62,015 bases of DNA from Akkermansiaceae bacterium (GTDB taxonomy: Bacteria; Verrucomicrobiota; Verrucomicrobiia; Verrucomicrobiales; Akkermansiaceae). The notes beneath the pieces are model-generated. The model had not been told where the DNA came from. It searched no databases and saw nothing but the letters and a program-made list of their open reading frames with translations. The translations under genes were made by a program, and so were the position numbers. This document shows, piece by piece, positions 1 to 62,015 of the stretch. The stretch lies in the NCBI GenBank assembly GCA_021202525.1, contig JAJQCV010000112.1, positions 1 to 62,015 of the forward strand. Reading direction: 5' to 3'. Each line of letters starts with the position of its first letter. Within the stretch, counting starts at the first letter, position 1.

Positions 1-98
1 AGTATCTGGAAAGCAACATTCGGGGAAAGATGATGACTGCGGACATTCCTGAAAATGCCGTCTTCTGCCTGCCGCCCTGTGCAGAGCTCTTATCGTGA

Positions 99-636
99 CG
101 GGAATCAAAGAGGCGCCATAGCCGGCATGAATCTAAAAGGCCGGATATTCCTTTTACAAGGAAACAGGGAAGACCAGTCCTGGGTTATTTCAAGATTCAT
201 GATTGCCTGTACGCATGGGAAGGTTCGAATGTTCTTTACGATACCCACGTTGACGGTAAAGGGCGCCAAGGAGCTTACAATCTTCATTCCGAATGGTATG
301 AGTATAAAAGTAAGGTGGCACCCCAAATTGACCGGGACAGGCTGCTTCTAATTCATGGAATAGGCGAGCCTGTGGATGTTAAACGTTACCATCAGTATAA
401 GGATGAAAGAAGAAAACAGTATGGTTCTTATTTCCATGCATTATCAACTATATTGATGTCCAGAAGTGATAAAGATCTTCCTCCCATACCCGCAAAGTAT
501 CAATTTCAACTCTGAAAAAGAAACATATATTGTCATGGGAATTATGGCCGCATGCGCCATTGCCGCGGTAATTCTCTTGATGAGTTTTATCTGTGAACCT
601 GTAAGCGTTGCACTAAATGTTTTTATCAATTTGTGA
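99..636 (+). pseudogene. Frameshifted 3' remnant of an unrecognised protein ending in a membrane segment
   Basis: From base 99, just after a stop at 96-98, one frame stays open to a TGA at 513-515 and reads like real protein (short stretches GYFKIHDCLYAWEG and NLHSEWYEYKSKV). There is no start codon near its beginning; only a GTG at 315 is available. The neighbouring frame takes over across about 475-636 and adds a tail with one hydrophobic span (GIMAACAIAAVILL) ending at TGA 634-636. The simplest reading is a decayed gene with an eroded 5' end and a frameshift near 480-515. The family is not recognised. Confidence is low because only codon-like appearance supports it. Confidence 0.33.
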
Positions 637-1086
637 GGGGAAATCAGCTTTTGATTTTTTGACGGGAATGTGCATTGTCTTCTTTGCTCTCTTGTTTCCT
701 TTTCGGTCAGACGGTTGTTTTTGAAGGGGCCTTTCAACATGAACCGGGTGCAATGAGTAGAGTTCGCAGTTTGGAAAGGTGATGTTTTCAAGCCTTTTTC
801 ATCATCAGGGACATCCTCATGGCCTTTTAGAGGCAATAGTCCTTGACCCAAGTTTATAATTGTCTTAGTAAAAGATAGTTGTTTTTGTTTTCTAACTGGT
901 TGTTTCTCTTTTATAATTTTCCCCTGTCATCTTCAAACCCACTCCATTCAACTTGAATCCTACCTGTTCCGCTATCTACTCCCTGAATTTGGTCATCCCG
1001 CATGCTTACGAAGAAACCGGCATAATACTGTTGTGTCCGACGCGGAATTTCCGGGAAGATAAAAATAGTCAACCTTTTGCCGAACG
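637..1086. other. Intergenic region, no gene recognised
   Basis: This is 450 bases without a convincing gene. A 135-codon minus-strand frame (444-851) crosses its left half but looks non-coding. The right half is AT-rich and holds one candidate promoter (843-871) for the secreted-protein gene at 1087. I see no RNA gene, repeat or strong terminator. Confidence 0.5.
843..871 (+). promoter_or_regulatory. Candidate sigma-70 type promoter upstream of the 1087 gene
   Basis: TTGACC at 843-848, a 17-base spacer, then TAGTAA at 866-871. The layout matches the promoter at 8686-8714 (TTGACT, 17, TAGTAT). It would leave a leader of about 210 bases before the gene at 1087, which is long, so the assignment is tentative. 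Confidence 0.33.
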
Positions 1087-1926
1087 ATGAAAAGAAATTG
1101 GAAATTTATCTTTCTTGCCTCTGTATCAGCCGTCTTTTTTACAGGGGCAATGGCTTCTCCCGTACAGGAGAAGGCGGTTTCTCCATCTGATTGGTGGGAA
1201 CTTCTGAAAGCTCCCTCGGTTCTCAGGCCTGTCGGGCGGGAGGCGCAACGAATGACGGACATGTTGTCTGAAATTACCCGGTTGGAAGAAGAGGACCTGA
1301 TCTGGCTGCAGGTGCCTGAGGATGTCTGCGACGGAGGAATAAGGCTGTGGGCGATCAACAGGGAGAATGTCTTGAAGGCGGCCCAACCTGTTTACTTTCC
1401 CGAAGTTTACAGGTTTTTCACTCAGTATGGGGAGAGCCCGCCTTTCAAGAATCTTGATCCCAGGGTGTTGAATTCATGGAGGGGGATGGAATTCCGCCAG
1501 GTTCCTTTGGAGAGTGAGCTGAGTGCGGTTGTTGAGTCGTTGTACAAGGCACTTGGCCGGTATTATGATCAACCCGGCCTTGACGTTTCATGGAGCATAT
1601 GCGCTACGTGCAATCCGCAATATGACAATGAGATGATGGGGCAGGATGTCCTTGTGGCGGCCGGCAGGCTTGGAGGGGAATTCCACGGATTCAGTACCGG
1701 CATGTGCAGTATGACCGTTGTCCAGGCGTGGGAGTATTTATGCCTGCTGCTGCATGACTCAGCTCTTTTTGGAGTGCTGGGCCGGGATGAACAATTATGG
1801 CTGGCGATGCAGGGGGAAAGGCTGCTGGATCTGATTGAGCGGATTGAGAAGGACCCGAAGCCGGAAAAATGGAAGGGTGTTGTGGAGAAGGAAACTTTCG
1901 GAATGGAATATCTGACATTGCCGTGA
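1087..1926 (+). CDS. Secreted protein of unknown function (N-terminal part of an interrupted gene)
   Basis: 279 residues. An N-terminal signal peptide is clear: basic MKRN, then a hydrophobic stretch with a likely cut after GAMA. The mature part is acidic and Trp-rich (DWWELL, EDLIWLQV) and has a CATC pair near residue 173. No family is recognised. The TGA at 1924-1926 is followed, in the same frame, by 21 open codons and then the next listed gene, so the two probably form one 502-residue protein split by a nonsense codon. Both halves are orphan sequences to me. Confidence 0.7.
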   Translation: MKRNWKFIFLASVSAVFFTGAMASPVQEKAVSPSDWWELLKAPSVLRPVGREAQRMTDMLSEITRLEEEDLIWLQVPEDVCDGGIRLWAINRENVLKAAQPVYFPEVYRFFTQYGESPPFKNLDPRVLNSWRGMEFRQVPLESELSAVVESLYKALGRYYDQPGLDVSWSICATCNPQYDNEMMGQDVLVAAGRLGGEFHGFSTGMCSMTVVQAWEYLCLLLHDSALFGVLGRDEQLWLAMQGERLLDLIERIEKDPKPEKWKGVVEKETFGMEYLTLP

Positions 1927-1989
1927 ATTCTGAAAAATGAGGATATCTGGGCTCTGCTGTTTCCAGAAGGCGGAAGCGGGCTGAGCAGG

Positions 1990-2595
1990 ATGTGGGTGGA
2001 GGAGAGAAAGCCGGCGAAAGGAGGGAACGGCCGGATGACGGTGGATGCCCAGGGCATCAACATCACGCGGGCCGGAGCCGATTTTGCTTCCGTGAATTGG
2101 AAGGTCTCCGGAGGAGAGGAGAGTACGAGTGCGCCGCATCTTGCCTATGTTTTTTTGTGCAATATGTTGCCGGAAAAAAGCTGGGAAGAGTCTGTGGCGG
2201 ATTATAACAGGATGAGGAGAAAGAAAGGATGGAAAGGGATGGATGCAGAGGCTGTCGCCGTCATGGTATTCCGGCTGGGGTATATCAGCAGGGCCCGGAT
2301 CAAGTTGCCCGAAGAGGAATGGAAGAGCCTGGCAACGAAGAAGGATGCCTGGGCATTGCGCTGGCCCGGGCCGGGCAAGGGAAGGGAAGCCAAAGCTTTT
2401 GCGGAGCAGTGGAAGAACGGGTACGGGGATTTCATTCGCCTTTCAGCATCCTCTTCCTGGTGGAATGCGAATCGGGTAGATTCCGATTTGGAAGAGGTCC
2501 TGTATTATTTTATGAAGCTGGGTAAAAACCGGGGGATGGAGAGCAGAGTAGGAAAGGATAAGAAAAAAAGGGTTATGGAGATTTTGAAAAAATGA
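1990..2595 (+). CDS. Protein of unknown function, likely C-terminal part of the gene starting at 1087
   Basis: 201 residues from the first ATG, with no signal peptide and no recognised domain. It is basic and Trp-rich and ends in a lysine-rich tail. It lies in the same frame as the preceding gene. The 63 bases between them hold only the single TGA and otherwise read as protein (for example NEDIWALLFPEGG). There is no ribosome-binding site before the ATG at 1990, which argues against an independent gene. If the TGA is real, this half is probably untranslated. Confidence 0.55.
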   Translation: MWVEERKPAKGGNGRMTVDAQGINITRAGADFASVNWKVSGGEESTSAPHLAYVFLCNMLPEKSWEESVADYNRMRRKKGWKGMDAEAVAVMVFRLGYISRARIKLPEEEWKSLATKKDAWALRWPGPGKGREAKAFAEQWKNGYGDFIRLSASSSWWNANRVDSDLEEVLYYFMKLGKNRGMESRVGKDKKKRVMEILKK

Positions 2596-2641
2596 AGTTG
2601 AAAGAAAATTGGATGAATATCGGGAATGGGCATGTGAATAG

Positions 2642-3361
2642 ATGCCGCATCTGAAGAGCATGCAGCCTTTTAAAATCAGGATGATTCTGCCGTATATACC
2701 TCCTGTTTTATGCGCCGTTGCGGCATGCCACGGAGAAGCTGTGGCCCGTGATCAAGAGGATGTGACAAGGAACGGTATTCTTGTATTGCAGGCATGCACG
2801 GATGAGAAGACTACGGCGGAGCATTCCAGGGAAATTTCCCTGATATTCAAAGGTGTTCTGCTTAATGAAACGATCCAGGCCTTGTTCAAGGCCGACAGGA
2901 ATCATTTATACCATGCCGTTCTCTTGGCTGAGGTGGAAAGAATGAATCATCATGAATGGTTCGGTCTTCCCTCCATGCAGGATTATTCTAAAAAGATACG
3001 GAATGATCGTTTTCCGCTGACGGCAGCCATGGATCCCAATGCCGTCTTTGTTATCAGGGAGGTAATTATTAAAGAAGTGGGGAATCTGCAAGGCCGGAAC
3101 CCCCAGGCGAATATACCCGGCTTGATTTCAGATCTGGTTGAGTTTTATAAGGTTTTTGATCCGGAACTGTATGTAAAGGTGATGGAGTTTGAGGATAACA
3201 GCCTGATTCGCAGTTTTCATATTCTTAAGAATATTGATTTTCAAGCTCTTGGCGCCGATCCTCTTGCCGTGACAACCATTCGGCATTTGGTGGATGAAGT
3301 TTTCTGGAAGTATTCCCTGTGGCAGGAGAGAATACGGCAGTTTCAACGTGAAAAGAAATAA
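2642..3361 (+). CDS. Putative exported protein of unknown function
   Basis: 239 residues. The N-terminus is hydrophobic (MILPYIPPVLCAVAAC around residues 14-29), suggesting a signal peptide or lipoprotein signal. Translation could also begin at ATG 2660 (MQPFKIRM), which gives a more typical signal length. The mature part is mostly helical and charged, with no motif I recognise. It follows the interrupted secreted-protein gene on the same strand after 46 bases, so the three reading frames from 1087 may be one transcription unit of export-linked orphans. Confidence 0.6.
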   Translation: MPHLKSMQPFKIRMILPYIPPVLCAVAACHGEAVARDQEDVTRNGILVLQACTDEKTTAEHSREISLIFKGVLLNETIQALFKADRNHLYHAVLLAEVERMNHHEWFGLPSMQDYSKKIRNDRFPLTAAMDPNAVFVIREVIIKEVGNLQGRNPQANIPGLISDLVEFYKVFDPELYVKVMEFEDNSLIRSFHILKNIDFQALGADPLAVTTIRHLVDEVFWKYSLWQERIRQFQREKK

Positions 3362-3443
3362 ACCGGTTGTCTTGTTCCCGATGCAGCCGTGCATGTGGTG
3401 AATTTACAGGAGGGAAATGGCCTTTTATGGTCCCTGGCCGAGC

Positions 3444-3959
3444 TTACTCGTTCTCATAAGGTTCCAAAGAAAGTTGCCCCAGCGTTTCCGGGCGGTTTTT
3501 CAGCGCCAGGCGCTTGAGGTGTTTGGCGAAGACGGGGCGGCGATGGTATTTGGCAACGATTTCCCCCGTTGTTTTCAGACGAAGAATGTATTTGTACGTG
3601 GTGACGCGGATGGCGTCCTGTCTGGCCGCGGCGCGCGGAACGGCTCCTATTTCCCGGCAGATGCGTTTCCACAACGGGCCATGGGTCCGTTCCCCATGGC
3701 GTACCCACGCCAGGGCATGGGCTATTTCATGCAGGACGGTGTCCCGGATTTCATGCGGCGCCTCCAGGTTGGCACGGACGAAATGGATGGAAAGAGTAAT
3801 GCTTTTTTCCTGAAGACGGCATACGCCCAGTCTTCTCCGGGCCCGGTCCCAGCCGAACTGCCAGTCATGCAGCCCGTGTTCATCCAGTTTCAGCCGGGCA
3901 TAGGATTCTATCTCCCGGAAACAGGATGGTCCGCCGGCTTGTTCATTCCCCATGGTCAT
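3444..3959 (-). CDS. SprT-like zinc metalloprotease-fold protein
   Basis: 171 residues. The zinc-binding HEIAH motif is at residues 77-81 and a third histidine follows in THGPLWK (about 93), the pattern of the SprT-like domain also found in Spartan. The C-terminal Cys-rich zinc ribbon of some family members is absent. SprT-like proteins are metalloproteases or putative metalloproteases; the bacterial role is poorly known. It probably acts in the cytosol, as no signal peptide is visible. It is divergent from the acyltransferase gene to its right. A plus-strand frame over the same bases is rejected because the HEIAH signature is clear. Confidence 0.82.
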   Translation of the reverse strand: MTMGNEQAGGPSCFREIESYARLKLDEHGLHDWQFGWDRARRRLGVCRLQEKSITLSIHFVRANLEAPHEIRDTVLHEIAHALAWVRHGERTHGPLWKRICREIGAVPRAAARQDAIRVTTYKYILRLKTTGEIVAKYHRRPVFAKHLKRLALKNRPETLGQLSLEPYENE

Positions 3960-4120
3960 GTGTGATTTATTGTACCACGTTTGTTTCCGGAAAGGATACG
4001 CGCAAGGAGATCATGACGGAGTTGGTTGGCTTCCGCGGAAAACGGGAAAAGAGAAAGCCGTTTTTTCTTTCCGGAAGAGGGAAAGATTGGACGCCTGATT
4101 TCCGTATTGGGAATATTGCC

Positions 4121-5242
4121 ATGGATTCAGCACCTGATACCCGGCCGCGAAGGATCGCCGCCATTGATGCGCTGCGAGGTTTCGACATGTTTTTTTTAAC
4201 CGGGGGACTGGCTCTTGTCGTCGCCGGCATCAACCTGTTTTATGAGAAGAGCCCCGCATGGCTGCTGAAACATGCCGCGCACGTCCAGTGGGAGGGGTTT
4301 GCGGCCTGGGACTTGGTGATGCCGCTTTTCCTGTTCATTGTGGGTACGGCCATGCCGTTTTCCTTTGGCCGGCGCATCGGTTCGGAACCCGTATGGAAGA
4401 TTTATTTCAAGGTGGTCAAGCGGGTGGTGGTGCTGTTTTTGCTGGGAATGGTGGTGCAGGGCAACCTGCTGAGTTTTGAGCCGGACAAGATGTCCCTGTA
4501 CTGCAATACTCTTCAGGCCATTGCTTCAGGCTATCTGATTGCGGCCATTTGCCTGCTTAATTTGTCCATACGCTGGCAGGTGGCGGCCACGGCCATTCTG
4601 CTGGCCGCCTACTGGCTGGTGATGAAGTTTGTTCCTTTCTCCGATCCTGCCGTTGGATCGTGTGCGGCGGGAGTGCTGGAACCCGACAGGAATGTAGCCC
4701 TGCTTGTGGACAAATACCTGATGGGCTCCTGGCAGGACGGCACGAATTACGCATGGATTCTGGGGCAGTTCGGTTTTGGGGCCATGACCATGCTCGGATT
4801 GCTGGGCGGCCAGATTTTAAAGCGCGTCCAGGGGCACGGGAAGAAGCTGCTCTGGCTGGCTTCCGCCGGGCTGGGCTGCCTGGCGCTGGGGTATTTCTGG
4901 AGCCTTGATTTCCCCATGATCAAGAAGTTGTTCACCAGTTCCATGGTTTTGTGGGCCGCCGGCTGGTGTTATCTGCTTCTGGCTCTGTTTTACGTGCTGA
5001 CGGATGTTCTGAGGCTTAACTGGCTGACGTTCTTTTTCTCCGTTATAGGGAGCAATGCCATTTTCGTGTACATGTGGACGGAGGTGTGCCCGCCCACGCG
5101 CAATTTTTCACGCGTGCTTTTTACCGGATTCAGCGAGTGTTTCGGCGACGGGCGGCAGTTCGTTTTTTATTTGTGCAATTACGCCCTGATCTGGGGCGTT
5201 CTGTATTATCTGTACAAAAACCGGACGTTCATCAAGGTATAG
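4121..5242 (+). CDS. HGSNAT/DUF5009-family transmembrane acyltransferase
   Basis: About 373 residues with roughly ten membrane spans. The family hallmark IDALRGFDMFF sits directly before the first span, and a second conserved patch reads WDLVMPLFLFIVG. Human HGSNAT, the distant relative, moves acetyl groups across a membrane to terminal glucosamine; bacterial members are largely uncharacterised, so the substrate here is unknown. The frame is open further upstream. ATG 4013 has AAGGAG just 3 bases before it and is a real alternative start that would add a basic 36-residue tail. I chose 4121 because the family normally begins shortly before the IDALRG motif. Confidence 0.8.
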   Translation: MDSAPDTRPRRIAAIDALRGFDMFFLTGGLALVVAGINLFYEKSPAWLLKHAAHVQWEGFAAWDLVMPLFLFIVGTAMPFSFGRRIGSEPVWKIYFKVVKRVVVLFLLGMVVQGNLLSFEPDKMSLYCNTLQAIASGYLIAAICLLNLSIRWQVAATAILLAAYWLVMKFVPFSDPAVGSCAAGVLEPDRNVALLVDKYLMGSWQDGTNYAWILGQFGFGAMTMLGLLGGQILKRVQGHGKKLLWLASAGLGCLALGYFWSLDFPMIKKLFTSSMVLWAAGWCYLLLALFYVLTDVLRLNWLTFFFSVIGSNAIFVYMWTEVCPPTRNFSRVLFTGFSECFGDGRQFVFYLCNYALIWGVLYYLYKNRTFIKV

Positions 5243-5354
5243 GCTTGTTTTCAGTCCTTCATCCATAGTAGGGTCTGCTTCATGCGGATGGAGCCGTCCG
5301 CCCCGGGTCGACATGCCCGCATGGGCGGCCTGCCTGCAGGTTTCTTTTGGAGCC

Positions 5355-6497
5355 ATGAATATTCCTTTCAACCAACCTCATGAGCACGGTCCCGAGCTGG
5401 ATTATATCCGGGATGCCATTCATTGCGCCCATTTGTCCGGAGACGGCAAATACACCCGGAAGTGCCATGAATTACTCGTAGAGCGTACAGGCGCCAAAAA
5501 AGCTCTTCTCGTCCATTCCGGAACCGCGGCCCTGGAAATGGCCGCACTGCTGATTGACTGCAGGCCCGGAGACGAGATCATCATGCCTTCCTATACGTTT
5601 GTGTCCACCGCAAACGCCTTCGTTCTGCGCGGCGCAGTGCCGGTGTTCGTGGATATCAGGCCGGATACCCAGAATATTGACGAGACGCTGATTGAAGCGG
5701 CCATTACGGAGCGGACGCGGGCCATTTGCGTGGTTCACTACGCGGGCGTGGCGTGCGAGATGGATACCATCATGGATATCGCCCGCAGGCATCATCTGTA
5801 TGTGATTGAAGATGCGGCCCAGGGCGTGGGCTCCTCCTACAAGGGGCGCAAGCTGGGGTCTATCGGTCATCTGGGGTGCTACAGTTTCCACGAGACCAAA
5901 AACGTCATTTGCGGCGAGGGGGGAGCCCTGCTGGTGAATGATCCCGCATTCATGGAGCGGGCGGAGATTATCCGGGAGAAGGGAACGAACCGTTCCAAGT
6001 TTTTCCGGGGACAGGTGGACAAGTACACCTGGGTGGACGTAGGGTCCTCCTATCTTCCCGGAGAGATGACGGCCGCCTATCTGTATGCCCAGCTGGAACA
6101 TGGGAAGGAGATCAATGGAGAGCGGCGGAAATGGTGGAACATGTACCATCAGGCCCTGGAGCCGCTGGAGAAGGCCGGTGTGCTGAAACGCCCCTGCATT
6201 CCGGCGGATTGCGTGCATAACGCCCATATGTATTACGTTCTCCTCAATTCCCTGGAGGAGCGCGCCAGCCTGATCGGCAAACTGGCGGAAGAGGGTATCA
6301 AGGCCGTGTTTCATTATATTCCGCTTCATTCCGCTCCTGCAGGCGTGAAATTCGGGCGTACCGCCGGCAGCATGGACTGCACGGACCGCACCAGCGATAC
6401 CCTGCTCAGGCTGCCCTTGTATTATGATTTGGGCGCGGAGGGTTGCCGCCGCGCGCTGAAAGCCGGTTTTGGCGTGGAAGGAGCGCCGGAGTCATGA
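5355..6497 (+). CDS. wecE: dTDP-4-amino-4,6-dideoxygalactose transaminase (WecE/RffA type)
   Basis: 380 residues; PLP-dependent DegT/DnrJ/EryC1 fold. Similarity to enterobacterial WecE runs the whole length: PGDEIIMPSYTFVSTANAF, HYAGVACEMDTIM, REKGTNRS and FFRGQVDKYTW are all family landmarks. The Schiff-base lysine is in SFHETKN. Known WecE converts dTDP-4-keto-6-deoxyglucose to dTDP-Fuc4N. ATG 5355 was chosen because it starts MNIPFNQP, like WecE, and has GGAG just upstream. It is the first gene of the envelope-sugar cassette and overlaps the next by ATGA. No dTDP-glucose synthesis genes are in the window. Confidence 0.93.
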   Translation: MNIPFNQPHEHGPELDYIRDAIHCAHLSGDGKYTRKCHELLVERTGAKKALLVHSGTAALEMAALLIDCRPGDEIIMPSYTFVSTANAFVLRGAVPVFVDIRPDTQNIDETLIEAAITERTRAICVVHYAGVACEMDTIMDIARRHHLYVIEDAAQGVGSSYKGRKLGSIGHLGCYSFHETKNVICGEGGALLVNDPAFMERAEIIREKGTNRSKFFRGQVDKYTWVDVGSSYLPGEMTAAYLYAQLEHGKEINGERRKWWNMYHQALEPLEKAGVLKRPCIPADCVHNAHMYYVLLNSLEERASLIGKLAEEGIKAVFHYIPLHSAPAGVKFGRTAGSMDCTDRTSDTLLRLPLYYDLGAEGCRRALKAGFGVEGAPES

Positions 6498-6991
6498 AGC
6501 TGCGCCTGGTCAACGTGTCCGACGTGGACGAAGCCATGCGCGCACAACTCCGTGCATGGCGCAATTCCGATGCGGTCAGCCCTTTTTTTCTGCTGGACCA
6601 GGTAACGGAAGAACAGCACCGTGCATGGCTGGAGAAAAACGTCCGCGGGGAGAATGCCTGCGCCTGCGTGATTTATGCGGACCAGGTTCCGCTCGGGTTG
6701 GTGTATCTGCCGTGGTTTGACCGGGAATCCCGTCAGGGCGAGATCGGTATTTATATTTATAACCGGGATTTTCAGGAATTGCGGCCCGCTTCCTTTGCCT
6801 ATGAAGGGATGATGGATATTGCCGCAGAGAACCTTGGTTTGAAACGCCTGTGCGCCCGAATTCTGGAGGATAACGCCAAGTCCATCCATTTTCATGAGCG
6901 TATGGGGTTTGAGTTTTCCCCGGAAGATACGGGGGAATGCGTCAAGAATGGGGAAAGAAAACGTGTTCTGATGTACGTGAAAGATTTATGA
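6494..6991 (+). CDS. GNAT-family N-acetyltransferase, probable sugar-amine acetylase
   Basis: 165 residues; one GNAT domain (RimJ-like region with RAWRNSD near the N-terminus and CARILEDNAKSIHFHERMGF near the C-terminus). The start overlaps the wecE stop as ATGA, and its own stop overlaps the next start the same way, so it is translationally coupled in the cassette. In enterobacteria WecD acetylates dTDP-Fuc4N right beside WecE, and that is the inferred role here. WecD is longer (about 220 residues), so this may be an analogue rather than an orthologue. A protein or other amine substrate is not excluded. Confidence 0.8.
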   Translation: MKLRLVNVSDVDEAMRAQLRAWRNSDAVSPFFLLDQVTEEQHRAWLEKNVRGENACACVIYADQVPLGLVYLPWFDRESRQGEIGIYIYNRDFQELRPASFAYEGMMDIAAENLGLKRLCARILEDNAKSIHFHERMGFEFSPEDTGECVKNGERKRVLMYVKDL

Positions 6992-7926
6992 CTGACCCGC
7001 AGATTCAATTGTCCATTGCGGCTACCGTGTACTGCACGGGGGGGTATTTGGCGGAGTTCTGCTTCCGCTGTTTTTCCGCCGCCCGTGCGGCCGGTTACGA
7101 TCCGGACCGGACGGAAGTGGTGCTGGTGAACGATGGGTGTCCCAGAGACGGTCTGGAACGGGCTCTGGCGGAGCGGGAGAAGGACCGGAGGGTGCGCGTG
7201 GTGGATTTGTCCCGCAATTTCGGGCATCATCTGGCCATGTACGTGGCCTGTGAGGAAGCCCGCGGGGAAAGGGTATTCCTGATTGACAGCGATCTGGAGG
7301 AGTCGCCCGAATGGCTGGAGGATTTTTCCAGGAAGATGGACGATACGGGGGCGGATGTGGTGTATGGCGTGCAGGAGAGAAGGAAGGGGGGCTTTTTTGA
7401 AGCCGTGTCCGGCGAGTTGTTTTATACCCTGTTCAACCTGCTTTCCGACCAGCAGATCACGAAGAATATGGTGACGGCGCGCCTGATGAGTGCGCAGTTT
7501 GTGCGTGAGATGCTGAAGTTCCAGGACAGGGAGCCCTTCTTTTTCGGCCTGTGCGTTGCCACCGGATTCCGGCAGGTGCCGTGCACGGTGAAGAAGGCTT
7601 CCTCCTCCCCTACGACTTATACGTTCCGCAAGAAGATGACGCTGGCGGTGAATTCCGTGGTCTCCTACAGTGCCAAGCCCCTGGTGTATATTTCCTATTT
7701 CGGGCTGGTGGTGACTTTGGTCGCCATGCTGTATGTCGCATGGATTCTGGGGCGGCAGCTCCTGTACAACGTGGCGCCGACGGGCTGGGCGTCTTCCGTG
7801 GCCTCCGTCTGGCTGGTCGGCGGCTTTATTCTGATGAGCCTGGGCGTCATCGGCATCTATATTTCCAAAATTTACAAGGAAACCAAACACAGGCCTTCCG
7901 TGATCGTGGCCCGGCGTTACGAGTAA
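6988..7926 (+). CDS. Family 2 glycosyltransferase, polyprenyl-phosphate sugar transferase type (ArnC/DPM1-like)
   Basis: 312 residues. An N-terminal GT-A domain shows LVNDGCPRDG and RNFGHHLA, then the DxD-like DSDLEE. Two C-terminal membrane spans follow (about 230-250 and 265-290). This layout is typical of enzymes that move a nucleotide sugar onto undecaprenyl phosphate at the inner cytoplasmic face, such as ArnC. The start at 6988 overlaps the upstream stop (ATGA). In context it would load the N-acetylated amino-deoxy sugar onto the lipid carrier. Donor and acceptor are inferred. Confidence 0.87.
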   Translation: MTDPQIQLSIAATVYCTGGYLAEFCFRCFSAARAAGYDPDRTEVVLVNDGCPRDGLERALAEREKDRRVRVVDLSRNFGHHLAMYVACEEARGERVFLIDSDLEESPEWLEDFSRKMDDTGADVVYGVQERRKGGFFEAVSGELFYTLFNLLSDQQITKNMVTARLMSAQFVREMLKFQDREPFFFGLCVATGFRQVPCTVKKASSSPTTYTFRKKMTLAVNSVVSYSAKPLVYISYFGLVVTLVAMLYVAWILGRQLLYNVAPTGWASSVASVWLVGGFILMSLGVIGIYISKIYKETKHRPSVIVARRYE

Positions 7927-7956
7927 CTTTCCGGACGTTTCCTTTTTCTTTCTTCC

Positions 7957-8292
7957 ATGATTAATTATCTGGTTTTACATCTTCTTTTCATCGTCTATGC
8001 GCTCAATACGATGCTGGGGCGCATGGCCGCGCCCTATGGCTGGACGGATTGGCACAGATATGCCCTGCTGTGCGGCGTGCTGCTGCTGCTGGGCGTTTAT
8101 GCGGCAGGCTGGCAGGTCATGCTGAAGAGGTTTAACCTGGGTGTGGCTTACGCCAACCGCTCTGCGGTTGTGATCTGGGGCATTCTGCTGGCATGGCTGT
8201 GTCTGGGGGAAGCCCTTTCCTGGACGCTGGCTCTGGGCGCGGCCATGATTATCGGCGGAATTATTCTGGTATCCACGGAGGAGGCGCCATGA
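7957..8292 (+). CDS. Small four-span EamA/SMR-like membrane protein, first half of a putative flippase pair
   Basis: 111 residues with four hydrophobic spans, the size and topology of SMR-type half-transporters such as ArnE/ArnF. The region GVAYANRSAVVIWGILLAWLCLGE resembles the conserved third span of that superfamily. It follows the glycosyltransferase after 30 bases and overlaps the next small transporter by ATGA. The adjacent second half strongly suggests a heterodimer that flips the lipid-linked sugar across the inner membrane. This function is inferred from position and size. Confidence 0.8.
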   Translation: MINYLVLHLLFIVYALNTMLGRMAAPYGWTDWHRYALLCGVLLLLGVYAAGWQVMLKRFNLGVAYANRSAVVIWGILLAWLCLGEALSWTLALGAAMIIGGIILVSTEEAP

Positions 8293-8633
8293 ACGAGGGA
8301 TTTTACATCGGCCTGACCCTGTTTTCCGTTTTTCTGGCGTCCTGTTCCCAGGTGATTTTAAAGAAGTCCGCCATGAATGACCGGCTGTCCGGCCTTTCCT
8401 ATTTCGTGAACCGGGCTACCGTCACTGCGTATGCCATTTTCTTCGGCTGCTGTTTGCTCACGTTTTACTGCCTTTCCCATTTGCCGATGGTTACGGTGAA
8501 CGTCCTGGAGTGTTCCGCCTACGTGTATATTCTTTTTTTTGACCGCTTTTTTTTCGGAAAGCCGGTGACGCTGCGCAAAGTGGCCGGAAACCTGTTGATC
8601 ATTACCGGCATTATTGTCTGCCTGAACCGTTGA
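8289..8633 (+). CDS. Small four-span EamA/SMR-like membrane protein, second half of a putative flippase pair
   Basis: 114 residues with four spans. It starts at ATG 8289, inside the stop of its partner. The N-terminal region with SQVILKKSAM resembles the ArnF/SMR first helix and loop, and the last span ends in IIVCLNR. It is not a copy of the preceding protein, so the pair is likely heterodimeric. ArnE/ArnF flip undecaprenyl-phosphate L-Ara4N; the cargo here would be whatever the neighbouring sugar enzymes make. The transcription unit may end here, because a separate promoter precedes the next gene. Confidence 0.8.
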   Translation: MNEGFYIGLTLFSVFLASCSQVILKKSAMNDRLSGLSYFVNRATVTAYAIFFGCCLLTFYCLSHLPMVTVNVLECSAYVYILFFDRFFFGKPVTLRKVAGNLLIITGIIVCLNR

Positions 8634-8685
8634 AGCGCGGCGGATATTCCTGGCGGGAAGGCCGGGGACGAAACGGATACGGCTC

Positions 8686-8714
8686 TTGACTTTCGTTTTT
8701 CCCGTTTCTAGTAT
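8686..8714 (+). promoter_or_regulatory. Sigma-70 type promoter for the multispanning protein gene
   Basis: TTGACT at 8686-8691, exactly 17 bases, then TAGTAT at 8709-8714, giving a predicted start of transcription near 8721. This lies downstream of the longest possible ATG at 8717 and so favours translation from 8735 or, more likely, 8762/8765. Confidence 0.6.
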
Positions 8715-8761
8715 GCGTGCCCCGGCCGGGAACCATGGCCGGGCAGTCAGGGAATTTACTT

Positions 8762-10546
8762 ATGATGAAACAGGTCTGGAGATGGATATCACTTTTGCCC
8801 CTGCTTCATCCGGTATGGTTCAATATCATCCTGCTGGTTCTTGCCTGGAGTATTGTCGGCGTCGCCTACCAGTCCAATGACGATTTGGTGATCGCCTCCG
8901 TGCTGGACGGCTGGGGCGATCCTTCCTATGCCGATGCGCACGTCATTTTCGTCAATCCCCTGCTGACGAGGTTTCTTTTAGTGCTTGCCCCCGTCCTGGG
9001 CGGATTGTCCGTCTGGCCGGTGTTTCTGGCCATTGCCACGCTGTCCAGCGGAGCCGCCATTTTCACGATGCTTACGGCGCATGCCCGCAAGGCGCGCAGC
9101 TATGATTTCACGACGCTCGTGCTGCTGCTGGTATGGCTGCTGATCATGCCCGGTTTTTATGCCGCCCTGCAATTCAGCCATGCCGCGTTTCTCGTAGGAT
9201 TCACCGGCGTGCTTACCTGCCTGAAGCATGGTTCCTCATCCTGGTGGAAGCTGGCTGCGGGCGTCTTTTTGTGTGTTTTGGGGAGCATGATCCGGCTGGA
9301 TGCGGCCCTGGTGTGCGATGCCTTTTTCGGGGCGGTGCTGGCAGCGGGGAGCATGGACGGCTTCCGTCCCTCCTGGGAGAAGATTCGTTCCCGGGGGCGC
9401 CTCTGGGGAGCCCTGGCATGCGTGTTTGCCTTTTCCTACGGGTTGAACGGATACAACAGGCATGTCCACCGCAGCGTGTTTGAGGGATGTGACGTGGCTG
9501 CCTGGAACGAGGCCCGCGCCTTGTTGTCCGATACATCCCCCATCCGTTCGGAGAACGAGTACGAATGTGCTTCCTACGGGGTGTTTGCCAACGACATCAA
9601 GATGGTGCAGATGTTCACGAATTGCGATATGGAGGTGTTCAACACCGACTACCTGAGAAGACTCAGGCTGGCGCGGGACGGGAACGATTTCTGGCCCAGG
9701 ATGTGGATCCGCGGAGAAAAGGCCCTGCATTTGTTTTCCTGGGATTCCATCGTGGACCTTCTGCCCTGCTGGATTTTATTTGGCCTGGCCTGCCGCGCCT
9801 CTTTCCGCCGCGGGGATTCTCCGGCGCTCCTGTGGTGTGTGGGCGGCCTTTTGGTGCTTGTTCTGCTGTACATGGCCAGCATAGACCGCCTGTATTTCCG
9901 GGTGGTGTATCCCACATTCCTGATTGCCGGGTTATGCCTGCTCAGGCCGGAGCATTTCCAGGCCGTCCGTGTCAAATGGACGGGGAAGGGGGCGTTGACG
10001 GGCAGCTTGCCCATGTTCTGCGCGTTTGCCGTCTCCCTTTCCCAGGCGTGCGCCGCCGTCTGGGAGGCCAATATGGAGTCGTTTTCCCCGGAGGCGGGAC
10101 GCCTGCTATGCGAACGGGTGGACCGGGAGCCGGAGTCCCTGTTTTGTGTCCAGATGTCCGGCGGCACTATTGATGACCTGGCCCCCGGGCAGTCCGTCTT
10201 CCGCAAGGCGTGGAGCTGTTCCCGGAAGAACGTGGTGACGTTGGGCGGATGGAATTTTCCGCTGAAGCCCGTGCAGAAGAAGTTGCAGGAAATGGGCTGG
10301 AACGGACAGACCGCCCTGAATCTTTGCCGCGATAATGTCTATATCGTCTGTCTGACGCCCCAGGGAGACCTTTCCGATATGGACAGTAAGTTTTTTACAA
10401 TGCTTTGCCGCCACATATGGGAACACCACGGTATCCGCACAGCATGGCACCTGGATGAGAATATTGAAGGGGTTCGCATTTATCGCCTCCGCAAGACCTG
10501 GTTCCAGCCCGGCAGGGACGGCAGGGAGCGCCCTCCGGTTTTATAG
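8762..10546 (+). CDS. Large multispanning membrane protein, putative GT-C type glycosyltransferase
   Basis: About 594 residues: roughly ten membrane spans in the first 400 residues, then a soluble region of about 170. An acidic loop after the first span (SNDDLVIASVLDGWGD) resembles the DD-type first-loop motif of lipid-sugar-dependent GT-C enzymes. It ends the amino-sugar cassette and could be the transferase that moves the flipped sugar to its envelope acceptor (an ArnT analogue), but no specific family is recognised. The ATGs at 8717 and 8735 are poor candidates, because the promoter at 8686-8714 would start RNA at about 8721. 8762 or 8765 is chosen. Confidence 0.75.
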   Translation: MMKQVWRWISLLPLLHPVWFNIILLVLAWSIVGVAYQSNDDLVIASVLDGWGDPSYADAHVIFVNPLLTRFLLVLAPVLGGLSVWPVFLAIATLSSGAAIFTMLTAHARKARSYDFTTLVLLLVWLLIMPGFYAALQFSHAAFLVGFTGVLTCLKHGSSSWWKLAAGVFLCVLGSMIRLDAALVCDAFFGAVLAAGSMDGFRPSWEKIRSRGRLWGALACVFAFSYGLNGYNRHVHRSVFEGCDVAAWNEARALLSDTSPIRSENEYECASYGVFANDIKMVQMFTNCDMEVFNTDYLRRLRLARDGNDFWPRMWIRGEKALHLFSWDSIVDLLPCWILFGLACRASFRRGDSPALLWCVGGLLVLVLLYMASIDRLYFRVVYPTFLIAGLCLLRPEHFQAVRVKWTGKGALTGSLPMFCAFAVSLSQACAAVWEANMESFSPEAGRLLCERVDREPESLFCVQMSGGTIDDLAPGQSVFRKAWSCSRKNVVTLGGWNFPLKPVQKKLQEMGWNGQTALNLCRDNVYIVCLTPQGDLSDMDSKFFTMLCRHIWEHHGIRTAWHLDENIEGVRIYRLRKTWFQPGRDGRERPPVL

Positions 10547-10565
10547 GGGGCCCGGTCCGGATAAC

Positions 10566-10597
10566 AAAAATCCCCCGGTTGGCGGACCGGGGGATGA
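10566..10597 (-). terminator. Rho-independent terminator after the 10624 gene
   Basis: A perfect 10-base stem (10570-10579 with 10586-10595, core CCCCCGG/CCGGGGG) and a 6-base loop. Read on the minus strand it is followed by a T run. It lies 28 bases past the stop of the minus-strand secreted-protein gene and between convergent genes. Confidence 0.8.
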
Positions 10598-10623
10598 AAA
10601 AAGGCGCAGCCTGCAAGGCTCCC

Positions 10624-11721
10624 TTAAAAGCGCGGCGGGCCTCCCGGCTGCCGGCGGGTGGTGCGGTCTTCACGGAGTTTTTCCTTTTCCGCCGGGGTCA
10701 GGAGCAGGTATTCCAGGTCCCGGATGGCCCGCTGCTTGTCGTTGGGGTCCTTGATGCCGGGAAGCAGGCTCTTCATCTTGTCCAGAGAAGCAACCTGGTC
10801 ACCGAGTTCAAAGCAGGCTTTTTCCCGTTCCCACTGCCTTTTAAGCAGGAAGTTGGCTTTTTCCACTTCAGCCGTTTTCTTGTCGCTGGCGGTGTTGTTC
10901 ATCAGCAGAGCCAGTTCCAGACCGATGCGCTTGTTCCAGAGTTTGCGGAAGTTTTCCACATCCTTGTTTTCCTTGTAAGGGGCCAGGAGCACGCGGTCGA
11001 AGATGCCGTTGAGGTCCATCAGGTTGTCCGGCAGGGTTTCCGACCGGTAGTCGCTGATGTTCAGGTAAGTGCGGATGACGTCGCTGGCTCCGCCCACCAT
11101 GGCGAGCTGTTCGCCCACATCCTTGGCGTTGGCGGCCACTTCATCCAGCATGGACAGCACGCTGGGGGAAATGTTGATTTCGCGCTCGCTTTTTTCCGCC
11201 TCTGCTTTTTTCAGGCAGAGCAGCATCCATTTGCACTGGAGCTGCAGGGCCTTTTTAAAGCCGGGAGCCACATTGTTGCCCGTGTTCTGCTTGCGCCAGT
11301 TGGAGAAGGCGGAGCTGGGGCTTTCATTCTGGCTGCTGCCGTTGCTGCGGCCATTGTTGCCGCCTCTGCCGCCATTCATGGCGGGCATGCGCATCATCCG
11401 GTAACCGCCGCCCCCGCCGCGGTTCAGCATGCGGGACATCATGCTGGTGGGATTCAGGAACCGGTCTTTCATGGCATCCACGTAGAGTTTCATGGCGGCG
11501 TTTTCCGTGGCGATGGCGGTTGTCAGGGCGGCCACGGCTTTTTGAAGACGGGCCGAACTGGTGTTCAGGTGCCCGGTTTTGACTTCCTTGAGCCATTCCG
11601 TCGCTTCTTTTCTGGCGGAATCGGAAAGCAGTTCCTGGGCCTGGCAAAAGCCGGAACCCATGACAAGGAGGATGAGCGCGGAAAGCGCCGGACGTTTATA
11701 CAGGGGATTGAAGTGTATCAT
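10624..11721 (-). CDS. Secreted protein of unknown function with a Gly/Asn/Ser-rich linker
   Basis: 365 residues. A signal peptide ends near GFCQA (about residue 28). A helical region follows, then a low-complexity stretch rich in Gly, Arg, Asn and Ser (about 100-135), a long charged helical region, and a basic Arg/Pro/Gly tail. No domain is recognised. It is probably periplasmic or surface-associated. It is transcribed alone: the bioA terminator lies upstream and its own terminator downstream. Confidence 0.72.
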   Translation of the reverse strand: MIHFNPLYKRPALSALILLVMGSGFCQAQELLSDSARKEATEWLKEVKTGHLNTSSARLQKAVAALTTAIATENAAMKLYVDAMKDRFLNPTSMMSRMLNRGGGGGYRMMRMPAMNGGRGGNNGRSNGSSQNESPSSAFSNWRKQNTGNNVAPGFKKALQLQCKWMLLCLKKAEAEKSEREINISPSVLSMLDEVAANAKDVGEQLAMVGGASDVIRTYLNISDYRSETLPDNLMDLNGIFDRVLLAPYKENKDVENFRKLWNKRIGLELALLMNNTASDKKTAEVEKANFLLKRQWEREKACFELGDQVASLDKMKSLLPGIKDPNDKQRAIRDLEYLLLTPAEKEKLREDRTTRRQPGGPPRF

Positions 11722-11790
11722 GACGGTATGGAGGGTTTACAGGGTATTTTAACAAACACCGCGCATGAAAAAAAAGTTTCATCTTTCCTC

Positions 11791-11812
11791 AAAAAAAATT
11801 GCCGGGCAATTG
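11791..11812 (-). terminator. Candidate rho-independent terminator of the bio operon
   Basis: On the minus strand AATTGC-CCG-GCAATT is followed by a run of eight T. The stem is short and AT-rich, but the U-tract is strong and the position, about 20 bases past the bioA stop, is right. Confidence 0.55.
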
Positions 11813-11830
11813 TTTTACTGCGGAAAATGT

Positions 11831-13180
11831 TTATCCCAGCACTTTCCGGATGCAGGCGGCACAGATGGAAACAGCCTCCTGCATTTCTTCCGGAGAGATA
11901 ATGAGAGGCGGGTTGAAGTACAGCACGTTGCCCAGCGGGCGGAGCAGCAGTCCCTGTTTCAGGGCTTCCTTGTAAATCTGGTAGCCCAGGCGGCGTTCGG
12001 AGGGGAAGCTTTTCCTGCTTTCCCGGTCTTCCACCAGTTCAATGGCGTTGACGAGTCCCAGATGGCGGATTTCCCCCACATGGGGATGATCTCCCAGGGC
12101 ATCCACGATTAATTGATGGAAGAAGGGGGCCTTTTCCCGTGCACGGGGAATGATTTGTTCTTCATCCAGCACTTTCAGAACAGCCAGCGCGGCGGAACAG
12201 CCCAGAGGGTTGCCGGCATAGGTGTGGCTGTGCATGAAGGCTTTCCCCTCCCGGTAGTCCGCGTAAAAGGCATCGTAGATTTTTTGCGTGGTGATGGCGA
12301 TGGACATGGGCATGTAACCGCCGGTCAATCCTTTGGAGATGCACATGATGTCCGGGGTGATTCCCGCCTGGTCGCACGCGAACATGCTGCCCGTACGGCC
12401 AAATCCCGTGGCGATTTCATCCGCAATGAGATGGACGCCGTAGGAATCGCACAGAGTGCGAAGTTTGGCAAGGTAGAAAGGCGGGTACATTCTCATGCCG
12501 GCCGATCCCTGGAGCAGAGGTTCCACCAGCAGGGCGGCGCATTCCTCACCGTGGCGCGCGAATACTTCCTGTGCCGCGTCAATACATTCCGCCTGGCAAC
12601 ATCCCCGTTTTTTCCCTTTGGGGCAGCGGTAGCAGTCCGGGGCGGGAATGCGCACGATGTCCAGCAGAAGCGGCTTATAGAGTTCCGAGTACAGGTCCAG
12701 GCCGCCGACGGACAAGGCGCCCAGGGTTTCCCCGTGGTAGCCGTCGCTCAGGGACATGAAGCGCACTTTCCGGCGGTTGCCCGTCTGGTAATGGTACTGG
12801 AAGCTCATCTTCATCGCGGATTCGATGGAAGCCGAGCCGTTGTCGGAAAAATTGAATTTGCAGAGTCCCGCCGGAATTTTTTTCATCAGTTCCTCACACA
12901 GGGTGATGGCGGGTTTATGCGAGAAGTTGGCGAAGATGACGTGCTCCAGGGAATCAAGCTGGTTCTTGATAGCCTGGCTGATTTTGGGATGGCAATGGCC
13001 CAGCAGGTTGCACCACCAGGAACTGACGACGTCCATGTAGCGCTTGCCGTCCACGTCGTACAGGTTGATTCCCCGGCCGTGGTCGATGACGATGGGGGGC
13101 AGCGTTTCATAGTCCTTCATCTGGGAACAGGGATGCCAGATGTATTCCAGATCTTTTTTTGACCAGTCAGCGTGATTCAT
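11831..13180 (-). CDS. bioA: Adenosylmethionine-8-amino-7-oxononanoate aminotransferase
   Basis: 449 residues; class III PLP aminotransferase. Visible landmarks are WHPCSQMKDYE near the start, SSWWCNLLGHCHP, SDGYHGETLGA, the ADEIATGFGRTG motif and the Schiff-base lysine in CISKGLTGG. The enzyme makes 7,8-diaminopelargonic acid with SAM as amino donor, the third step before biotin. It follows bioB after 35 bases in a two-gene unit. bioF and bioD are not in the window. I see no BirA-type operator. Confidence 0.96.
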   Translation of the reverse strand: MNHADWSKKDLEYIWHPCSQMKDYETLPPIVIDHGRGINLYDVDGKRYMDVVSSWWCNLLGHCHPKISQAIKNQLDSLEHVIFANFSHKPAITLCEELMKKIPAGLCKFNFSDNGSASIESAMKMSFQYHYQTGNRRKVRFMSLSDGYHGETLGALSVGGLDLYSELYKPLLLDIVRIPAPDCYRCPKGKKRGCCQAECIDAAQEVFARHGEECAALLVEPLLQGSAGMRMYPPFYLAKLRTLCDSYGVHLIADEIATGFGRTGSMFACDQAGITPDIMCISKGLTGGYMPMSIAITTQKIYDAFYADYREGKAFMHSHTYAGNPLGCSAALAVLKVLDEEQIIPRAREKAPFFHQLIVDALGDHPHVGEIRHLGLVNAIELVEDRESRKSFPSERRLGYQIYKEALKQGLLLRPLGNVLYFNPPLIISPEEMQEAVSICAACIRKVLG

Positions 13181-13215
13181 GATGAAGGGGGAGGGGTGGC
13201 AAGCCGGGGAGGAGC

Positions 13216-14181
13216 TTATCTCATGCGGACTTCATATCCCAGTTCCGCGAGCATGGCCAGATCCTCTCTGATCGTTACTCCGGAGGTGGTGAGCATGTCG
13301 CCGGAAATGGCGGCGTTTGCCCCGGACATGAAGATTTTCCGGCCATGGTCCCGCATGGTGTTCCGCCCTGCGGCAATGCGGACGAATCCGTCCGGCATGA
13401 TGAAGCGCACCAGCGCCACGATGCGCAATTGTTCTTCCTCTCCCAGCGGCGTCATGTCCGCATAGGGAGTGCCGGGAATGGGGGTCAGGAAGTTGATGGG
13501 GGCGGATTTGATACCCAGGGCGGCAATATCCATGTACATGTCAATTCTGTCTTCCCATGTTTCTCCCAGCCCCATGATACCGCCGCTGCATACTTCCAGC
13601 CCGGCTTCCATGGCCCATTTGATCGTCTGAATCTTGTCGTCGTACGTGTGGGTGGTGCAGATGTTCGGGAAGTTGCGGCGGGAGGTTTCCAGGTTGTTGT
13701 GGTAACGGGTGACGCCCGCCGCCTTCAACTGCTCGCAGTGCTTTTTGGAGAGAAGACCGTGAGAGGCGCACAGGGAGATGCCGCATTGAGCGGCAATGTT
13801 CCTGTAGCTGGCGCAGAGCTGTTCCACGTCCGCATCCGTCAGCCTTTTGCCGGAGGTGACAATGGAGTAGCGCAGTATTCCCTTGTTTTCATTGTATCTG
13901 GCTCCCGCCAGCAGCGCTTCGTCGCTCAGCAGGGGGTATTCCTCCACAGCCGTGGCGTAGTGCGCGGACTGGGCGCAGTATTTGCAGTTTTCCGAGCATC
14001 TGCCGCTGCGGCCGTTGATGATGGTGCAGAGGTCGAAGATGTTTCCGCAGAAATGTTCCCGGATGGTATTGGCTGCCCGGCACAATTCTTCCAGCGGCTC
14101 CCGGCGCAGGGCCAGCAGTTCTTCTCTGGTGCATGTTCCGCCCTGGAGCACCCTGGAAAGAAGGGAAGAAGTAAGATTCAT
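13216..14181 (-). CDS. bioB: Biotin synthase
   Basis: 321 residues; radical SAM enzyme that inserts sulfur into dethiobiotin. The [4Fe-4S] ligands are C62, C66 and C69 in RCSENCKYCAQS, and the YHNNLETS patch is the family's substrate-binding segment. It needs Fe-S clusters, which links it to the suf genes about 4 kb away. It is first in the bioB-bioA unit. A TTGACG-17-AATCTT element about 20-60 bases upstream could be its promoter, but the -10 is weak. Confidence 0.96.
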   Translation of the reverse strand: MNLTSSLLSRVLQGGTCTREELLALRREPLEELCRAANTIREHFCGNIFDLCTIINGRSGRCSENCKYCAQSAHYATAVEEYPLLSDEALLAGARYNENKGILRYSIVTSGKRLTDADVEQLCASYRNIAAQCGISLCASHGLLSKKHCEQLKAAGVTRYHNNLETSRRNFPNICTTHTYDDKIQTIKWAMEAGLEVCSGGIMGLGETWEDRIDMYMDIAALGIKSAPINFLTPIPGTPYADMTPLGEEEQLRIVALVRFIMPDGFVRIAAGRNTMRDHGRKIFMSGANAAISGDMLTTSGVTIREDLAMLAELGYEVRMR

Positions 14182-14265
14182 GCGGGAAAGATTACCTCCG
14201 GCGCGTGGTACGTCAAGGGTAGAGTTGAAGGGGGCCGGGGATGGAAGCTCCCGTTTCTGCCCGCA

Positions 14266-15762
14266 TTATTTGTCCGTTTGTTCCGGGGCCTTGTAGCGCA
14301 GAGCCGGGAAGCCGGGAGAGGGTTTATACTCTTTGTCCAGAACGGAGACGGCCATCTTGATGAGGTCGCGGCGGCTGGAAGCGAGGTTGTGCGTTTCCGA
14401 GGGGTCCCTGGAGATGTCGTATACTTCCCAGTTGGCCGGTTTTTTACCGGGAAAGAGATTGCGGCGCATGACTTTCATTGTGTCGAAGCGCACCGCTACC
14501 TGGCCTCCGTAGCCGCCGCCGGCCCAGACCAGGGGGCGCCGGTCTTTCAGAGCCGTTTTTTTGCCGAGCAGGATGGGGGAAAGGTCCGTGCCGAGCGGAG
14601 AGCCTGCATCAGCCCCCGCCAGGGTGCACAGCGTGGGCATCACATCGGCATGGAATGCCGGCTGGGTGATGATTCTGCCGGGAGAGATTTTTCCGGGCCA
14701 GCGGATGATGCCCGGGACCCTGATTCCTCCTTCGTAAAGCTGGCCTTTCAGTCCTTTCAGGCTGCCCACGGAGTTGAAGAATGCATGGTCCACGCCGCCT
14801 GCATCGTGCGTCGTGCCGTTGTCGCTGGTGAAGATGACGATGGTGTTTTTCTCAAGACCGCATGTTTCCAGCGTTTTCAGCAGGCGCCCCACGTTGTGGT
14901 CCATCTGGGAGATCATGCCGGCATAGGCCGCCCTGGGGCGGGGATGGGGCAGATAGCCGTTTTCTCCCCGGTAGGGGCGCTTGTCCCAGTCGCGCGGGTA
15001 ACGGTCAATCCATTCCTGCAGGGGCTGGATGGCCACGTGGGGTTCCAGCGGGGCGTAATACAGGAAGAAGGGCTTTTTCCCGTGTGCCTGCCGTCTGACG
15101 AATTCCAGCATTTTATCTGCCATTAAATCGGAACTGTGCTTTTCCGCGCGGTAGGCGTCCGCCAGCACTTCCCCCTGGGGCTGGGAACCGTGCCCGATGG
15201 TGGCAGCGGTCAGGGAGGTGTTGAGCATTTCCTTTTTCCCGTCGTTCCAGAGGTAGGGAGGATAGTAGGTGTGGCAGGCTTTCTGGTCCGTGTAACCGTA
15301 GAACCTGTCCACGCCGTGCTTGTCCGGGGCTCCGGTGGATCCGAAGTCGCCTATGCCCCATTTGCCGAATACCGCGGTGGTGTAGCCGGCTTTTTTCAGG
15401 GCTTCCGGGAGCGTATAGGTTTCCGTTCTGATGGGCCAGTCTCCCTTGAGGTCCCGCCAGTTTTCGCGGGCATCCACGCGTTTCAGGTCCTGAACGTCGC
15501 AATTGCCCGTGTGTTTGCCGGTCAGCAGGACGTTGCGGGACGGGGAGCAGACCGGAGCGCCGGAATAGAAGTATACCCATCGCTGGCCTTCGGAAGCCAG
15601 CCTGTCGAGATTCGGGGTCCTGATTTTTTTCTGCCCGTAGCATCCCACTTCCGCCCATCCCAGATCATCTGCGTTAATGAGCACGATATTGGGGCGTTCC
15701 GCCCCGGCCGCATGCATGAGGAGAAGGAGTATGGCCAAGTAACAGGAACGGGGAAAGTACAT
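14266..15762 (-). CDS. Secreted type-I sulfatase (formylglycine-dependent)
   Basis: 498 residues from ATG 15762, which gives a clean signal peptide (MYFPRSCYLAILLLLMHAAGA). The metal-binding DD is at 32-33 and the sulfatase signature CSPSR at 72-76, where Cys would be oxidised to formylglycine. TSDNGTTHDAGG and KWGIGDFG are further landmarks. It likely removes sulfate from mucin glycans in the periplasm or outside. The frame is open back to 15987, but that would overlap sufD and lose the signal peptide. No maturase gene is in the window. The glycan substrate is unknown. Confidence 0.9.
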   Translation of the reverse strand: MYFPRSCYLAILLLLMHAAGAERPNIVLINADDLGWAEVGCYGQKKIRTPNLDRLASEGQRWVYFYSGAPVCSPSRNVLLTGKHTGNCDVQDLKRVDARENWRDLKGDWPIRTETYTLPEALKKAGYTTAVFGKWGIGDFGSTGAPDKHGVDRFYGYTDQKACHTYYPPYLWNDGKKEMLNTSLTAATIGHGSQPQGEVLADAYRAEKHSSDLMADKMLEFVRRQAHGKKPFFLYYAPLEPHVAIQPLQEWIDRYPRDWDKRPYRGENGYLPHPRPRAAYAGMISQMDHNVGRLLKTLETCGLEKNTIVIFTSDNGTTHDAGGVDHAFFNSVGSLKGLKGQLYEGGIRVPGIIRWPGKISPGRIITQPAFHADVMPTLCTLAGADAGSPLGTDLSPILLGKKTALKDRRPLVWAGGGYGGQVAVRFDTMKVMRRNLFPGKKPANWEVYDISRDPSETHNLASSRRDLIKMAVSVLDKEYKPSPGFPALRYKAPEQTDK

Positions 15763-15922
15763 GCTGTAAGTACAGTCCCGGGAAGCATGAAATTTCATGA
15801 AACAGGACCAATCCGGAACGGCTGCCGCGTTCCGGAATGACGGTGGAGTCCTGCTCCTGCCGGCTGAAAAACCGTTGATGGCCGCCGGAGGACGGTCCGG
15901 GACGTATCCGGAGAAACGGAGA

Positions 15923-17179
15923 TCAGGACAGGACAATGTTTTCCACCGCGGTGCGGATGGCTTCATCGCTGAATTGGTCCAGGGCATCTTTCAGGAAGCC
16001 CCGGGCAATCATGCTGCGGGCCGTCTGCTCCGGAATACCGCGCGAAAGAAGGTAAAAGATTTCTTCCGGGGAGATGGACGACGTGGCAGAGCCGTGGGAA
16101 CACTGCACCCTGTCCGCAAGGATTTCCAGACCCGGAATGGAGTTGGTTTCCGCCTGCGGACTGAGGATCAGGTTGCGGTTGCTCTGGTAGGCGCTGGTGT
16201 CGTGCGCTCCCTCCTCCACCAGGATCATGCCGCTGAAAACGCTGGCGGAGTCGTCGTCCAGCACGCTGGCATAAAACAGATTGCTGGAGGCTCCGCGGTA
16301 GCGGTGCCTCTGGTAGGTCCGCTGGTCCAGTTGCTTGCGTTCCTTCAGATGATTGGCGGAGAGCAGGCGCACATGGGCTCCGTCGCCCGTCAGGATGCAG
16401 ACTGTTTCCTGCCTGGTCCATGCCGCGCCCGGATGGCTGACCAGGTGTTCCATTTCCGCGGAGTCGTCCGCCGTGATATGGCTGAGCTCCACGGCACGGG
16501 ACCGGGTGTTGAGTTCCTGCACCAAGGCGTATTTGACGGAGGAAGCGGAAGAAAGATGGTGCTGTTGCAGGGCTCCGCAGAATTGCATGCCGTGGTCTGC
16601 ACTGATGTGACGCTCCAGAATGCGGAGACGGCCTCCGCTTTCCGCGATGACCAGTGTGCAGGGGAAGACGGCTACGTTGTCTCCGGAGATGAAGTGGAAT
16701 ATTTCCAGAGGCCGGGAGATTTCCCTGTCCGCCACGATGACGAGTCCATTGTGCTGAAGGGTCGCGTTCAGCGCGGCCAGACGTTCGGAGCCGAGCATTT
16801 CCGGCATGTTTTCCAGATGTTTCCGTGCCAGGTCCGGGTATTGGAGAATAAAGTCTTCCATATCCATGACGGAGAGTCCTTCCGGGAGTTCCTCCGGCAT
16901 GGAGACGGGCAGCCCGTTGGCATACACCACCCGGAGGGCGTCCGGCATGGAGGCATGGTCCCGGATGATGGCTGCCAGGGTTTGGGGGTCCAGGGGAGAT
17001 GCCGCTTCAAATCCTTCCAGGGATTCGTTGGCGGGAGCGCCGAACCGCCATGATTCCATGCGGCGGGAAGGTTCGGGAAGCTGTGCCGCCCGTTCTTTCA
17101 TTTGCCTGTGGCGCGCTTCAAACCATTCGGGGAGGAAGCCTGCCGGAAACTGTTCGTCGTTGAGCAATTGATTCATCAT
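15923..17179 (-). CDS. sufD: Fe-S cluster assembly protein SufD
   Basis: 418 residues; SufB/SufD beta-helix scaffold family, with the C-terminal DRVQCSHGSATSSISPEEIFYLLSRG pattern typical of the family (only part shown by its residues CSHGS). It partners SufB and the ATPase SufC in the scaffold complex. It is the last gene of the unit and starts 9 bases after sufB. The sulfatase downstream is 160 bases away and probably separate. Confidence 0.92.
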   Translation of the reverse strand: MMNQLLNDEQFPAGFLPEWFEARHRQMKERAAQLPEPSRRMESWRFGAPANESLEGFEAASPLDPQTLAAIIRDHASMPDALRVVYANGLPVSMPEELPEGLSVMDMEDFILQYPDLARKHLENMPEMLGSERLAALNATLQHNGLVIVADREISRPLEIFHFISGDNVAVFPCTLVIAESGGRLRILERHISADHGMQFCGALQQHHLSSASSVKYALVQELNTRSRAVELSHITADDSAEMEHLVSHPGAAWTRQETVCILTGDGAHVRLLSANHLKERKQLDQRTYQRHRYRGASSNLFYASVLDDDSASVFSGMILVEEGAHDTSAYQSNRNLILSPQAETNSIPGLEILADRVQCSHGSATSSISPEEIFYLLSRGIPEQTARSMIARGFLKDALDQFSDEAIRTAVENIVLS

Positions 17180-17188
17180 TTCCTTCCT

Positions 17189-18625
17189 TTATCCGATGCT
17201 GTCTTCCATTTCCAAGTCAATGAGCCTGCGCAGCTCCACGGAATATTCCATGGGGAATTCCTGAACCAGATCGTTGATGAAGCCGTTGACCGCCAGGGAC
17301 ATGGCCGCCGCCTTCGGAATGCCGCGCTGCTGCATGTAAAAGAGCATTTCCTCCGAGACCTGAGAGACGGACGCTTCATGCTGCACCATGTTCCGGTCCC
17401 CTTTCACCGTGATGGCGGGGTAGGTGTCCGTGCGGCTGTTGGACGCCAGCAGGAGGGCGTCGCATTCCGTATTGTTCTTGCAGCCCTTGAGCCCCTTGCC
17501 CATGACGACCTGGCCGCGGTAGCTGGCGCGCCCTTCTCCAATGCTGATGGATTTGGAGACAATGTTGGACGTGGTGTCGTCCGCCGCGTGGATCATTTTG
17601 GCGCCGGTGTCCTGGTGCTGACCGGTATTGGCCAGCGCGATGGAGATGACTTCCCCCCTGGCCCTTTTGCCCTTGAGGACCACAGCGGGGTATTTCATGG
17701 TAAGGCCGGAGCCGATGTTGCAGTCAATCCAGCGGATTTCCGCGTCTTCCATGGCAAGGCCGCGCTTGGTGACCATGTTGAATACGTTGGAGGACCAGTT
17801 CTGCACGGTGACGTACTGGATTTTCGCTCCTTTCAGGGCCACCAGCTCCACAACGGCGGAGTGCAGGGTGGACGTTTCAAACTGGGGCGCCGTGCAGCCT
17901 TCCATGTACATGAGTTCTGCACCTTCATCCGCGATGATGAGGGTACGCTCAAACTGGCCGAAGTTTTCCGAGTTGATGCGGAAGTATGCCTGAAGCGGGT
18001 GCTTGAGTTTGACCCCCTTGGGCACGTAGATGAAGGAGCCGCCGGAGAATACCGCGCTGTTCAGGGCGGAGAATTTGTTGTCTCCCGTAGGGATGACTTT
18101 TCCGAACCACGGGCGGAAGATTTCTTCATGGTTTTTGAGGCCTTCCGTCGAGTTGACGAAGATGACGCCCTGACTGCGCAGTTCCTCCTTCATGTTGGAG
18201 TAGGCGGATTCGGAGTCGTACTGGGCTTCCACGCCTGCCAGGAATTGCCGCTCCTGTTCCGGCACGCCCAGGCGCTCAAAGGTGCGCTTGACGTCTTCCG
18301 GCACGTCTTCCCAGCTTCTTTTGGGCCGCTCTCCGTCGGAAAGGTAGTAGCGTATCTGGGAGAAGTCTATTTTTTCAATTTCCGAGGAGGCCCAATGCAT
18401 GGGCATGGGCTTGCTTTCAAAGACGGCCAGGGCGTTTTTGCGGAAACGGCGTATCCAGTCCGGTTCATCCTTGACGTCGCAGATGTAGTCAATGGTGGCC
18501 TCCGTGAGGCCGTAGCCGGCGTCGAATTTGTGGCGTTCCGGGAAGGAGAAGTTTCCCTTGCTCCTGTCGAAGTCAAACAGGTTTTGCGCGCTGTCGTTCG
18601 CAGGCGTGTCGGATGTTTCGCTCAT
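17189..18625 (-). CDS. sufB: Fe-S cluster assembly scaffold SufB
   Basis: 478 residues, the normal length. Landmarks are [11 protein letters not shown], the [13 protein letters not shown] segment, and a C-terminal [14 protein letters not shown]. Known function: scaffold on which nascent Fe-S clusters are built, working with SufC and SufD in the cytosol. It lies between sufC (24 bases) and sufD (9 bases). No SufS, SufU or SufE lies in the unit; the desulfurase at 32190 could supply sulfur. Confidence 0.96.
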
Positions 18626-18649
18626 GATGACTGCCGGATTGCCGGGTTG

Positions 18650-19408
18650 TTATACGTTGGCTGCTCCTTCGGTTTCCTTCAGGAATTCATATCCCCTGCT
18701 TTCCAGTTCGTCCACCAGTTCTCCGCCCCCGGTGCGTACGATCCGTCCGCCGGCCAGCACGTGGACCACGTCCGGCCTGATGTAGTCCAGCAGGCGTTTG
18801 TAGTGGGTGATGACCAGGAAGCTGCGGAAAGGGGAGCGCATGGAGTTGACCCCTTCGGAGACGATGCGGAGGGCGTCGATGTCCAGGCCGGAGTCCGTTT
18901 CGTCCAGAATGGCGTAAAGGGGGTCCAGCAGGAGCATCTGGAGGACTTCGTTGCGTTTTTTCTCCCCGCCGGAAAAGCCTTCATTCACGGCGCGGGAGGT
19001 GAATTGGCGGGACATGCCGAGCTGGTCCATTTTCGCGTAAAGCATCTTGTAGAACGTGACGGCGTCAAGTTCCTCCCCCTGGGGCATGCGCGCCTGCATG
19101 GCCGCACGCAGGAAGTTGGCGTTGGACACGCCGGGAACTTCCATGGGGTATTGGAAAGCCAGAAAAAGGCCGGCACGGCTGCGTTCGTCAATGCTCATGT
19201 CCAGCAGGTTTTGTCCGTCCAGCCAGACTTCCCCGTCCGTCACCTCGTAGTCCGGGTGGCCGCAGAGAACTTTGGAGAGCGTGCTTTTCCCGGAGCCGTT
19301 CGGCCCCATGATGGCGTGCACTTCCCCCTTGGGGATTTCAAGATTGATGCCTTTAAGAATTTCCGTGCCTTGCACGCTGGCGTGCAAATTTTTAATGACC
19401 AAGCTCAT
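18650..19408 (-). CDS. sufC: Fe-S cluster assembly ATPase SufC
   Basis: 252 residues; ABC-type ATPase without membrane domain. Walker A is GPNGSGKST, the signature is FSGGEKKR, and the Walker B region is LDETDSGLD, a SufC hallmark. It powers the SufB-SufD scaffold. It starts 16 bases after the Fur-like regulator gene, the usual place for co-transcription. Confidence 0.96.
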
Positions 19409-19424
19409 GATGTAAAAGAAGGAA

Positions 19425-19877
19425 TTAACCCTGCGGTGTAATGATGGAACCCCTCAAGGTGATTTGGGCCTCTTCCACGCATACGTCGTCGGGCAGATTG
19501 ATGAATTCCCTCAGGTCCACGCCTTCCTTGATGGTAATGTCGTAAATCCGGCCGGTCCGGGTGTCCTGGAAGTGGCCGTGATCGACGAGGTTGGGACAAA
19601 AGCGGGAGGAACTGCGTTCAAAGTTGACCTGATTGACCAGGCCGTGGTTTACAAGGGCCTCCAAGCAGTTGTAGACCGTAGCCAGGGAGATGCTGGGGAG
19701 TTTTTTGCGGACCCGGTGGTAGACTTCATTGGCCGTGGGGTGGTCGCGCTGTTCCAGAAGGACCTGGTATACTTCCTGCCGTTGCTTGGTGAGTCTCAAG
19801 CCGGAAATGACTGGAAGGGTAGAAGCCGTTTTTACGGCGTCTGAGGTATCTGTTTTGGAACTCGTTTTATATTTCAT
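19425..19877 (-). CDS. Atypical Fur-family regulator heading the suf operon
   Basis: 150 residues. The winged-helix part is typical of Fur/PerR ([44 protein letters not shown]). The dimerisation half is unusual: where Fur has HxH followed by CxxC, this protein has [12 protein letters not shown] with no CxxC. Only two cysteines exist in the C-terminal half, in different places, so the structural zinc site appears lost. Its position before sufCBD suggests it controls Fe-S assembly, perhaps sensing iron, a cluster or oxidative stress. A palindrome beside the promoter could be its own site. Confidence 0.88.
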
Positions 19878-19889
19878 GCTCTGCGGGGA

Positions 19890-19918
19890 ATAGTGGAGAA
19901 GGCACTATCATTTTGCAA
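19890..19918 (-). promoter_or_regulatory. Candidate promoter of the fur-like/suf operon
   Basis: On the minus strand TTGCAA (19918-19913), 17 bases, then CACTAT (19895-19890), about 13 bases before the regulator's start codon at 19877. The short leader is a weakness, but spacing is exact and the palindrome at 19917-19935 abuts the -35 box. Confidence 0.4.
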
Positions 19919-19935
19919 GAACAATTCCTGTTCTT
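19917..19935. promoter_or_regulatory. Palindrome, candidate operator of the fur-like/suf operon
   Basis: Seven-base arms AAGAACA and TGTTCTT separated by five bases, overlapping the upstream edge of the proposed -35 box. It does not resemble the classical Fur or PerR boxes. A regulator with a divergent C-terminal half could well have a divergent site. Confidence 0.45.
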
Positions 19936-19965
19936 TGTTTTGAGTGGCCGGGGGTGGGAAGGAGG

Positions 19966-20004
19966 GGAAAAAGAAGGGCGGTCACCCTGTGGATGGCCGC
20001 CCTT
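19966..20004 (-). terminator. Rho-independent terminator after rpmA
   Basis: Stem AAGGGCGG/CCGCCCTT (19974-19981 with 19997-20004), 15-base loop, followed on the minus strand by a pyrimidine tract containing TTTTT. It begins about 29 bases past the rpmA stop. Confidence 0.7.
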
Positions 20005-20032
20005 GCAGGGAAATAGCTGTGAACCGCAACGG

Positions 20033-20293
20033 TTAGTTGGCGGACTCGGTTTCCGGAGCTACATTGACGCGGCGGCCTTCACGGTCGAAGAACACGCGGC
20101 CGTCCACCAGGGAGAAGATGGTGTAGTCACGGCCCATGCCCACGCCCTTGCCGGGGTGCCACTTGGTGCCGCGCTGGCGGATGATGATGTTGCCCGCGAT
20201 TACTTCCTGGCCGCCGAATTTTTTCACGCCGAGGCGCTTGCTGCGGGAGTCGCGACCGTTCTTGACAGAACCCTGACCTTTCTTGTGAGCCAT
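20033..20293 (-). CDS. rpmA: Large ribosomal subunit protein bL27
   Basis: 86 residues. The N-terminus [16 protein letters not shown] and the core [21 protein letters not shown] are diagnostic. The N-terminus of L27 reaches the peptidyl-transferase centre. It lacks the cleavable extension seen in Firmicutes. It follows rplU by 28 bases, the nearly universal rplU-rpmA pair. Confidence 0.98.
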
Positions 20294-20321
20294 AAGATTA
20301 AGATGAAATTAGAGGTTGAAA

Positions 20322-20639
20322 TTAGGCTTTGATGTCGGTGATTTCCAGCTTCGTCATGGCGCGGCGGGAACCTTTTTTCTTGTGGAAGCCCTTGCGGCGC
20401 TTGAATTTGAAGGCAATAATCTTTTTGCCGCGGAATTGGCTGACTACCTTGGCGGAGACGGTAGCGCCTTCCACCGTCGGGGAGCCGAGGGTCACGTTTC
20501 CGTCATTTTCCACCATAAGCACCTGATCGAAGCTTGCTTCGGCACCCTCTTCAAGGGTATTGATGCATTCAACGTCGATCACGTCGCCCTTCTGGACGCG
20601 GTACTGCTTGCCACCTGTTTTGAAAATTGCGTATGCCAT
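20322..20639 (-). CDS. rplU: Large ribosomal subunit protein bL21
   Basis: 105 residues from ATG 20639 (MAYAIFKTGGKQYRV); a frame three codons longer exists but would add MIV before the conserved start. The GRKIIAFKFKRRKGFHKK-type C-terminal basic region that binds 23S rRNA is present (visible as KRRKGFHKKKGSRR). It is co-transcribed with rpmA. The promoter lies 40-70 bases upstream, divergent from tsaE. Confidence 0.97.
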   Translation of the reverse strand: MAYAIFKTGGKQYRVQKGDVIDVECINTLEEGAEASFDQVLMVENDGNVTLGSPTVEGATVSAKVVSQFRGKKIIAFKFKRRKGFHKKKGSRRAMTKLEITDIKA

Positions 20640-20680
20640 TACTATCACTGTTAAGGTTCGCCCGCGGTTGCGGGAGCCGC

Positions 20681-20709
20681 ACTAAACCATATCACTTTTC
20701 TTTAGACAA
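20681..20709 (-). promoter_or_regulatory. Candidate promoter of rplU-rpmA
   Basis: On the minus strand TTGTCT (20709-20704), 17 bases, then TTTAGT (20686-20681), about 42 bases before the rplU start. It matches the spacing of the other candidate promoters in the window. Confidence 0.5.
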
Positions 20710-20727
20710 GCAAAATTTCATAAAAAA

Positions 20728-21177
20728 ATGAGCGAGTGGCATAAAATTTTTAAAAACGGGACTGTTTTAACGCATTCTCCGGAAGAAATGCGGGCTCTCG
20801 GGCGGGAAATAGGTAAAATTTTAATGCCTAGCGAGGTGCTGGGCGTGGTAGGAGAGCTGGGGGCGGGGAAGACGCATCTGACTCAGGGGATTATGGAGGG
20901 GCTGGGGAGTACGGATGCCGCCGCCAGTCCCACGTTTTCCCTGGTGCATGAACACCGGGACGGACGGCTGAGGGCCTGCCATTTTGATTTTTACCGGCTG
21001 CGGGACGAGTCCGAGCTTTTCGGGATAGGCTGGGACGAATATCTGGATGGAGACGCCGTACTGGTCGTGGAATGGGCCAACCTGTTTCCGGATGCGTTGC
21101 CGGAGGACGCCTCCTGGCTGCTGCTGGAGCATGCGGGGGAATGCCTGCGCAGGGTTTCCCTGGCTCCCCGTTCATAA
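20728..21177 (+). CDS. tsaE: tRNA threonylcarbamoyladenosine biosynthesis ATPase
   Basis: 149 residues. Walker A is GELGAGKTHLTQG; SPTFSLVHEH and HFDFYRLRDESEL are TsaE landmarks. The protein works with TsaB and TsaD to make t6A37 on ANN-decoding tRNAs; neither partner is in the window. It is divergent from rplU and convergent with the hydrolase, whose stop is only 6 bases away. Confidence 0.95.
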   Translation: MSEWHKIFKNGTVLTHSPEEMRALGREIGKILMPSEVLGVVGELGAGKTHLTQGIMEGLGSTDAAASPTFSLVHEHRDGRLRACHFDFYRLRDESELFGIGWDEYLDGDAVLVVEWANLFPDALPEDASWLLLEHAGECLRRVSLAPRS

Positions 21178-21183
21178 TCCGGT

Positions 21184-21993
21184 TCAGTAGCCGATGCTTT
21201 TGGCGAACTCCCTGTCAAATCCGGGGCTGTGCCAGATGGTGTTGTGCATGGCTCCGGGGAATTCCTGATAGTTGACGGGAGTGGAGAAGCAGTCGCGCAG
21301 CCGCTTGGCATGGGCCGGAGGAATGACTTCATCCGATCCCGCCGCCAGGATGCTGACGGGGCAGGAGACTTTGGGGGCGGCCAGGTCGGAACGGAAGTGA
21401 TCGGGCAGGATGAGCTTGACGGGCAGGTAGGGGAAGAGGCCCCTGGCGGTGTCCAGCAGACTGTCAAAGGGAACCAGCAGCACCAGCTTTTTCACGTTCC
21501 GGACGGAGGCGATCTGGGTGGCTACTCCGGAGCCGAGGCTCTGGCCTACCAGAATGACGTCGTCCGGGGTTCTTCCCGTCTCCTTCAGCACGTCGTCCAG
21601 GATGGCCAGGGAATCCCCCATGATGGCCTGTTCCGTGGGACTGCCGGTACTGAGGCCGTAGCCGCGGTAGTTGACAAGAAGCTTGGCGTGGGGGAATTGG
21701 TCCAGATAAGGCAGCATCATGGAGATGTCCATGGCGTTGCCTCCGTAGTAGACAAGGAGGGGCTGCCCTTTTTTTTCAATGAGCCATCCGCTGAGGCTGG
21801 CCCCCTCCCGGTGGAAGGTGCGCCTGTGGGGTTCCCACTCGGCGCGTTTTTGCAGATAGGCGGTCTTGTCCTTGGGCTGGGGCGGCAGATAGACCAGGGA
21901 ACGGACGGAACAATGGGTGAACGCCAGCACCACGCCAGCAGCCAGCAGAACCGTTGTCCAGATTTTCCATCCTTTCCGTTTTATCAGGGGCAT
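21184..21993 (-). CDS. Membrane-anchored alpha/beta hydrolase
   Basis: 269 residues. The N-terminal hydrophobic segment (about 12-30) would anchor or export the protein. The alpha/beta hydrolase core has NYRGYGLS, the nucleophile elbow GQSLGSG and a likely acid in the AAGSDEVIPPAHA loop, with histidine in PGAMHNTIW. It resembles the ABHD12/13 or YfhR type. Substrate unknown. It sits 6 bases after a lipoprotein gene on the same strand, so the two are probably co-transcribed. Confidence 0.85.
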   Translation of the reverse strand: MPLIKRKGWKIWTTVLLAAGVVLAFTHCSVRSLVYLPPQPKDKTAYLQKRAEWEPHRRTFHREGASLSGWLIEKKGQPLLVYYGGNAMDISMMLPYLDQFPHAKLLVNYRGYGLSTGSPTEQAIMGDSLAILDDVLKETGRTPDDVILVGQSLGSGVATQIASVRNVKKLVLLVPFDSLLDTARGLFPYLPVKLILPDHFRSDLAAPKVSCPVSILAAGSDEVIPPAHAKRLRDCFSTPVNYQEFPGAMHNTIWHSPGFDREFAKSIGY

Positions 21994-21999
21994 GGCTGG

Positions 22000-22470
22000 T
22001 TAGCGGGGTAAGTTGTCCGTGATGGCAAGGGAGCCGGCCGCGCCGGTGCGAGGAACTTCACCGGGCTGTTCCTGATAAGTCCAGCCGGACAGCCGGGCCG
22101 TGTTTCCATCCGCGGATGAGCGGCGGACTTCATGGAGGCTGATTTCCCGCGAGGGTGTTTTGAAATGGAAGGTGGCGCCGGCGTTCGCCTCCTGACGGCC
22201 GACGGCGGCTATTTCCGGGGGATTCCCGTTGACGCTGAGCAGCCCCTGGCCGTCCCCGTGGGATGTATAAAGCAGGGTGAGTGCGGCGGGGACGTTCCGG
22301 GTCGTTTTATCGGCGGCCGGTTCCGTTTCATTTTCCAGAACAATGGCTGTCCTGCTGCCTTTGGGGAACCATTCCGCCTGTACATTGTCCGTCTCCAGGG
22401 TAGCTCCTCCACGGCCGCAGGCTGAGAGAGTGAGAAGGACGCCCGGCAAGATGATGAATCCTAGTCTCAT
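22000..22470 (-). CDS. Putative lipoprotein of unknown function
   Basis: 156 residues from ATG 22470. A lipoprotein signal ends in the lipobox LSAC at about residue 17. The mature part is polar, with no recognised domain. The frame is open far upstream to 22833, but that part is the shadow of the GH110 gene on the other strand. ATG 22485, five codons earlier, is also possible. It is followed after 6 bases by the hydrolase gene. Confidence 0.7.
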   Translation of the reverse strand: MRLGFIILPGVLLTLSACGRGGATLETDNVQAEWFPKGSRTAIVLENETEPAADKTTRNVPAALTLLYTSHGDGQGLLSVNGNPPEIAAVGRQEANAGATFHFKTPSREISLHEVRRSSADGNTARLSGWTYQEQPGEVPRTGAAGSLAITDNLPR

Positions 22471-22584
22471 GAAGATAGTGTCCATCAATTCCGGCGGAAA
22501 GGCAATCTCCGTTTTCAGGAGATCCATCCGTACCGGATTTGTTTTCCAAAAGAATGTTTGATAGGACAGGCGCGATGCGGCAGT

Positions 22585-24891
22585 ATGATAACCGTCATGT
22601 TTTATCGAATGTTCTCCTGGTGTTTTGCGGCGGCCTGCATGACCGGCATGTCTTTTGAGACGTGCCGGAGTGCCGAAGAAGCCCTTCCTCCTGCACGGAT
22701 GGCCGTGGAAGTTCCTGCCGCCAGCCTGCTGATGGCACGGCAGGAGACCGGGCAGACCCGGCTGGACAGGTCTTTTAAGGATACTGAACTGAGCATAGGC
22801 GGCAAGAAGTATGCCAGGGGCATTGGCACGCATGCCACTTCCATGATTCCCCTTCCGGTGCCGAGTATCCAGGGAGGAAGGGTGGTGAGCCTTGAAGGCG
22901 CGTGCGGCGTGGATGACGGTACGGACGGGGAGGGAAGCGTTGAGTTCCGTGTGATGAGCGGTTCGGAGGTGCTGTGGAGTTCAGGAGTCATGAAAAGGGG
23001 CATGCCTGCCAAGAAGTTTTCCGTGAAGGTGGCCGCCAACGGCCTGAAGAATCTGTACCTGATGGCGGACAGGGTGGAGAACAATTCCTATGATCACGCG
23101 GACTGGGTGGATCTGGCCTGGAAGATCGGAGAGGAAGGAGGAACCATGCAGACGGCCGTAGTGAACGCCGCCAAGTTCGGAATGATTCCCGGTGTCAGGA
23201 AGGACCAGGGACCGGCCCTGCGCGCCGCCATTTCCGCGCTGAGAAGGAGGGGCGGAGGCGTATTGAGCATTCCCAGGGGGGTATATCATTTTTATCCGGA
23301 TGGGGCGCTGGACATGAGCTTTTACATTTCCAACCACGACCAGCCACTCGTTCATCCGGTGTGCGTGCCTTTGGCGGACCTGAGCGATGTCCGGGTTGAA
23401 GGGAACGGTTCTCTGTTCCTGTTCCATGGGAAGGTGGTGCCTCTGCTGATCATGGATAGCGAGAACGTCACTGTGGAGCGCCTGGCGATCGATTATGAAC
23501 GCCCCTATTATTCCGAAGGGCGTGTGACCGCCGTGGATGACCAATCCACGGAGGTGGAGATAGACAGGAAAACCTATCCGTACGAAATCAAGAACAACAG
23601 ATTTGTCTTTATCGGGGAAGGCTGGCGGGAAGGCATGGCCAGCTGCATGGCTTTTGAGAAGGGAACGGGGCATATCATCGCCAATACGGCGGACATCGGC
23701 TGGAACGGCCATGTGGAGCCAGCGGGCGGAAACCGCCTCAAGCTGAAATGGGACCTCAAGAGGAGGGGTATCAAGCCCGGTGATACGCTGGTATTCCGGA
23801 ATTACAACCGCCCTCATCCGGGATGCGTGATTTACCGGGCGCGGAAGACGCACCTGAATAACGTGGCCCTGCATCAAAGCACCGGCATGGCGCTGCTGGC
23901 GCAGCGTTCGGAGGATATCAGCATCAGGGGAGGGGGCGTTTTCATCAGAAAGGGGACGAAGCGCGTGCACACGTCCGGAGCGGACGCTACCCATTTTTCC
24001 AATACCCGTGGTGAAATTATTGTGGAAAAAGCTTTGTTTGAAGGGATGATGGATGACGCCATCAATGTCCATTCCACCTGCCTGGGAATTCAGGAGGTGG
24101 TGGACAGCCATACTCTGAGATGCAGGTACATGCACCCCCAGGCCGTAGGCTTTGAAGTGTTCCTTCCCGGTGAAAAAATCCGGTTCATCAACGGTCCCAC
24201 TCTGGAACCGGGAGAAACGGGCACCGTGAAATCAGCCGTTAAAACGAATGAAAAGGAATTACTGATCACGCTGGAGGAACCGCTTCCCGGCGGGGTGAAG
24301 GCAGGCGATGCCGTTGAAAATGCGGATTTTTATCCGTCCGTGGTGTTCCGGAACAATATTGTCCGCAATAACCGGGCGCGCGGCACCTTGTTCACCACCC
24401 CTGAAAAGGTGCTGGTGGAAGGCAACCTGTTTGACCATTCCTCCGGCGCCGCCATCCTGCTGGCCGGAGATGCCCAGGGCTGGTACGAAAGCGGCGCCTG
24501 CCACGAGGTGGTGATCCGCAGGAATACGTTCATCAATAATCTGACTTCCCGCTACCAGTTCACCAACGCGATCATTTCCATTTATCCGGAGGTCAAGCAG
24601 TTGAACAACCAGAAGGACTACTACCACCGCAATATTCTTATCGAGGACAACGTCTTCAAGACTTTCGACGTTCCCTTGCTGTTTGCCATTTCCGCGGACA
24701 ATATCAAGTTCATCAATAACAGAGTTATTTACAACAACGATTACAAGGGGTGGGGACAGAAGCCCTTCCAGTTCAGAAGATGCGCCAATATTCTGATCAA
24801 GGGCAACCGGGTGGAACCGCCGCGCACGTGGACCATAGCCGACTGCAAGCTGGAGAATACGCCGGAAAGCCAGGTGCACATAGACGGGTGA
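22585..24891 (+). CDS. Secreted alpha-1,3-galactosidase, CBM51 (NPCBM) plus GH110
   Basis: About 768 residues. After a signal peptide comes an NPCBM/CBM51-type domain (about 40-170, with YARGIGTHA and SGVMKRGMPAKKF), then a right-handed beta-helix GH110 domain. Diagnostic GH110 patches are RGGGVLSIPRGVYHFYP, MMDDAINVHSTCLG and RNNRARGTLF. GH110 enzymes remove terminal alpha-1,3-galactose, as on blood-group B and linear B structures, so this fits mucin foraging. Start codons at 22585 and 22597 both precede the signal peptide; a TTG at 22558 is less likely. Confidence 0.9.
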   Translation: MITVMFYRMFSWCFAAACMTGMSFETCRSAEEALPPARMAVEVPAASLLMARQETGQTRLDRSFKDTELSIGGKKYARGIGTHATSMIPLPVPSIQGGRVVSLEGACGVDDGTDGEGSVEFRVMSGSEVLWSSGVMKRGMPAKKFSVKVAANGLKNLYLMADRVENNSYDHADWVDLAWKIGEEGGTMQTAVVNAAKFGMIPGVRKDQGPALRAAISALRRRGGGVLSIPRGVYHFYPDGALDMSFYISNHDQPLVHPVCVPLADLSDVRVEGNGSLFLFHGKVVPLLIMDSENVTVERLAIDYERPYYSEGRVTAVDDQSTEVEIDRKTYPYEIKNNRFVFIGEGWREGMASCMAFEKGTGHIIANTADIGWNGHVEPAGGNRLKLKWDLKRRGIKPGDTLVFRNYNRPHPGCVIYRARKTHLNNVALHQSTGMALLAQRSEDISIRGGGVFIRKGTKRVHTSGADATHFSNTRGEIIVEKALFEGMMDDAINVHSTCLGIQEVVDSHTLRCRYMHPQAVGFEVFLPGEKIRFINGPTLEPGETGTVKSAVKTNEKELLITLEEPLPGGVKAGDAVENADFYPSVVFRNNIVRNNRARGTLFTTPEKVLVEGNLFDHSSGAAILLAGDAQGWYESGACHEVVIRRNTFINNLTSRYQFTNAIISIYPEVKQLNNQKDYYHRNILIEDNVFKTFDVPLLFAISADNIKFINNRVIYNNDYKGWGQKPFQFRRCANILIKGNRVEPPRTWTIADCKLENTPESQVHIDG

Positions 24892-24972
24892 TGTTTTCGT
24901 TTCCCTCCTTTCCGTGAGAGATTTCCGCGGTTGTTTCAACGTCTTGCGTCAGAAAGATGTCTTACAGGGATT

Positions 24973-25896
24973 ATGGAAATTCCTTCCCATTTGATCAAAC
25001 GCTGCAAGAAGTTTATTGAGCCTTACCGTGTGACGGACGGCAAGGGATTCAAATTGTCCCATCATGATCCGGGGGATTTGGGCAAGCTGGACAAGGACAG
25101 CAAGAAGGAAGCCGTCGACAAGCTGGAAAAAGGCATTGAGTTGCTGGGACAGTTGCAGGAGGTGCTTTACGCCAGCGAGTCCTATGCGCTGCTGGTGATT
25201 TTGCAGGCGATGGACAGTGCCGGCAAGGACGGGATCGTCAAGCATGTGATGGGAGGCATCAATCCCCAGGGATGTGTGGTGAGCAGTTTCAAGTATCCTT
25301 CCACTGTGGAACGGAGCCACGATTTTTTGTGGAGGTGTGTGATGCGCCTGCCGCAGAGAGGCATGATCGGCATTTTCAACCGTTCCTATTACGAGGAGGT
25401 GCTGAGCGTGCGCGTGCATCCGGAATATCTTGCGGGGGAAGGGTTTGATCCGGCCCAGGCAAGCAAGGCTTTTTGGAAGGAGAGATACAGGTCCATCAAT
25501 AACCTGGAACGCCATTTGCATGCCAATAGAACGCGGTTTGTGAAAATTTTTCTCCATCTTTCCTATGAGGAGCAGAGGAAGCGCCTTCTGGCGCGCCTGG
25601 ATACTCCCGACAAGAATTGGAAGTTTTCAGAAGGGGATATCCATGAGCGCGAATATTGGGACGGTTATCAGAAGGCTTTTGAAGAGATGATCCGGAATAC
25701 GGCCACTCCGGATGCTCCCTGGTATGTGGTTCCGGCGGACAACAAGTGGTATTCCCGTCTTGTCTGCCTGTGTGCGATTGCCAGCGCCCTGACAGACATG
25801 AAGCTGAAATATCCGCAAGTGTCCGAGGAGTTGAAGTCTTTCTTCCCCAGATTCCGGGAGGAACTGGAATATACCCCGGACAAGGACAAGAAGTAA
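24973..25896 (+). CDS. PPK2-family polyphosphate kinase / polyphosphate:nucleotide phosphotransferase
   Basis: 307 residues. The PPK2 Walker A region QAMDSAGKDG is at about 78-87, followed by the lid-side motif NRSYYEEVL, and C-terminally PWYVVPADNKWYSRL. One-domain PPK2 enzymes use polyphosphate to phosphorylate AMP, ADP or GDP in the cytosol. Which nucleotide is used cannot be told from reading alone. It starts at ATG 24973 (MEIPSHL); a longer frame from 24931 looks like non-coding lead. A second PPK2 domain, fused to Nudix, lies at 34986-36329. Confidence 0.93.
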   Translation: MEIPSHLIKRCKKFIEPYRVTDGKGFKLSHHDPGDLGKLDKDSKKEAVDKLEKGIELLGQLQEVLYASESYALLVILQAMDSAGKDGIVKHVMGGINPQGCVVSSFKYPSTVERSHDFLWRCVMRLPQRGMIGIFNRSYYEEVLSVRVHPEYLAGEGFDPAQASKAFWKERYRSINNLERHLHANRTRFVKIFLHLSYEEQRKRLLARLDTPDKNWKFSEGDIHEREYWDGYQKAFEEMIRNTATPDAPWYVVPADNKWYSRLVCLCAIASALTDMKLKYPQVSEELKSFFPRFREELEYTPDKDKK

Positions 25897-26016
25897 ATGG
25901 CGCGTGTCCGGTCCTGTTCCGGGATAACCTCCGTGTCCGGAGAGGGGATGACGCTGATACGCCCGGAATGTGGGCGTTGAAGTTCAGCTCTTGCGGAAAG
26001 AGGAAGCGCCCTGTAA

Positions 26017-26463
26017 TCAGCGCCTGCGTTCCCAGGATTTCACCTTGCCGTTGATGAAGAGAACGTATCCCGTATTTACCGGAACGTAGGTTACGTCGTT
26101 GTAATAGGGATAATACGGGCTATAGAAGCCCGGTCCCCCCCAATAGGGACCGCCCCAGTACGGACCGTACCAGAAGGAGGGCGGCGGCGTGTAAACGGGC
26201 TGGAGGGAAGAGTAGATCCAGCGGGTGGCCTGCTTGCCGTTGAGGTTGCCTTCCGCCACGGCGGAGGGGTCTCCCCATGCCAGGAATACGGCGGGCGGCG
26301 ACATGCCTTCCGCAATTTGGCCGGTTTCCACCAGCGCCTTTTGGGCAGGCGGAAGCGAATTGAATAAAGCGGGGTTTTTCTGAATACGGGAGGCGGGGGT
26401 GGACACGCAGGAAGCAAGGCTCAAAGCGGCGGCCATGGTGGTGAAAAGTAACTTCCAGTTCAT
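26017..26463 (-). CDS. Putative outer-membrane lipoprotein
   Basis: 148 residues. The signal peptide ends in the lipobox LASC at about residue 19. A segment SPPAVFLAWGDPSAVAEG resembles the small helix-and-turn pattern of SmpA/OmlA-like lipoproteins. A Tyr/Pro/Gly-rich stretch with WYGPYWGGPYWGGPG-like repeats follows, then a beta-like ending GYVLFINGKVKSW. No function is assigned. It is divergent from the next gene across 58 bases that must hold both promoters. Confidence 0.75.
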   Translation of the reverse strand: MNWKLLFTTMAAALSLASCVSTPASRIQKNPALFNSLPPAQKALVETGQIAEGMSPPAVFLAWGDPSAVAEGNLNGKQATRWIYSSLQPVYTPPPSFWYGPYWGGPYWGGPGFYSPYYPYYNDVTYVPVNTGYVLFINGKVKSWERRR

Positions 26464-26521
26464 GATATGCATACGGATAACACTCACTTTGACTCTTGCC
26501 AAGGGTCTTTTGTTGAGTAAA

Positions 26522-27298
26522 ATGAACCGACAAGTTATGAAAGCGTTCCGCAATCTGGCCTTATTACTGATGGTCCCGGCTCTGGTTTCCTCCCTGTCTG
26601 CAGCAGGAAAACCGGAAATTATCAATGATTATCTTCCGGTCGGCAAGATGGTGGAAGGCTCTGCCGTCAGCGTTTTGCTTGACGAAGGCCTTCAGCCATT
26701 CATGGAAAAGATTGACGGCGTTTTCGGTTCCCTGCCTGAAAAAGACAAGAAGGAGCTGGTGTCCCAGATTGTCCCTGGACAGCCTGTTCCGTATGACGAA
26801 CGCCTGGGCTGGACCAAGGAAGATTATGCCAAATATCTGGAGTGCTGGAAAAAGAAGCAGATCCAGGAAGTGGCTCCCGTAGCGATGGGGATTTTTCCGG
26901 ACGGCGAGCAGGGCATCTGGAATCTGGCAACGGTAGTTCAGCAGGGCCCCTTGCCGATGAGCACGCTCAAGTATGATTCCAATACCAAGTCATGGATTTC
27001 CCCCAACGGCTCCCTGGCGCTGAAAGGCGACGTGTCCTATGACGATATGAACGTGTACGGGGCGTGGAGCGGCAAGGAATGGACGCTGGAGAAGAAGACC
27101 ATTCTCTCCACGCTGACGGAAACCGTCATCCTCGGCAAGACGAAGGATGGAAAGTATGTTTATTTTGTGTACAACATGTCCGAGAAGAATCCGGACAATT
27201 TCGTTATTGCCAATCAGTCCATCGTGCTGCGCGTTCCCATGACCAGCATCGTGGGAGATCCCCTTCTGGAGAAGGCCAAGGCCCGCGCCCGCCAGTAA
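26522..27298 (+). CDS. Secreted protein of unknown function
   Basis: 258 residues with a signal peptide (cut near LSAAG, about residue 28). ATG 26537 (MKAFRNLALLL) is an equally good start, and the only TTGACT upstream (26489-26494) would fit it better. The mature part carries charged helical segments and then a beta-rich half (YDDMNVYGAWSGKEW, VILGKTKDGKYVYFVYN). No family is recognised. It is followed by rsmD after 36 bases on the same strand. Confidence 0.7.
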   Translation: MNRQVMKAFRNLALLLMVPALVSSLSAAGKPEIINDYLPVGKMVEGSAVSVLLDEGLQPFMEKIDGVFGSLPEKDKKELVSQIVPGQPVPYDERLGWTKEDYAKYLECWKKKQIQEVAPVAMGIFPDGEQGIWNLATVVQQGPLPMSTLKYDSNTKSWISPNGSLALKGDVSYDDMNVYGAWSGKEWTLEKKTILSTLTETVILGKTKDGKYVYFVYNMSEKNPDNFVIANQSIVLRVPMTSIVGDPLLEKAKARARQ

Positions 27299-27334
27299 CG
27301 GCTGACATTCTCTTCTTATTCCCGGTTATAAAAG

Positions 27335-27910
27335 ATGCGTATTATCAGTGGATTAGCCGGTGGAATATCCTTGTCCGTCCCCAAGGGGGAGGTTCGGCCC
27401 ACCACGGACCGGGTGAGGGAGGCCCTTTTTTCCATCCTGCATCCTCTGGTCAAGCATGCCGACGTGCTGGACCTGTTCACCGGGTCGGGGGCGTTCGGGC
27501 TGGAAGCCCTGAGCCGCGGAGCAAGGACCGCCCGCATGGTGGACGCTTCCAGGTCTTCCTGCACCACCGCCAAGGCCAATTTGTCCAGGACCAGGCTTGA
27601 GGGCGGCACGGTGATCCAGGGGGATGCCGTCCAGTTCGTGAAGAGGGAAGTGACCGCCGGCAGAAAGTATGATGTGGTGTTCGCGGACCCTCCCTATTGC
27701 AAGGGGCCGCTGGACCGGGATTTTGTCGTGGAACTGATGGAAGCCGGCGTGGCCGGTCTGCTGAAGGATGAAGGCGTGTTCATTGCGGAGGTTCAGGAAG
27801 GTTGGGGGACCGGGAGTGAAGGTTCCGCCGGTTTTGACGGACTGCGCCTGGTGGATACCCGCCGGTACGGGAAAAATATGCTGCTGTTCTATCGATTGCC
27901 GGAGAAGTAA
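27335..27910 (+). CDS. rsmD: 16S rRNA (guanine966-N2)-methyltransferase
   Basis: 191 residues. Landmarks are MRIISGLAGG, RPTTDRVREALFSIL, the SAM-binding DLFTGSGAFGLEALSRGA and the catalytic motif FADPPY. It methylates G966 of 16S rRNA in the small subunit. It is followed by waaA after one base, so the two are translated from one message. In many bacteria rsmD pairs with coaD; here it pairs with an LPS gene. Confidence 0.95.
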   Translation: MRIISGLAGGISLSVPKGEVRPTTDRVREALFSILHPLVKHADVLDLFTGSGAFGLEALSRGARTARMVDASRSSCTTAKANLSRTRLEGGTVIQGDAVQFVKREVTAGRKYDVVFADPPYCKGPLDRDFVVELMEAGVAGLLKDEGVFIAEVQEGWGTGSEGSAGFDGLRLVDTRRYGKNMLLFYRLPEK

Positions 27911-27911
27911 G

Positions 27912-29198
27912 ATGAAAGCCCTTTTATTGTCATTTTGTTATAATATCCTGTACACCATCGGCTGGCTGGTGACGCTGCCTTCCTATCTGCTCAGGCAGAA
28001 GCGCCGGGGGGGATTCGGCACGGGGCTGATGGAGCGTTTTGGCCTGTACCGCGTTTCCTACAACAGGGAGCCGAAGGGTGTGCTGTATGTGCATGCGGTG
28101 AGCGTGGGAGAAGTAGTGATAGCCCTCAAGTTCCTGCGTGCATGGCTCCGGGAGCGCGGCGGTTCCGCCGTGCTGGCCACCAGTACGGCTACGGGGCATG
28201 CCACGGCCATGAGTGCCCAGGTGCCCGGCGTGCGCGTGATTTACGCCCCCTTTGACTTGCTGGGGCTTCCGGGCAGGTGCTTTGACCGGTTTGAACCGGA
28301 AGCCATTGTGCTGGTGGAGGCGGAGCTGTGGCCCAATTTTGCGCGCGCTGCCAAGGTTCGCGGCATTCCCATGGCGATGATTAATGCCCGCATGTCCGCC
28401 AGATCGGAGAGCCGGTACCGCGCGTTCAAGTGGCTTTCCAAGTATTATTTTTCCTTTCTGGACGCCATGGGCGTGCAGGACAAGGGGGATGTGCAGCGGT
28501 TTGAGTCCGTGGGGGTCTCCCCGTCCGTCATCCATGTGACCGGAAGCATCAAGTTTGACCAGCAGACGGCGGATCGCCGTGATGCGAATCCCGAGTTTTC
28601 CGCCATTCTGGAGAAGTTGAAGCGCGGCAAGCCCGTGGTGCTGGCCGCCAGCACGCATGACGGGGAGGAAGTCCTGATTGCGGAGGCCGCCAGGAAAGCC
28701 GGCGGTTTTCCCCTGATCGTCCCCCGGCATGCGGAACGCCGCCATGCCGTGGTGAAGGATTTGTCCGCCCGCGGCTGGCAGTGCATTTTGCGGACGGAAG
28801 GAGAAATTCCTGAAAACCTCAAGGAGAACGTCTGCTATGTTGTGGACACCACCGGGGAGCTGAGGGACTGGACGTCCCTAGCCGACGTGGCCGTGATCGG
28901 CAAGAGTTTTCTGGCGGACGGCGGACAGAATCCGGCGGAAGCCGTTGCCTGCGGCGTGCCCGTGCTGACGGGACCGCACATGGAGAATTTTGATGCCCTT
29001 GTCCAGCTTCTGGAAGGGGTGGACGGCATCACCAGATGCGGGGAGGAACAGTTGCCGGACGTTCTCAAGGAAATGCTGGACAACCCATTGCTGGCGCATG
29101 CGCAGGCTTCGCGCGCCCAGGTGGCGCTGAAGGCCCATTATGGCGCTACGGCCCGCACCATCCGCATGATTTGCATCATGCTCAAGATTCCTGTTTGA
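27912..29198 (+). CDS. waaA: 3-deoxy-D-manno-octulosonic acid (Kdo) transferase
   Basis: 428 residues; GT30 family. An N-terminal hydrophobic anchor is followed by HAVSVGEVVIA, LVEAELWPN (a family hallmark) and a C-terminal GGQNPAEAVACGVPVLTGPH. WaaA adds one or more Kdo residues to lipid A at the inner membrane, so the cell makes LPS. It starts at ATG 27912, one base after the rsmD stop. Its stop overlaps the convergent aspartic-protease gene by 17 bases. Confidence 0.95.
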   Translation: MKALLLSFCYNILYTIGWLVTLPSYLLRQKRRGGFGTGLMERFGLYRVSYNREPKGVLYVHAVSVGEVVIALKFLRAWLRERGGSAVLATSTATGHATAMSAQVPGVRVIYAPFDLLGLPGRCFDRFEPEAIVLVEAELWPNFARAAKVRGIPMAMINARMSARSESRYRAFKWLSKYYFSFLDAMGVQDKGDVQRFESVGVSPSVIHVTGSIKFDQQTADRRDANPEFSAILEKLKRGKPVVLAASTHDGEEVLIAEAARKAGGFPLIVPRHAERRHAVVKDLSARGWQCILRTEGEIPENLKENVCYVVDTTGELRDWTSLADVAVIGKSFLADGGQNPAEAVACGVPVLTGPHMENFDALVQLLEGVDGITRCGEEQLPDVLKEMLDNPLLAHAQASRAQVALKAHYGATARTIRMICIMLKIPV

Positions 29199-30159
29199 CC
29201 GGAGGGGTGTCCGCCGTTTTTTCGTTGTTCTCCGGTGTTGAATGGAGCGGGAGGGCATAAACTTCCCCCTGCGGTGCGTCCACGATGATGTCAAAGTGCC
29301 GGAGGGTGTCCACGCCGATCTGGCGTCTGCCGCCGGTTCCCGTCACAACGAATGAAAGGCCTTCCATTTGGAAGTCCGGTCCCATGTGGAGCGTGGACGG
29401 AACGCCCAGCTTCATGACGGAATGGCTGCCGCTGCTTCCGTTGATGTCCGACGCCATGACTTTGACATGACTTCCGTCCGGGTCCGCCGGCCACTGCTCC
29501 ACAGGGGCCAGAGAGAGCGTGGAGCCGGAGTCCAGGGCCAGGAGAAAGGGCGCGCCGTCCCGGGTACACCGGATGTAGAGGATGCCGGAGGCATGGCGTT
29601 CGACGTCCAGCGGTTTCATGTCTTTAAGGGGGAAACGGGAACGTTCGAGGAATTGCAGGGTGGCGTCCCTGACGGAGAGCAGGAAGGGGCAGAAACTCAA
29701 ATAGTTGATGCCCAGAATGCCGTCCACGCGGATGCGGGTGCTTTTTTGAAGAGGGCCCAGGTCCATGGTGCACCCGTAGTAGTTCTTGATCAGAAGGCTG
29801 CCGATGGAGAAGGATTCCATGGAAAATACCCTCGGTGCGGTATGGACATTGGAGCCGGGGGCAATCTGCACTTCCTGCAGGGCCAGGTCCGGGAAGTGCT
29901 TTTTGATGAATTTGACGTCAAAGGTGGTATGGGAGGCGGCCGTATCCACGATGAGGTTGCACGGGATGCCGTTGATGCGGCATTCCGCAATAAGCAGTTT
30001 GCTGTTGGGGTCCCTTGCCAGTTTGACCGGCTCCATGCCGGTCAGGGATGCAGTGGCCCTGTCCGGAAGGGAAGCGGCTTCTTCCGCGAAGGAGAGAGGG
30101 AGCAAGGACAGCATCAGGAGGCCTGCTGCGGCAAGTGGCAAGCTGCGTACGGGAAGCAT
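29182..30159 (-). CDS. Exported aspartic-protease-fold protein with two active-site motifs
   Basis: 325 residues. A signal peptide ends near LSFAEE (about 25). Two retropepsin-like lobes follow, each with an Asp motif: IVDTAASHTTF in the first (Ala instead of the usual Gly) and ALDSGSTLSL in the second. Clan AA proteases normally pair two D-T/S-G motifs, so both could form one active site within a single chain. Location is probably periplasmic. Substrate unknown. It could also be a non-peptidase relative. Confidence 0.8.
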   Translation of the reverse strand: MLPVRSLPLAAAGLLMLSLLPLSFAEEAASLPDRATASLTGMEPVKLARDPNSKLLIAECRINGIPCNLIVDTAASHTTFDVKFIKKHFPDLALQEVQIAPGSNVHTAPRVFSMESFSIGSLLIKNYYGCTMDLGPLQKSTRIRVDGILGINYLSFCPFLLSVRDATLQFLERSRFPLKDMKPLDVERHASGILYIRCTRDGAPFLLALDSGSTLSLAPVEQWPADPDGSHVKVMASDINGSSGSHSVMKLGVPSTLHMGPDFQMEGLSFVVTGTGGRRQIGVDTLRHFDIIVDAPQGEVYALPLHSTPENNEKTADTPPVKQES

Positions 30160-30211
30160 CCCTTACAGGTAAGCGAGCGCCCGCGGCCTGGCAAGCCAAT
30201 TTGCCGGTGAA

Positions 30212-31333
30212 TCAGTCATGAGCCCGGTGGTTGGGCCTGTGACGGCGTTCCAGCTCTACGCGGTCTTCGTAGTTGCGGGCCTGGACTTTTCTATCCCTTT
30301 TTCCGGCCCTTTCCACGTTCATCTGCCGTTTTTTCTGGCGTTTGGCAAGCTGGGAAATTTCGTTTTCCAGATTCAGGAAGTTCAGGTAGCGTTCCTTGTC
30401 CAGACGCCCCTCCTCCACGGCTTTTCTGATGGCGCACCCGGCGTCCTTGCCGTGGCTGCAGTCCGCAAACCTGCATTCATGGGCCAGTTCCGTGAGGTCT
30501 GCAAAACTTTCCCGGAGCGTGTGCTCGTCCGTCCACATCTGGATTTCCCTGATGCCCGGATTGTCGATCAGCAGGCCGCCGTGCTTGAGAAGCACCAGTT
30601 CCCGCGCCACCGTGGTATGGCGTCCTTTGCCGGTGACTTCATTCACTTCCCCCGTCCAGAGCCATTCGTCTCCCAGCAGGGTGTTGATCAGCGTGGATTT
30701 TCCCACGCCCGAGGAACCTACGATGGAGATGGTTTTTCCCCGTTCCAGGCATTTGCGGAATTCCTTGATGCCCCTGTTGCGGAGGGCGCTGATGCAAATA
30801 ATGCCGCATTCCGGGCAGAGTTCCCGGAGGATGTGCGTGGCTTCCTCCACTTCTTTTCTGGAGAAGAGGTCCACCTTGTTGAGCAGGATGAGGGGCATGG
30901 CCCCGCTGCGCCGGATGAGCGTGAAGTAGCGCTCCATGCGCCTGGGGTTGAAGTCGGTTCCCGGTTCCGTGACGACGGCCACGATGTCCACATTGGCGCC
31001 CAGCACCTGTTCCGCACTGCTTTTTCCCGGCGCCTTACGGGAAAAACAGGTCCGGCGGGGAAGGATGGCGCGTATGACGGCTTCATCCTCCGCTTCTCCG
31101 GGATCGATCGCCACCCAGTCTCCGACGGCGGGCAGTTCCGCATCCGTAGCGGCGTCATGCCAGAGCTTGCCGCTGACTACTACGTCCATGTCTTCCCCTC
31201 CGTCCAGCAAGGCGGTGAAGTTGATCTTCGTTTCCCGGATCAGGCGCCCCGGAATCCATCCGGGTTTGGCAATGGCGTCAAAGGCGTCTTGAAAGTGGTC
31301 GTTCCAGCCTAGATCCTGAAGAGTAACGGGCAT
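30212..31333 (-). CDS. rsgA: Ribosome small subunit-dependent GTPase A
   Basis: 373 residues. The GTPase motifs come in the circularly permuted order of RsgA: NKVD first, then the P-loop GSSGVGKSTLIN, then DNPGIRE. The zinc site CRFADCSHGKDAGC follows. A basic tail after residue 330 is longer than in many homologues. The enzyme helps mature the 30S subunit. It lies about 50 bases downstream of the aspartic protease start on the same strand and upstream of it in transcription. Confidence 0.95.
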   Translation of the reverse strand: MPVTLQDLGWNDHFQDAFDAIAKPGWIPGRLIRETKINFTALLDGGEDMDVVVSGKLWHDAATDAELPAVGDWVAIDPGEAEDEAVIRAILPRRTCFSRKAPGKSSAEQVLGANVDIVAVVTEPGTDFNPRRMERYFTLIRRSGAMPLILLNKVDLFSRKEVEEATHILRELCPECGIICISALRNRGIKEFRKCLERGKTISIVGSSGVGKSTLINTLLGDEWLWTGEVNEVTGKGRHTTVARELVLLKHGGLLIDNPGIREIQMWTDEHTLRESFADLTELAHECRFADCSHGKDAGCAIRKAVEEGRLDKERYLNFLNLENEISQLAKRQKKRQMNVERAGKRDRKVQARNYEDRVELERRHRPNHRAHD

Positions 31334-31432
31334 GAAGGAGCAGGGGGTTGTTTGAGAGAAGCGGTACGCTGCGGCTAATAGTTTATGATGGCTTAATTCC
31401 GGCCGGGTTCAAGCCCGGAAAAGGTATGCCGG

Positions 31433-32092
31433 TCAGGATGACAGGCCTTTCCGGCGTACAAGGCGGCAGGCGCGTTCCACGATCTGGTGGGCGATGTGCG
31501 TTTTGGCCGCTTTTTCCAGCAGGTCCGTCCGGTCCGGATAGATGAGCAGCACTTCGTTTTCCGACGCGTCGAAGCCGATGTCCCGCCGAGAAACATCATT
31601 GGCCACGATCATGTCGCATTGCTTGCGCTCCAGTTTGCCGCGTGCATAGGATTCCACGTCGTGGGTTTCCGCCGCAAAGCCGACCAGAATGCCGCGGAAG
31701 CCGAATTCCGTGCGCATGGAGCCCAGAATGTCTTTGGTGCGCTCCAGTTCCAAAACCATGCGCTCCCCTGTTTTTTTGATTTTGCGGTCCGGTACGGAAA
31801 CGGGCCTGTAGTCCGCAACGGCGGCGCTGAGGATGGCTATGTCCGCATAGGACGCCTGGTTCTGTACGGCGTCATACATTTCCTGAGCGGTTTCCACGGG
31901 AAGGAAGTCAACGCCGTGAGGAACGTCCAGAGAAGTGGGACCGGAGATGAGCAGGACGCGGTGGCCGTCGTGGGCCGCCGCTTCCGCCAGGGAGTATCCC
32001 ATTTTGCCGGAAGAACGGTTGGTGATGTATCTTACGGGGTCAATGGCTTCTCTGGTGGGACCGGCCGTGATGAGGAAACGCATGGGCGGCAT
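31433..32092 (-). CDS. coaB: Phosphopantothenate-cysteine ligase (stand-alone CoaB)
   Basis: 219 residues, matching only the C-terminal half of bifunctional CoaBC. Landmarks are LITAGPTREAIDPVRYI, NRSSGKMGY, SAAVADY and a KIKK segment. The enzyme joins cysteine to 4'-phosphopantothenate in CoA synthesis. Its decarboxylase partner, coaC, is a separate gene at 40743-41282. ATG 32083 (MRFLITAG) is an alternative start. The gene is divergent from the cysteine desulfurase. Confidence 0.92.
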   Translation of the reverse strand: MPPMRFLITAGPTREAIDPVRYITNRSSGKMGYSLAEAAAHDGHRVLLISGPTSLDVPHGVDFLPVETAQEMYDAVQNQASYADIAILSAAVADYRPVSVPDRKIKKTGERMVLELERTKDILGSMRTEFGFRGILVGFAAETHDVESYARGKLERKQCDMIVANDVSRRDIGFDASENEVLLIYPDRTDLLEKAAKTHIAHQIVERACRLVRRKGLSS

Positions 32093-32189
32093 TATGCGGA
32101 ATCGCGGGGAAAAGTGAAGAGTGATCTTGTTCAGCCGGGCATTATGTTCCGGCTTGACTCCTGTTCGTGATTGCGCGAGTTATGAAGGC

Positions 32190-33338
32190 GTGATTTATTG
32201 GGACAATAACGCCACCACCCCCCTTCTTCCGGAAGTTTACGCCGCCATGGAGCCGTTCCTGAAAGAACGGTTTTTCAACCCTTCCGCGGGGTATGCAGAG
32301 GCCAGGCGCGTGCGGGAGGCCGTGGAGGAAGCCCGCGCCGGAGTGGCGGTCCTGCTGGGCGCGTCTCCATCGGAAATCGTGTTCACTTCCGGAGGAACGG
32401 AGGCCACCAATGCCGCCTTCCGCCAGATGGCCCGTGAAGGAAAGGGCGTGGCCGTGCTGTCCACGGATCACGACGCTTCCCTGAAAACGTCCCTTGCCCT
32501 GGGGAACGGGCGCATTTGTTCCGTGGACCGGGAAGGAAGGGCTGTACCGGAAGAATGGGAAGCCCTGTGTTCCGGGGAGGCGGGCGGCGTTTCCTTTGCT
32601 TGGGCCAATAACGAGACGGGCGTGCTTCAGGATGCGGCGGCTTTGTGTGCCGCCGCCCGGCGGCATGGGCTGCCCGTGCATCTGGACGCGGTGCAGTGTG
32701 CCGGAAAAATTCCCGTGTGCCTGCAGGGGATGGATGTGGATTATGCGTCCGTTTCCGCCCATAAATTGCATGGTCCGAAGGGTATGGGATGCCTGTACAG
32801 GTGTTCCGGCGCTCCGTTGGAGCCTGCCTTGTTCGGGGGCGGCCAGGAGTACGGACTGAGGTCCGGCACGGAGAATGTGCCGGGAATCATCGGTTTTGGG
32901 GCTGCGGCCCGCGTGGCGCTCCGGCATGTGGAGGAAGCGGGGCGCGTGAGGCGCCTGCGGGACAGTTTTGAGTCTTCCCTGGCGCAGGCCGTGGACGGAG
33001 TGACGGTGCATTCCGGTGCTGCGGAGAGGATTCCGAATACGTCCAATCTGGCTTTTTCCGGGTGTACGGCCGAGGCTCTGATGCTTTTGCTGGAACCTGC
33101 CGGGCTGCTGTGTTCCGCCGGGTCCGCCTGCCATACCGTGCAGCCCATGCCGTCCCATGTGCTGGCGGCCATGGGGCTGTCCGACGGGGAGGTGCGTTCC
33201 TCCCTGCGTTTTTCCCTGTCTTTCACCACGACGGAGGAAGAGGTGCGGGAGGCCGTGAGGCTGGTGGCGGAGGCTGTCGGGAAGGTGCGCCGCGTCCAGT
33301 CTTCCCGTACCGGTCCCGTGTTTGTTTACAGGCCGTGA
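32190..33338 (+). CDS. Cysteine desulfurase, NifS/IscS type
   Basis: 382 residues from GTG 32190 (reads VIYWDNNATTPLLPEV, where family members begin). PLP-binding lysine is in SAHKLHGPKG, with HLDAVQCAG before it. The catalytic cysteine is in LLCSAGSACHT, in the longer loop typical of group I desulfurases. It releases sulfur from cysteine for Fe-S clusters or tRNA thiolation, and could feed the SufBCD system, which has no desulfurase of its own here. The frame is open to GTG 32121, but that lead does not resemble the family. Confidence 0.92.
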   Translation: MIYWDNNATTPLLPEVYAAMEPFLKERFFNPSAGYAEARRVREAVEEARAGVAVLLGASPSEIVFTSGGTEATNAAFRQMAREGKGVAVLSTDHDASLKTSLALGNGRICSVDREGRAVPEEWEALCSGEAGGVSFAWANNETGVLQDAAALCAAARRHGLPVHLDAVQCAGKIPVCLQGMDVDYASVSAHKLHGPKGMGCLYRCSGAPLEPALFGGGQEYGLRSGTENVPGIIGFGAAARVALRHVEEAGRVRRLRDSFESSLAQAVDGVTVHSGAAERIPNTSNLAFSGCTAEALMLLLEPAGLLCSAGSACHTVQPMPSHVLAAMGLSDGEVRSSLRFSLSFTTTEEEVREAVRLVAEAVGKVRRVQSSRTGPVFVYRP

Positions 33339-33497
33339 GCGGGGGACCGCCTGATGGGCTTTTATGGCGGCGGATTGGCCGTAAAGGAGCAGGGAGCGGC
33401 GCTTTGGGTGGATTGCCCGCTTCTCTTTCCTTCTTGCCGCCGTGCACGGTTCGTGCTAGAGTTTATAGACTGTGGAAAACAGCGGTTTTTCCAGTAG

Positions 33498-33950
33498 ATG
33501 CTTATGAATATAGAACATTATCAGAGCAAGGATGAGGAGGCGGTCCTGAATGTCTGGCTGAAAGCGTCCGAACAGGCCCATGCGTTTGCCGGGGTTGGTT
33601 TCTGGTGCGGCCTGGTGGAGGATATGAGGCAGGTGTATTTGCCGAAGGCGCGGACCTGGATATGCCGTGACGGTGACCGCGTGGTGGGGTTTGCCTGCCT
33701 GGTGGGGGAGGGGGAACTGGCCGCCCTGTTCGTGGACCCGGAACGCCAGTGCCAGGGCATAGGGACGGAGTTGCTGAATTGGGCCAAGGATCACAGCAAG
33801 GGACTGCTGACCGTAGGCGTTTATGAGGAGAATCCGCGTGCATTGCAGTTTTACAAGCGCAGCGGGTTTGAAGAGATCGGCTCCCGTGAAGATGAACTTA
33901 CCGGCAGCCGGGAGTACCGTCTGGAGTGGAAGAGACCGCGCCCGTCATAA
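33498..33950 (+). CDS. GNAT acetyltransferase similar to E. coli YjaB
   Basis: 150 residues; one GNAT domain. LFVDPERQCQGIGTELL is the acetyl-CoA binding motif and VNEQN-like VYEENPRALQFYKRSGF is the C-terminal signature. The overall layout, including the ending after a DELTGSREY segment, resembles YjaB. Substrate unknown; it could acetylate a small amine or protein. It ends just before a bidirectional terminator shared with the convergent DeoR-type gene. Confidence 0.85.
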   Translation: MLMNIEHYQSKDEEAVLNVWLKASEQAHAFAGVGFWCGLVEDMRQVYLPKARTWICRDGDRVVGFACLVGEGELAALFVDPERQCQGIGTELLNWAKDHSKGLLTVGVYEENPRALQFYKRSGFEEIGSREDELTGSREYRLEWKRPRPS

Positions 33951-33957
33951 GCATAAG

Positions 33958-33999
33958 AAAGGGCGGAGGCTTCTGAAGAACCTCCGCCCGAGTTGATTT
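33958..33999. terminator. Bidirectional rho-independent terminator
   Basis: Perfect 9-base stem GGGCGGAGG/CCTCCGCCC (33961-33969 with 33981-33989), 11-base loop. T-rich on the plus strand downstream (GATTTTTAG) and AAA upstream, which gives TTT on the minus strand. It sits between convergent genes ending at 33950 and 34020 and would serve both. Confidence 0.8.
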
Positions 34000-34019
34000 T
34001 TAGTGTGCCGGCAGCCGTG

Positions 34020-34769
34020 TTAGGCGATTTCCACCTTGACGCCGCTCTTTTCAATTTGTTCCACCATTTCCGGGGCAATGGCCTCGTCCGTGATGAGCAT
34101 GCTCACCAAGTTGGGAGCGACCGTGTAGAATGCCGGGCTGTTTGCGATGCTTGTGGAAGGCATGGCGATGATTACCTTGGCATCCTGGGGGATGACGCTC
34201 CTGATGAATTCGGATTGAAGCATGTTTTTGTACCCGGCGCCGTGCTTGGGGGAGTAGCAGTCCGGCGTGAGTACCACCAGTTCAATGTTCAGGGATCCGG
34301 CCGCGTGTGCCGCATCCTGGCCCACGTAGACCTGGGCTTCACGGTCGAAACGGCCGCCCGTGCAGTAGAAGCTGAGGCTCGGGATGCCTTCCAGCCTGGT
34401 CAGAAGGGTTGGGTTGTTGGAGACGATATGCGTGTCTCTGGAGTTGACATGGTTGCAGATTTGGTAACCCATGGTGCTGCTGTCAATGAACATGACGACG
34501 GAGGTCGGGATGTTCTGGACGGTTTTTTTGGCAATCTGGATGGAGACATGGTCCTGAGTGACAATGTCTTCATGAAGGGATTTGTGAGTGAGCGCCAGTG
34601 CGCCGCCGTGAACACGCTTGAGGAATCCCCTTTTTTCAAGGTTAATTAAATCGTTGCGGACCGTTTCATCCGTGACCTTCATCTGCTTGGCCAGGGCAAT
34701 TGTCCTTGCGGCTCCATGCTCGGCCAGGGTTTTCAGAATAAACTCTTTACGTTGGGATGCTAAGTACAT
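34020..34769 (-). CDS. DeoR/GlpR-family transcriptional regulator
   Basis: 249 residues. The N-terminal winged helix (RKEFILKTLAEHGAARTIALAKQM, then VTDETVRNDLINLEKRGFLKRVHGGA, each read in parts) is typical of DeoR. The C-terminal half is the sugar-phosphate-sensing domain. These proteins usually repress sugar-use genes and release DNA on binding a phosphorylated sugar. The gene has its own promoter and stands alone, so targets may be elsewhere. A palindrome just after the predicted transcription start suggests autoregulation. Confidence 0.93.
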   Translation of the reverse strand: MYLASQRKEFILKTLAEHGAARTIALAKQMKVTDETVRNDLINLEKRGFLKRVHGGALALTHKSLHEDIVTQDHVSIQIAKKTVQNIPTSVVMFIDSSTMGYQICNHVNSRDTHIVSNNPTLLTRLEGIPSLSFYCTGGRFDREAQVYVGQDAAHAAGSLNIELVVLTPDCYSPKHGAGYKNMLQSEFIRSVIPQDAKVIIAMPSTSIANSPAFYTVAPNLVSMLITDEAIAPEMVEQIEKSGVKVEIA

Positions 34770-34798
34770 TGGGTTCTGTTTTTCTATATAGAATGTTT

Positions 34799-34813
34799 AC
34801 ACGTTCTACGTGT
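34799..34813. promoter_or_regulatory. Palindrome ACACGT-N3-ACGTGT, candidate DeoR-type operator
   Basis: Six-base perfect inverted repeat with a 3-base spacer, 30-44 bases before the regulator's start codon and directly at the predicted transcription start. A second, looser inverted repeat (TTTCTAAC at 34822-34829, GTTAGAAA at 34854-34861) flanks the promoter. Confidence 0.5.
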
Positions 34814-34822
34814 TAAGTTGTT

Positions 34823-34851
34823 TTCTAACAATTTTTCACGGTCTCAGTCAA
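34823..34851 (-). promoter_or_regulatory. Promoter of the DeoR-family gene
   Basis: On the minus strand TTGACT (34851-34846), 17 bases, then TTAGAA (34828-34823), in AT-rich DNA. The predicted RNA start is near 34816, leaving a leader of about 47 bases that contains the palindrome at 34799-34813. Confidence 0.55.
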
Positions 34852-34985
34852 GCGTTAGAAACATTAACTTTTGACTGTTATTGTGAATAATGCCGATTTT
34901 GTAATACTGAGACAGCATGATAACGATAAATGTACAAAAATATTTACTCAATGCACAAATTAGTTATTATTATGACAGAGATTTG

Positions 34986-36329
34986 TCAATCGGGTATGGA
35001 AATGGCGGCCGGATCAAAGTTAGGGGTGGGAAAGGCAAGCTGGAGATGCCGGAGCTTTTCCACGATCAGGCGTGCAACGACAAGGTTTCTGTACCATTTG
35101 CGGTCTCCGGGGATAATGTACCAGGGGGCTTCCGGGGTGGATGTTTTTTCAATGAGGTCCTGGTAGGCAGTTTGGAATTCATCCCAGCGGTTGCGGTCGT
35201 CAAGGTCATCCATGCAGAATTTCCAAAGCTTGTCCGGATCCTGAAGCCGTGATTCCAGGCGCTTTTTCTGTTCCGCCTTGGAGATATTCAGGAAGAGCTT
35301 GATGATGGTGGTGCCTTCTTCCGCGAGCATGGATTCAAAGTCCAGCACGTGCTTGTAGCGGCGCTTCCAGACGGGGTCCGGGAAGATTTTCTTTACGCGC
35401 ACGGCGATGATGTCTTCATAATGGGAACGGTTGAAGATGGCAATCTGGCCCTTGGTCGGCACTTCCTTGTGCACGCGCCAGAGGAAGTCATGGTCCAGTT
35501 CTTCCGGGGTGGGTTTTTTAAAGGGCACCACATGCAACCCCTGCGGGTCCACGCGGGAGAAGACATGCTTGACGCAGCCGTCCTTGCCGCCGGCGTCCAT
35601 GGCCTGAAGAATGACGAGTATTTTATGCTTGTGCTGGGCAAAGAGTTTTTTCTGCAGTTCCTGCAGTTCTTCCCTCAGCTTGTCGAATTCGACCAGGGAT
35701 TCTTCCTTGGTTCCGGAGAAGAGGGATTTGTCATCCGTGGGGTAGTCCTTTAAACGCAGTTTTTTGCCCGGAGGCACCAGGTAACGGTTCATCGTATAAG
35801 AAGTTAGTGTTGAAGAGGGAGCAGGCCGTGCGACACGCTTTTCCGCAGAGGGGCGGTTGGCGGCGGGGGGCTTTCCGAAGAATTGAGTGAGGGCGTCCTT
35901 AATGACTTTTCTTTTGAATTTGGGGAACATTTCCAGCTTGATGTCCTGGAGAAGCACCCATTTTGTTTTTGCGAATTCCGGGCTGCGGTGCAGGTCCGTC
36001 TTGGGGCGGCTCGTTTTGCAGCGCACCAGAAAGTAGGTTTGTTCCTGACCCACCCAGCGGGTGATTTTACGGTGGTTGGCGGGGTATTTGTACCGCAGAC
36101 CGGGCAGGCGCGCCACAATGGTATAGTCCGAGGGGCGCAGCCCCACTTCCTCCCAGACTTCCCGTGCCAGGGCGCGTTCAATGCTTTCGTTCTTGATGAC
36201 GCCCCCCTGGGGGAAATGCCAGTAGGGATTGCGGCCGTGGTCCTTGCCCAGCAGGATATAGCCGTCGGCATCCATGATGACGGCTGCCGCGTTGATTCTC
36301 CATGTTCTGGCTGGTGAAGGAGTGTCCAT
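34986..36329 (-). CDS. Nudix hydrolase fused to PPK2 polyphosphate kinase
   Basis: 447 residues from ATG 36329. Residues about 8-155 are a Nudix domain of the RppH/ApaH-like type, with a perfect Nudix box beginning GGVIKNESIERALAREVWEE and ending VGL. A Pro/Ala/Ser-rich linker (about 155-180) leads into a PPK2 domain with QAMDAGGKDG and NRSHYED motifs, running to the end. Known: Nudix enzymes cleave NDP-X compounds including NpnN and RNA 5' ends; PPK2 uses polyphosphate to charge nucleotides. The fusion suggests linked nucleotide turnover and recharge. It is the last gene of the minus-strand envelope unit, 16 bases after the TPR gene. The frame upstream of 36329 overlaps that gene and is spurious. 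Confidence 0.88.
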   Translation of the reverse strand: MDTPSPARTWRINAAAVIMDADGYILLGKDHGRNPYWHFPQGGVIKNESIERALAREVWEEVGLRPSDYTIVARLPGLRYKYPANHRKITRWVGQEQTYFLVRCKTSRPKTDLHRSPEFAKTKWVLLQDIKLEMFPKFKRKVIKDALTQFFGKPPAANRPSAEKRVARPAPSSTLTSYTMNRYLVPPGKKLRLKDYPTDDKSLFSGTKEESLVEFDKLREELQELQKKLFAQHKHKILVILQAMDAGGKDGCVKHVFSRVDPQGLHVVPFKKPTPEELDHDFLWRVHKEVPTKGQIAIFNRSHYEDIIAVRVKKIFPDPVWKRRYKHVLDFESMLAEEGTTIIKLFLNISKAEQKKRLESRLQDPDKLWKFCMDDLDDRNRWDEFQTAYQDLIEKTSTPEAPWYIIPGDRKWYRNLVVARLIVEKLRHLQLAFPTPNFDPAAISIPD

Positions 36330-36345
36330 GACAGGGCAAAACTGC

Positions 36346-39009
36346 TTACTGGGGGGCCTGTTCCGGGGCGGGCTGCATTTCCGGCGGCTGTTCCGTTTCA
36401 GCCTGGTCCTCCTGCCAGATGAAGTGCTCCAGCTGGATGCGGCGCGCGTAGGCCGCCGCTTCCCTGGCTCTGGGGCCGGACGTTTGTGCCAGCTTTCTGG
36501 CCAGGGCCAGGGCGCCGTCCCAGTTTTGTGCCTGCCCCATGAGGCGGATGGATGCAAATCCCGCGTTATAGAACCAGTGCCAGTCCCGGCGCTTGTTGGC
36601 GGAACTGCCGCTGGGCGTGTGGACCAGGATGGAGGCATAGTCATCCAGGGCTTTTTCCTGGTCGTTCAGCCGTTCGTAAAATTGGGCCCGCTGGGTAAGG
36701 GTTTTGAATTTCCATGCCAGTCCCAGATTAGGGGTATTCAGGATTTCCGTGCACAGGTTGATGGCTTTGCGGAGGGTGTCTGAGTTGGTGTCTTCCTTGG
36801 TTACCCACGCATCCGCCTGGATGGAGAGGGCCAGCAGCCGCATGTAGCGCGGCAGCGGCTTGGAAAGCAGCTCGTCAAGCACGGCGATGCACTGGTCCGC
36901 TTTTCCCATGCGCAGGAGGACGGAGGCTTCTTCTATTTTGGCGGCCTGGGCAAATTGTGTTGTTCCCGCACCCAGTGTCTGGAAGATGTTGAGGGCCGCT
37001 TCCAGCGTGTTGACGGTGTTGCTTTGCTGTGCCGCTTTTCCTGCCAGGAAGAGGGCCGCCGCTTTCAGGGGACTGTCCGGATATTTGGAGGGGAAGGGCT
37101 GGAGCACGAGCTGGGCTTCGTGGAAGTCGCCGTTTTTGTACAGGAGTTCCCCGAGTTTGAGGTACAGGGCGTCGGCCTGTTTTCCGTCCTTGTCCAGGGC
37201 GATGGTTTGCCGGCATGCCTGGATGGCTTCCGTCCATTCCTGGAGGTTTTCCGCCAGCAGGATTTTCAAACGGCCGAGCTGCATGGACTGGTCCGGAGTG
37301 AGCTGTTCCTTTTCCAGCAGCGGGAGGGTGGATTGCACGGTCTGGATGTCCGGAGGATTGAGGTTCAGGGCCACTTCCGCCTGGTCCAGCCGCGCCTGGG
37401 TTTTCAGAGCCGGGTCTTCCGCCAGGGCCACGAAGCCGGCCAGGAGTTCCGTGGCCTCCGGGTTCATTCTTTTAGCCGCATAATGGGCCTGTTCAAAGAG
37501 GATGTGTTCCCGCAGCTTTGCAGAGCCTGCGGCTTCCCGGACCAGCGCGGCCGCGCCTTTTGCGTCGTTGGCATACAGGGCAGACAGGTTTTCATTGAAG
37601 AGCGCAGCTTCCGCCGTTTTTTCCGTGCCGCGACGGGATGCTTCACGGAAGAGTTTTTGAGCCAGGGGGTAATCTCCCTTCTGGAAGGCCAGGGCACCCT
37701 GCTGGAAGATGATTCCGGCGGATGTGCCCGGGTATTTGGAAATGAGGCGTTCCGCATCTTCCGTGCGTCCTTTTTCCAGGAGGGCCGTGATGATGTTCAG
37801 ACAGAGAGTCTGGACGGGAAGGTTCTGCGGATATTTGGCAAGGCCGTCTCCGGCAAGCTTGATGGCTCCCGCCAGGTCTCCCTTTTCCAGAAGAAGACTG
37901 CCCATGGCGTACATGGCCGCAGGCTGCCGCGTGGCGTCTTTGGAGTTCACCCAGCCAGTGAGTTTTTCCAGTGCCTGCGGGTCGGTGCGGAAGGTGTTTT
38001 CTCTCAGAAGGATGTTGAAAGCGTCCATCAGCAGGGGGGAGTCCGCCTTTCCGCCGATGAAGGTGATGAGCCGGTCTTCTCCTGTTCCGGCGGTGTGGAT
38101 GTTTTCCTCTTCCGGCTGCTGCGCACGCGCTTCTTCCTCCGCCTGCCCCGGATTGCGTTTTTCCCGGAGAATTTCCCCTTCCGCCAGGGCCACCCGTGCC
38201 AGATCACGGATTTTTGCAGGGTAGGAGGTGTTGTCCGCAATGGAAGCAAACGTTTTAATGGCTTGGTCCACATTGCCCTGGATGACGGATATTTTTCCGT
38301 CCACCAGTTCCGCATAGGGCAGAAGGATGGGTGGTTTTTCCTTGCCGGACAGGCTGTTTTTTACCTGTTCAAGGATGGCCTGCGCCTCCGTGTAGTTCTG
38401 CATGCCGGCCAGGGTGTCCGCCAGCAGGATATTGGCGGTGTGTGAAACGGAAGGAGAGTCCGTGCGGCCCAGCCTGGTCAGGGATTCCACGAGAAGCTGC
38501 CGGTCTCCGAGCTGCCGGGCCAGTTGTGCTTTCAGCTGGAAGGCGTAAACGGAGAGAGGATCGGAGTCCGGGATGGAGGAGAGTTTTTCCAGGGCCCTGG
38601 TGAAGTATCCCTTGTTGAACAGGCCCATGGCCGTCCAATAGGATTTCAGAACGGAGTCCGGCAGTTGTTCCCACAGGGCGAGGCCTTCATCCGTTTTGTG
38701 CGCGCGGATCAGGGCTTCCGCAAGGAACGGCCGGATGACGGCCTTCTGGGATTCCGGGAGGTTTTTAGTCTTCAGGCTTTCCTGAAAGTTTTTGCTGGCT
38801 TCCAGCGGGAGGTGTGCGGCCAGATCCTTCAGGCCCTGCTGGTATTTTTTGTTTTTCAATAGCGCCTGTTCGTCCTGCGACAGGGCGGAAGCGGGGGGAG
38901 GCGTGTTGCTTGACGCCGCAGAGGAGAGTCCCCCCAGGGACAGCAGGAACGCGGTGCATGCCGCCATGGCGGCGGGGATGGTGTGGTGCCTGGTGGAGGG
39001 TATTTGCAT
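36346..39009 (-). CDS. Large exported TPR-repeat protein
   Basis: 887 residues. A signal peptide covers roughly residues 10-31. Nearly all the rest is helical tandem repeats of TPR type (for example NYTEAQAILEQ, GDYPLAQKLFREASRRG, NGDFHEAQLVLQPF). A Gln/Glu/Pro-rich tail ends the protein. It is probably periplasmic or anchored at the outer membrane as a scaffold; partners are unknown. It follows the M23 gene after 14 bases and precedes Nudix-PPK2 by 16 bases, so it is in an operon. Confidence 0.87.
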   Translation of the reverse strand: MQIPSTRHHTIPAAMAACTAFLLSLGGLSSAASSNTPPPASALSQDEQALLKNKKYQQGLKDLAAHLPLEASKNFQESLKTKNLPESQKAVIRPFLAEALIRAHKTDEGLALWEQLPDSVLKSYWTAMGLFNKGYFTRALEKLSSIPDSDPLSVYAFQLKAQLARQLGDRQLLVESLTRLGRTDSPSVSHTANILLADTLAGMQNYTEAQAILEQVKNSLSGKEKPPILLPYAELVDGKISVIQGNVDQAIKTFASIADNTSYPAKIRDLARVALAEGEILREKRNPGQAEEEARAQQPEEENIHTAGTGEDRLITFIGGKADSPLLMDAFNILLRENTFRTDPQALEKLTGWVNSKDATRQPAAMYAMGSLLLEKGDLAGAIKLAGDGLAKYPQNLPVQTLCLNIITALLEKGRTEDAERLISKYPGTSAGIIFQQGALAFQKGDYPLAQKLFREASRRGTEKTAEAALFNENLSALYANDAKGAAALVREAAGSAKLREHILFEQAHYAAKRMNPEATELLAGFVALAEDPALKTQARLDQAEVALNLNPPDIQTVQSTLPLLEKEQLTPDQSMQLGRLKILLAENLQEWTEAIQACRQTIALDKDGKQADALYLKLGELLYKNGDFHEAQLVLQPFPSKYPDSPLKAAALFLAGKAAQQSNTVNTLEAALNIFQTLGAGTTQFAQAAKIEEASVLLRMGKADQCIAVLDELLSKPLPRYMRLLALSIQADAWVTKEDTNSDTLRKAINLCTEILNTPNLGLAWKFKTLTQRAQFYERLNDQEKALDDYASILVHTPSGSSANKRRDWHWFYNAGFASIRLMGQAQNWDGALALARKLAQTSGPRAREAAAYARRIQLEHFIWQEDQAETEQPPEMQPAPEQAPQ

Positions 39010-39023
39010 GATGAATAAGGGAA

Positions 39024-40073
39024 TTATGGTTCCGTTCCCATGAAAATGAGCCGGATATAGCGTTTTCCGGAAGCCGTCAGCCTGGGTTCCTTGCTGGAAC
39101 CGGAAACGCGGTTGCAGGTTCTGTACAGTTGGGAGAAGGGATGGGGAACGGCCCGGATGACGACAGGTTCACTGCAGGGTTCCGCGGAAGGGGCCACAGA
39201 AGTGGGAACTCCGGGTCCGGTGAAACTGATTTCCCAGGATTTGGGCTGGGACGGTCCCGGTTTCAGCAGGAAGGGATAGTTTTTAACCAGGCTGGGCATT
39301 TCTCCGCTGGAGGGAACGCGCACCACGTATTGCACCGGGAGGGAGGAGATATGGCGGGACAGGGAGAATTCCTCTCCGTCCTTGCAGTGGATGAGGACGG
39401 GCGCCGCATCAAAGCCCGCCAGGTTCAGGCCGTTGTAATTGCCATGGCGGTTGGGCGTGCCCATTTTCAGGCTGTCATACCAGGGTTGAAAGTTGTCCTG
39501 AAGCTTGAGGCAGAGCTCCAGATGCAGGTGGGCCCGTGTTTTGTTCAGCCCTGCGCCGGAATAGCCCAGGCGCCCGATGACGTTTCCGGTGCCTACCTGG
39601 TCTCCCTCCCGGCAGTTGACGGAGGCGAGGTGGGCGTAAAGGCTGTAGAGCGGTCCGTCTTTCAGCCGGTGTTCAATGACGACGTAGCGGCCATAGTTGC
39701 TGTGCGCCGGATTTGCGGAGGCATGGACCACGATGCCGCCGGCCACCGGGTGGACATCGTCCAGGGGAACGCCTGCGGCATCCCTTTTGAGGGGCTTGAT
39801 GTCAATGCCTTCATGAAATTTGGTGGCTACCGGGCCTGCCTGGGTTCTCACCAGGGTGCGGGTAAAGCCGTAGGCTCCGGCCTGCCAGGGCTGGGATTTC
39901 TGACCCTCGAAGTTCCGGTCCACATACATGTAAAAGTCCTGCGGACGGTTGTTCAGAAGGGCCGTGTTTGAGGTAGGGAAGCGCACGGCAATGTCCGCCG
40001 CCAGAAAAGAGGCGCTCCACAGAAACAGGAGGCATCCGGACAGGAACAGAAGGAACTTGCTGTGCGTGTTCAT
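39024..40073 (-). CDS. M23-family zinc metallopeptidase (LytM-like)
   Basis: 349 residues. Signal peptide about 1-26. The M23 zinc ligands are visible as HEGID (HxxxD) near residue 88 and HLHLE (HxH) near 183, with YGRYVVIEH between. M23 enzymes cut peptidoglycan cross-links or act as regulators of amidases; both ligand motifs are intact, so it may be active. The C-terminal 140 residues are a separate beta-rich region. It lies in the lipoprotein-M23-TPR run with 13-14 base gaps, which suggests a cell-wall role. Confidence 0.92.
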   Translation of the reverse strand: MNTHSKFLLFLSGCLLFLWSASFLAADIAVRFPTSNTALLNNRPQDFYMYVDRNFEGQKSQPWQAGAYGFTRTLVRTQAGPVATKFHEGIDIKPLKRDAAGVPLDDVHPVAGGIVVHASANPAHSNYGRYVVIEHRLKDGPLYSLYAHLASVNCREGDQVGTGNVIGRLGYSGAGLNKTRAHLHLELCLKLQDNFQPWYDSLKMGTPNRHGNYNGLNLAGFDAAPVLIHCKDGEEFSLSRHISSLPVQYVVRVPSSGEMPSLVKNYPFLLKPGPSQPKSWEISFTGPGVPTSVAPSAEPCSEPVVIRAVPHPFSQLYRTCNRVSGSSKEPRLTASGKRYIRLIFMGTEP

Positions 40074-40086
40074 AAAACGTACGGGA

Positions 40087-40668
40087 TCAGAGCCGTCCGC
40101 GGCGGGTGCTGATCACGGTGCGGTCTTTGTGGTCCTCAGGGTCCTTGGCTTCTTTCTTCTCCTTGGTGGGGTCTATTGCAGGAAGCAGAGGCTTGGTGAC
40201 GGGGGCGAGCTTGTTAATGGCTTCTTCCCTTTTGGGGTCCGCCGGAGGGATGAATTCCGCCATGGCGGCAAGGTCCGCCGGGGAGAAGCCGCCCAGAACG
40301 GCCAGTTTGCCTCCCTTGATGGGGTTGTTGTAGAGGCGCATGGGCTGCATGCGGTGGCCGTTGACGACGGGTAGTATCTGCTTGCCGAGATTTAATGCGG
40401 TTACCCCTTCCACCCGGCTGTGCAGGCCTTTTTTAATGTTGAATACGGCCCCGTAAGTATTGTCAGCCGCCCGGAAAGAGTAGTAGGAGTCAATGTCATT
40501 CTGGGAGATGAAGGGTACTTTGGAGTAGTAGTAACCGTCATCCTCATTCCGGAAGGAGAATTTCTGACTGTCGGAGGCGCCTGTCTGCATATGGAAGCTG
40601 ACGGGATATTTGTCAGACCCGCAGGAACAAAGCAACAGGGTTCCAAGGAAAAGCGTGAGCAGCTTCAT
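40087..40668 (-). CDS. Putative lipoprotein of unknown function
   Basis: 193 residues from ATG 40668. The lipobox is LCSC at about residue 15. The middle contains FKGG-like beta segments and a conserved-looking patch VNGHRMQPMRLY. The end is basic and charged (EKKEAKDPEDHKD). No family is recognised. It is 13 bases before the M23 gene and is probably expressed with it. A longer frame from 40710 would bury the lipoprotein signal. Confidence 0.78.
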   Translation of the reverse strand: MKLLTLFLGTLLLCSCGSDKYPVSFHMQTGASDSQKFSFRNEDDGYYYSKVPFISQNDIDSYYSFRAADNTYGAVFNIKKGLHSRVEGVTALNLGKQILPVVNGHRMQPMRLYNNPIKGGKLAVLGGFSPADLAAMAEFIPPADPKREEAINKLAPVTKPLLPAIDPTKEKKEAKDPEDHKDRTVISTRRGRL

Positions 40669-40742
40669 ACCGGGGATGATAAAAGATTTATCCCTCCGGG
40701 GGCAAACCAATAAAAAGGCATGGGGTGATTTTTACACAGCCT

Positions 40743-41282
40743 TTACGGCAGAAGGGAAAGCGTTTTTTCCACAATCAGTTCCACAGGCATCAGCTTGCCG
40801 GCTCCGGCCGCTCCGCATGCAAGGATGCCGGCTTCGGCGGGGCCGAAGATGTGGTGGCGTTCCCGCTGTTTCAGGATTTCCGTGTTTTTCCGGGTGGCGG
40901 GATGCCCCCACATGCGGACGTTCATGGCGGGACAGATCAGCACGGTGGCCTTGCAGGCCAGGTAGAGGGAGCTGAGCATGTCCGGCGCCATGCCGTGGGC
41001 AAAGTTTGCCATGGTGTTTGCCGTGGCGGGCGCCACGACCAGGAGGTCGGCGTTTTGAGCCAGCTGGATATGGGGGGGAACCCATTCCCCTTTTTCATCG
41101 TCAAAGGAGGAGAAAACGGGGTTGCGGGAGATGGTGTGGAGAGTGAGGGGCGTGACGAATTCCAGGGCCTTGGCCGTGCAGACGCAGTGCACGTCATGTC
41201 CGTGCTTGACGAGGGCGGAAGCGATGTCCGCCGCCTTGTACGCGGCAATGGAGCCGGTGACGCCTAGGATGATGCAGGCCAT
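40743..41282 (-). CDS. coaC: Phosphopantothenoylcysteine decarboxylase (stand-alone CoaC)
   Basis: 179 residues; flavoprotein HFCD family. Landmarks are ILGVTGSIAAYKAADIA, the active-site His region LTLHTISRNPV, APATANTMANFAHGMA and PAMNVRMW. It is the N-terminal half of CoaBC as a separate protein. The matching ligase gene is 8.7 kb away at 31433-32092. It starts 12 bases after a RelE-like gene. A C7 tract inside it is in frame. Confidence 0.95.
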   Translation of the reverse strand: MACIILGVTGSIAAYKAADIASALVKHGHDVHCVCTAKALEFVTPLTLHTISRNPVFSSFDDEKGEWVPPHIQLAQNADLLVVAPATANTMANFAHGMAPDMLSSLYLACKATVLICPAMNVRMWGHPATRKNTEILKQRERHHIFGPAEAGILACGAAGAGKLMPVELIVEKTLSLLP

Positions 41283-41294
41283 GGATAGGGAAGG

Positions 41295-41663
41295 TCAGGC
41301 TTTTGAGGAGTTTTTGCCTTCGTCAATCAGCTTCCAGAAGTGCTTGGACTGGCTCAGGATTTCATCTTCCCCCGCCGTGGGAGAGATGTTCGTGCGGAAT
41401 AAAAAGTCGTTCAGACTGTTGGCATGCAGGACGCGGTGAACGACTACCTTGCCGTCAATGACTTCAAAGTAGATGCGGTAGTCCTTGGCCACGTAGCGGT
41501 AAAGCGTTTTGCCGTCTTTTTCCATTTTGCCGAAACGAGCGTCATCCAGCGTTTGAAGCATGGATTCGGAAACCTGGAATTCTCCCAGCAGGTCCAGTTG
41601 TTCCAGCGTGGGAATGCGGGATATTTCCGCAGCACTGATTTTATTGAAGACGATTTGAAGCAC
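41295..41663 (-). CDS. Small protein with a RelE/ParE-like C-terminal pattern
   Basis: 122 residues, starting with GTG. The stretch YRYVAKDYRIYFEVIDGKVVVHRVLH has the beta-strand pattern of RelE/ParE-type proteins (key residues YRIYFEV and VVHRVLH). No antitoxin gene is adjacent and the protein is longer than usual at both ends, so a toxin role is doubtful. It sits 12 bases before coaC, where many bacteria place rpoZ; it does not look like omega. A small GCCCC/GGGGC hairpin covers the region directly upstream of its start. Confidence 0.65.
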   Translation of the reverse strand: MLQIVFNKISAAEISRIPTLEQLDLLGEFQVSESMLQTLDDARFGKMEKDGKTLYRYVAKDYRIYFEVIDGKVVVHRVLHANSLNDFLFRTNISPTAGEDEILSQSKHFWKLIDEGKNSSKA

Positions 41664-41773
41664 GCCCCTTTTTAAGTGGGGCGGCAGTCAAGTTCAAGCC
41701 TGAAACAAGGCAAAGTCCCGATTTTGAGGCGGGAAGGGGCGCTCCTTTCATTCCTCCGGGTGCGGGGTCCGCA

Positions 41774-42658
41774 TCAGCGGGAGTCCTGCGTGGGGATAAT
41801 GCCCTTGCTTTCCACGATCTGGGTTCCGCGTATGACCTGGATGGTCAGGGGCTTTTCTCCCGTCAGGTAGTAGGTGGCATCCAGCATGTCTCCGTAGTTG
41901 CGGATGGGGACGTCATTGATGCTCATGAGAATGTCTCCGGTCTGGATGCCGCCGCGCGCCAGCGGGCCGCCGTTGATGATTCCTTCCACGACGGGCGTGG
42001 ATGAGTTGATGTCCAGCAGGCAGCCCAGCCGCACCCGTTTGGCTTTGGGGTTTTCTGCCAGGAAAGAGATGGCCTGGGCCGGGAGAAGATGGCAGGTGCC
42101 TTTGCGGGAAACACCCAGAACGATGCCGACGAGACGGTTATCCGCATCATAGCACGGCTGGCCGATTGGGGGTGCAGCCAGTTTGGGGAATTGGGCGCGG
42201 ATAAGACGCAACGGAAAGCTGATGTCCCCTATGGAGTGTTCCATGCCCACGTAAATGCCCAGCGTGGGTTCATTCTCGCTGTTGGTGAAGGCAAGCCTGG
42301 CGCCCCGTCTGAGGGTGGTACTTGCGGCGATGGCAGGGGATGTGCCGGAGAGAAGGGCGGGATTTACCTTGAACAGCGTCAGTCCCGTAAGCTTTTCCTG
42401 CGCCCATACCTGGAGGGGCGGTGTTTCCTTGCCGCCCAGGTGGTAGGTTACGGCTCCGTTTTTAAAAACCCTGTAGGGGATCAGGGCGGCAATAAAGTCT
42501 TTGCCCGTCCGGGCGGCCAGGGTCGTGTATGATTCTCCGTTTGCCTGTTGCGGAACAGCCGTTACCTTAAAAGGAGCAGGCACGGCCGCCGCTTGCTGAA
42601 TAATGCCTGCGACGGCTATGCCTGCCAATATGGGAACCACCAAGTTCATAATGAGCAT
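41774..42658 (-). CDS. HtrA/DegS-like protein with PDZ domain and inactive protease core
   Basis: 294 residues. An N-terminal hydrophobic segment (about 4-25) exports or anchors it. The middle resembles a trypsin-like HtrA fold, but where HtrA has GNSGGPL this protein reads PIGQPCYDADNRLVGIV, so the catalytic serine is missing. A PDZ domain closes the protein (GGPLARGGIQTGDILMSIN). It directly follows the anti-sigma gene (stop and start abut), so it is probably a sensor or chaperone in that pathway rather than a protease. Confidence 0.85.
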   Translation of the reverse strand: MLIMNLVVPILAGIAVAGIIQQAAAVPAPFKVTAVPQQANGESYTTLAARTGKDFIAALIPYRVFKNGAVTYHLGGKETPPLQVWAQEKLTGLTLFKVNPALLSGTSPAIAASTTLRRGARLAFTNSENEPTLGIYVGMEHSIGDISFPLRLIRAQFPKLAAPPIGQPCYDADNRLVGIVLGVSRKGTCHLLPAQAISFLAENPKAKRVRLGCLLDINSSTPVVEGIINGGPLARGGIQTGDILMSINDVPIRNYGDMLDATYYLTGEKPLTIQVIRGTQIVESKGIIPTQDSR

Positions 42659-43162
42659 TTACATCTCAATGAGAACTCGGGATACCGGTTTGTCATCGGT
42701 ATTGGAATCAGTCTGTAGCTGATTTTCTTTGATCGATGTTTCGTTAGACGGGGCATCCGTGGTGAGCGTAGTTGTCGCTCCCGTTGCACCGTCAGTTGAG
42801 GTTATTTCTACTTCTTCGTCGCTAACGGGTTGAAGTTTCCCGTCGGGGATACGGGGGGCAGATACGTAAGCATCCGCCGGTTCCATGTCCCCAGACGCTA
42901 TGATAACGCCTACGGCCGCCAATGTCACGATGGACATGGACGCGTATATCCACTGCCAACCTCTAAAGTTCTGCAGATAGTTGTCCAGGCGTTCGAGCAA
43001 CAATTTCCAAGTAGATTGAGTAGCCTGATCGGTTTCCTTTCTCAGATGAAAATTGCGGAGGAAGTCTTCTTCAAAATTGTCATGATAACAGGCTTCCTTA
43101 CGGAAGGACGCCAGCATGGCAACCAGAGTTTCCTCTTTTTGTTCTGTGGATTGTTTATCCAT
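42659..43162 (-). CDS. Putative membrane anti-sigma factor
   Basis: 167 residues with one membrane span (about 72-89, YASMSIVTLAAVGVIIAS). The N-terminal cytosolic part is charged and helical; it has no ZAS (HxxxCxxC) motif. The C-terminal part outside the membrane is low-complexity and rich in Thr, Ser and Asp. One span and a position directly after an ECF sigma gene are the reasons for the call. The family itself is not recognised. 105 bases separate it from the sigma gene. Confidence 0.7.
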   Translation of the reverse strand: MDKQSTEQKEETLVAMLASFRKEACYHDNFEEDFLRNFHLRKETDQATQSTWKLLLERLDNYLQNFRGWQWIYASMSIVTLAAVGVIIASGDMEPADAYVSAPRIPDGKLQPVSDEEVEITSTDGATGATTTLTTDAPSNETSIKENQLQTDSNTDDKPVSRVLIEM

Positions 43163-43201
43163 CGTCGTTGATTTTGTGTATAATATGGGTTAGGGTGTTT
43201 G

Positions 43202-43217
43202 GTCCTGATTTCAGGAC
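43202..43217. repeat. Perfect inverted repeat between sigma and anti-sigma genes
   Basis: GTCCTGA-TT-TCAGGAC, 7-base arms, in the 105-base gap. Too short and lacking a T run for a terminator on the minus strand; it could be a regulator site or an RNA hairpin that sets the sigma/anti-sigma ratio. Confidence 0.4.
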
Positions 43218-43267
43218 TAAGCGTTTGACAGGCCAGCAGGATACAGTGTTCAATATTTTTTAACGCA

Positions 43268-43867
43268 TTAGCTCAGATATTCCGCCAGCAATCCCTGGAG
43301 TTCCTTGTGGGCATAATGCAATCGGGATCTGAGCGTTCCTTCCGAGATGCCGAGAAGGGCGGAAATCTCCGTATGATTAAGCCCTTTGACATCGTGCAGA
43401 ACCACAACTTCACGGTGTTTCGTGGAGAGCTTTTTGAGCGCTTCGTTGATCTTGAGCTGAAGTTCGTTTAAATGAGTGCGGCGTTCGGGGTCCGCCCCAT
43501 CCGTTTCATCCGCCATGTTCATGTCCTTTTCCGTATGGTCGCCGTATTCGTCGTCGTCCAGACTGTAGGTCATTCTGCGGTTGCGCTTTTTCAGGAAGTT
43601 CCTGGCATGGTTGACGGCAATGGAGTGAAGCCATGTGTAAAATGCGCTTTGACCGTTGAAGTAGCGCAAGGCCCTGTAGGCTTTGGAAAACGCTTCTTGG
43701 GCGATGTCATAGGCATCGTCGTAGTTGTCCGTCATTTGGTACAGCGTAGCATGGAGCTTACGGCTGTGGCGGATCACCAGCTCGTCAAAAGCACGAGAAT
43801 CTCCTTCCCGAGCTCTGGCGACCAGTTCAGTGTCTTCCAGGGTCGTATAATCAATGGGGCCCGACAT
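43268..43867 (-). CDS. RNA polymerase ECF sigma factor (RpoE-like)
   Basis: 199 residues. Sigma region 2 is seen in YDDAYDIAQEAFSKAYRALRYF and TWLHSIAVNHARNFL (read in parts), and region 4 in LSTKHREVVVLHDVKGLNHTEISALLGISEGTLRSRLHYA. A 30-residue acidic linker joins them. It presumably directs an envelope-stress regulon, since an anti-sigma-like and an HtrA-like protein follow. It lies 33 bases after purF and could be read through from the pur genes. Confidence 0.93.
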   Translation of the reverse strand: MSGPIDYTTLEDTELVARAREGDSRAFDELVIRHSRKLHATLYQMTDNYDDAYDIAQEAFSKAYRALRYFNGQSAFYTWLHSIAVNHARNFLKKRNRRMTYSLDDDEYGDHTEKDMNMADETDGADPERRTHLNELQLKINEALKKLSTKHREVVVLHDVKGLNHTEISALLGISEGTLRSRLHYAHKELQGLLAEYLS

Positions 43868-43900
43868 ATCAGGCGTAGATTACCTAAAAATCGGGGGGAC

Positions 43901-45820
43901 CTACAAGGGCAAATCGTATGCACGGCCCCCTTTACCCTCAAACCAGCGCATGTATGCCACATTAACTGTGGTGTAGCCGCCCGGTGTGGGATAGTCGCCC
44001 GTGAAATACCAGTCCCCGCAGGGTCCTTCAATGGAGGCGTGGAGGTTTTCGATGGTCTGGAAGATGACTTCCACCGGGCACGGTGCGTCGTGCGGGGTGA
44101 CCAGGCGGGTGATTTCCCGGGAGATTTCCGCATCCGTCAGGCCGTCGTAAATGGCTTTGACGCAGTTGCGGCGTTCTTCCCTGGGTTTGGCCAGTTCCGC
44201 CTTGCATGCCTGGAACACTTCTTCCAGCAGGCGGGCTTTCCCGTGCTGCTTGATCAGGGAGACTGCGGCCTGGAAGGCGATGAAGTTGCCCAGTTCGGAC
44301 ATGTCGATCCCGTAGCAGTCCGGATACCGGATTTGCGGAGCGGTGGAAGCGACGACGATTTTCCGGGGATTGGTGCGTCCCAGGATGCGCAGGATGGATC
44401 TTTTCAGCGTGGTGCCGCGGACGATGGAGTCGTCAATGGCGACGAGGACGTCTTCCGGTCCCACGGCTCCGTATGTAAGGTCGTATACGTGGGAGACGAG
44501 CTGGGCGCGGCTTTTTTCCTGCGTGATGAAGGTGCGCATCTTGATGTCCTTGTGCGCGATTTTTTCACCGCGCGGCCAGCGTTTCAAGATGGCGCTGTCC
44601 AGCATTTTTTCATCCAGCGTTCCGTTCCGGAGGGCTTCCAGAAGCTGGGCATGGACGCGCTTGCGGCGGTATACCCGCAATCCTTCCAGCAGTCCGTAAT
44701 AGGCGGTTTCCGCCGTGTTGGGAATGTAGGTGATGGCGGATTTGTCAAAACGGTCTTCCAGGGAGTCCACGATTTGTGGGGTCAGGGCCGCGCCGAGAGC
44801 CTTGCGTTCCCGGTAGACGATGGGGTCGTTGCCGCGGGAGAAGTAGATTTTTTCAAAGGAGCAGGGGGTGGGTTTCAGCGGCGTGGTGAATTCCGTGATG
44901 GCGTGCGTGCCGTCCGCCTTGATGGAAAGCATGTTGGCGGGAGGAAGCTCGTGCACCTGTTCGCTTTCCACTTCAAATACGGTCATCAGGGGGACGCGTT
45001 CGGAGGCCACCGCGATGAATTCGTCCGTAATCAGGTAGTGGCAGGGGCGGATGCCGTGGGGGTCGCGCAGGCAGAAGTAGTCTCCGTTGCCGATGGCACC
45101 CATGATGGCGTAGCCGCCGTCCCAGCGCTGGGCGGAGTTGTGGATGATTTCCTGGATATTGAGCTGGGAGGAGATGGCGTGGGGAATTTCCGGGCCGGGC
45201 ATGCCGCTGTCCCGCAGGGCGCGGTAAAGGTCCGTGTGGGCTTCGTCCAGATGGTAGCCGATTTCTTCCAGAACGGTCTGCGTGTCCGTGCCGAAGACGG
45301 GATGCTGGCCGCGCTCAATCATGCGCTGGTTGAGCTCCGGCGTGTTGGTCATGTTGAAGTTGCCCAGCACCATCAGCGTGCGCGTGGGCCAGTTGGTGCG
45401 GCGCAGGTAGGGATGGCAGGAGCCTTCGTCAAAGAGTCCGGAGGTGCCGTAGCGCAGATGGCCCATCAGGATTTCACCGCCATAGTCGAAGTTGTTTTTG
45501 ATGTCTTCCGCATCTTTCAGGTTGACCTGGCCGCGGCGGATTTTCTTGTTGAGCTTCTTGATCTGGCCGTTGAAGATGGTGGTAAGGGCGTCCTTGCTGG
45601 CGTCCCGGGTGCGGAACAGGTAGGGCTGCCCCAAAGGCATGTTAAGCTTCACGCAGCCGATGCCCGCGCCATCCTGGCCGCGGTTGTGCTGCTTTTCCAT
45701 CAGGATGAGCAGCTTGTTGAATGCCCAGAGGGTGGTGCCGTATTTGTCCTGAAAGTAAGAGAGAGGCTTAAGCAGGCGAATGGCGGCCACGCCGCACTCG
45801 TGTTTAAGAAAATCGCTCAT
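43901..45820 (-). CDS. purF: Amidophosphoribosyltransferase, long form
   Basis: 639 residues, over 100 longer than E. coli PurF. Starts MSDFLKHECGVAAI; the Cys at 9 is the class II glutaminase nucleophile position, which in this long form is internal rather than exposed by removal of one residue. EKQHNRGQDGAG and the PRPP-binding VAIDDSIVRGTT are diagnostic. It catalyses the first committed step of purine synthesis. The long form resembles that in Bacteroidota. It follows purM after 63 bases. Confidence 0.94.
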   Translation of the reverse strand: MSDFLKHECGVAAIRLLKPLSYFQDKYGTTLWAFNKLLILMEKQHNRGQDGAGIGCVKLNMPLGQPYLFRTRDASKDALTTIFNGQIKKLNKKIRRGQVNLKDAEDIKNNFDYGGEILMGHLRYGTSGLFDEGSCHPYLRRTNWPTRTLMVLGNFNMTNTPELNQRMIERGQHPVFGTDTQTVLEEIGYHLDEAHTDLYRALRDSGMPGPEIPHAISSQLNIQEIIHNSAQRWDGGYAIMGAIGNGDYFCLRDPHGIRPCHYLITDEFIAVASERVPLMTVFEVESEQVHELPPANMLSIKADGTHAITEFTTPLKPTPCSFEKIYFSRGNDPIVYRERKALGAALTPQIVDSLEDRFDKSAITYIPNTAETAYYGLLEGLRVYRRKRVHAQLLEALRNGTLDEKMLDSAILKRWPRGEKIAHKDIKMRTFITQEKSRAQLVSHVYDLTYGAVGPEDVLVAIDDSIVRGTTLKRSILRILGRTNPRKIVVASTAPQIRYPDCYGIDMSELGNFIAFQAAVSLIKQHGKARLLEEVFQACKAELAKPREERRNCVKAIYDGLTDAEISREITRLVTPHDAPCPVEVIFQTIENLHASIEGPCGDWYFTGDYPTPGGYTTVNVAYMRWFEGKGGRAYDLPL

Positions 45821-45883
45821 GGGATTGATATGAAAGGATTGTCCTGCAAGTGTGGTGTAACCGACGCGGAAAAATGATGTTCT

Positions 45884-46885
45884 CTATTCGCCCTCTACTT
45901 TTACATGGATGCCGCGGCCTTCTCTGAGTGTGCCGATCACTACGCCGCCCGGGCCTGCCTTGAGCGCGGCCTCCACGTCTTCCGGTTTGACGATAGCCAC
46001 CCAGCCGATGCCCATGTTGAACGTGTTGAAACGGTCTCCGGCATCCACGTGCTTCAGTATTTTCTGGGCCGCCTCATTGTCCCAGTACGGAATGGTCAGG
46101 TCCGCGCCGTAGTCTCCCAGGAAGCGTTCCAGGTTTTCCGGGAGGCCGCCTCCGGTGATATGGGCGTATGCCTTGGGAATGACGTTGGAGCGGCGCATGT
46201 CTTCCACCACGTCATGGTATAGGCGGGTGGGCTGCAGCAGGGAGCGGAGTTCCTCTTCGTTGACGACGTCCGGGTTTTCTTCCAGAACGCGGCGGATGAG
46301 GCTCCAGCCGTTGGCGTGGAAGCTGTCGGATTTGTAGCCGATGAAGACGTCTCCGGGACGTACGGTCGTGGGGTCGATCAGCTTGCTTTTTTCACAACAC
46401 CCGATGCAGAAGCCGGAAAGCTCCACGATGGATTCGGGAACGACTCCGGGCATTTCAGCCGTTTCCCCGCCGGCGAGGATGCAGTTGCAGGATTCCAGAT
46501 AGTCGCACATGCCTGCTACCAGGCGCGTGATGCGCGTGCGTTCCGCTTCCAGATTGGAGATGCCCAGATAGTCCAGGAAGAGAAGGGGATCGCCTCCGGT
46601 GGTCAGGATGTCGTTGACGTTCATGGCCACGAGGTCCTTGCCGGCGGTTTCCACCATGTCCAGTTCAAAGAGGATTTCCGTCTTGGTGCCGACGCCGTCG
46701 CATCCGGTGACGATGACGGGTTCTTGGTAGGAACTCAGGTCATAAGCGGCGGCAAAGAGACCGAAAGCCTGGTGCAGAGAGCGTTTTTTCTGTGTTCTTT
46801 TAACGTGAGAACTGATGTCGGATACAAAAGCTGCCGCTTCCTTGGTATCGACCCCCGATTGCTTATAGGTTAACTTGCCGGACAT
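45884..46885 (-). CDS. purM: Phosphoribosylformylglycinamidine cyclo-ligase (AIR synthetase)
   Basis: 333 residues from ATG 46885 (MSGKLTYKQSGVD); a frame nine codons longer is less typical. Landmarks: TGCDGVGTK, AMNVNDILTTGGDP, LAGGETAEMPG and AHITGGGLPEN. It makes 5-aminoimidazole ribotide, the fifth purine step. It is upstream of purF in the same unit; other pur genes are not in the window. Confidence 0.95.
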   Translation of the reverse strand: MSGKLTYKQSGVDTKEAAAFVSDISSHVKRTQKKRSLHQAFGLFAAAYDLSSYQEPVIVTGCDGVGTKTEILFELDMVETAGKDLVAMNVNDILTTGGDPLLFLDYLGISNLEAERTRITRLVAGMCDYLESCNCILAGGETAEMPGVVPESIVELSGFCIGCCEKSKLIDPTTVRPGDVFIGYKSDSFHANGWSLIRRVLEENPDVVNEEELRSLLQPTRLYHDVVEDMRRSNVIPKAYAHITGGGLPENLERFLGDYGADLTIPYWDNEAAQKILKHVDAGDRFNTFNMGIGWVAIVKPEDVEAALKAGPGGVVIGTLREGRGIHVKVEGE

Positions 46886-46998
46886 GAACGGATGGACTAG
46901 GTGTGGCCACATCCTAAAGGAAGGCCCCTGCCGCGGCGAGTGAAAAAAGAAGTATTTTTGCCATGAGGCCGCGCGGGCCGGGGTCTTTTATGAGACGC

Positions 46999-47460
46999 TT
47001 ATTCCACCTCTATTTTGCAGTCCCGCCGGAGCCACCATGCAACCACGGAGAATTTGCCGGGTCCCGTATAAAAGAGGGTCAGGTAAATCAGGAGGTAGAT
47101 GGCCGCCAGTTCCTGGGCGCCCCATCCGGACAGGCCTAGGTAAAGGAACAGGGCCACGCACATGTTGATGATGAGGATGAGGGTGGCCAGGCGCGTCAAA
47201 AAGCCGAAGAACAGAAGAACGGAGCATCCTACTTCCGCACCTACGCAAAGCAGCAGGGAAAGGAAGGAACCGATGCCCAGCGGGTCTTCAAACATGGCCC
47301 AGTTTCCGCTGAGGAGCATGTTCAGCTTCGGGATGCCGTGCACCAGCATCATCGCGCCCACGCCCAGGCGCAGCAGCAGAACGCCGAAGTCCATGCTGGT
47401 GTTTGTGGCAAGAGATCCCAGCAGGCAGCATGCGGGAGATTTGCATTTATTCTGTTCCAT
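46999..47460 (-). CDS. DoxX-family membrane protein
   Basis: 153 residues with four membrane spans. LLLRLGVGAMMLVHGIPKL and the region GAEVGCSVLLFFGFLTRLA are typical of DoxX/YqjF-like proteins, whose role is loosely tied to redox or envelope stress. The N-terminus contains CKSPACCLL, an unusual Cys cluster before the first span. It is 113 bases upstream of purM. Confidence 0.85.
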   Translation of the reverse strand: MEQNKCKSPACCLLGSLATNTSMDFGVLLLRLGVGAMMLVHGIPKLNMLLSGNWAMFEDPLGIGSFLSLLLCVGAEVGCSVLLFFGFLTRLATLILIINMCVALFLYLGLSGWGAQELAAIYLLIYLTLFYTGPGKFSVVAWWLRRDCKIEVE

Positions 47461-47534
47461 GCACTATATGACCTCACCGGAAGCAAAAATGCTCAAATAA
47501 AACGCAATATAATTTCCATTCCGCCATTTCCCTT

Positions 47535-47564
47535 GACGGCCAGTGCCGTCCGGCAAAGAGCCGG
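47535..47564. repeat. Two perfect adjacent stem-loops upstream of doxX
   Basis: GACGGC-CAGT-GCCGTC (47535-47550) abuts CCGGC-AAAGA-GCCGG (47550-47564), sharing one base. Together with the terminator at 47566-47601 they form three consecutive hairpins in 67 bases. On the minus strand they lie between the SGNH-gene terminator and the doxX start, so they could be a structured leader. Confidence 0.5.
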
Positions 47565-47565
47565 T

Positions 47566-47601
47566 AAAGAAAAAGGGCCGTTTCCTCGTGGGAATAGCCC
47601 T
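47566..47601 (-). terminator. Rho-independent terminator of the SGNH-esterase operon
   Basis: Stem AGGGC/GCCCT (47574-47578 with 47597-47601) with a long loop that itself holds a short TTCC/GGAA pairing; on the minus strand it is followed by TTTTTCTTT. It begins 22 bases past the stop of the esterase gene. Confidence 0.62.
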
Positions 47602-47622
47602 GGAAAAAGAGGATGAAAGGCG

Positions 47623-48592
47623 TTATTTTCTTGGCGGCAGCAATTTGAACGCGGAAGGGGATTTGGCGGATTTGATTGTCAGGGGCTTCGTCGGGTCCGT
47701 TTGCGTTTCCGTTCCGATGCTGATGATGATCCTGTCTCCGGGGTGAACGACCGTGGCGTTTTCAAAGACAAGCGTTCCGGCTCCGTCCGTGAGCCTCCAG
47801 CCGTCCATCAGGATGCCGGAATTTCCCTTGTTGTTGATGATGAGGCTGTCCGCGCCCGGTTCCAGTTGGGGAACCGGTTGTTTGATTTTCATGCTTTTCA
47901 CCAGCTTGGCGAAGGTGATTTCCGCAATGCGCCTGGCGCCTTCCGCCGTGGGGTGCAGACCGTCCACATACCATTCCGGGTGGCCGGAAAGGGGGGTGAG
48001 GGCGTCAAACAGGGCGGCTTTGTGCCTGCGTGCCACGGAGGCGATCAGTTTTTCCGCTTCCGGCCGGTTGGCGGCGGAACCGTTGTCCGATAGAGCGTAT
48101 TTGCGTACGTCCGGATAGCAGTTGCCCGGGAAGGCTTTTTTGCCGAGCGGTCCGCGGTAGTCCGGCCCCAGCATGCCCCAGGCAAGGAATCTGGCTTTCG
48201 GGCTGGCGGATTTCCATGCCTTGAACAGGTCGTCATAGCCCTTGACAAACAGGTCGGGGTTCCACCAGCGGCCCGTATCGTTGATGCCCAGGTTGCTGAT
48301 ATAGACGTCCGCCTTGAAGTCCAGGGCCTGCTTGTGCTGGGGGGGTGCTCCCGAACCAGCGGCCTGCCTGCCCCGGATAGTCTCCCGCCGTTTTTCCGGG
48401 GTTGCCGAATCCCTTGACGTCATAGGCCGGTCCCATCAGCGTGGCGAGCACCTGGGGGTAGCGGGCATCTCCCGGCTTGAGACCGGAGCCGAACGTGATG
48501 CTGTCTCCTACGCAGGCTACCTTGACAGGGGCCGCATGAAGAGTGCCGATGAAGAGTGCGGACAGGACGGATGCAATGATGGCCTTTTTCAT
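47623..48592 (-). pseudogene. SGNH/GDSL esterase gene, frameshifted in a C7 tract
   Basis: Signal peptide (MKKAIIASVLSALFIGTLHA), then SGNH blocks GDSITFG (29-35), a GIND motif and DGLHPTAEG, typical of secreted carbohydrate esterases. A C-terminal beta-rich tail of about 80 residues follows. The first two parts are in different frames: the start frame ends at 48233 and the catalytic frame runs from about 48340 to 47623. At the C7 tract (48339-48345, G on the plus strand), removing one base makes the join FGSTPQHKQALDF, which fits perfectly. The span is 970 bases, 3n+1. Last gene of an operon with a sialate O-acetylesterase, so the restored product (about 322 residues) probably de-esterifies mucin sugars. 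Confidence 0.85.
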
Positions 48593-48604
48593 TTGTCGAT
48601 GTTA

Positions 48605-50146
48605 TCAGTGTTTGACAGGTTTTACGGAGGAAGACGTGCGGAATGCCCTGGCGGGCAGTCCTTCTCCGTTGACCAGGTTGGGCGTGACGAAGGATGCCCA
48701 GCAGTACCGCGCTTCCTTGGGGTTTTTCACGTCCGGGGAGGTGAGCTGGATGACGGCATTGTCCCGCGTGGAGATGATTTTTGCTTCCGCCGGGTGGTAA
48801 ACGCCGTCCGCCCCGGCAATTTCAAAATGGGCCGGAGGCTGTCCGTCCGTGGTCGTCAGCCCCGCGGCGTGGTCCATCTGGATCAGGAGCTTGTTACCCT
48901 GAGTTTTGGCGGCCTTGAATGACGGGCCCTCACAGGGAGTTTTCCTGCCGTAGATTTTGTTCAGGGCCGTGTCCGCCAGACGTTCCCCCACAGGCTGTTT
49001 GTGGGGAGGGTGCACGTCGGAGTTGACGGACCCCAGATCGATGGTGTTGACGCTGTACACTTTGGGAAGAGTGTTTGCGATGCGGTCCTGAACTTCCCGG
49101 AATTCCGGCCATCCGGCCCGCAGGGCGGATTTGTCGTTGATGCGGGGGAGCTGAACCATCAGAAAGGGCAGGGACGGGTTGGAAAAGGCCTTCCGCCAGG
49201 AGGAGATAAGCGTACCGAGAAGCATGGCGTTTTGCTCGTTGTCAATGATTTCCGCATCGGATTCCCCCTGGTACCAGATGATGCCGCTGATGGGGAACCC
49301 GGTCATCCAGGAGATTCCGGATTCATACAGGAAGGCGGGTTTGAAGGGATGGTTCGGGCTCCCGTCCTTGAGTCTTGGCGCAATGTTCTGCCTGGCGCGG
49401 CCGCGCACCCAGGCGGAGACGAGAGGGGATTGCAGCCAGTCGTTGCCCCTCAGGCTGCGCAGCCCGCTGTTGGAGTTAATGACGGACTGGGGAATCCAGG
49501 CGGCCATCTCGGAGCCGCCCAGGGAGGAATGGATGATGCCTACCGGGATCCCCAGTTCCTTGCGGAGTTTTTTGGCAAAGTAGTAGGCTACGGCGGAGGT
49601 GGGGGCGGAGGATTGCGGGGAACTGACCGCCCATGCTCCCTTGTAGAAGCTGTCCGTTGTGAGGGAGTCGAAGTCCTTGTCCGTGTATGCTTTTCCCGCC
49701 GTGTGCGCCTGCGGAACGTTGTTGAAGATGCGCAGTTCCGGATCGGATGAAGCGGCGATATCCTGCTGCCTGCCCGTGGGGGTCTGGTCCAGGCGGAAGA
49801 GCATGTTGGACTGGCCGGAGGCCAGCCAGACTTCCCCTACCAGTATGTCTTCCAGTGTGGCGGCTTCACCGTTTTGGGAGGCCGTGAGCGTTTGTCCGGC
49901 CGCATTGGGCTGCATGGGGGGCAACGTGACGGTCCAGCTGCCTTTGGAGTCCGCCTTCGTTTTCAGCGTGGCGCCGCCGAAGGTAACGGATATTTCCTTG
50001 TTGGGGTCCGCCGTTCCCGAGACCGGAACGTTTTTTCCGTGGGGCAGGACCATGTGGGAACCGAATACCCGGTTGAATTGCGGTGCGGCGGCCCATGCCG
50101 CATTGAGTGCCGCCGCCGCCAGGATGAATGCAATGTAGTGACGCAT
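48605..50146 (-). CDS. Secreted sialate O-acetylesterase
   Basis: 513 residues. Signal peptide about 1-20. SGNH-type core with GQSNM at 111-115 (nucleophile Ser), SSLGGSEMAAWIP, WYQGESDAE and DVHPPHKQPVGERLA (Asp-His pair). It removes O-acetyl groups from sialic acids so that sialidases can act, which fits mucin use; the family also covers other carbohydrate esterases. It is the middle gene of a three-gene unit: membrane protein, this, SGNH esterase, with gaps of 8 and 12 bases. Confidence 0.92.
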   Translation of the reverse strand: MRHYIAFILAAAALNAAWAAAPQFNRVFGSHMVLPHGKNVPVSGTADPNKEISVTFGGATLKTKADSKGSWTVTLPPMQPNAAGQTLTASQNGEAATLEDILVGEVWLASGQSNMLFRLDQTPTGRQQDIAASSDPELRIFNNVPQAHTAGKAYTDKDFDSLTTDSFYKGAWAVSSPQSSAPTSAVAYYFAKKLRKELGIPVGIIHSSLGGSEMAAWIPQSVINSNSGLRSLRGNDWLQSPLVSAWVRGRARQNIAPRLKDGSPNHPFKPAFLYESGISWMTGFPISGIIWYQGESDAEIIDNEQNAMLLGTLISSWRKAFSNPSLPFLMVQLPRINDKSALRAGWPEFREVQDRIANTLPKVYSVNTIDLGSVNSDVHPPHKQPVGERLADTALNKIYGRKTPCEGPSFKAAKTQGNKLLIQMDHAAGLTTTDGQPPAHFEIAGADGVYHPAEAKIISTRDNAVIQLTSPDVKNPKEARYCWASFVTPNLVNGEGLPARAFRTSSSVKPVKH

Positions 50147-50154
50147 GATGATGT

Positions 50155-50932
50155 TTATTTGAGAAGGATTTCATCCCGCGTGAGCCCGGTTAGTTCCCCA
50201 AGGCGCCTGATCAGGTTGATCATGATGAAGATGAGTGCCCCCAGGATGGGAACGCCGATGATGAGGAATCCCCACCAGGTGATGCTGCCGATGGCTACGT
50301 TATAGGCTACCTGCTGTTCTTCCGCAGGAAGGCGCATGACGGAGGACATGAAGGAGAGGCTCAGGAAGAAGTTGCCTATGGAGGACGCCACGAGCGTTCC
50401 CGCCAGAATCCATGATGACCCGGCCAGCAGGCGCTGGTAGTCCCGTTCCCTGCCGCCGGATGCCACCGCCTGCTCTATTCTGCGGACGTCGAATAGTTCC
50501 GGTGTGTAAATGAACATGTTGAGCAGGGGGGGCGCTTGTGGAGCGGGAGACGATGACGGCAGCGGCCAGAATGAGGGGGATCAGCGCTTCCTTGCCGGCG
50601 AAGAGCCAGGGAGTGGCACCGTGAATGCGGCCGCCCGGACCGATGACGAAGATGCTGATGATGCCGGTGAGCAGCACGCCGGCCATGCCCACGCCGGACA
50701 TGAGGTCGAATTTTTTGGTGACGACGAGGGAACGGATTCCGTACACCAGCGGAAGGGACAGGGCGATTACCAGGGCCCAGACGGGGCCGATGTGCCAGAA
50801 GCTTTCTCCGGAAGGCCGTTCCAGCGGGTTGGCGGGACCTGCACTGCAATAGTCCAAGATCAACACCGGCAGAAGGATGTTGATGAAAATGCCGAGGAGA
50901 GAGGAACGGGAGCCGGATTGCGTTTTATCCAT
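50155..50932 (-). pseudogene. Multispanning membrane protein (VC0807-like), frameshifted in a C7 tract
   Basis: About 258 residues if repaired, six or so membrane spans, the last two separated by a helical loop; resembles the VC0807-type inner-membrane family of unknown function. The start frame (MDKTQSGS, ATG 50932) reads into SRSTSAPP and leaves the family; the other frame continues LLNMFIYTPELF to the stop at 50155. Removing one C from the C7 tract at 50526-50532 joins them as STSAPLLNMFIYTPE. The span is 778 bases, 3n+1. It is the first gene of the esterase unit. Confidence 0.78.
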
Positions 50933-51154
50933 GAATTGAATGATGTGAGTTCGTAACATACGTACAGGTTTCCCCGCAAGTTGCAAGCCCGTGTGCGGAC
51001 GTAAAGACCAGAAGGGGCGGAAGCGGCCTTTTTCCGGGAGATTGGGCGCCCTGCGGAAATCGTGGCATGTGGCTGCATGTTTCGTTCTTTTGGCTGGACA
51101 CGGCGGGTAATAATGTTCAGCTTCTCCCGTGGCTCTGACCGAGCCCTTTTCCCC

Positions 51155-52975
51155 ATGACTCAGACATCTTCATTTTCGACGCTTGGCATTTCACCGGAAG
51201 TTCTGGAGGCCATCGAGGTTCTCGGCTTCGACACCCCGTCCGCTATCCAGGAACAAGCCATTCCCGCGGCCATCGGAGGGTCTGATATCGTGGGGCTTTC
51301 CCATACGGGTTCCGGCAAGACGCTTGCGTTTGCCATTCCGGCGCTGGAGTGCATTGATCCGGATGAGCGTGCCGTCCAGGTGCTGGCCCTGTGCCCCACG
51401 CGGGAACTGGCCGTGCAGATTTGCCGGGAGGTGGACAAGCTGGCCCTGTTCATGGACGGCGTTTCCGCGGTGCCCATTTACGGCGGTTCCTCTTTTCGCC
51501 CCCAGTTGGATGCATTGCGCCGCGGGGTGCAGTTCGTGGTAGGCACGCCGGGCCGCGTGATGGACCTGATGGAGTCCGGCGCCCTGCGCCTGGACCATCT
51601 CCGCATGCTGATTCTGGATGAAGCGGACGAGATGCTGGACATGGGATTTCTGGAAGATATTGAACGCATCGCGGAGGCCATGCCGGAAACGAAGCAGACT
51701 CTTTTTTTCTCCGCCACCATGTCTCCGGAGATCAACCGGCTGGTGAGCCGTTTCATGAAGGACCCCATCCAGATTTCCATTGAACGTCCCACACTGACGG
51801 TTCCCACTATTGAGCAGGTTTATTATGAAGTGGTCTTTTCCTCCAGAATAGAGGTGTTGAGTCGCCTGCTGGATACCGGAAAGATCAAGATGGGGCTGGT
51901 GTTTTCCAATACCAAGAAGGTGGTGGACGATATTGTGGACGGCCTGACGGCCCGAGGATATGCCGTGGACCGCCTGCACGGGGACATGCCCCAGATTATG
52001 CGCGAACGCGTGATGGATTCCTTCCGCAAGGGGAGCCTGCGCCTGCTGGTGGCCACGGACATCGCCGCCCGCGGCCTGGATGTGGACGATGTGGACGCCG
52101 TCGTGAATTTTGAATTGCCGCGCGATCCGGAGGATTACGTGCACCGCATCGGCCGTACGGCGCGGGCCGGACGCAAGGGGAAGGCGATTACGTTCGTGGG
52201 CCGCCGGGATTTTTCCCTGATGAGCCGCATCGAACGCTTCATCGGCGTCAAGCTTACTCCGGAACCCGTGCTTACCGCCGTACAGGTGGACCAGCTCCGG
52301 ACGGAATCCCTGGTGGACGATATTCTGGAACGTCTCACGCCGGAGGCTGTCCTGCCTGAAGAGTTGAAGGACGTGGAGGCTTCTCCGGAAGCTCTTGCCA
52401 CCGCCCTGTTTGAGTTGCTGAAGGCGCGTACTCACCGGGAAGTCCAGCCCATTCCGGAGGACAAGCCCGCTCGCAGGACGCGCCGCGTGCAGCAGGCCGG
52501 GGATGAAGCGGAAAGCCCGCAGAAGGGTGATTCCTGGACCCATGACGGGGATACGGTGACCTTGTTCATGAACGGCGGCAAGATGATTGGCCTGCGGCCC
52601 AAGGATATTGCCGGATTGTTTTACAACACGGTGGAAATGGAAAAGGGCGCCGTGGGGGATATCCGCATTTTCGGCAAGCATTCCCTGATTGAAGTGGATG
52701 CGTCCGTGGCTCCCCGGCTTCTGGATGCCCTGGCTACGGCCACCATTTGCGGGTATGAAGTGAACGTGCGCGAGGATAAGGGAATTCCTGAATATTCCTC
52801 GGATTCACCTCGTCCGCCCCGCCGCAGCGGTGGAGGATTCCGCGGCGGCTACCGCGGAGACCGTGACCGCAATGACCGCGGAGGTTTCCGGGGCGGCCGG
52901 AGCGGATTCCGTAGCGAACGGGGAGACCGCGGGAACGACCGTTTCCGGCGGAATGACCGGAAGAAAAGATTTTAA
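51155..52975 (+). CDS. DEAD-box RNA helicase with RNA-binding C-terminus and RGG-rich tail
   Basis: 606 residues from ATG 51155. Helicase motifs are complete: Q motif, HTGSGKT (I), PTRELA (Ia), TPGR (Ib), DEAD (II), SAT (III), and HRIGRTARAG (VI). After the core a DbpA/CsdA-like RNA-binding domain (about 480-560) is followed by a Gly/Arg/Asp-rich tail with FRGG repeats. It probably acts in ribosome assembly or cold adaptation (DeaD/RhlE-like). A longer frame from 51062 lacks similarity. It is divergent from the membrane protein gene. Confidence 0.95.
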   Translation: MTQTSSFSTLGISPEVLEAIEVLGFDTPSAIQEQAIPAAIGGSDIVGLSHTGSGKTLAFAIPALECIDPDERAVQVLALCPTRELAVQICREVDKLALFMDGVSAVPIYGGSSFRPQLDALRRGVQFVVGTPGRVMDLMESGALRLDHLRMLILDEADEMLDMGFLEDIERIAEAMPETKQTLFFSATMSPEINRLVSRFMKDPIQISIERPTLTVPTIEQVYYEVVFSSRIEVLSRLLDTGKIKMGLVFSNTKKVVDDIVDGLTARGYAVDRLHGDMPQIMRERVMDSFRKGSLRLLVATDIAARGLDVDDVDAVVNFELPRDPEDYVHRIGRTARAGRKGKAITFVGRRDFSLMSRIERFIGVKLTPEPVLTAVQVDQLRTESLVDDILERLTPEAVLPEELKDVEASPEALATALFELLKARTHREVQPIPEDKPARRTRRVQQAGDEAESPQKGDSWTHDGDTVTLFMNGGKMIGLRPKDIAGLFYNTVEMEKGAVGDIRIFGKHSLIEVDASVAPRLLDALATATICGYEVNVREDKGIPEYSSDSPRPPRRSGGGFRGGYRGDRDRNDRGGFRGGRSGFRSERGDRGNDRFRRNDRKKRF

Positions 52976-52988
52976 TTTCCTTGTTTTT

Positions 52989-53258
52989 TTACGGAAGGCA
53001 AACCAGCGGCTTCCTGTAAGAAGGCGGATGTTGAATAAGATGGTCCGGCAGATAATCCTGCGTGAGCAGAGCGAACCGATCTTTCAGATGTTTTTTTGAA
53101 GGTCCCGCATGTAAATATGTTTTCCGGAACGCCATATTGTTCAGGGTCCAAGAGTTTCTTTTAGCTTTTTCCAGGTCAGTCATCCACCCTTCCATGCCGT
53201 AGAGCGTTCCGGACAGGAGGAATAGGACGCATAGGGATAAGGTATGGGGTAGTTTCAT
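52989..53258 (-). CDS. Small exported protein of unknown function
   Basis: 89 residues from ATG 53258: MKLPHTLSLCVLFLLSGTLYG is a good signal peptide. The mature 65 residues are basic (RKTYLHAGPSKKHLKDRF). No family is recognised. It is convergent with the helicase gene (13-base gap). A longer frame from 53297 lacks a sensible N-terminus. Codon support is modest, hence moderate confidence. Confidence 0.5.
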   Translation of the reverse strand: MKLPHTLSLCVLFLLSGTLYGMEGWMTDLEKAKRNSWTLNNMAFRKTYLHAGPSKKHLKDRFALLTQDYLPDHLIQHPPSYRKPLVCLP

Positions 53259-53394
53259 AGCAACTGGTGTTGCAGCTCTTGAAGGGGAGAGAGTCAATCT
53301 TCTCCTGGAATTCTCAATTAGCTTGAGGAATGGACTGTTTTATGTAAAATATTCTCTGTTTCTAACGTTCTTATATATAATATCACCTTTTCAT

Positions 53395-55548
53395 ATGAAG
53401 TTGCTGCATTTTTTCACCGTTTTCTTTGCTCTCCTGGTTCTGTGCATGACCGCCTCAGGGCAAACAGTGAAGCCCGCTTCCGGGCAGGCAAAGACTTCCA
53501 AGCCCAATATTATTTTTATCCTCGTGGACGACATGGGGTGGGGCGATCTGGATTCCAACTGGAGCCAGGAGAATTTGAATGGACGCACGGTGGGAAGGAA
53601 GAACGAGTTTAAAACTCCGGCCTTGTCAGCCATGGCCCGTGAAGGGATTCAACTGCGCCGCCATTATTCCGCCGCGCCCGTATGTGCTCCGGCACGCGCT
53701 TCCCTGCTGCTGGGCGTGCACCAGGGAACTTCCCGCGTGGTGAGGAACAACCGGTTTGACCATCCTATTGAAGATTCCCATACGCTGGGTTCCGTGTTGA
53801 AGGAAGCCGGATATGATACCGCAGCCATCGGCAAATGGGGTGTAGGCGGGGGTGGCCAGAGCAATGGCCCGGTGACGGGCGGTCCCCACCAGCGCGGGTT
53901 TAATTATTTTTACGGCATTCTGGACCATTTGGCGGGACATTTTCACTATCCTTCCGAGTCCCGAGATATTTTTGAATACAACGGTTATGCCCCGAATCCG
54001 GAGTGGAAGAATATCAAGGAGCAGGTTCCCCTGACCGCCTATTCCACGGATTTGTTTGGCGCCCGTGCCAAGCAGTGGATCATGGACCAGCGCAAGTCCG
54101 CCCGCAAGACCGGCAAGCCGTTTTTCCTGTATCTGGCTTTTCCGGCTCCTCACGGGAGCCTGACGGTTCCCGGTACGCCTTATCCTTCCGGCGGCGGTGT
54201 GAAAGGTGGCCTGCAATGGGTAAAGAAGAACGGCACGGAATCCGCAAATACGGCTTTTGACCCCAAGGCGGAGAAGGACAAGGATACTTATATTTATCCG
54301 GACAATTCCCGTTTTCCGAATGAGGTGGCCAAGCGCCATTCCACCATGATCCGCCGTGTGGATGATGTGGTGGCGGATTTGATTCATTTGCTGAAGGATT
54401 TGAAGATAGACCATAATACGATGATCGTCTTCACGTCCGACAATGGCCCCCACAATGAAGGCGGCGCGGATATGAAGCATTGGCATGGCGCGCAGAATCC
54501 GCAGTTTTTCAAGAGTTACGGGATGATGGACGGCATCAAGCGGGATTGCTGGGAAGGCGGCATGCGCGTTCCCACGCTGGTGCGCTGGCCGGCCCGCATT
54601 CCCAAGGGACAGGTCAGCCTTCAGCCCGGCCAATTCCATGACTGGCTGGCTACCCTGGCGGATGCCGCCGGCGTGCCTGTTCCGGCCCGCAGCGACGGTG
54701 TTTCCCTGATGCCGACACTGACAGGACATGCGGACCAGCAGAAGCCCGGCATTGTTTACACTGAGTACAACCACGGAGGAAAAACCCCGGGGTACAAGGA
54801 TTTTCTGGGTGAACACAAGGGAGCCCAGCGCGGCCAGCAGCAGATCGTTTTTGTGGACGGCTTGAAGGGCCTGCGCATGGGGGTGAAGGATGCGGACAAG
54901 GATTTCATGATTTTCGATACCTTGAAGGATCCGCAGGAGAGCAAGGATCTGGCCGCCTCCAAGCCGGAGCTGCAGGCCCGCATGAAGGCTGCCGCACTGG
55001 CTAACCGCCGGGCGTCCCATCCTTCCAAGACGGTGTTTGATACGGCTCTGGTGCCTGCCGTGGAAGCGAAGGGAGTTCCCGGTCTGAAGTGGTCCCTGTA
55101 TGAAGGGGAATTCCCCTGGGTTCCCGATTTCCGCCAGATGAAGGCTCCGGCGGTTTCCCAGGGCGTGATGCAGACCCCGTCCGTCAAGATGAACGGTCCC
55201 AAAAAGCGCGGCGTGGAGCTGACGGGTTATATAAATGTTCCCGAAGACGGCGCCTACACTTTTTATCTGACTACGGACGCCAACAAGGGGAGCAAGGCTT
55301 TTGTACGCCTGCACGGCATGGAATTGATTGATGCGGACAAGGTGTACAATCCCGGAACGGAAGTATCCTCCGATTTGGGGAAAGAGAGCAATCCCGTGTA
55401 TTTGAAGGCGGGCCTGCACCCCATCCGCATCGGTTATGTGGGAACGGCCGGTTCCGGTTCTACACTGACCCTGAAGTGGAAAGGCCCCAATCTGCCCAAG
55501 CAGGAAATTCCCGCTTCCGCGTTCAGCCATTCCCCGGATGGCAAGTAA
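53395..55548 (+). CDS. Secreted type-I sulfatase with C-terminal PA14-like domain
   Basis: 717 residues from ATG 53395 (signal peptide to about residue 22). DD at 45-46, signature CAPAR at 97-101 (Cys to formylglycine), SDNGPHNEGGAD and HWHGAQ-type active-site loop. The last 130 residues form a beta-sandwich resembling PA14 (GYINVPEDGAYTFYL, LHPIRIGYVG), a likely glycan-binding module. It likely desulfates mucin O-glycans outside the cell. The next gene starts 9 bases later. The frame from 53323 adds a second hydrophobic stretch and is less likely. Confidence 0.9.
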   Translation: MKLLHFFTVFFALLVLCMTASGQTVKPASGQAKTSKPNIIFILVDDMGWGDLDSNWSQENLNGRTVGRKNEFKTPALSAMAREGIQLRRHYSAAPVCAPARASLLLGVHQGTSRVVRNNRFDHPIEDSHTLGSVLKEAGYDTAAIGKWGVGGGGQSNGPVTGGPHQRGFNYFYGILDHLAGHFHYPSESRDIFEYNGYAPNPEWKNIKEQVPLTAYSTDLFGARAKQWIMDQRKSARKTGKPFFLYLAFPAPHGSLTVPGTPYPSGGGVKGGLQWVKKNGTESANTAFDPKAEKDKDTYIYPDNSRFPNEVAKRHSTMIRRVDDVVADLIHLLKDLKIDHNTMIVFTSDNGPHNEGGADMKHWHGAQNPQFFKSYGMMDGIKRDCWEGGMRVPTLVRWPARIPKGQVSLQPGQFHDWLATLADAAGVPVPARSDGVSLMPTLTGHADQQKPGIVYTEYNHGGKTPGYKDFLGEHKGAQRGQQQIVFVDGLKGLRMGVKDADKDFMIFDTLKDPQESKDLAASKPELQARMKAAALANRRASHPSKTVFDTALVPAVEAKGVPGLKWSLYEGEFPWVPDFRQMKAPAVSQGVMQTPSVKMNGPKKRGVELTGYINVPEDGAYTFYLTTDANKGSKAFVRLHGMELIDADKVYNPGTEVSSDLGKESNPVYLKAGLHPIRIGYVGTAGSGSTLTLKWKGPNLPKQEIPASAFSHSPDGK

Positions 55549-55557
55549 AGCCGATCC

Positions 55558-56196
55558 ATGAGCGATCTTTACGAGTACCAGGCAATTGACGGTTCTTCCA
55601 AAGGGCCCGTTGCCCTGGTACTTCTGTTGCAGGCCCGGAACCAGGGATGGTTGTCCAACCAGGCTCTGGTGAGAAAGTTGCCCGACGGGGCTTGGAAGCC
55701 TTTGTCTTCCTATATTCCGTCCATGACGGTTTTGGACGAGGATGGGGATATGGTGGCGGCGGAAGGAGAGGCGAATCGTGGCGAGAGAGTTTTTGTTCCC
55801 CATTGGTCACGGAAGAAGTATTGGCGCAGGGTAGTCAGGGAGTGGTGCAGCTTCCGGGGACGCGCGGGCAAGAGCGAAATGCGGGAGGTGTATGCCACTC
55901 TGGGGCCGGTGTGGCTGGCCGCGGTTTGCCTCCCGGCCGTGGAAAAGTACGGTTTTTTCTCCTATCCGGCGCCGTGGATGGGAATCGTTTTTCTGGGGCT
56001 GTTTTATCTGGTTCTGTCCGTCCTGGCCATTCCTCTGGCGGCTACCATGGTGCGCCGCCTGCACGATGTGGGGAGAAGCGGTATTTGGCTGGTGTGCCTG
56101 GGGATGCCCGCGCTGGGATGGCTGCTGCTGTGGTATTTGTCCTATGGGGAGAGCCAGCTGAAAGAGAATAAGTACGGAGATCCTCCGTGGAATTGA
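55558..56196 (+). CDS. GYF_2-like plus DUF805 membrane protein
   Basis: 212 residues. The first 50 (YEYQAIDGSSKGPV) match the GYF_2/DUF4339-type domain. After an acidic linker comes a DUF805 segment with two to four spans, ending in the family's RRLHDVGRSGIWL and NKYGDPPWN. Known members are small inner-membrane proteins of unknown function. It lies 9 bases after the sulfatase, probably cotranscribed, though a functional link is not evident. Confidence 0.85.
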   Translation: MSDLYEYQAIDGSSKGPVALVLLLQARNQGWLSNQALVRKLPDGAWKPLSSYIPSMTVLDEDGDMVAAEGEANRGERVFVPHWSRKKYWRRVVREWCSFRGRAGKSEMREVYATLGPVWLAAVCLPAVEKYGFFSYPAPWMGIVFLGLFYLVLSVLAIPLAATMVRRLHDVGRSGIWLVCLGMPALGWLLLWYLSYGESQLKENKYGDPPWN

Positions 56197-56424
56197 TGTG
56201 TTCCCAGATTTATAGACGTCTGTCCATGAGGAGAGGCTCCCTAGTTTAGGAACGGGTTTATCCGGAGAGGTGGATACAAGGTGCAGGCGGGAATGGTTTC
56301 GATTTGTTCCAGGTAAAGTTTATTTATGGAGAGCCGGAGCATGGAAAGCTCCTTCCCTTCGGGGCAACTTACTTTTACAAAACGCAGAGAAGAGGATTTT
56401 TAAGACCGGAGAGGCCTTTCCCTT

Positions 56425-58005
56425 TTATTCCCGCGTCACTTTCAGACGCAGGAAGCGGCGTTCCGGCGCATTGTGATCAATCGCTACCCGGTCCTGGTAC
56501 TCGCCGCGAGAGCCCGTCGGAGTTACTGTGCCCTCGTCATCCCATTTTTCCAGGTCTGCCGAGCTTTCCACAGTGAAGACGACATCCGTGGCATCCGGAT
56601 TTACCGGCCATTCCAGCACCAGGTGCGGAGTTCCATCCACTTCCCTGACCGCCAGCGTAGTAACGCTGCCGCAGGGCTGAAGGGGAGGCAACCCCGTAGC
56701 GTATTTCATCAGGTTGGTGATACCGTCCCCGGCGGGGGAGGCGTCCGGAGCGGTTTGGTCTTCCGGAGTATCGTCGGTAAAATGGTCATTCTTCCATTTT
56801 TCATAGGGAGAGGGATTGGGAGTCCAGCTTAAGACCAGTGCGCTTTTTCCTGCCGCTTCCTCACGGTGCAGGGAGAAGCTGCCCGCCTGCTGCCACGGAG
56901 CGGCTGTTGCCGGATCATAGGAGACGGAGGGCTGGTCCGTCATAGACAGGGCACTGCCTTCCACGAGTTTCCAGGTTTTGCCTTGTTTTGTGTCCGTCAT
57001 TTCCGGCAGGGTCACGTGGAGTTCCGCAGCTCCATTCAGGTTAACCGGCCCTTGAGCGCTCCATTTGGCATTTGCCGACGGTTCTGCGGGCAGCTTGAAG
57101 CCCAGACGGGCTCCTCCGGTTATGTCCAGTTCCGTCATCCCCTGCAGGGAGGCTGTCGTGCCCAGTTCCACCGTTCCAGCTTCCACGCTTACCGGAAAGT
57201 AGCACCGGGAAATGCCTCCACCGAATCCCAGGGTACCGGGCCCCGTTTTCCGCAGGCTTGAGGTGGCGGAGTATCCCGCAAAGGAGTAGATGGGGTCCTC
57301 CATGCTGATCAGGCAGTTCTGTTCCGCCTGCATGACCATGCTGACGTTGCCCATGACCGTGATGGAGTTGGCGCTTCCGCCCGCAGAGGCTCCGACAGCT
57401 TTTCCGCGGTAGTTGCCGCTGAAGGAGATGGGGCGGGAGGAGTCTGCGGAGTGGAGCGTCAGTTCCGTTTGGCAGGCGGCGTTTTTGCCGGCTGCATAGA
57501 TGGCTCCTCCCAGCTTGCCCGCGCTGTTGTTCGTGAAGGTGCTTCCGCTTTCAATGTCTGCGGTGCGGGGGGCTTCCCCGTCATTGGCATCCAGGCACAG
57601 GGCTCCTCCGTTGTGGGATGCCATGTTGCCGGAGAAAGAGGAGCCTGCCGCGATTTTCACGTTTCCGCGGCAGTAGAGCGCACCGCCGCTGCCGGATTCC
57701 GCCCGGTTGCCGGAGAAGGAGACGGCCTCATTCTGGATGACGGAACCGGCGTAAACCGCACCGCCCTGGGAAAATCCGCTGACCGTGTTGTTTTCATAGA
57801 CGGCCGTCCCGGAGATGGTGACTTGGCCGTAGTCCAGCGTGCCTCCCCCGTTACCCGTTTTTTTTGCATTGCTGACGCCTCCTCCGGCATTGATGACGGT
57901 GTCGCCCATGAGGAGAGCCCCTGAAAGGAATATTCCGGCGCAGATGACCAGCCTGCCAAGCCGCATGCGGGCAGGAACGGCGGAATAATGGCGTGGTTGC
58001 TTCAT
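56425..58005 (-). CDS. Surface beta-helix protein with Pmp-like GGA/FxxN repeats
   Basis: 526 residues. A hydrophobic signal (about 18-34) is followed by a repeat region with the paired motifs of chlamydial polymorphic membrane proteins: GGAV 81, FSGN 97, GGAL 107, FSGN 124, GGAL 133, FTNN 157, GGAI 166, and another FSGN later. No C-terminal autotransporter beta-barrel is visible; instead the end has a GDGITNLMKYATGL motif, a Ca-binding-like module common in verrucomicrobial secreted proteins, and a domain with a VESSADLEKW patch. Likely an exported adhesin-like or glycan-binding protein. It lies 26 bases after the sulfatase upstream, in one unit. Confidence 0.82.
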   Translation of the reverse strand: MKQPRHYSAVPARMRLGRLVICAGIFLSGALLMGDTVINAGGGVSNAKKTGNGGGTLDYGQVTISGTAVYENNTVSGFSQGGAVYAGSVIQNEAVSFSGNRAESGSGGALYCRGNVKIAAGSSFSGNMASHNGGALCLDANDGEAPRTADIESGSTFTNNSAGKLGGAIYAAGKNAACQTELTLHSADSSRPISFSGNYRGKAVGASAGGSANSITVMGNVSMVMQAEQNCLISMEDPIYSFAGYSATSSLRKTGPGTLGFGGGISRCYFPVSVEAGTVELGTTASLQGMTELDITGGARLGFKLPAEPSANAKWSAQGPVNLNGAAELHVTLPEMTDTKQGKTWKLVEGSALSMTDQPSVSYDPATAAPWQQAGSFSLHREEAAGKSALVLSWTPNPSPYEKWKNDHFTDDTPEDQTAPDASPAGDGITNLMKYATGLPPLQPCGSVTTLAVREVDGTPHLVLEWPVNPDATDVVFTVESSADLEKWDDEGTVTPTGSRGEYQDRVAIDHNAPERRFLRLKVTRE

Positions 58006-58031
58006 GATTCTTGTCCTGTTGGTCGGAGTGT

Positions 58032-60921
58032 TTATTCCTGAAGGGGCACGACGGACGAAGGATCGTCCGGGTCCGTTTCCCCGGGATCGATGAGGCCATT
58101 TCCGTTGGCGTCTTCAATCAGGTCCGGTACGCCGTCCCCGTCGGAGTCCACATCCGGCAGGTCCGGCATGCGGATGTAGGCCGTGGCGATGATTTTTCCA
58201 TCTTTTTTGAGGACAGGGTATTGTGCGTTTGCCTGGTTGAGTTCCCGAATCAGGGCGCGCGCCATGCGCATCAGGCGTACCTGGTGGGCGGGGTCCTGAG
58301 CCAGGTCGTTGCTTTCGCTGATGTCATCCTTCAAGTTGAAGAGCTGCCACGGGAAACGGCCCGCGGTCGTGTAGCCGTTGCTGGTCCAGAGGTCCGTATG
58401 GGCATACTGGTCAATATAGTTGTAGATGACTTTCCAGTCTCTTTCCCGGTAGGTGGAGTAGAAGTTGGCGTAGGTATGGTGGTGCGGGTAGTGATGGTAG
58501 ATTTTCTGGGTGCGGTGGAAGGAGGCGTCTCCCTGGAAGTAGGGGCTGATGTCTTCCCCGTCCACCTTTTGTTCCACAGGCACCTTGAGCTTGAGCATGC
58601 TCAGGATGGTGGGATAGATGTCCCACATGGCCACGATGTCGTGGTTCACGGCATTTTGAGGAATGGGGTATTCCTGCTGGATGGGGTTTTCTGGGTCCAC
58701 TTCCGCCCATCCCACGATCATCGGAACGCGGGTGCCGCCCTCGTACCGGCTGCACTTGCGGCCTCTCAGTGGAGCGACCGCGCTGACCTTTTCAATCATG
58801 GGAATATTGTGGCTGTAGTTCTGCTGGATGGGGGCGTCTCCCCCGTTGTCGGACATGAAGATGACGAGCGTCTTGTCGGCCACGCCCAGTTCTTTCAGAT
58901 AATCCATCAGATCGCCCAGGGATTTGTCCATGCCTTCAATCAGGGTGGCGAAGGTGCGGAGACTGGCATTCACCTGTACTCCGGATTCAAAGGCCGAGCC
59001 GTTGGGAACGGTGTATGTGTCATAGTCTCCGTTGGGGTCCGGATTGCCGTGCGGCTGGTGGACGGCATAGTGGGTCATGTACGCGAAGAAGGGCACGTTG
59101 TCATCTACTGCCCGCTTGATCTGCTTTTTCATTTCCTGTGTCAGGGCATTCGTCAGGAAGTTCTGCTTTTTCTTTTCGTCCGTGGGAGAGGTGCCTTGGG
59201 TATGGTATTCTTCCAGGTCCGGGACGTGGTAGGTTCCGGAACCGAAGTTGTCCTGGGAACGGTAGGATCCCGGCTGACCGATGGAGCTGCCGGCGATGTT
59301 AACGTCGAAGCCCAGGTGGATGGGGTTGGAGAAGAGTCTGGAAGGGGGAGCGAAGTGCGCCTTGCCCACCGTGATGGTCCGGTAACCCGCATTCTGGAGG
59401 ACGCGGGGAAGGGGAATTTCCGTTTCAGCCATGCCTCCCATGTTCCATTGGGGCGCCTGGATATGGGGCAGGGCGCCTCCCGATTCATTGAGCGTGGCGG
59501 AGGTGGCGTTGGTCCAGTTGGTGACCCGGTGGCGGGCGGAGTTTTTGCCGGTCATCAGGGAGGTGCGGCCGGGGGAACAGACCGGGCAGGAATAGGCATT
59601 CGTGAATTTCAGGCCCTGTGCCGCCAGCCTTTCCATGGAGGGGGTTTTGTAGAAGTTGTTCAGTGCCGTTTTAACGGGTTGGCCGTTTTGATAATAGAAA
59701 GGAACGGAGGTGTCCTGCCAGCCCATGTCGTCCACCAGAAAGACCAGGACATTGGGCGTATTTTCCGCCAGAACGGAGATGATGAGAGATTTGTTTTTTT
59801 TGCGTTCCGTCGCCGGCGGTCAGCGTCAATGTGTAGAGAGTTGTTTCCGTCGGTTTGACCCGAAGGGAGCCGGCTCCGTTTTCACTGGTGATGGCGATGT
59901 TTTTTCCGTTGGCCGTCAGTTCCAGGTTTTGTGCCTTGACAGTGCTCCAGGTCAAGGTGGCCTCCTCATCCGCTCCGGGGACTACCCTCTTTTTATCCGA
60001 CTCAAATACAAGGATTTCCGGTTCCTGTTTCTTGAAGGTCACCGTTACTTCCGCCGTAGATTCCGTTCCGTCTTCTCCCCGCGCGTTCAGCACATAGGTA
60101 GTCGTTTGTTCAGGATTGACCGTGATCGCTCCCGTGCCGTTTTCCGTGGTGACGGGAATGTTTTCACCTTCTTTTGTGCTTAAGGTTACGTGTCCGCATT
60201 TCCAGGTTTTCCAGCTTAGTTCCGCGCCCGCGGCGCTTCCTTCCGTGATTTCAGGAGGTGTAGCGGTGAAGGAGATGGTGCCAGGAGCAGGGGAGATCAG
60301 GCGCACGGCGTTGATGGCGGAGCGGGTGGAGTCCGTTCCGTTGCCCGTGATGGTGATGGCGCCGTTAACGACCGGAACATATTGCAGAGTGATTTTATTG
60401 GCTCCTTCGTTAAATGTGCCGGAGAAGTTTTCCCTGTCCTGGATGGTTTTCACCATGCCGTTGACCGTATAGAGCATGTCGCGGTCTGTGGTGTTGCAAT
60501 CTCCGTAGATTTCCACATGGCAGTATTCCGCCATGGAGTCGGGGAGCTGGGAGATGACTACATTTTCCGTGCCCCGGATTCCGGCCCAGGAGTCCATGAG
60601 CAGGTAGTCACGGTTCTTGGCGGCGGCAAACGTGCCGTTGCTGAAGCAGTAGCCGGGATTGTTGAAGGATATGGCGGCCTGGGTGGATGTCCCCCGAACA
60701 GTTTTCAGGCCTGTTGCAGAGGTTTTGCCCGCCGTCACCGGAGTGATGAAGTTCCATGTTTCTCCTTCCTGCGCCAGTGTTCCAGGCTGGGCATTCAGAA
60801 ACGCCGCTTCCGTAGCCACGGTTCCGTTCAGGACGCCGATACCTATTTCTTCCGCATTCAGGGAACCTGTACCGGCCAGGAATAGAAGGAGAGTTGCCGA
60901 TATGCCGCGGAGGAATTTCAT
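58032..60921 (-). pseudogene. Large multidomain sulfatase gene, frameshifted in an A8 tract
   Basis: About 962 residues if repaired. The start frame (ATG 60921, signal MKFLRGISATLLLFLAGTGSLNA) holds an N-terminal beta-rich domain and two Ig-like repeats with the motif TTYVLNARGEDG or TLYTLTLTAGDG, then runs off into SHHLRSGGK. The other frame holds a full type-I sulfatase with VDDMGWQD, the signature CSPGR and SDNGGDAP, and ends in Asp-rich Ca-binding repeats (DVDSDGDGVPD). Removing one A from the A8 tract (T8 at 59794-59801 on the plus strand) joins them as TQKNKSLIISVLAENTPNV. The span is 2890 bases, 3n+1. If the extra base is real, the sulfatase half has no signal and would not be exported. 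Confidence 0.85.
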
Positions 60922-61009
60922 GAGATTAAAGGAGCGCCTGCGTTCCATATTCCTTATTCTAACAAAAAAATGTATATTCTCAATGGGGAATCCCTCCGAC
61001 CGGATGATT

Positions 61010-61057
61010 CCGTAAAAAGAAATCAATGGAGACCGTCATTGTTGCGGCCTCCATTGA
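61010..61057 (-). terminator. Rho-independent terminator of the PEP-CTERM gene
   Basis: Perfect 9-base stem TCAATGGAG/CTCCATTGA (61023-61031 with 61049-61057), 17-base loop, followed on the minus strand by TTTCTTTTT. It begins about 20 bases past the gene's stop. Confidence 0.7.
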
Positions 61058-61076
61058 TGAGAGAGCTTGAGCCGCA

Positions 61077-61859
61077 TTAAGCCCGGCGGCGGCGCATAGC
61101 CAGGACTGCGAGACCCAGCAAGCCTAGAGAGGCCGTGGCGGGTTCCGGGATGCTGGATAATGCAAGAGCGTTGATGTTGCCGGTACCGTTTGAGGTCAGG
61201 TTCAGCGTGGTGTTGTCCTCAGTGACCGTAAAGGTGTATTTCACCAGGGCCCATTCTCCTGCTCCGAATTCCGAAGATAACGTCGTGCCGGAAATGGAGG
61301 CATTGGAACCGGCCGAGTAGTCAAGCAGGGTGGCGGAGAGTCCTTCTATATTCCCGGTCAAATCATAGGTTGAAGAGGTTGTACCAAAAGGGTTGCCGCG
61401 TCCTACAAGCATGGTCAGCGTATAGCTCCCGGCAGAGAGCCCCCGCATTTGCATGGTGTAAGGGCCGGGATTTTTATTGATGCATCCTCCTCCATTGTTG
61501 CCCGTTGTCATGTCGGAACCGAATGTGTCAAAAAACTTGTTGGAGTTCTCGAGATTGTGGGAATTTTGAATGTTATCCGCTGTCAGGATACCTCCGGAAC
61601 CGCAGGCCGAGGCTCCTGTTACCAGAGTGATGCCCGTAGATGAACCATCGAAGTTTTTGAGGGCGCCGCTTGTATAGCTGTTCCCTGAACTTCCGGTCTT
61701 GATCTGATTTACTTTTCCTTGTTCCCCAAGATAGGTGCCATCCATGGAGGATGTGCCTTGAGTCAAGGAGTTTACGCCGAATGTTATCACCACCGTGGCC
61801 GCTTGAACCGCGATGGAGGAGAGCGTGATGAGGGCCGCCAGGAATAATGTTTTCTTCAT
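61077..61859 (-). CDS. Secreted protein with PEP-CTERM sorting signal
   Basis: 260 residues from ATG 61859 (signal peptide MKKTLFLAALITLSSIAVQA). The mature part is Gly/Ser/Thr-rich and beta-like. The C-terminus is a textbook PEP-CTERM signal: IPEPATASLG, a hydrophobic span, then MRRRRA. Such tails are processed by an exosortase (EpsH family), and none is in the window. A segment ending GNINALALS resembles the SAINAVRL ending of the first domain in the neighbouring sulfatase. The longer frame from 61994 is just open upstream DNA. Confidence 0.88.
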   Translation of the reverse strand: MKKTLFLAALITLSSIAVQAATVVITFGVNSLTQGTSSMDGTYLGEQGKVNQIKTGSSGNSYTSGALKNFDGSSTGITLVTGASACGSGGILTADNIQNSHNLENSNKFFDTFGSDMTTGNNGGGCINKNPGPYTMQMRGLSAGSYTLTMLVGRGNPFGTTSSTYDLTGNIEGLSATLLDYSAGSNASISGTTLSSEFGAGEWALVKYTFTVTEDNTTLNLTSNGTGNINALALSSIPEPATASLGLLGLAVLAMRRRRA

Positions 61860-61922
61860 AGACAGACTAAAATATGGGATTAATGGTGGCGAGTTGGTCA
61901 CCACTCTCTTTGCCAATAGCGG

Positions 61923-61951
61923 ATTATAAATTCGCTGAAAATTTGAGGAAA
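61923..61951 (-). promoter_or_regulatory. Candidate promoter of the PEP-CTERM gene
   Basis: On the minus strand a perfect -10 TATAAT (61928-61923) with 17 bases to a poor -35 TTTCCT (61951-61946) in very AT-rich DNA. The leader of about 56 bases contains a TGGTG/CACCA hairpin. A strong -10 with weak -35 suggests an activator or an AT-rich up-element. Confidence 0.4.
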
Positions 61952-62015
61952 CCATTTTAAGATAAAAAATCATATATCTTTTATAATCAATCATTTTGTT
62001 TTTTATATAACAAAT

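Follow-up and report, generated by a model that had tools for sequence, protein, structure and literature searches.

A Nudix hydrolase fused to a PPK2 polyphosphate kinase in one genus of the Akkermansiaceae, and the retention of the PPK2 fold with and without its kinase motifs

The stretch of DNA analyzed here, referred to as the window, comprises 62,015 nucleotides of contig JAJQCV010000112.1 (assembly GCA_021202525.1) from an Akkermansiaceae bacterium, whose genus is probably the gut genus Akkermansia. It encodes a protein, P0001, in which a Nudix hydrolase and a PPK2 polyphosphate kinase occupy a single chain, and the question it raises is why the two are joined. A preliminary description of the locus proposed a self-contained unit that degrades alarmone-like dinucleotides or RNA 5′ ends and recycles the product, and knew of no described example. 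A search of the open-access literature likewise found no published description of a Nudix-PPK2 protein, and annotated protein databases may already list the architecture. A paper on the bile response mentions AMUC_RS00015, a NUDIX gene of A. muciniphila that may or may not encode the fusion protein. Neither half is new; the combination was fixed once in one genus, and the relatives provide a natural series of separate genes, intact fusion and fusion with an apparently dead kinase. The series poses the question of what use the PPK2 fold is to an RppH-type enzyme once ADP/ATP synthesis is gone.

Domain composition of the fusion protein

The two-domain Nudix and PPK2 fusion is confirmed. As first described, the gene translates without a break through both domains, which are separated by a linker of ~30 residues, the sole poorly conserved stretch of P0001 in the alignment of intact fusions (Table 1). 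The surrounding open reading frame has 552 codons, and the frame is also open 5′ of the ATG. ATG 36329, 16 nt downstream of the TPR gene stop, is supported as the start by conservation across 12 species, with identity still ~61% in the most distant. It is very improbable that two genes were wrongly joined or that PPK2 truly begins at an internal ATG near 35792. PPK2 genes outside the genus are separate and start near residue 179, where P0001 has an in-frame ATG, but this Met is without a counterpart in L013, L015 and other divergent members and no Shine-Dalgarno-like sequence lies 5′ of it, which led us to reject a separate PPK2 start at this position. The preliminary description had raised this start, and a stop codon in the linker of relatives, as grounds for doubt; when checked within the genus, the former was not upheld and no full-length relative carries the latter. 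Moreover, the same fusion occurs in the separate assemblies of 12 species, which rules against an annotation or assembly artefact, and a diverged form occurs in about 19 more.

Table 1 Features of the fusion gene and its upstream neighbor in the window.
Feature	Position	Strand	Remarks
TPR-repeat gene directly upstream	36346..39009	(-)	Adjoins the fusion in nearer species only
Nudix-PPK2 fusion gene P0001	34986..36329	(-)	447 aa + stop, single uninterrupted frame
Nudix domain, residues 11-145, RppH/ApnA-hydrolase type	35895..36299	(-)	Pfam PF00293 2e-19; E. coli RppH best PDB match 2.8e-15
Nudix box, residues 42-64 (GGVIKNESIERALAREVWEEVGL)	36138..36206	(-)	Intact in 30/30 fused homologues
Linker, residues about 152-179	35793..35876	(-)	Variable, predicted disordered
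Class III PPK2 domain, residues 180-447	34989..35792	(-)	PF03976 5.8e-70; TIGR03709 above cut-off; model matches 5LC9/5O6K, TMt about 0.97
PPK2 Walker A DAGGK, D245-K249	35583..35597	(-)	Lost in degenerate relatives
PPK2 Walker B RSHY (301-304) and class III signature Glu305	35415..35429	(-)	Published motif definitions
PPK2 lid region, residues about 357-379	35193..35261	(-)	Mostly deleted in degenerate relatives
C-terminal motif WYIIPGDRKWYRN, residues 403-415	35085..35123	(-)	W412-Y413-R414 kept in all degenerate relatives too

The Nudix half belongs to the Nudix superfamily, with a PF00293 score of 70.4 bits against a cut-off of 21.1. Its box, G-x5-E-x7-REVWEEVGL, is an exact match to GX5EX7REUXEEXGU and hence perfect, as had been claimed. 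The proposed type is also supported: the closest solved structure is E. coli RppH and the second best is an Ap4A hydrolase. All NCBIfam RppH equivalog models match P0001, each below its own cut-off (at best 83.6 bits against 139; 82.9 against 118). By homology, P0001 would hydrolyze a polyphosphate bridge, as found in NpnN, NpnN-capped RNA or 5′-ppp/pp RNA. The window's assembly (G000) yielded no standalone RppH-like Nudix gene, which nearly all sampled relatives have, among them G004, whose fusion is 98% identical to that of the window. Its absence reflects either an assembly gap or a loss; if it is a loss, the fusion is the sole RppH-like enzyme of G000.

The PPK2 half scores 235.9 bits against a cut-off of 22.3 with PF03976, whose match spans residues 210-427, and 363 against 247.2 with TIGR03709. 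The NCBIfam equivalog model for ADP-polyphosphate phosphotransferase, NF042973, gives 290.4 bits against 450. PPK2 enzymes are recognized by a Walker A DxxGK and a Walker B RSxY, a Glu directly after the latter marking class III (PMC11641546, PMC8776046). P0001 has DAGGK, RSHY with E305, the lid motif RLQDPDKLWKF and the C-terminal motif WYIIPGDRKWYRN, so that the motif set first reported is indeed complete, and among solved structures this half is closest to class III enzymes. An AlphaFold model shows the PPK2 domain with confidence and the linker with low confidence; the Nudix half was poorly modeled because the input alignment held no Nudix homologues. Homology thus suggests that P0001 transfers phosphate from polyphosphate (polyP) to AMP/ADP, and the presence of both activities in the one protein is plausible.

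A second class III PPK2, P0002, is encoded on the strand opposite to the fusion, ~9 kb away (24931-25896 (+)); it has an RSYYE signature and belongs to another PPK2 branch than the fused domain. The fusion gene shares its strand with neighboring CoaC-like, unknown, M23 peptidase and TPR genes, a run that is kept in nearer species and was not found around divergent fusion copies. CoaB and CoaC are often one bifunctional protein, CoaBC. In the window a CoaB-like gene (31433-32092 (-)) and a CoaC-like gene (40743-41282 (-)) are two genes ~9 kb apart that flank the fusion.

Distribution and origin of the fusion

The 59 sampled genomes of the window's genus include 12 with the intact fusion, one (G049) with an intermediate form and at least 18 in which the fused PPK2 is degenerate; in two (G034, G054) the fusion fragments are too short for classification. 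The remaining 26 are without any fusion copy. In these (for example G001, G003, G020 and G040) no PPK2 of any kind was detected, and PPK1 is present in most. PPK2 chemistry has been dispensed with across a large part of the genus.

Beyond the genus, ~100 family genomes and phylum-wide sampling yielded no fusion; the halves are separate genes there. In the family genomes PPK2 is its own open frame beginning near residue 179, with up to 68% identity to the fused domain, and an RppH-like Nudix gene lies elsewhere in the genome. In 387 phylum-wide genomes all matches with E ≤1e-70 that span both halves fall in the genus. The best 80 of 589 relatives in ~85,000 species genomes were all unfused; as not even the fusions of the window's genus appeared in this sample, rare fusions could be missed. 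On one Dormiibacterota contig a Nudix gene and a PPK2 gene lie close together, separated by another gene.

In the Nudix tree all 27 fused rows group together (100/100), to the exclusion of the standalone RppH-like clade of the genus (99/94) and of the family homologues, and within this group the degenerate copies make up a single clade (98/94). The single fused clade indicates that the domains were fused once and that the Nudix half is a diverged RppH-type paralogue. In the PPK2 tree the intact fused domains lie beside the standalone PPK2 of the family and apart from the second PPK2 of the genus; the degenerate rows sit on very long branches and their placement was not relied on. On the evidence of these trees, the fusion arose once, in the ancestor of the genus, from an RppH-type Nudix paralogue and the ordinary standalone class III PPK2 of the family. 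The genomes G090 and G081, in which a same-strand Nudix gene lies ~1 and 2.4 kb from PPK2, were considered as an operon intermediate. They provide no evidence of one, because their Nudix genes group with standalone family proteins and not with the fused clade. Separately, one genus member has a third PPK2 (L058, G044:C5:162387-163040) whose long branch joins a Phycisphaerales sequence (97/87), possibly as a result of horizontal transfer.

Degeneration of the PPK2 half in a sister clade

The Walker A DxxGK motif is present in 12 of 30 fused homologues and lost in 18, and the Nudix box and GQxQ persist in all degenerate members, FKR in most. Residue counts in the degenerate PPK2 half cover the 17 complete members, L016-L032. 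In none is the Walker A Lys retained, ten having Arg at the aligned position; D245 is kept in 3/17 and the Walker B R301 in 4/17, and the lid residues W369, K370 and F371 in 0/17. The motif pattern of an active PPK2 is thus absent from these members. Conversely, P291, L347, P407, W412, Y413 and R414 are kept in all 17. In the intermediate G049 the Walker A Lys is lost and RSxY is kept. Taken together, the kinase active site is destroyed in at least 18 of the 31 genus copies that could be classified, and probably in G049 as well. The degenerate half is still PPK2-derived: profile-profile comparison (hhalign) gives an E value of 3e-30 over 216 columns, the profile matches 5LC9 with E 1.4e-33, and Pfam PPK2 is detected in 9/11 members. 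Lost polyP metabolism was considered as the cause of kinase decay and rejected, as PPK1 is present in all degenerate carriers (partial in G030). No other intact PPK2 was found in the genomes of these carriers.

The degenerate half is under purifying selection and is not freely decaying. Its pairwise dN/dS is 0.14-0.19 in closer pairs (dS 0.14-0.72); pairs with dS >1 give 0.05-0.11, a rough estimate at that divergence. These values bear on the view that the PPK2 half is a passive passenger, the fusion having been fixed by chance, the kinase later lost and the remnant kept since its removal destabilizes the protein. The single origin of the kinase loss and the complete lack of the gene in some species agree with such a history, but a dN/dS of 0.05-0.19, residues that are invariant lineage-wide and the lack of truncation in any of the 17 complete degenerate members make it quite unlikely.

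The retained residues also bear on a role of the PPK2 half, live or dead, as a sensor, in which the binding of polyP or another polyanion would switch the Nudix enzyme. Alanine mutants of K86 and K258 of ChPPK2, which correspond to polyP contacts of FtPPK2, are markedly less active (PMC8776046). The two lysines map to K254 and K411 of P0001 (numbering checked on the 6AN9 chain), positions that are basic in 17/17 and 13/17 degenerate members, respectively; R414 is kept in all 17 and the polyP maker PPK1 is retained. However, further contacts with polyP have gone, namely the lid and the Walker B Arg (kept in 4/17), and a positive net charge is not a consistent feature of the degenerate half. That the polyP-binding cluster survives as a whole, a possibility also considered, therefore holds only in part, and the loss of the other contacts keeps the sensor hypothetical. 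A further reading, unlikely in our estimate, makes the PPK2 half a regulatory domain through which an RNA-decapping Nudix enzyme senses polyP or nucleotides; in the window's clade the ligand would still be turned over, and in the sister clade the domain would be a pure pseudokinase sensor. If true, RNA 5′-end processing would be linked directly to polyphosphate or energy status.

Recycling, a partner role and known systems

Recycling or channeling would have the Nudix half cut ApnA, NpnN caps or similar substrates to AMP/ADP, which the PPK2 half then recharges from polyP to ADP/ATP. AMP or ADP for PPK2 would come only from ApnA or cap-like substrates; for PPi, released by RppH-type cleavage of ppp-RNA, we know of no use as a PPK2 acceptor, which counts against this reading. 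Recycling is consistent with the complete active sites and strong purifying selection in the window's clade, and with published substrates: RppH cuts ApnA and NpnN-capped RNA (PMC7044304) and class III PPK2 enzymes accept AMP and ADP (PMC8776046). In addition, D306 of P0001 aligns with Asp127 of EbPPK2 (numbering read off the alignment), a residue linked to AMP preference (PMC12257356). On the other side, a second intact PPK2 lies 9 kb away in the same genome, and in at least 18 sister species the retained fusion has a dead kinase half while the genome offers no other intact PPK2. We consider recycling a possible though doubtful explanation of the fusion. The degrade-and-recycle unit of the preliminary description thus fits the window's own protein, but as an explanation of the fusion in general it finds no support, since at least 18 of 31 classifiable copies lost the kinase site yet stay joined and under purifying selection; a sister sub-clade that keeps the fusion with a dead kinase half weakens the idea of self-contained recycling.

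The explanation we favor, with a probability of roughly 0.45, is that the PPK2 half serves mainly as a built-in partner or regulator of the Nudix enzyme. A partner role is proposed because the fusion persists without kinase chemistry, which recycling does not explain. For the family as a whole, a PPK2 fold that acts physically as partner, scaffold or regulator is the most economical account. One sub-clade destroyed the kinase site while both halves remained under purifying selection, a pattern that suggests that selection keeps the Nudix enzyme with its attached PPK2 fold rather than kinase catalysis. The fold may stabilize, oligomerize, position or allosterically control the Nudix site, and members of the intact clade may additionally use it as a reporter of polyP or AMP/ADP. 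Catalysis clearly matters in the window's clade, as the kinase site is perfectly conserved there; the window's copy would thus combine real kinase activity with the partner role, and AMP recycling may be a bonus in copies with a live kinase. Within this clade recycling may even be the true function. A degenerate P-loop domain, for its part, may retain binding or reactivity of an unforeseen kind. Should the PPK2 fold act as such a partner, it would constitute a direct molecular link between polyphosphate/nucleotide metabolism and RNA 5′-end or dinucleotide turnover.

Each half has well-characterized relatives. The Nudix half aligns with E. coli RppH/NudH (PDB 4S2V, 2KDV) over its full length (residues 10-150, E 2.8e-15), and the Nudix box, FPQGG, LRYK.P, GQxQ and FKR are common to both. 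Unlike E. coli RppH, P0001 falls under every NCBIfam RppH equivalog cut-off, and the fused Nudix domain carries PPK2 and has a clade of its own, to which the standalone RppH-like gene of the genus does not belong. The PPK2 half shares ~50% identity, all motifs, the class III Glu and the same predicted fold with the PPK2 enzymes of Meiothermus ruber (5LC9) and Deinococcus radiodurans (6AQE), which are single-domain enzymes whereas the PPK2 of P0001 sits behind a Nudix domain. The proposed partnership itself resembles that of E. coli RppH and DapF, a metabolic enzyme that stimulates RppH independently of its own catalysis (PMC4227774, PMC7144940). In both cases a metabolic enzyme is the stimulator or proposed partner of an RppH-type Nudix hydrolase; DapF, however, is separate and unrelated, whereas the proposed partner here is fused and PPK2-derived. 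The retention of a dead PPK2 domain next to an active domain is known from class II two-domain PPK2 enzymes, in which it lies beside a live one (PMC8776046), as in P. aeruginosa PA3455 (PDB 3CZP), where the partner domain is another PPK2 and not a Nudix hydrolase.
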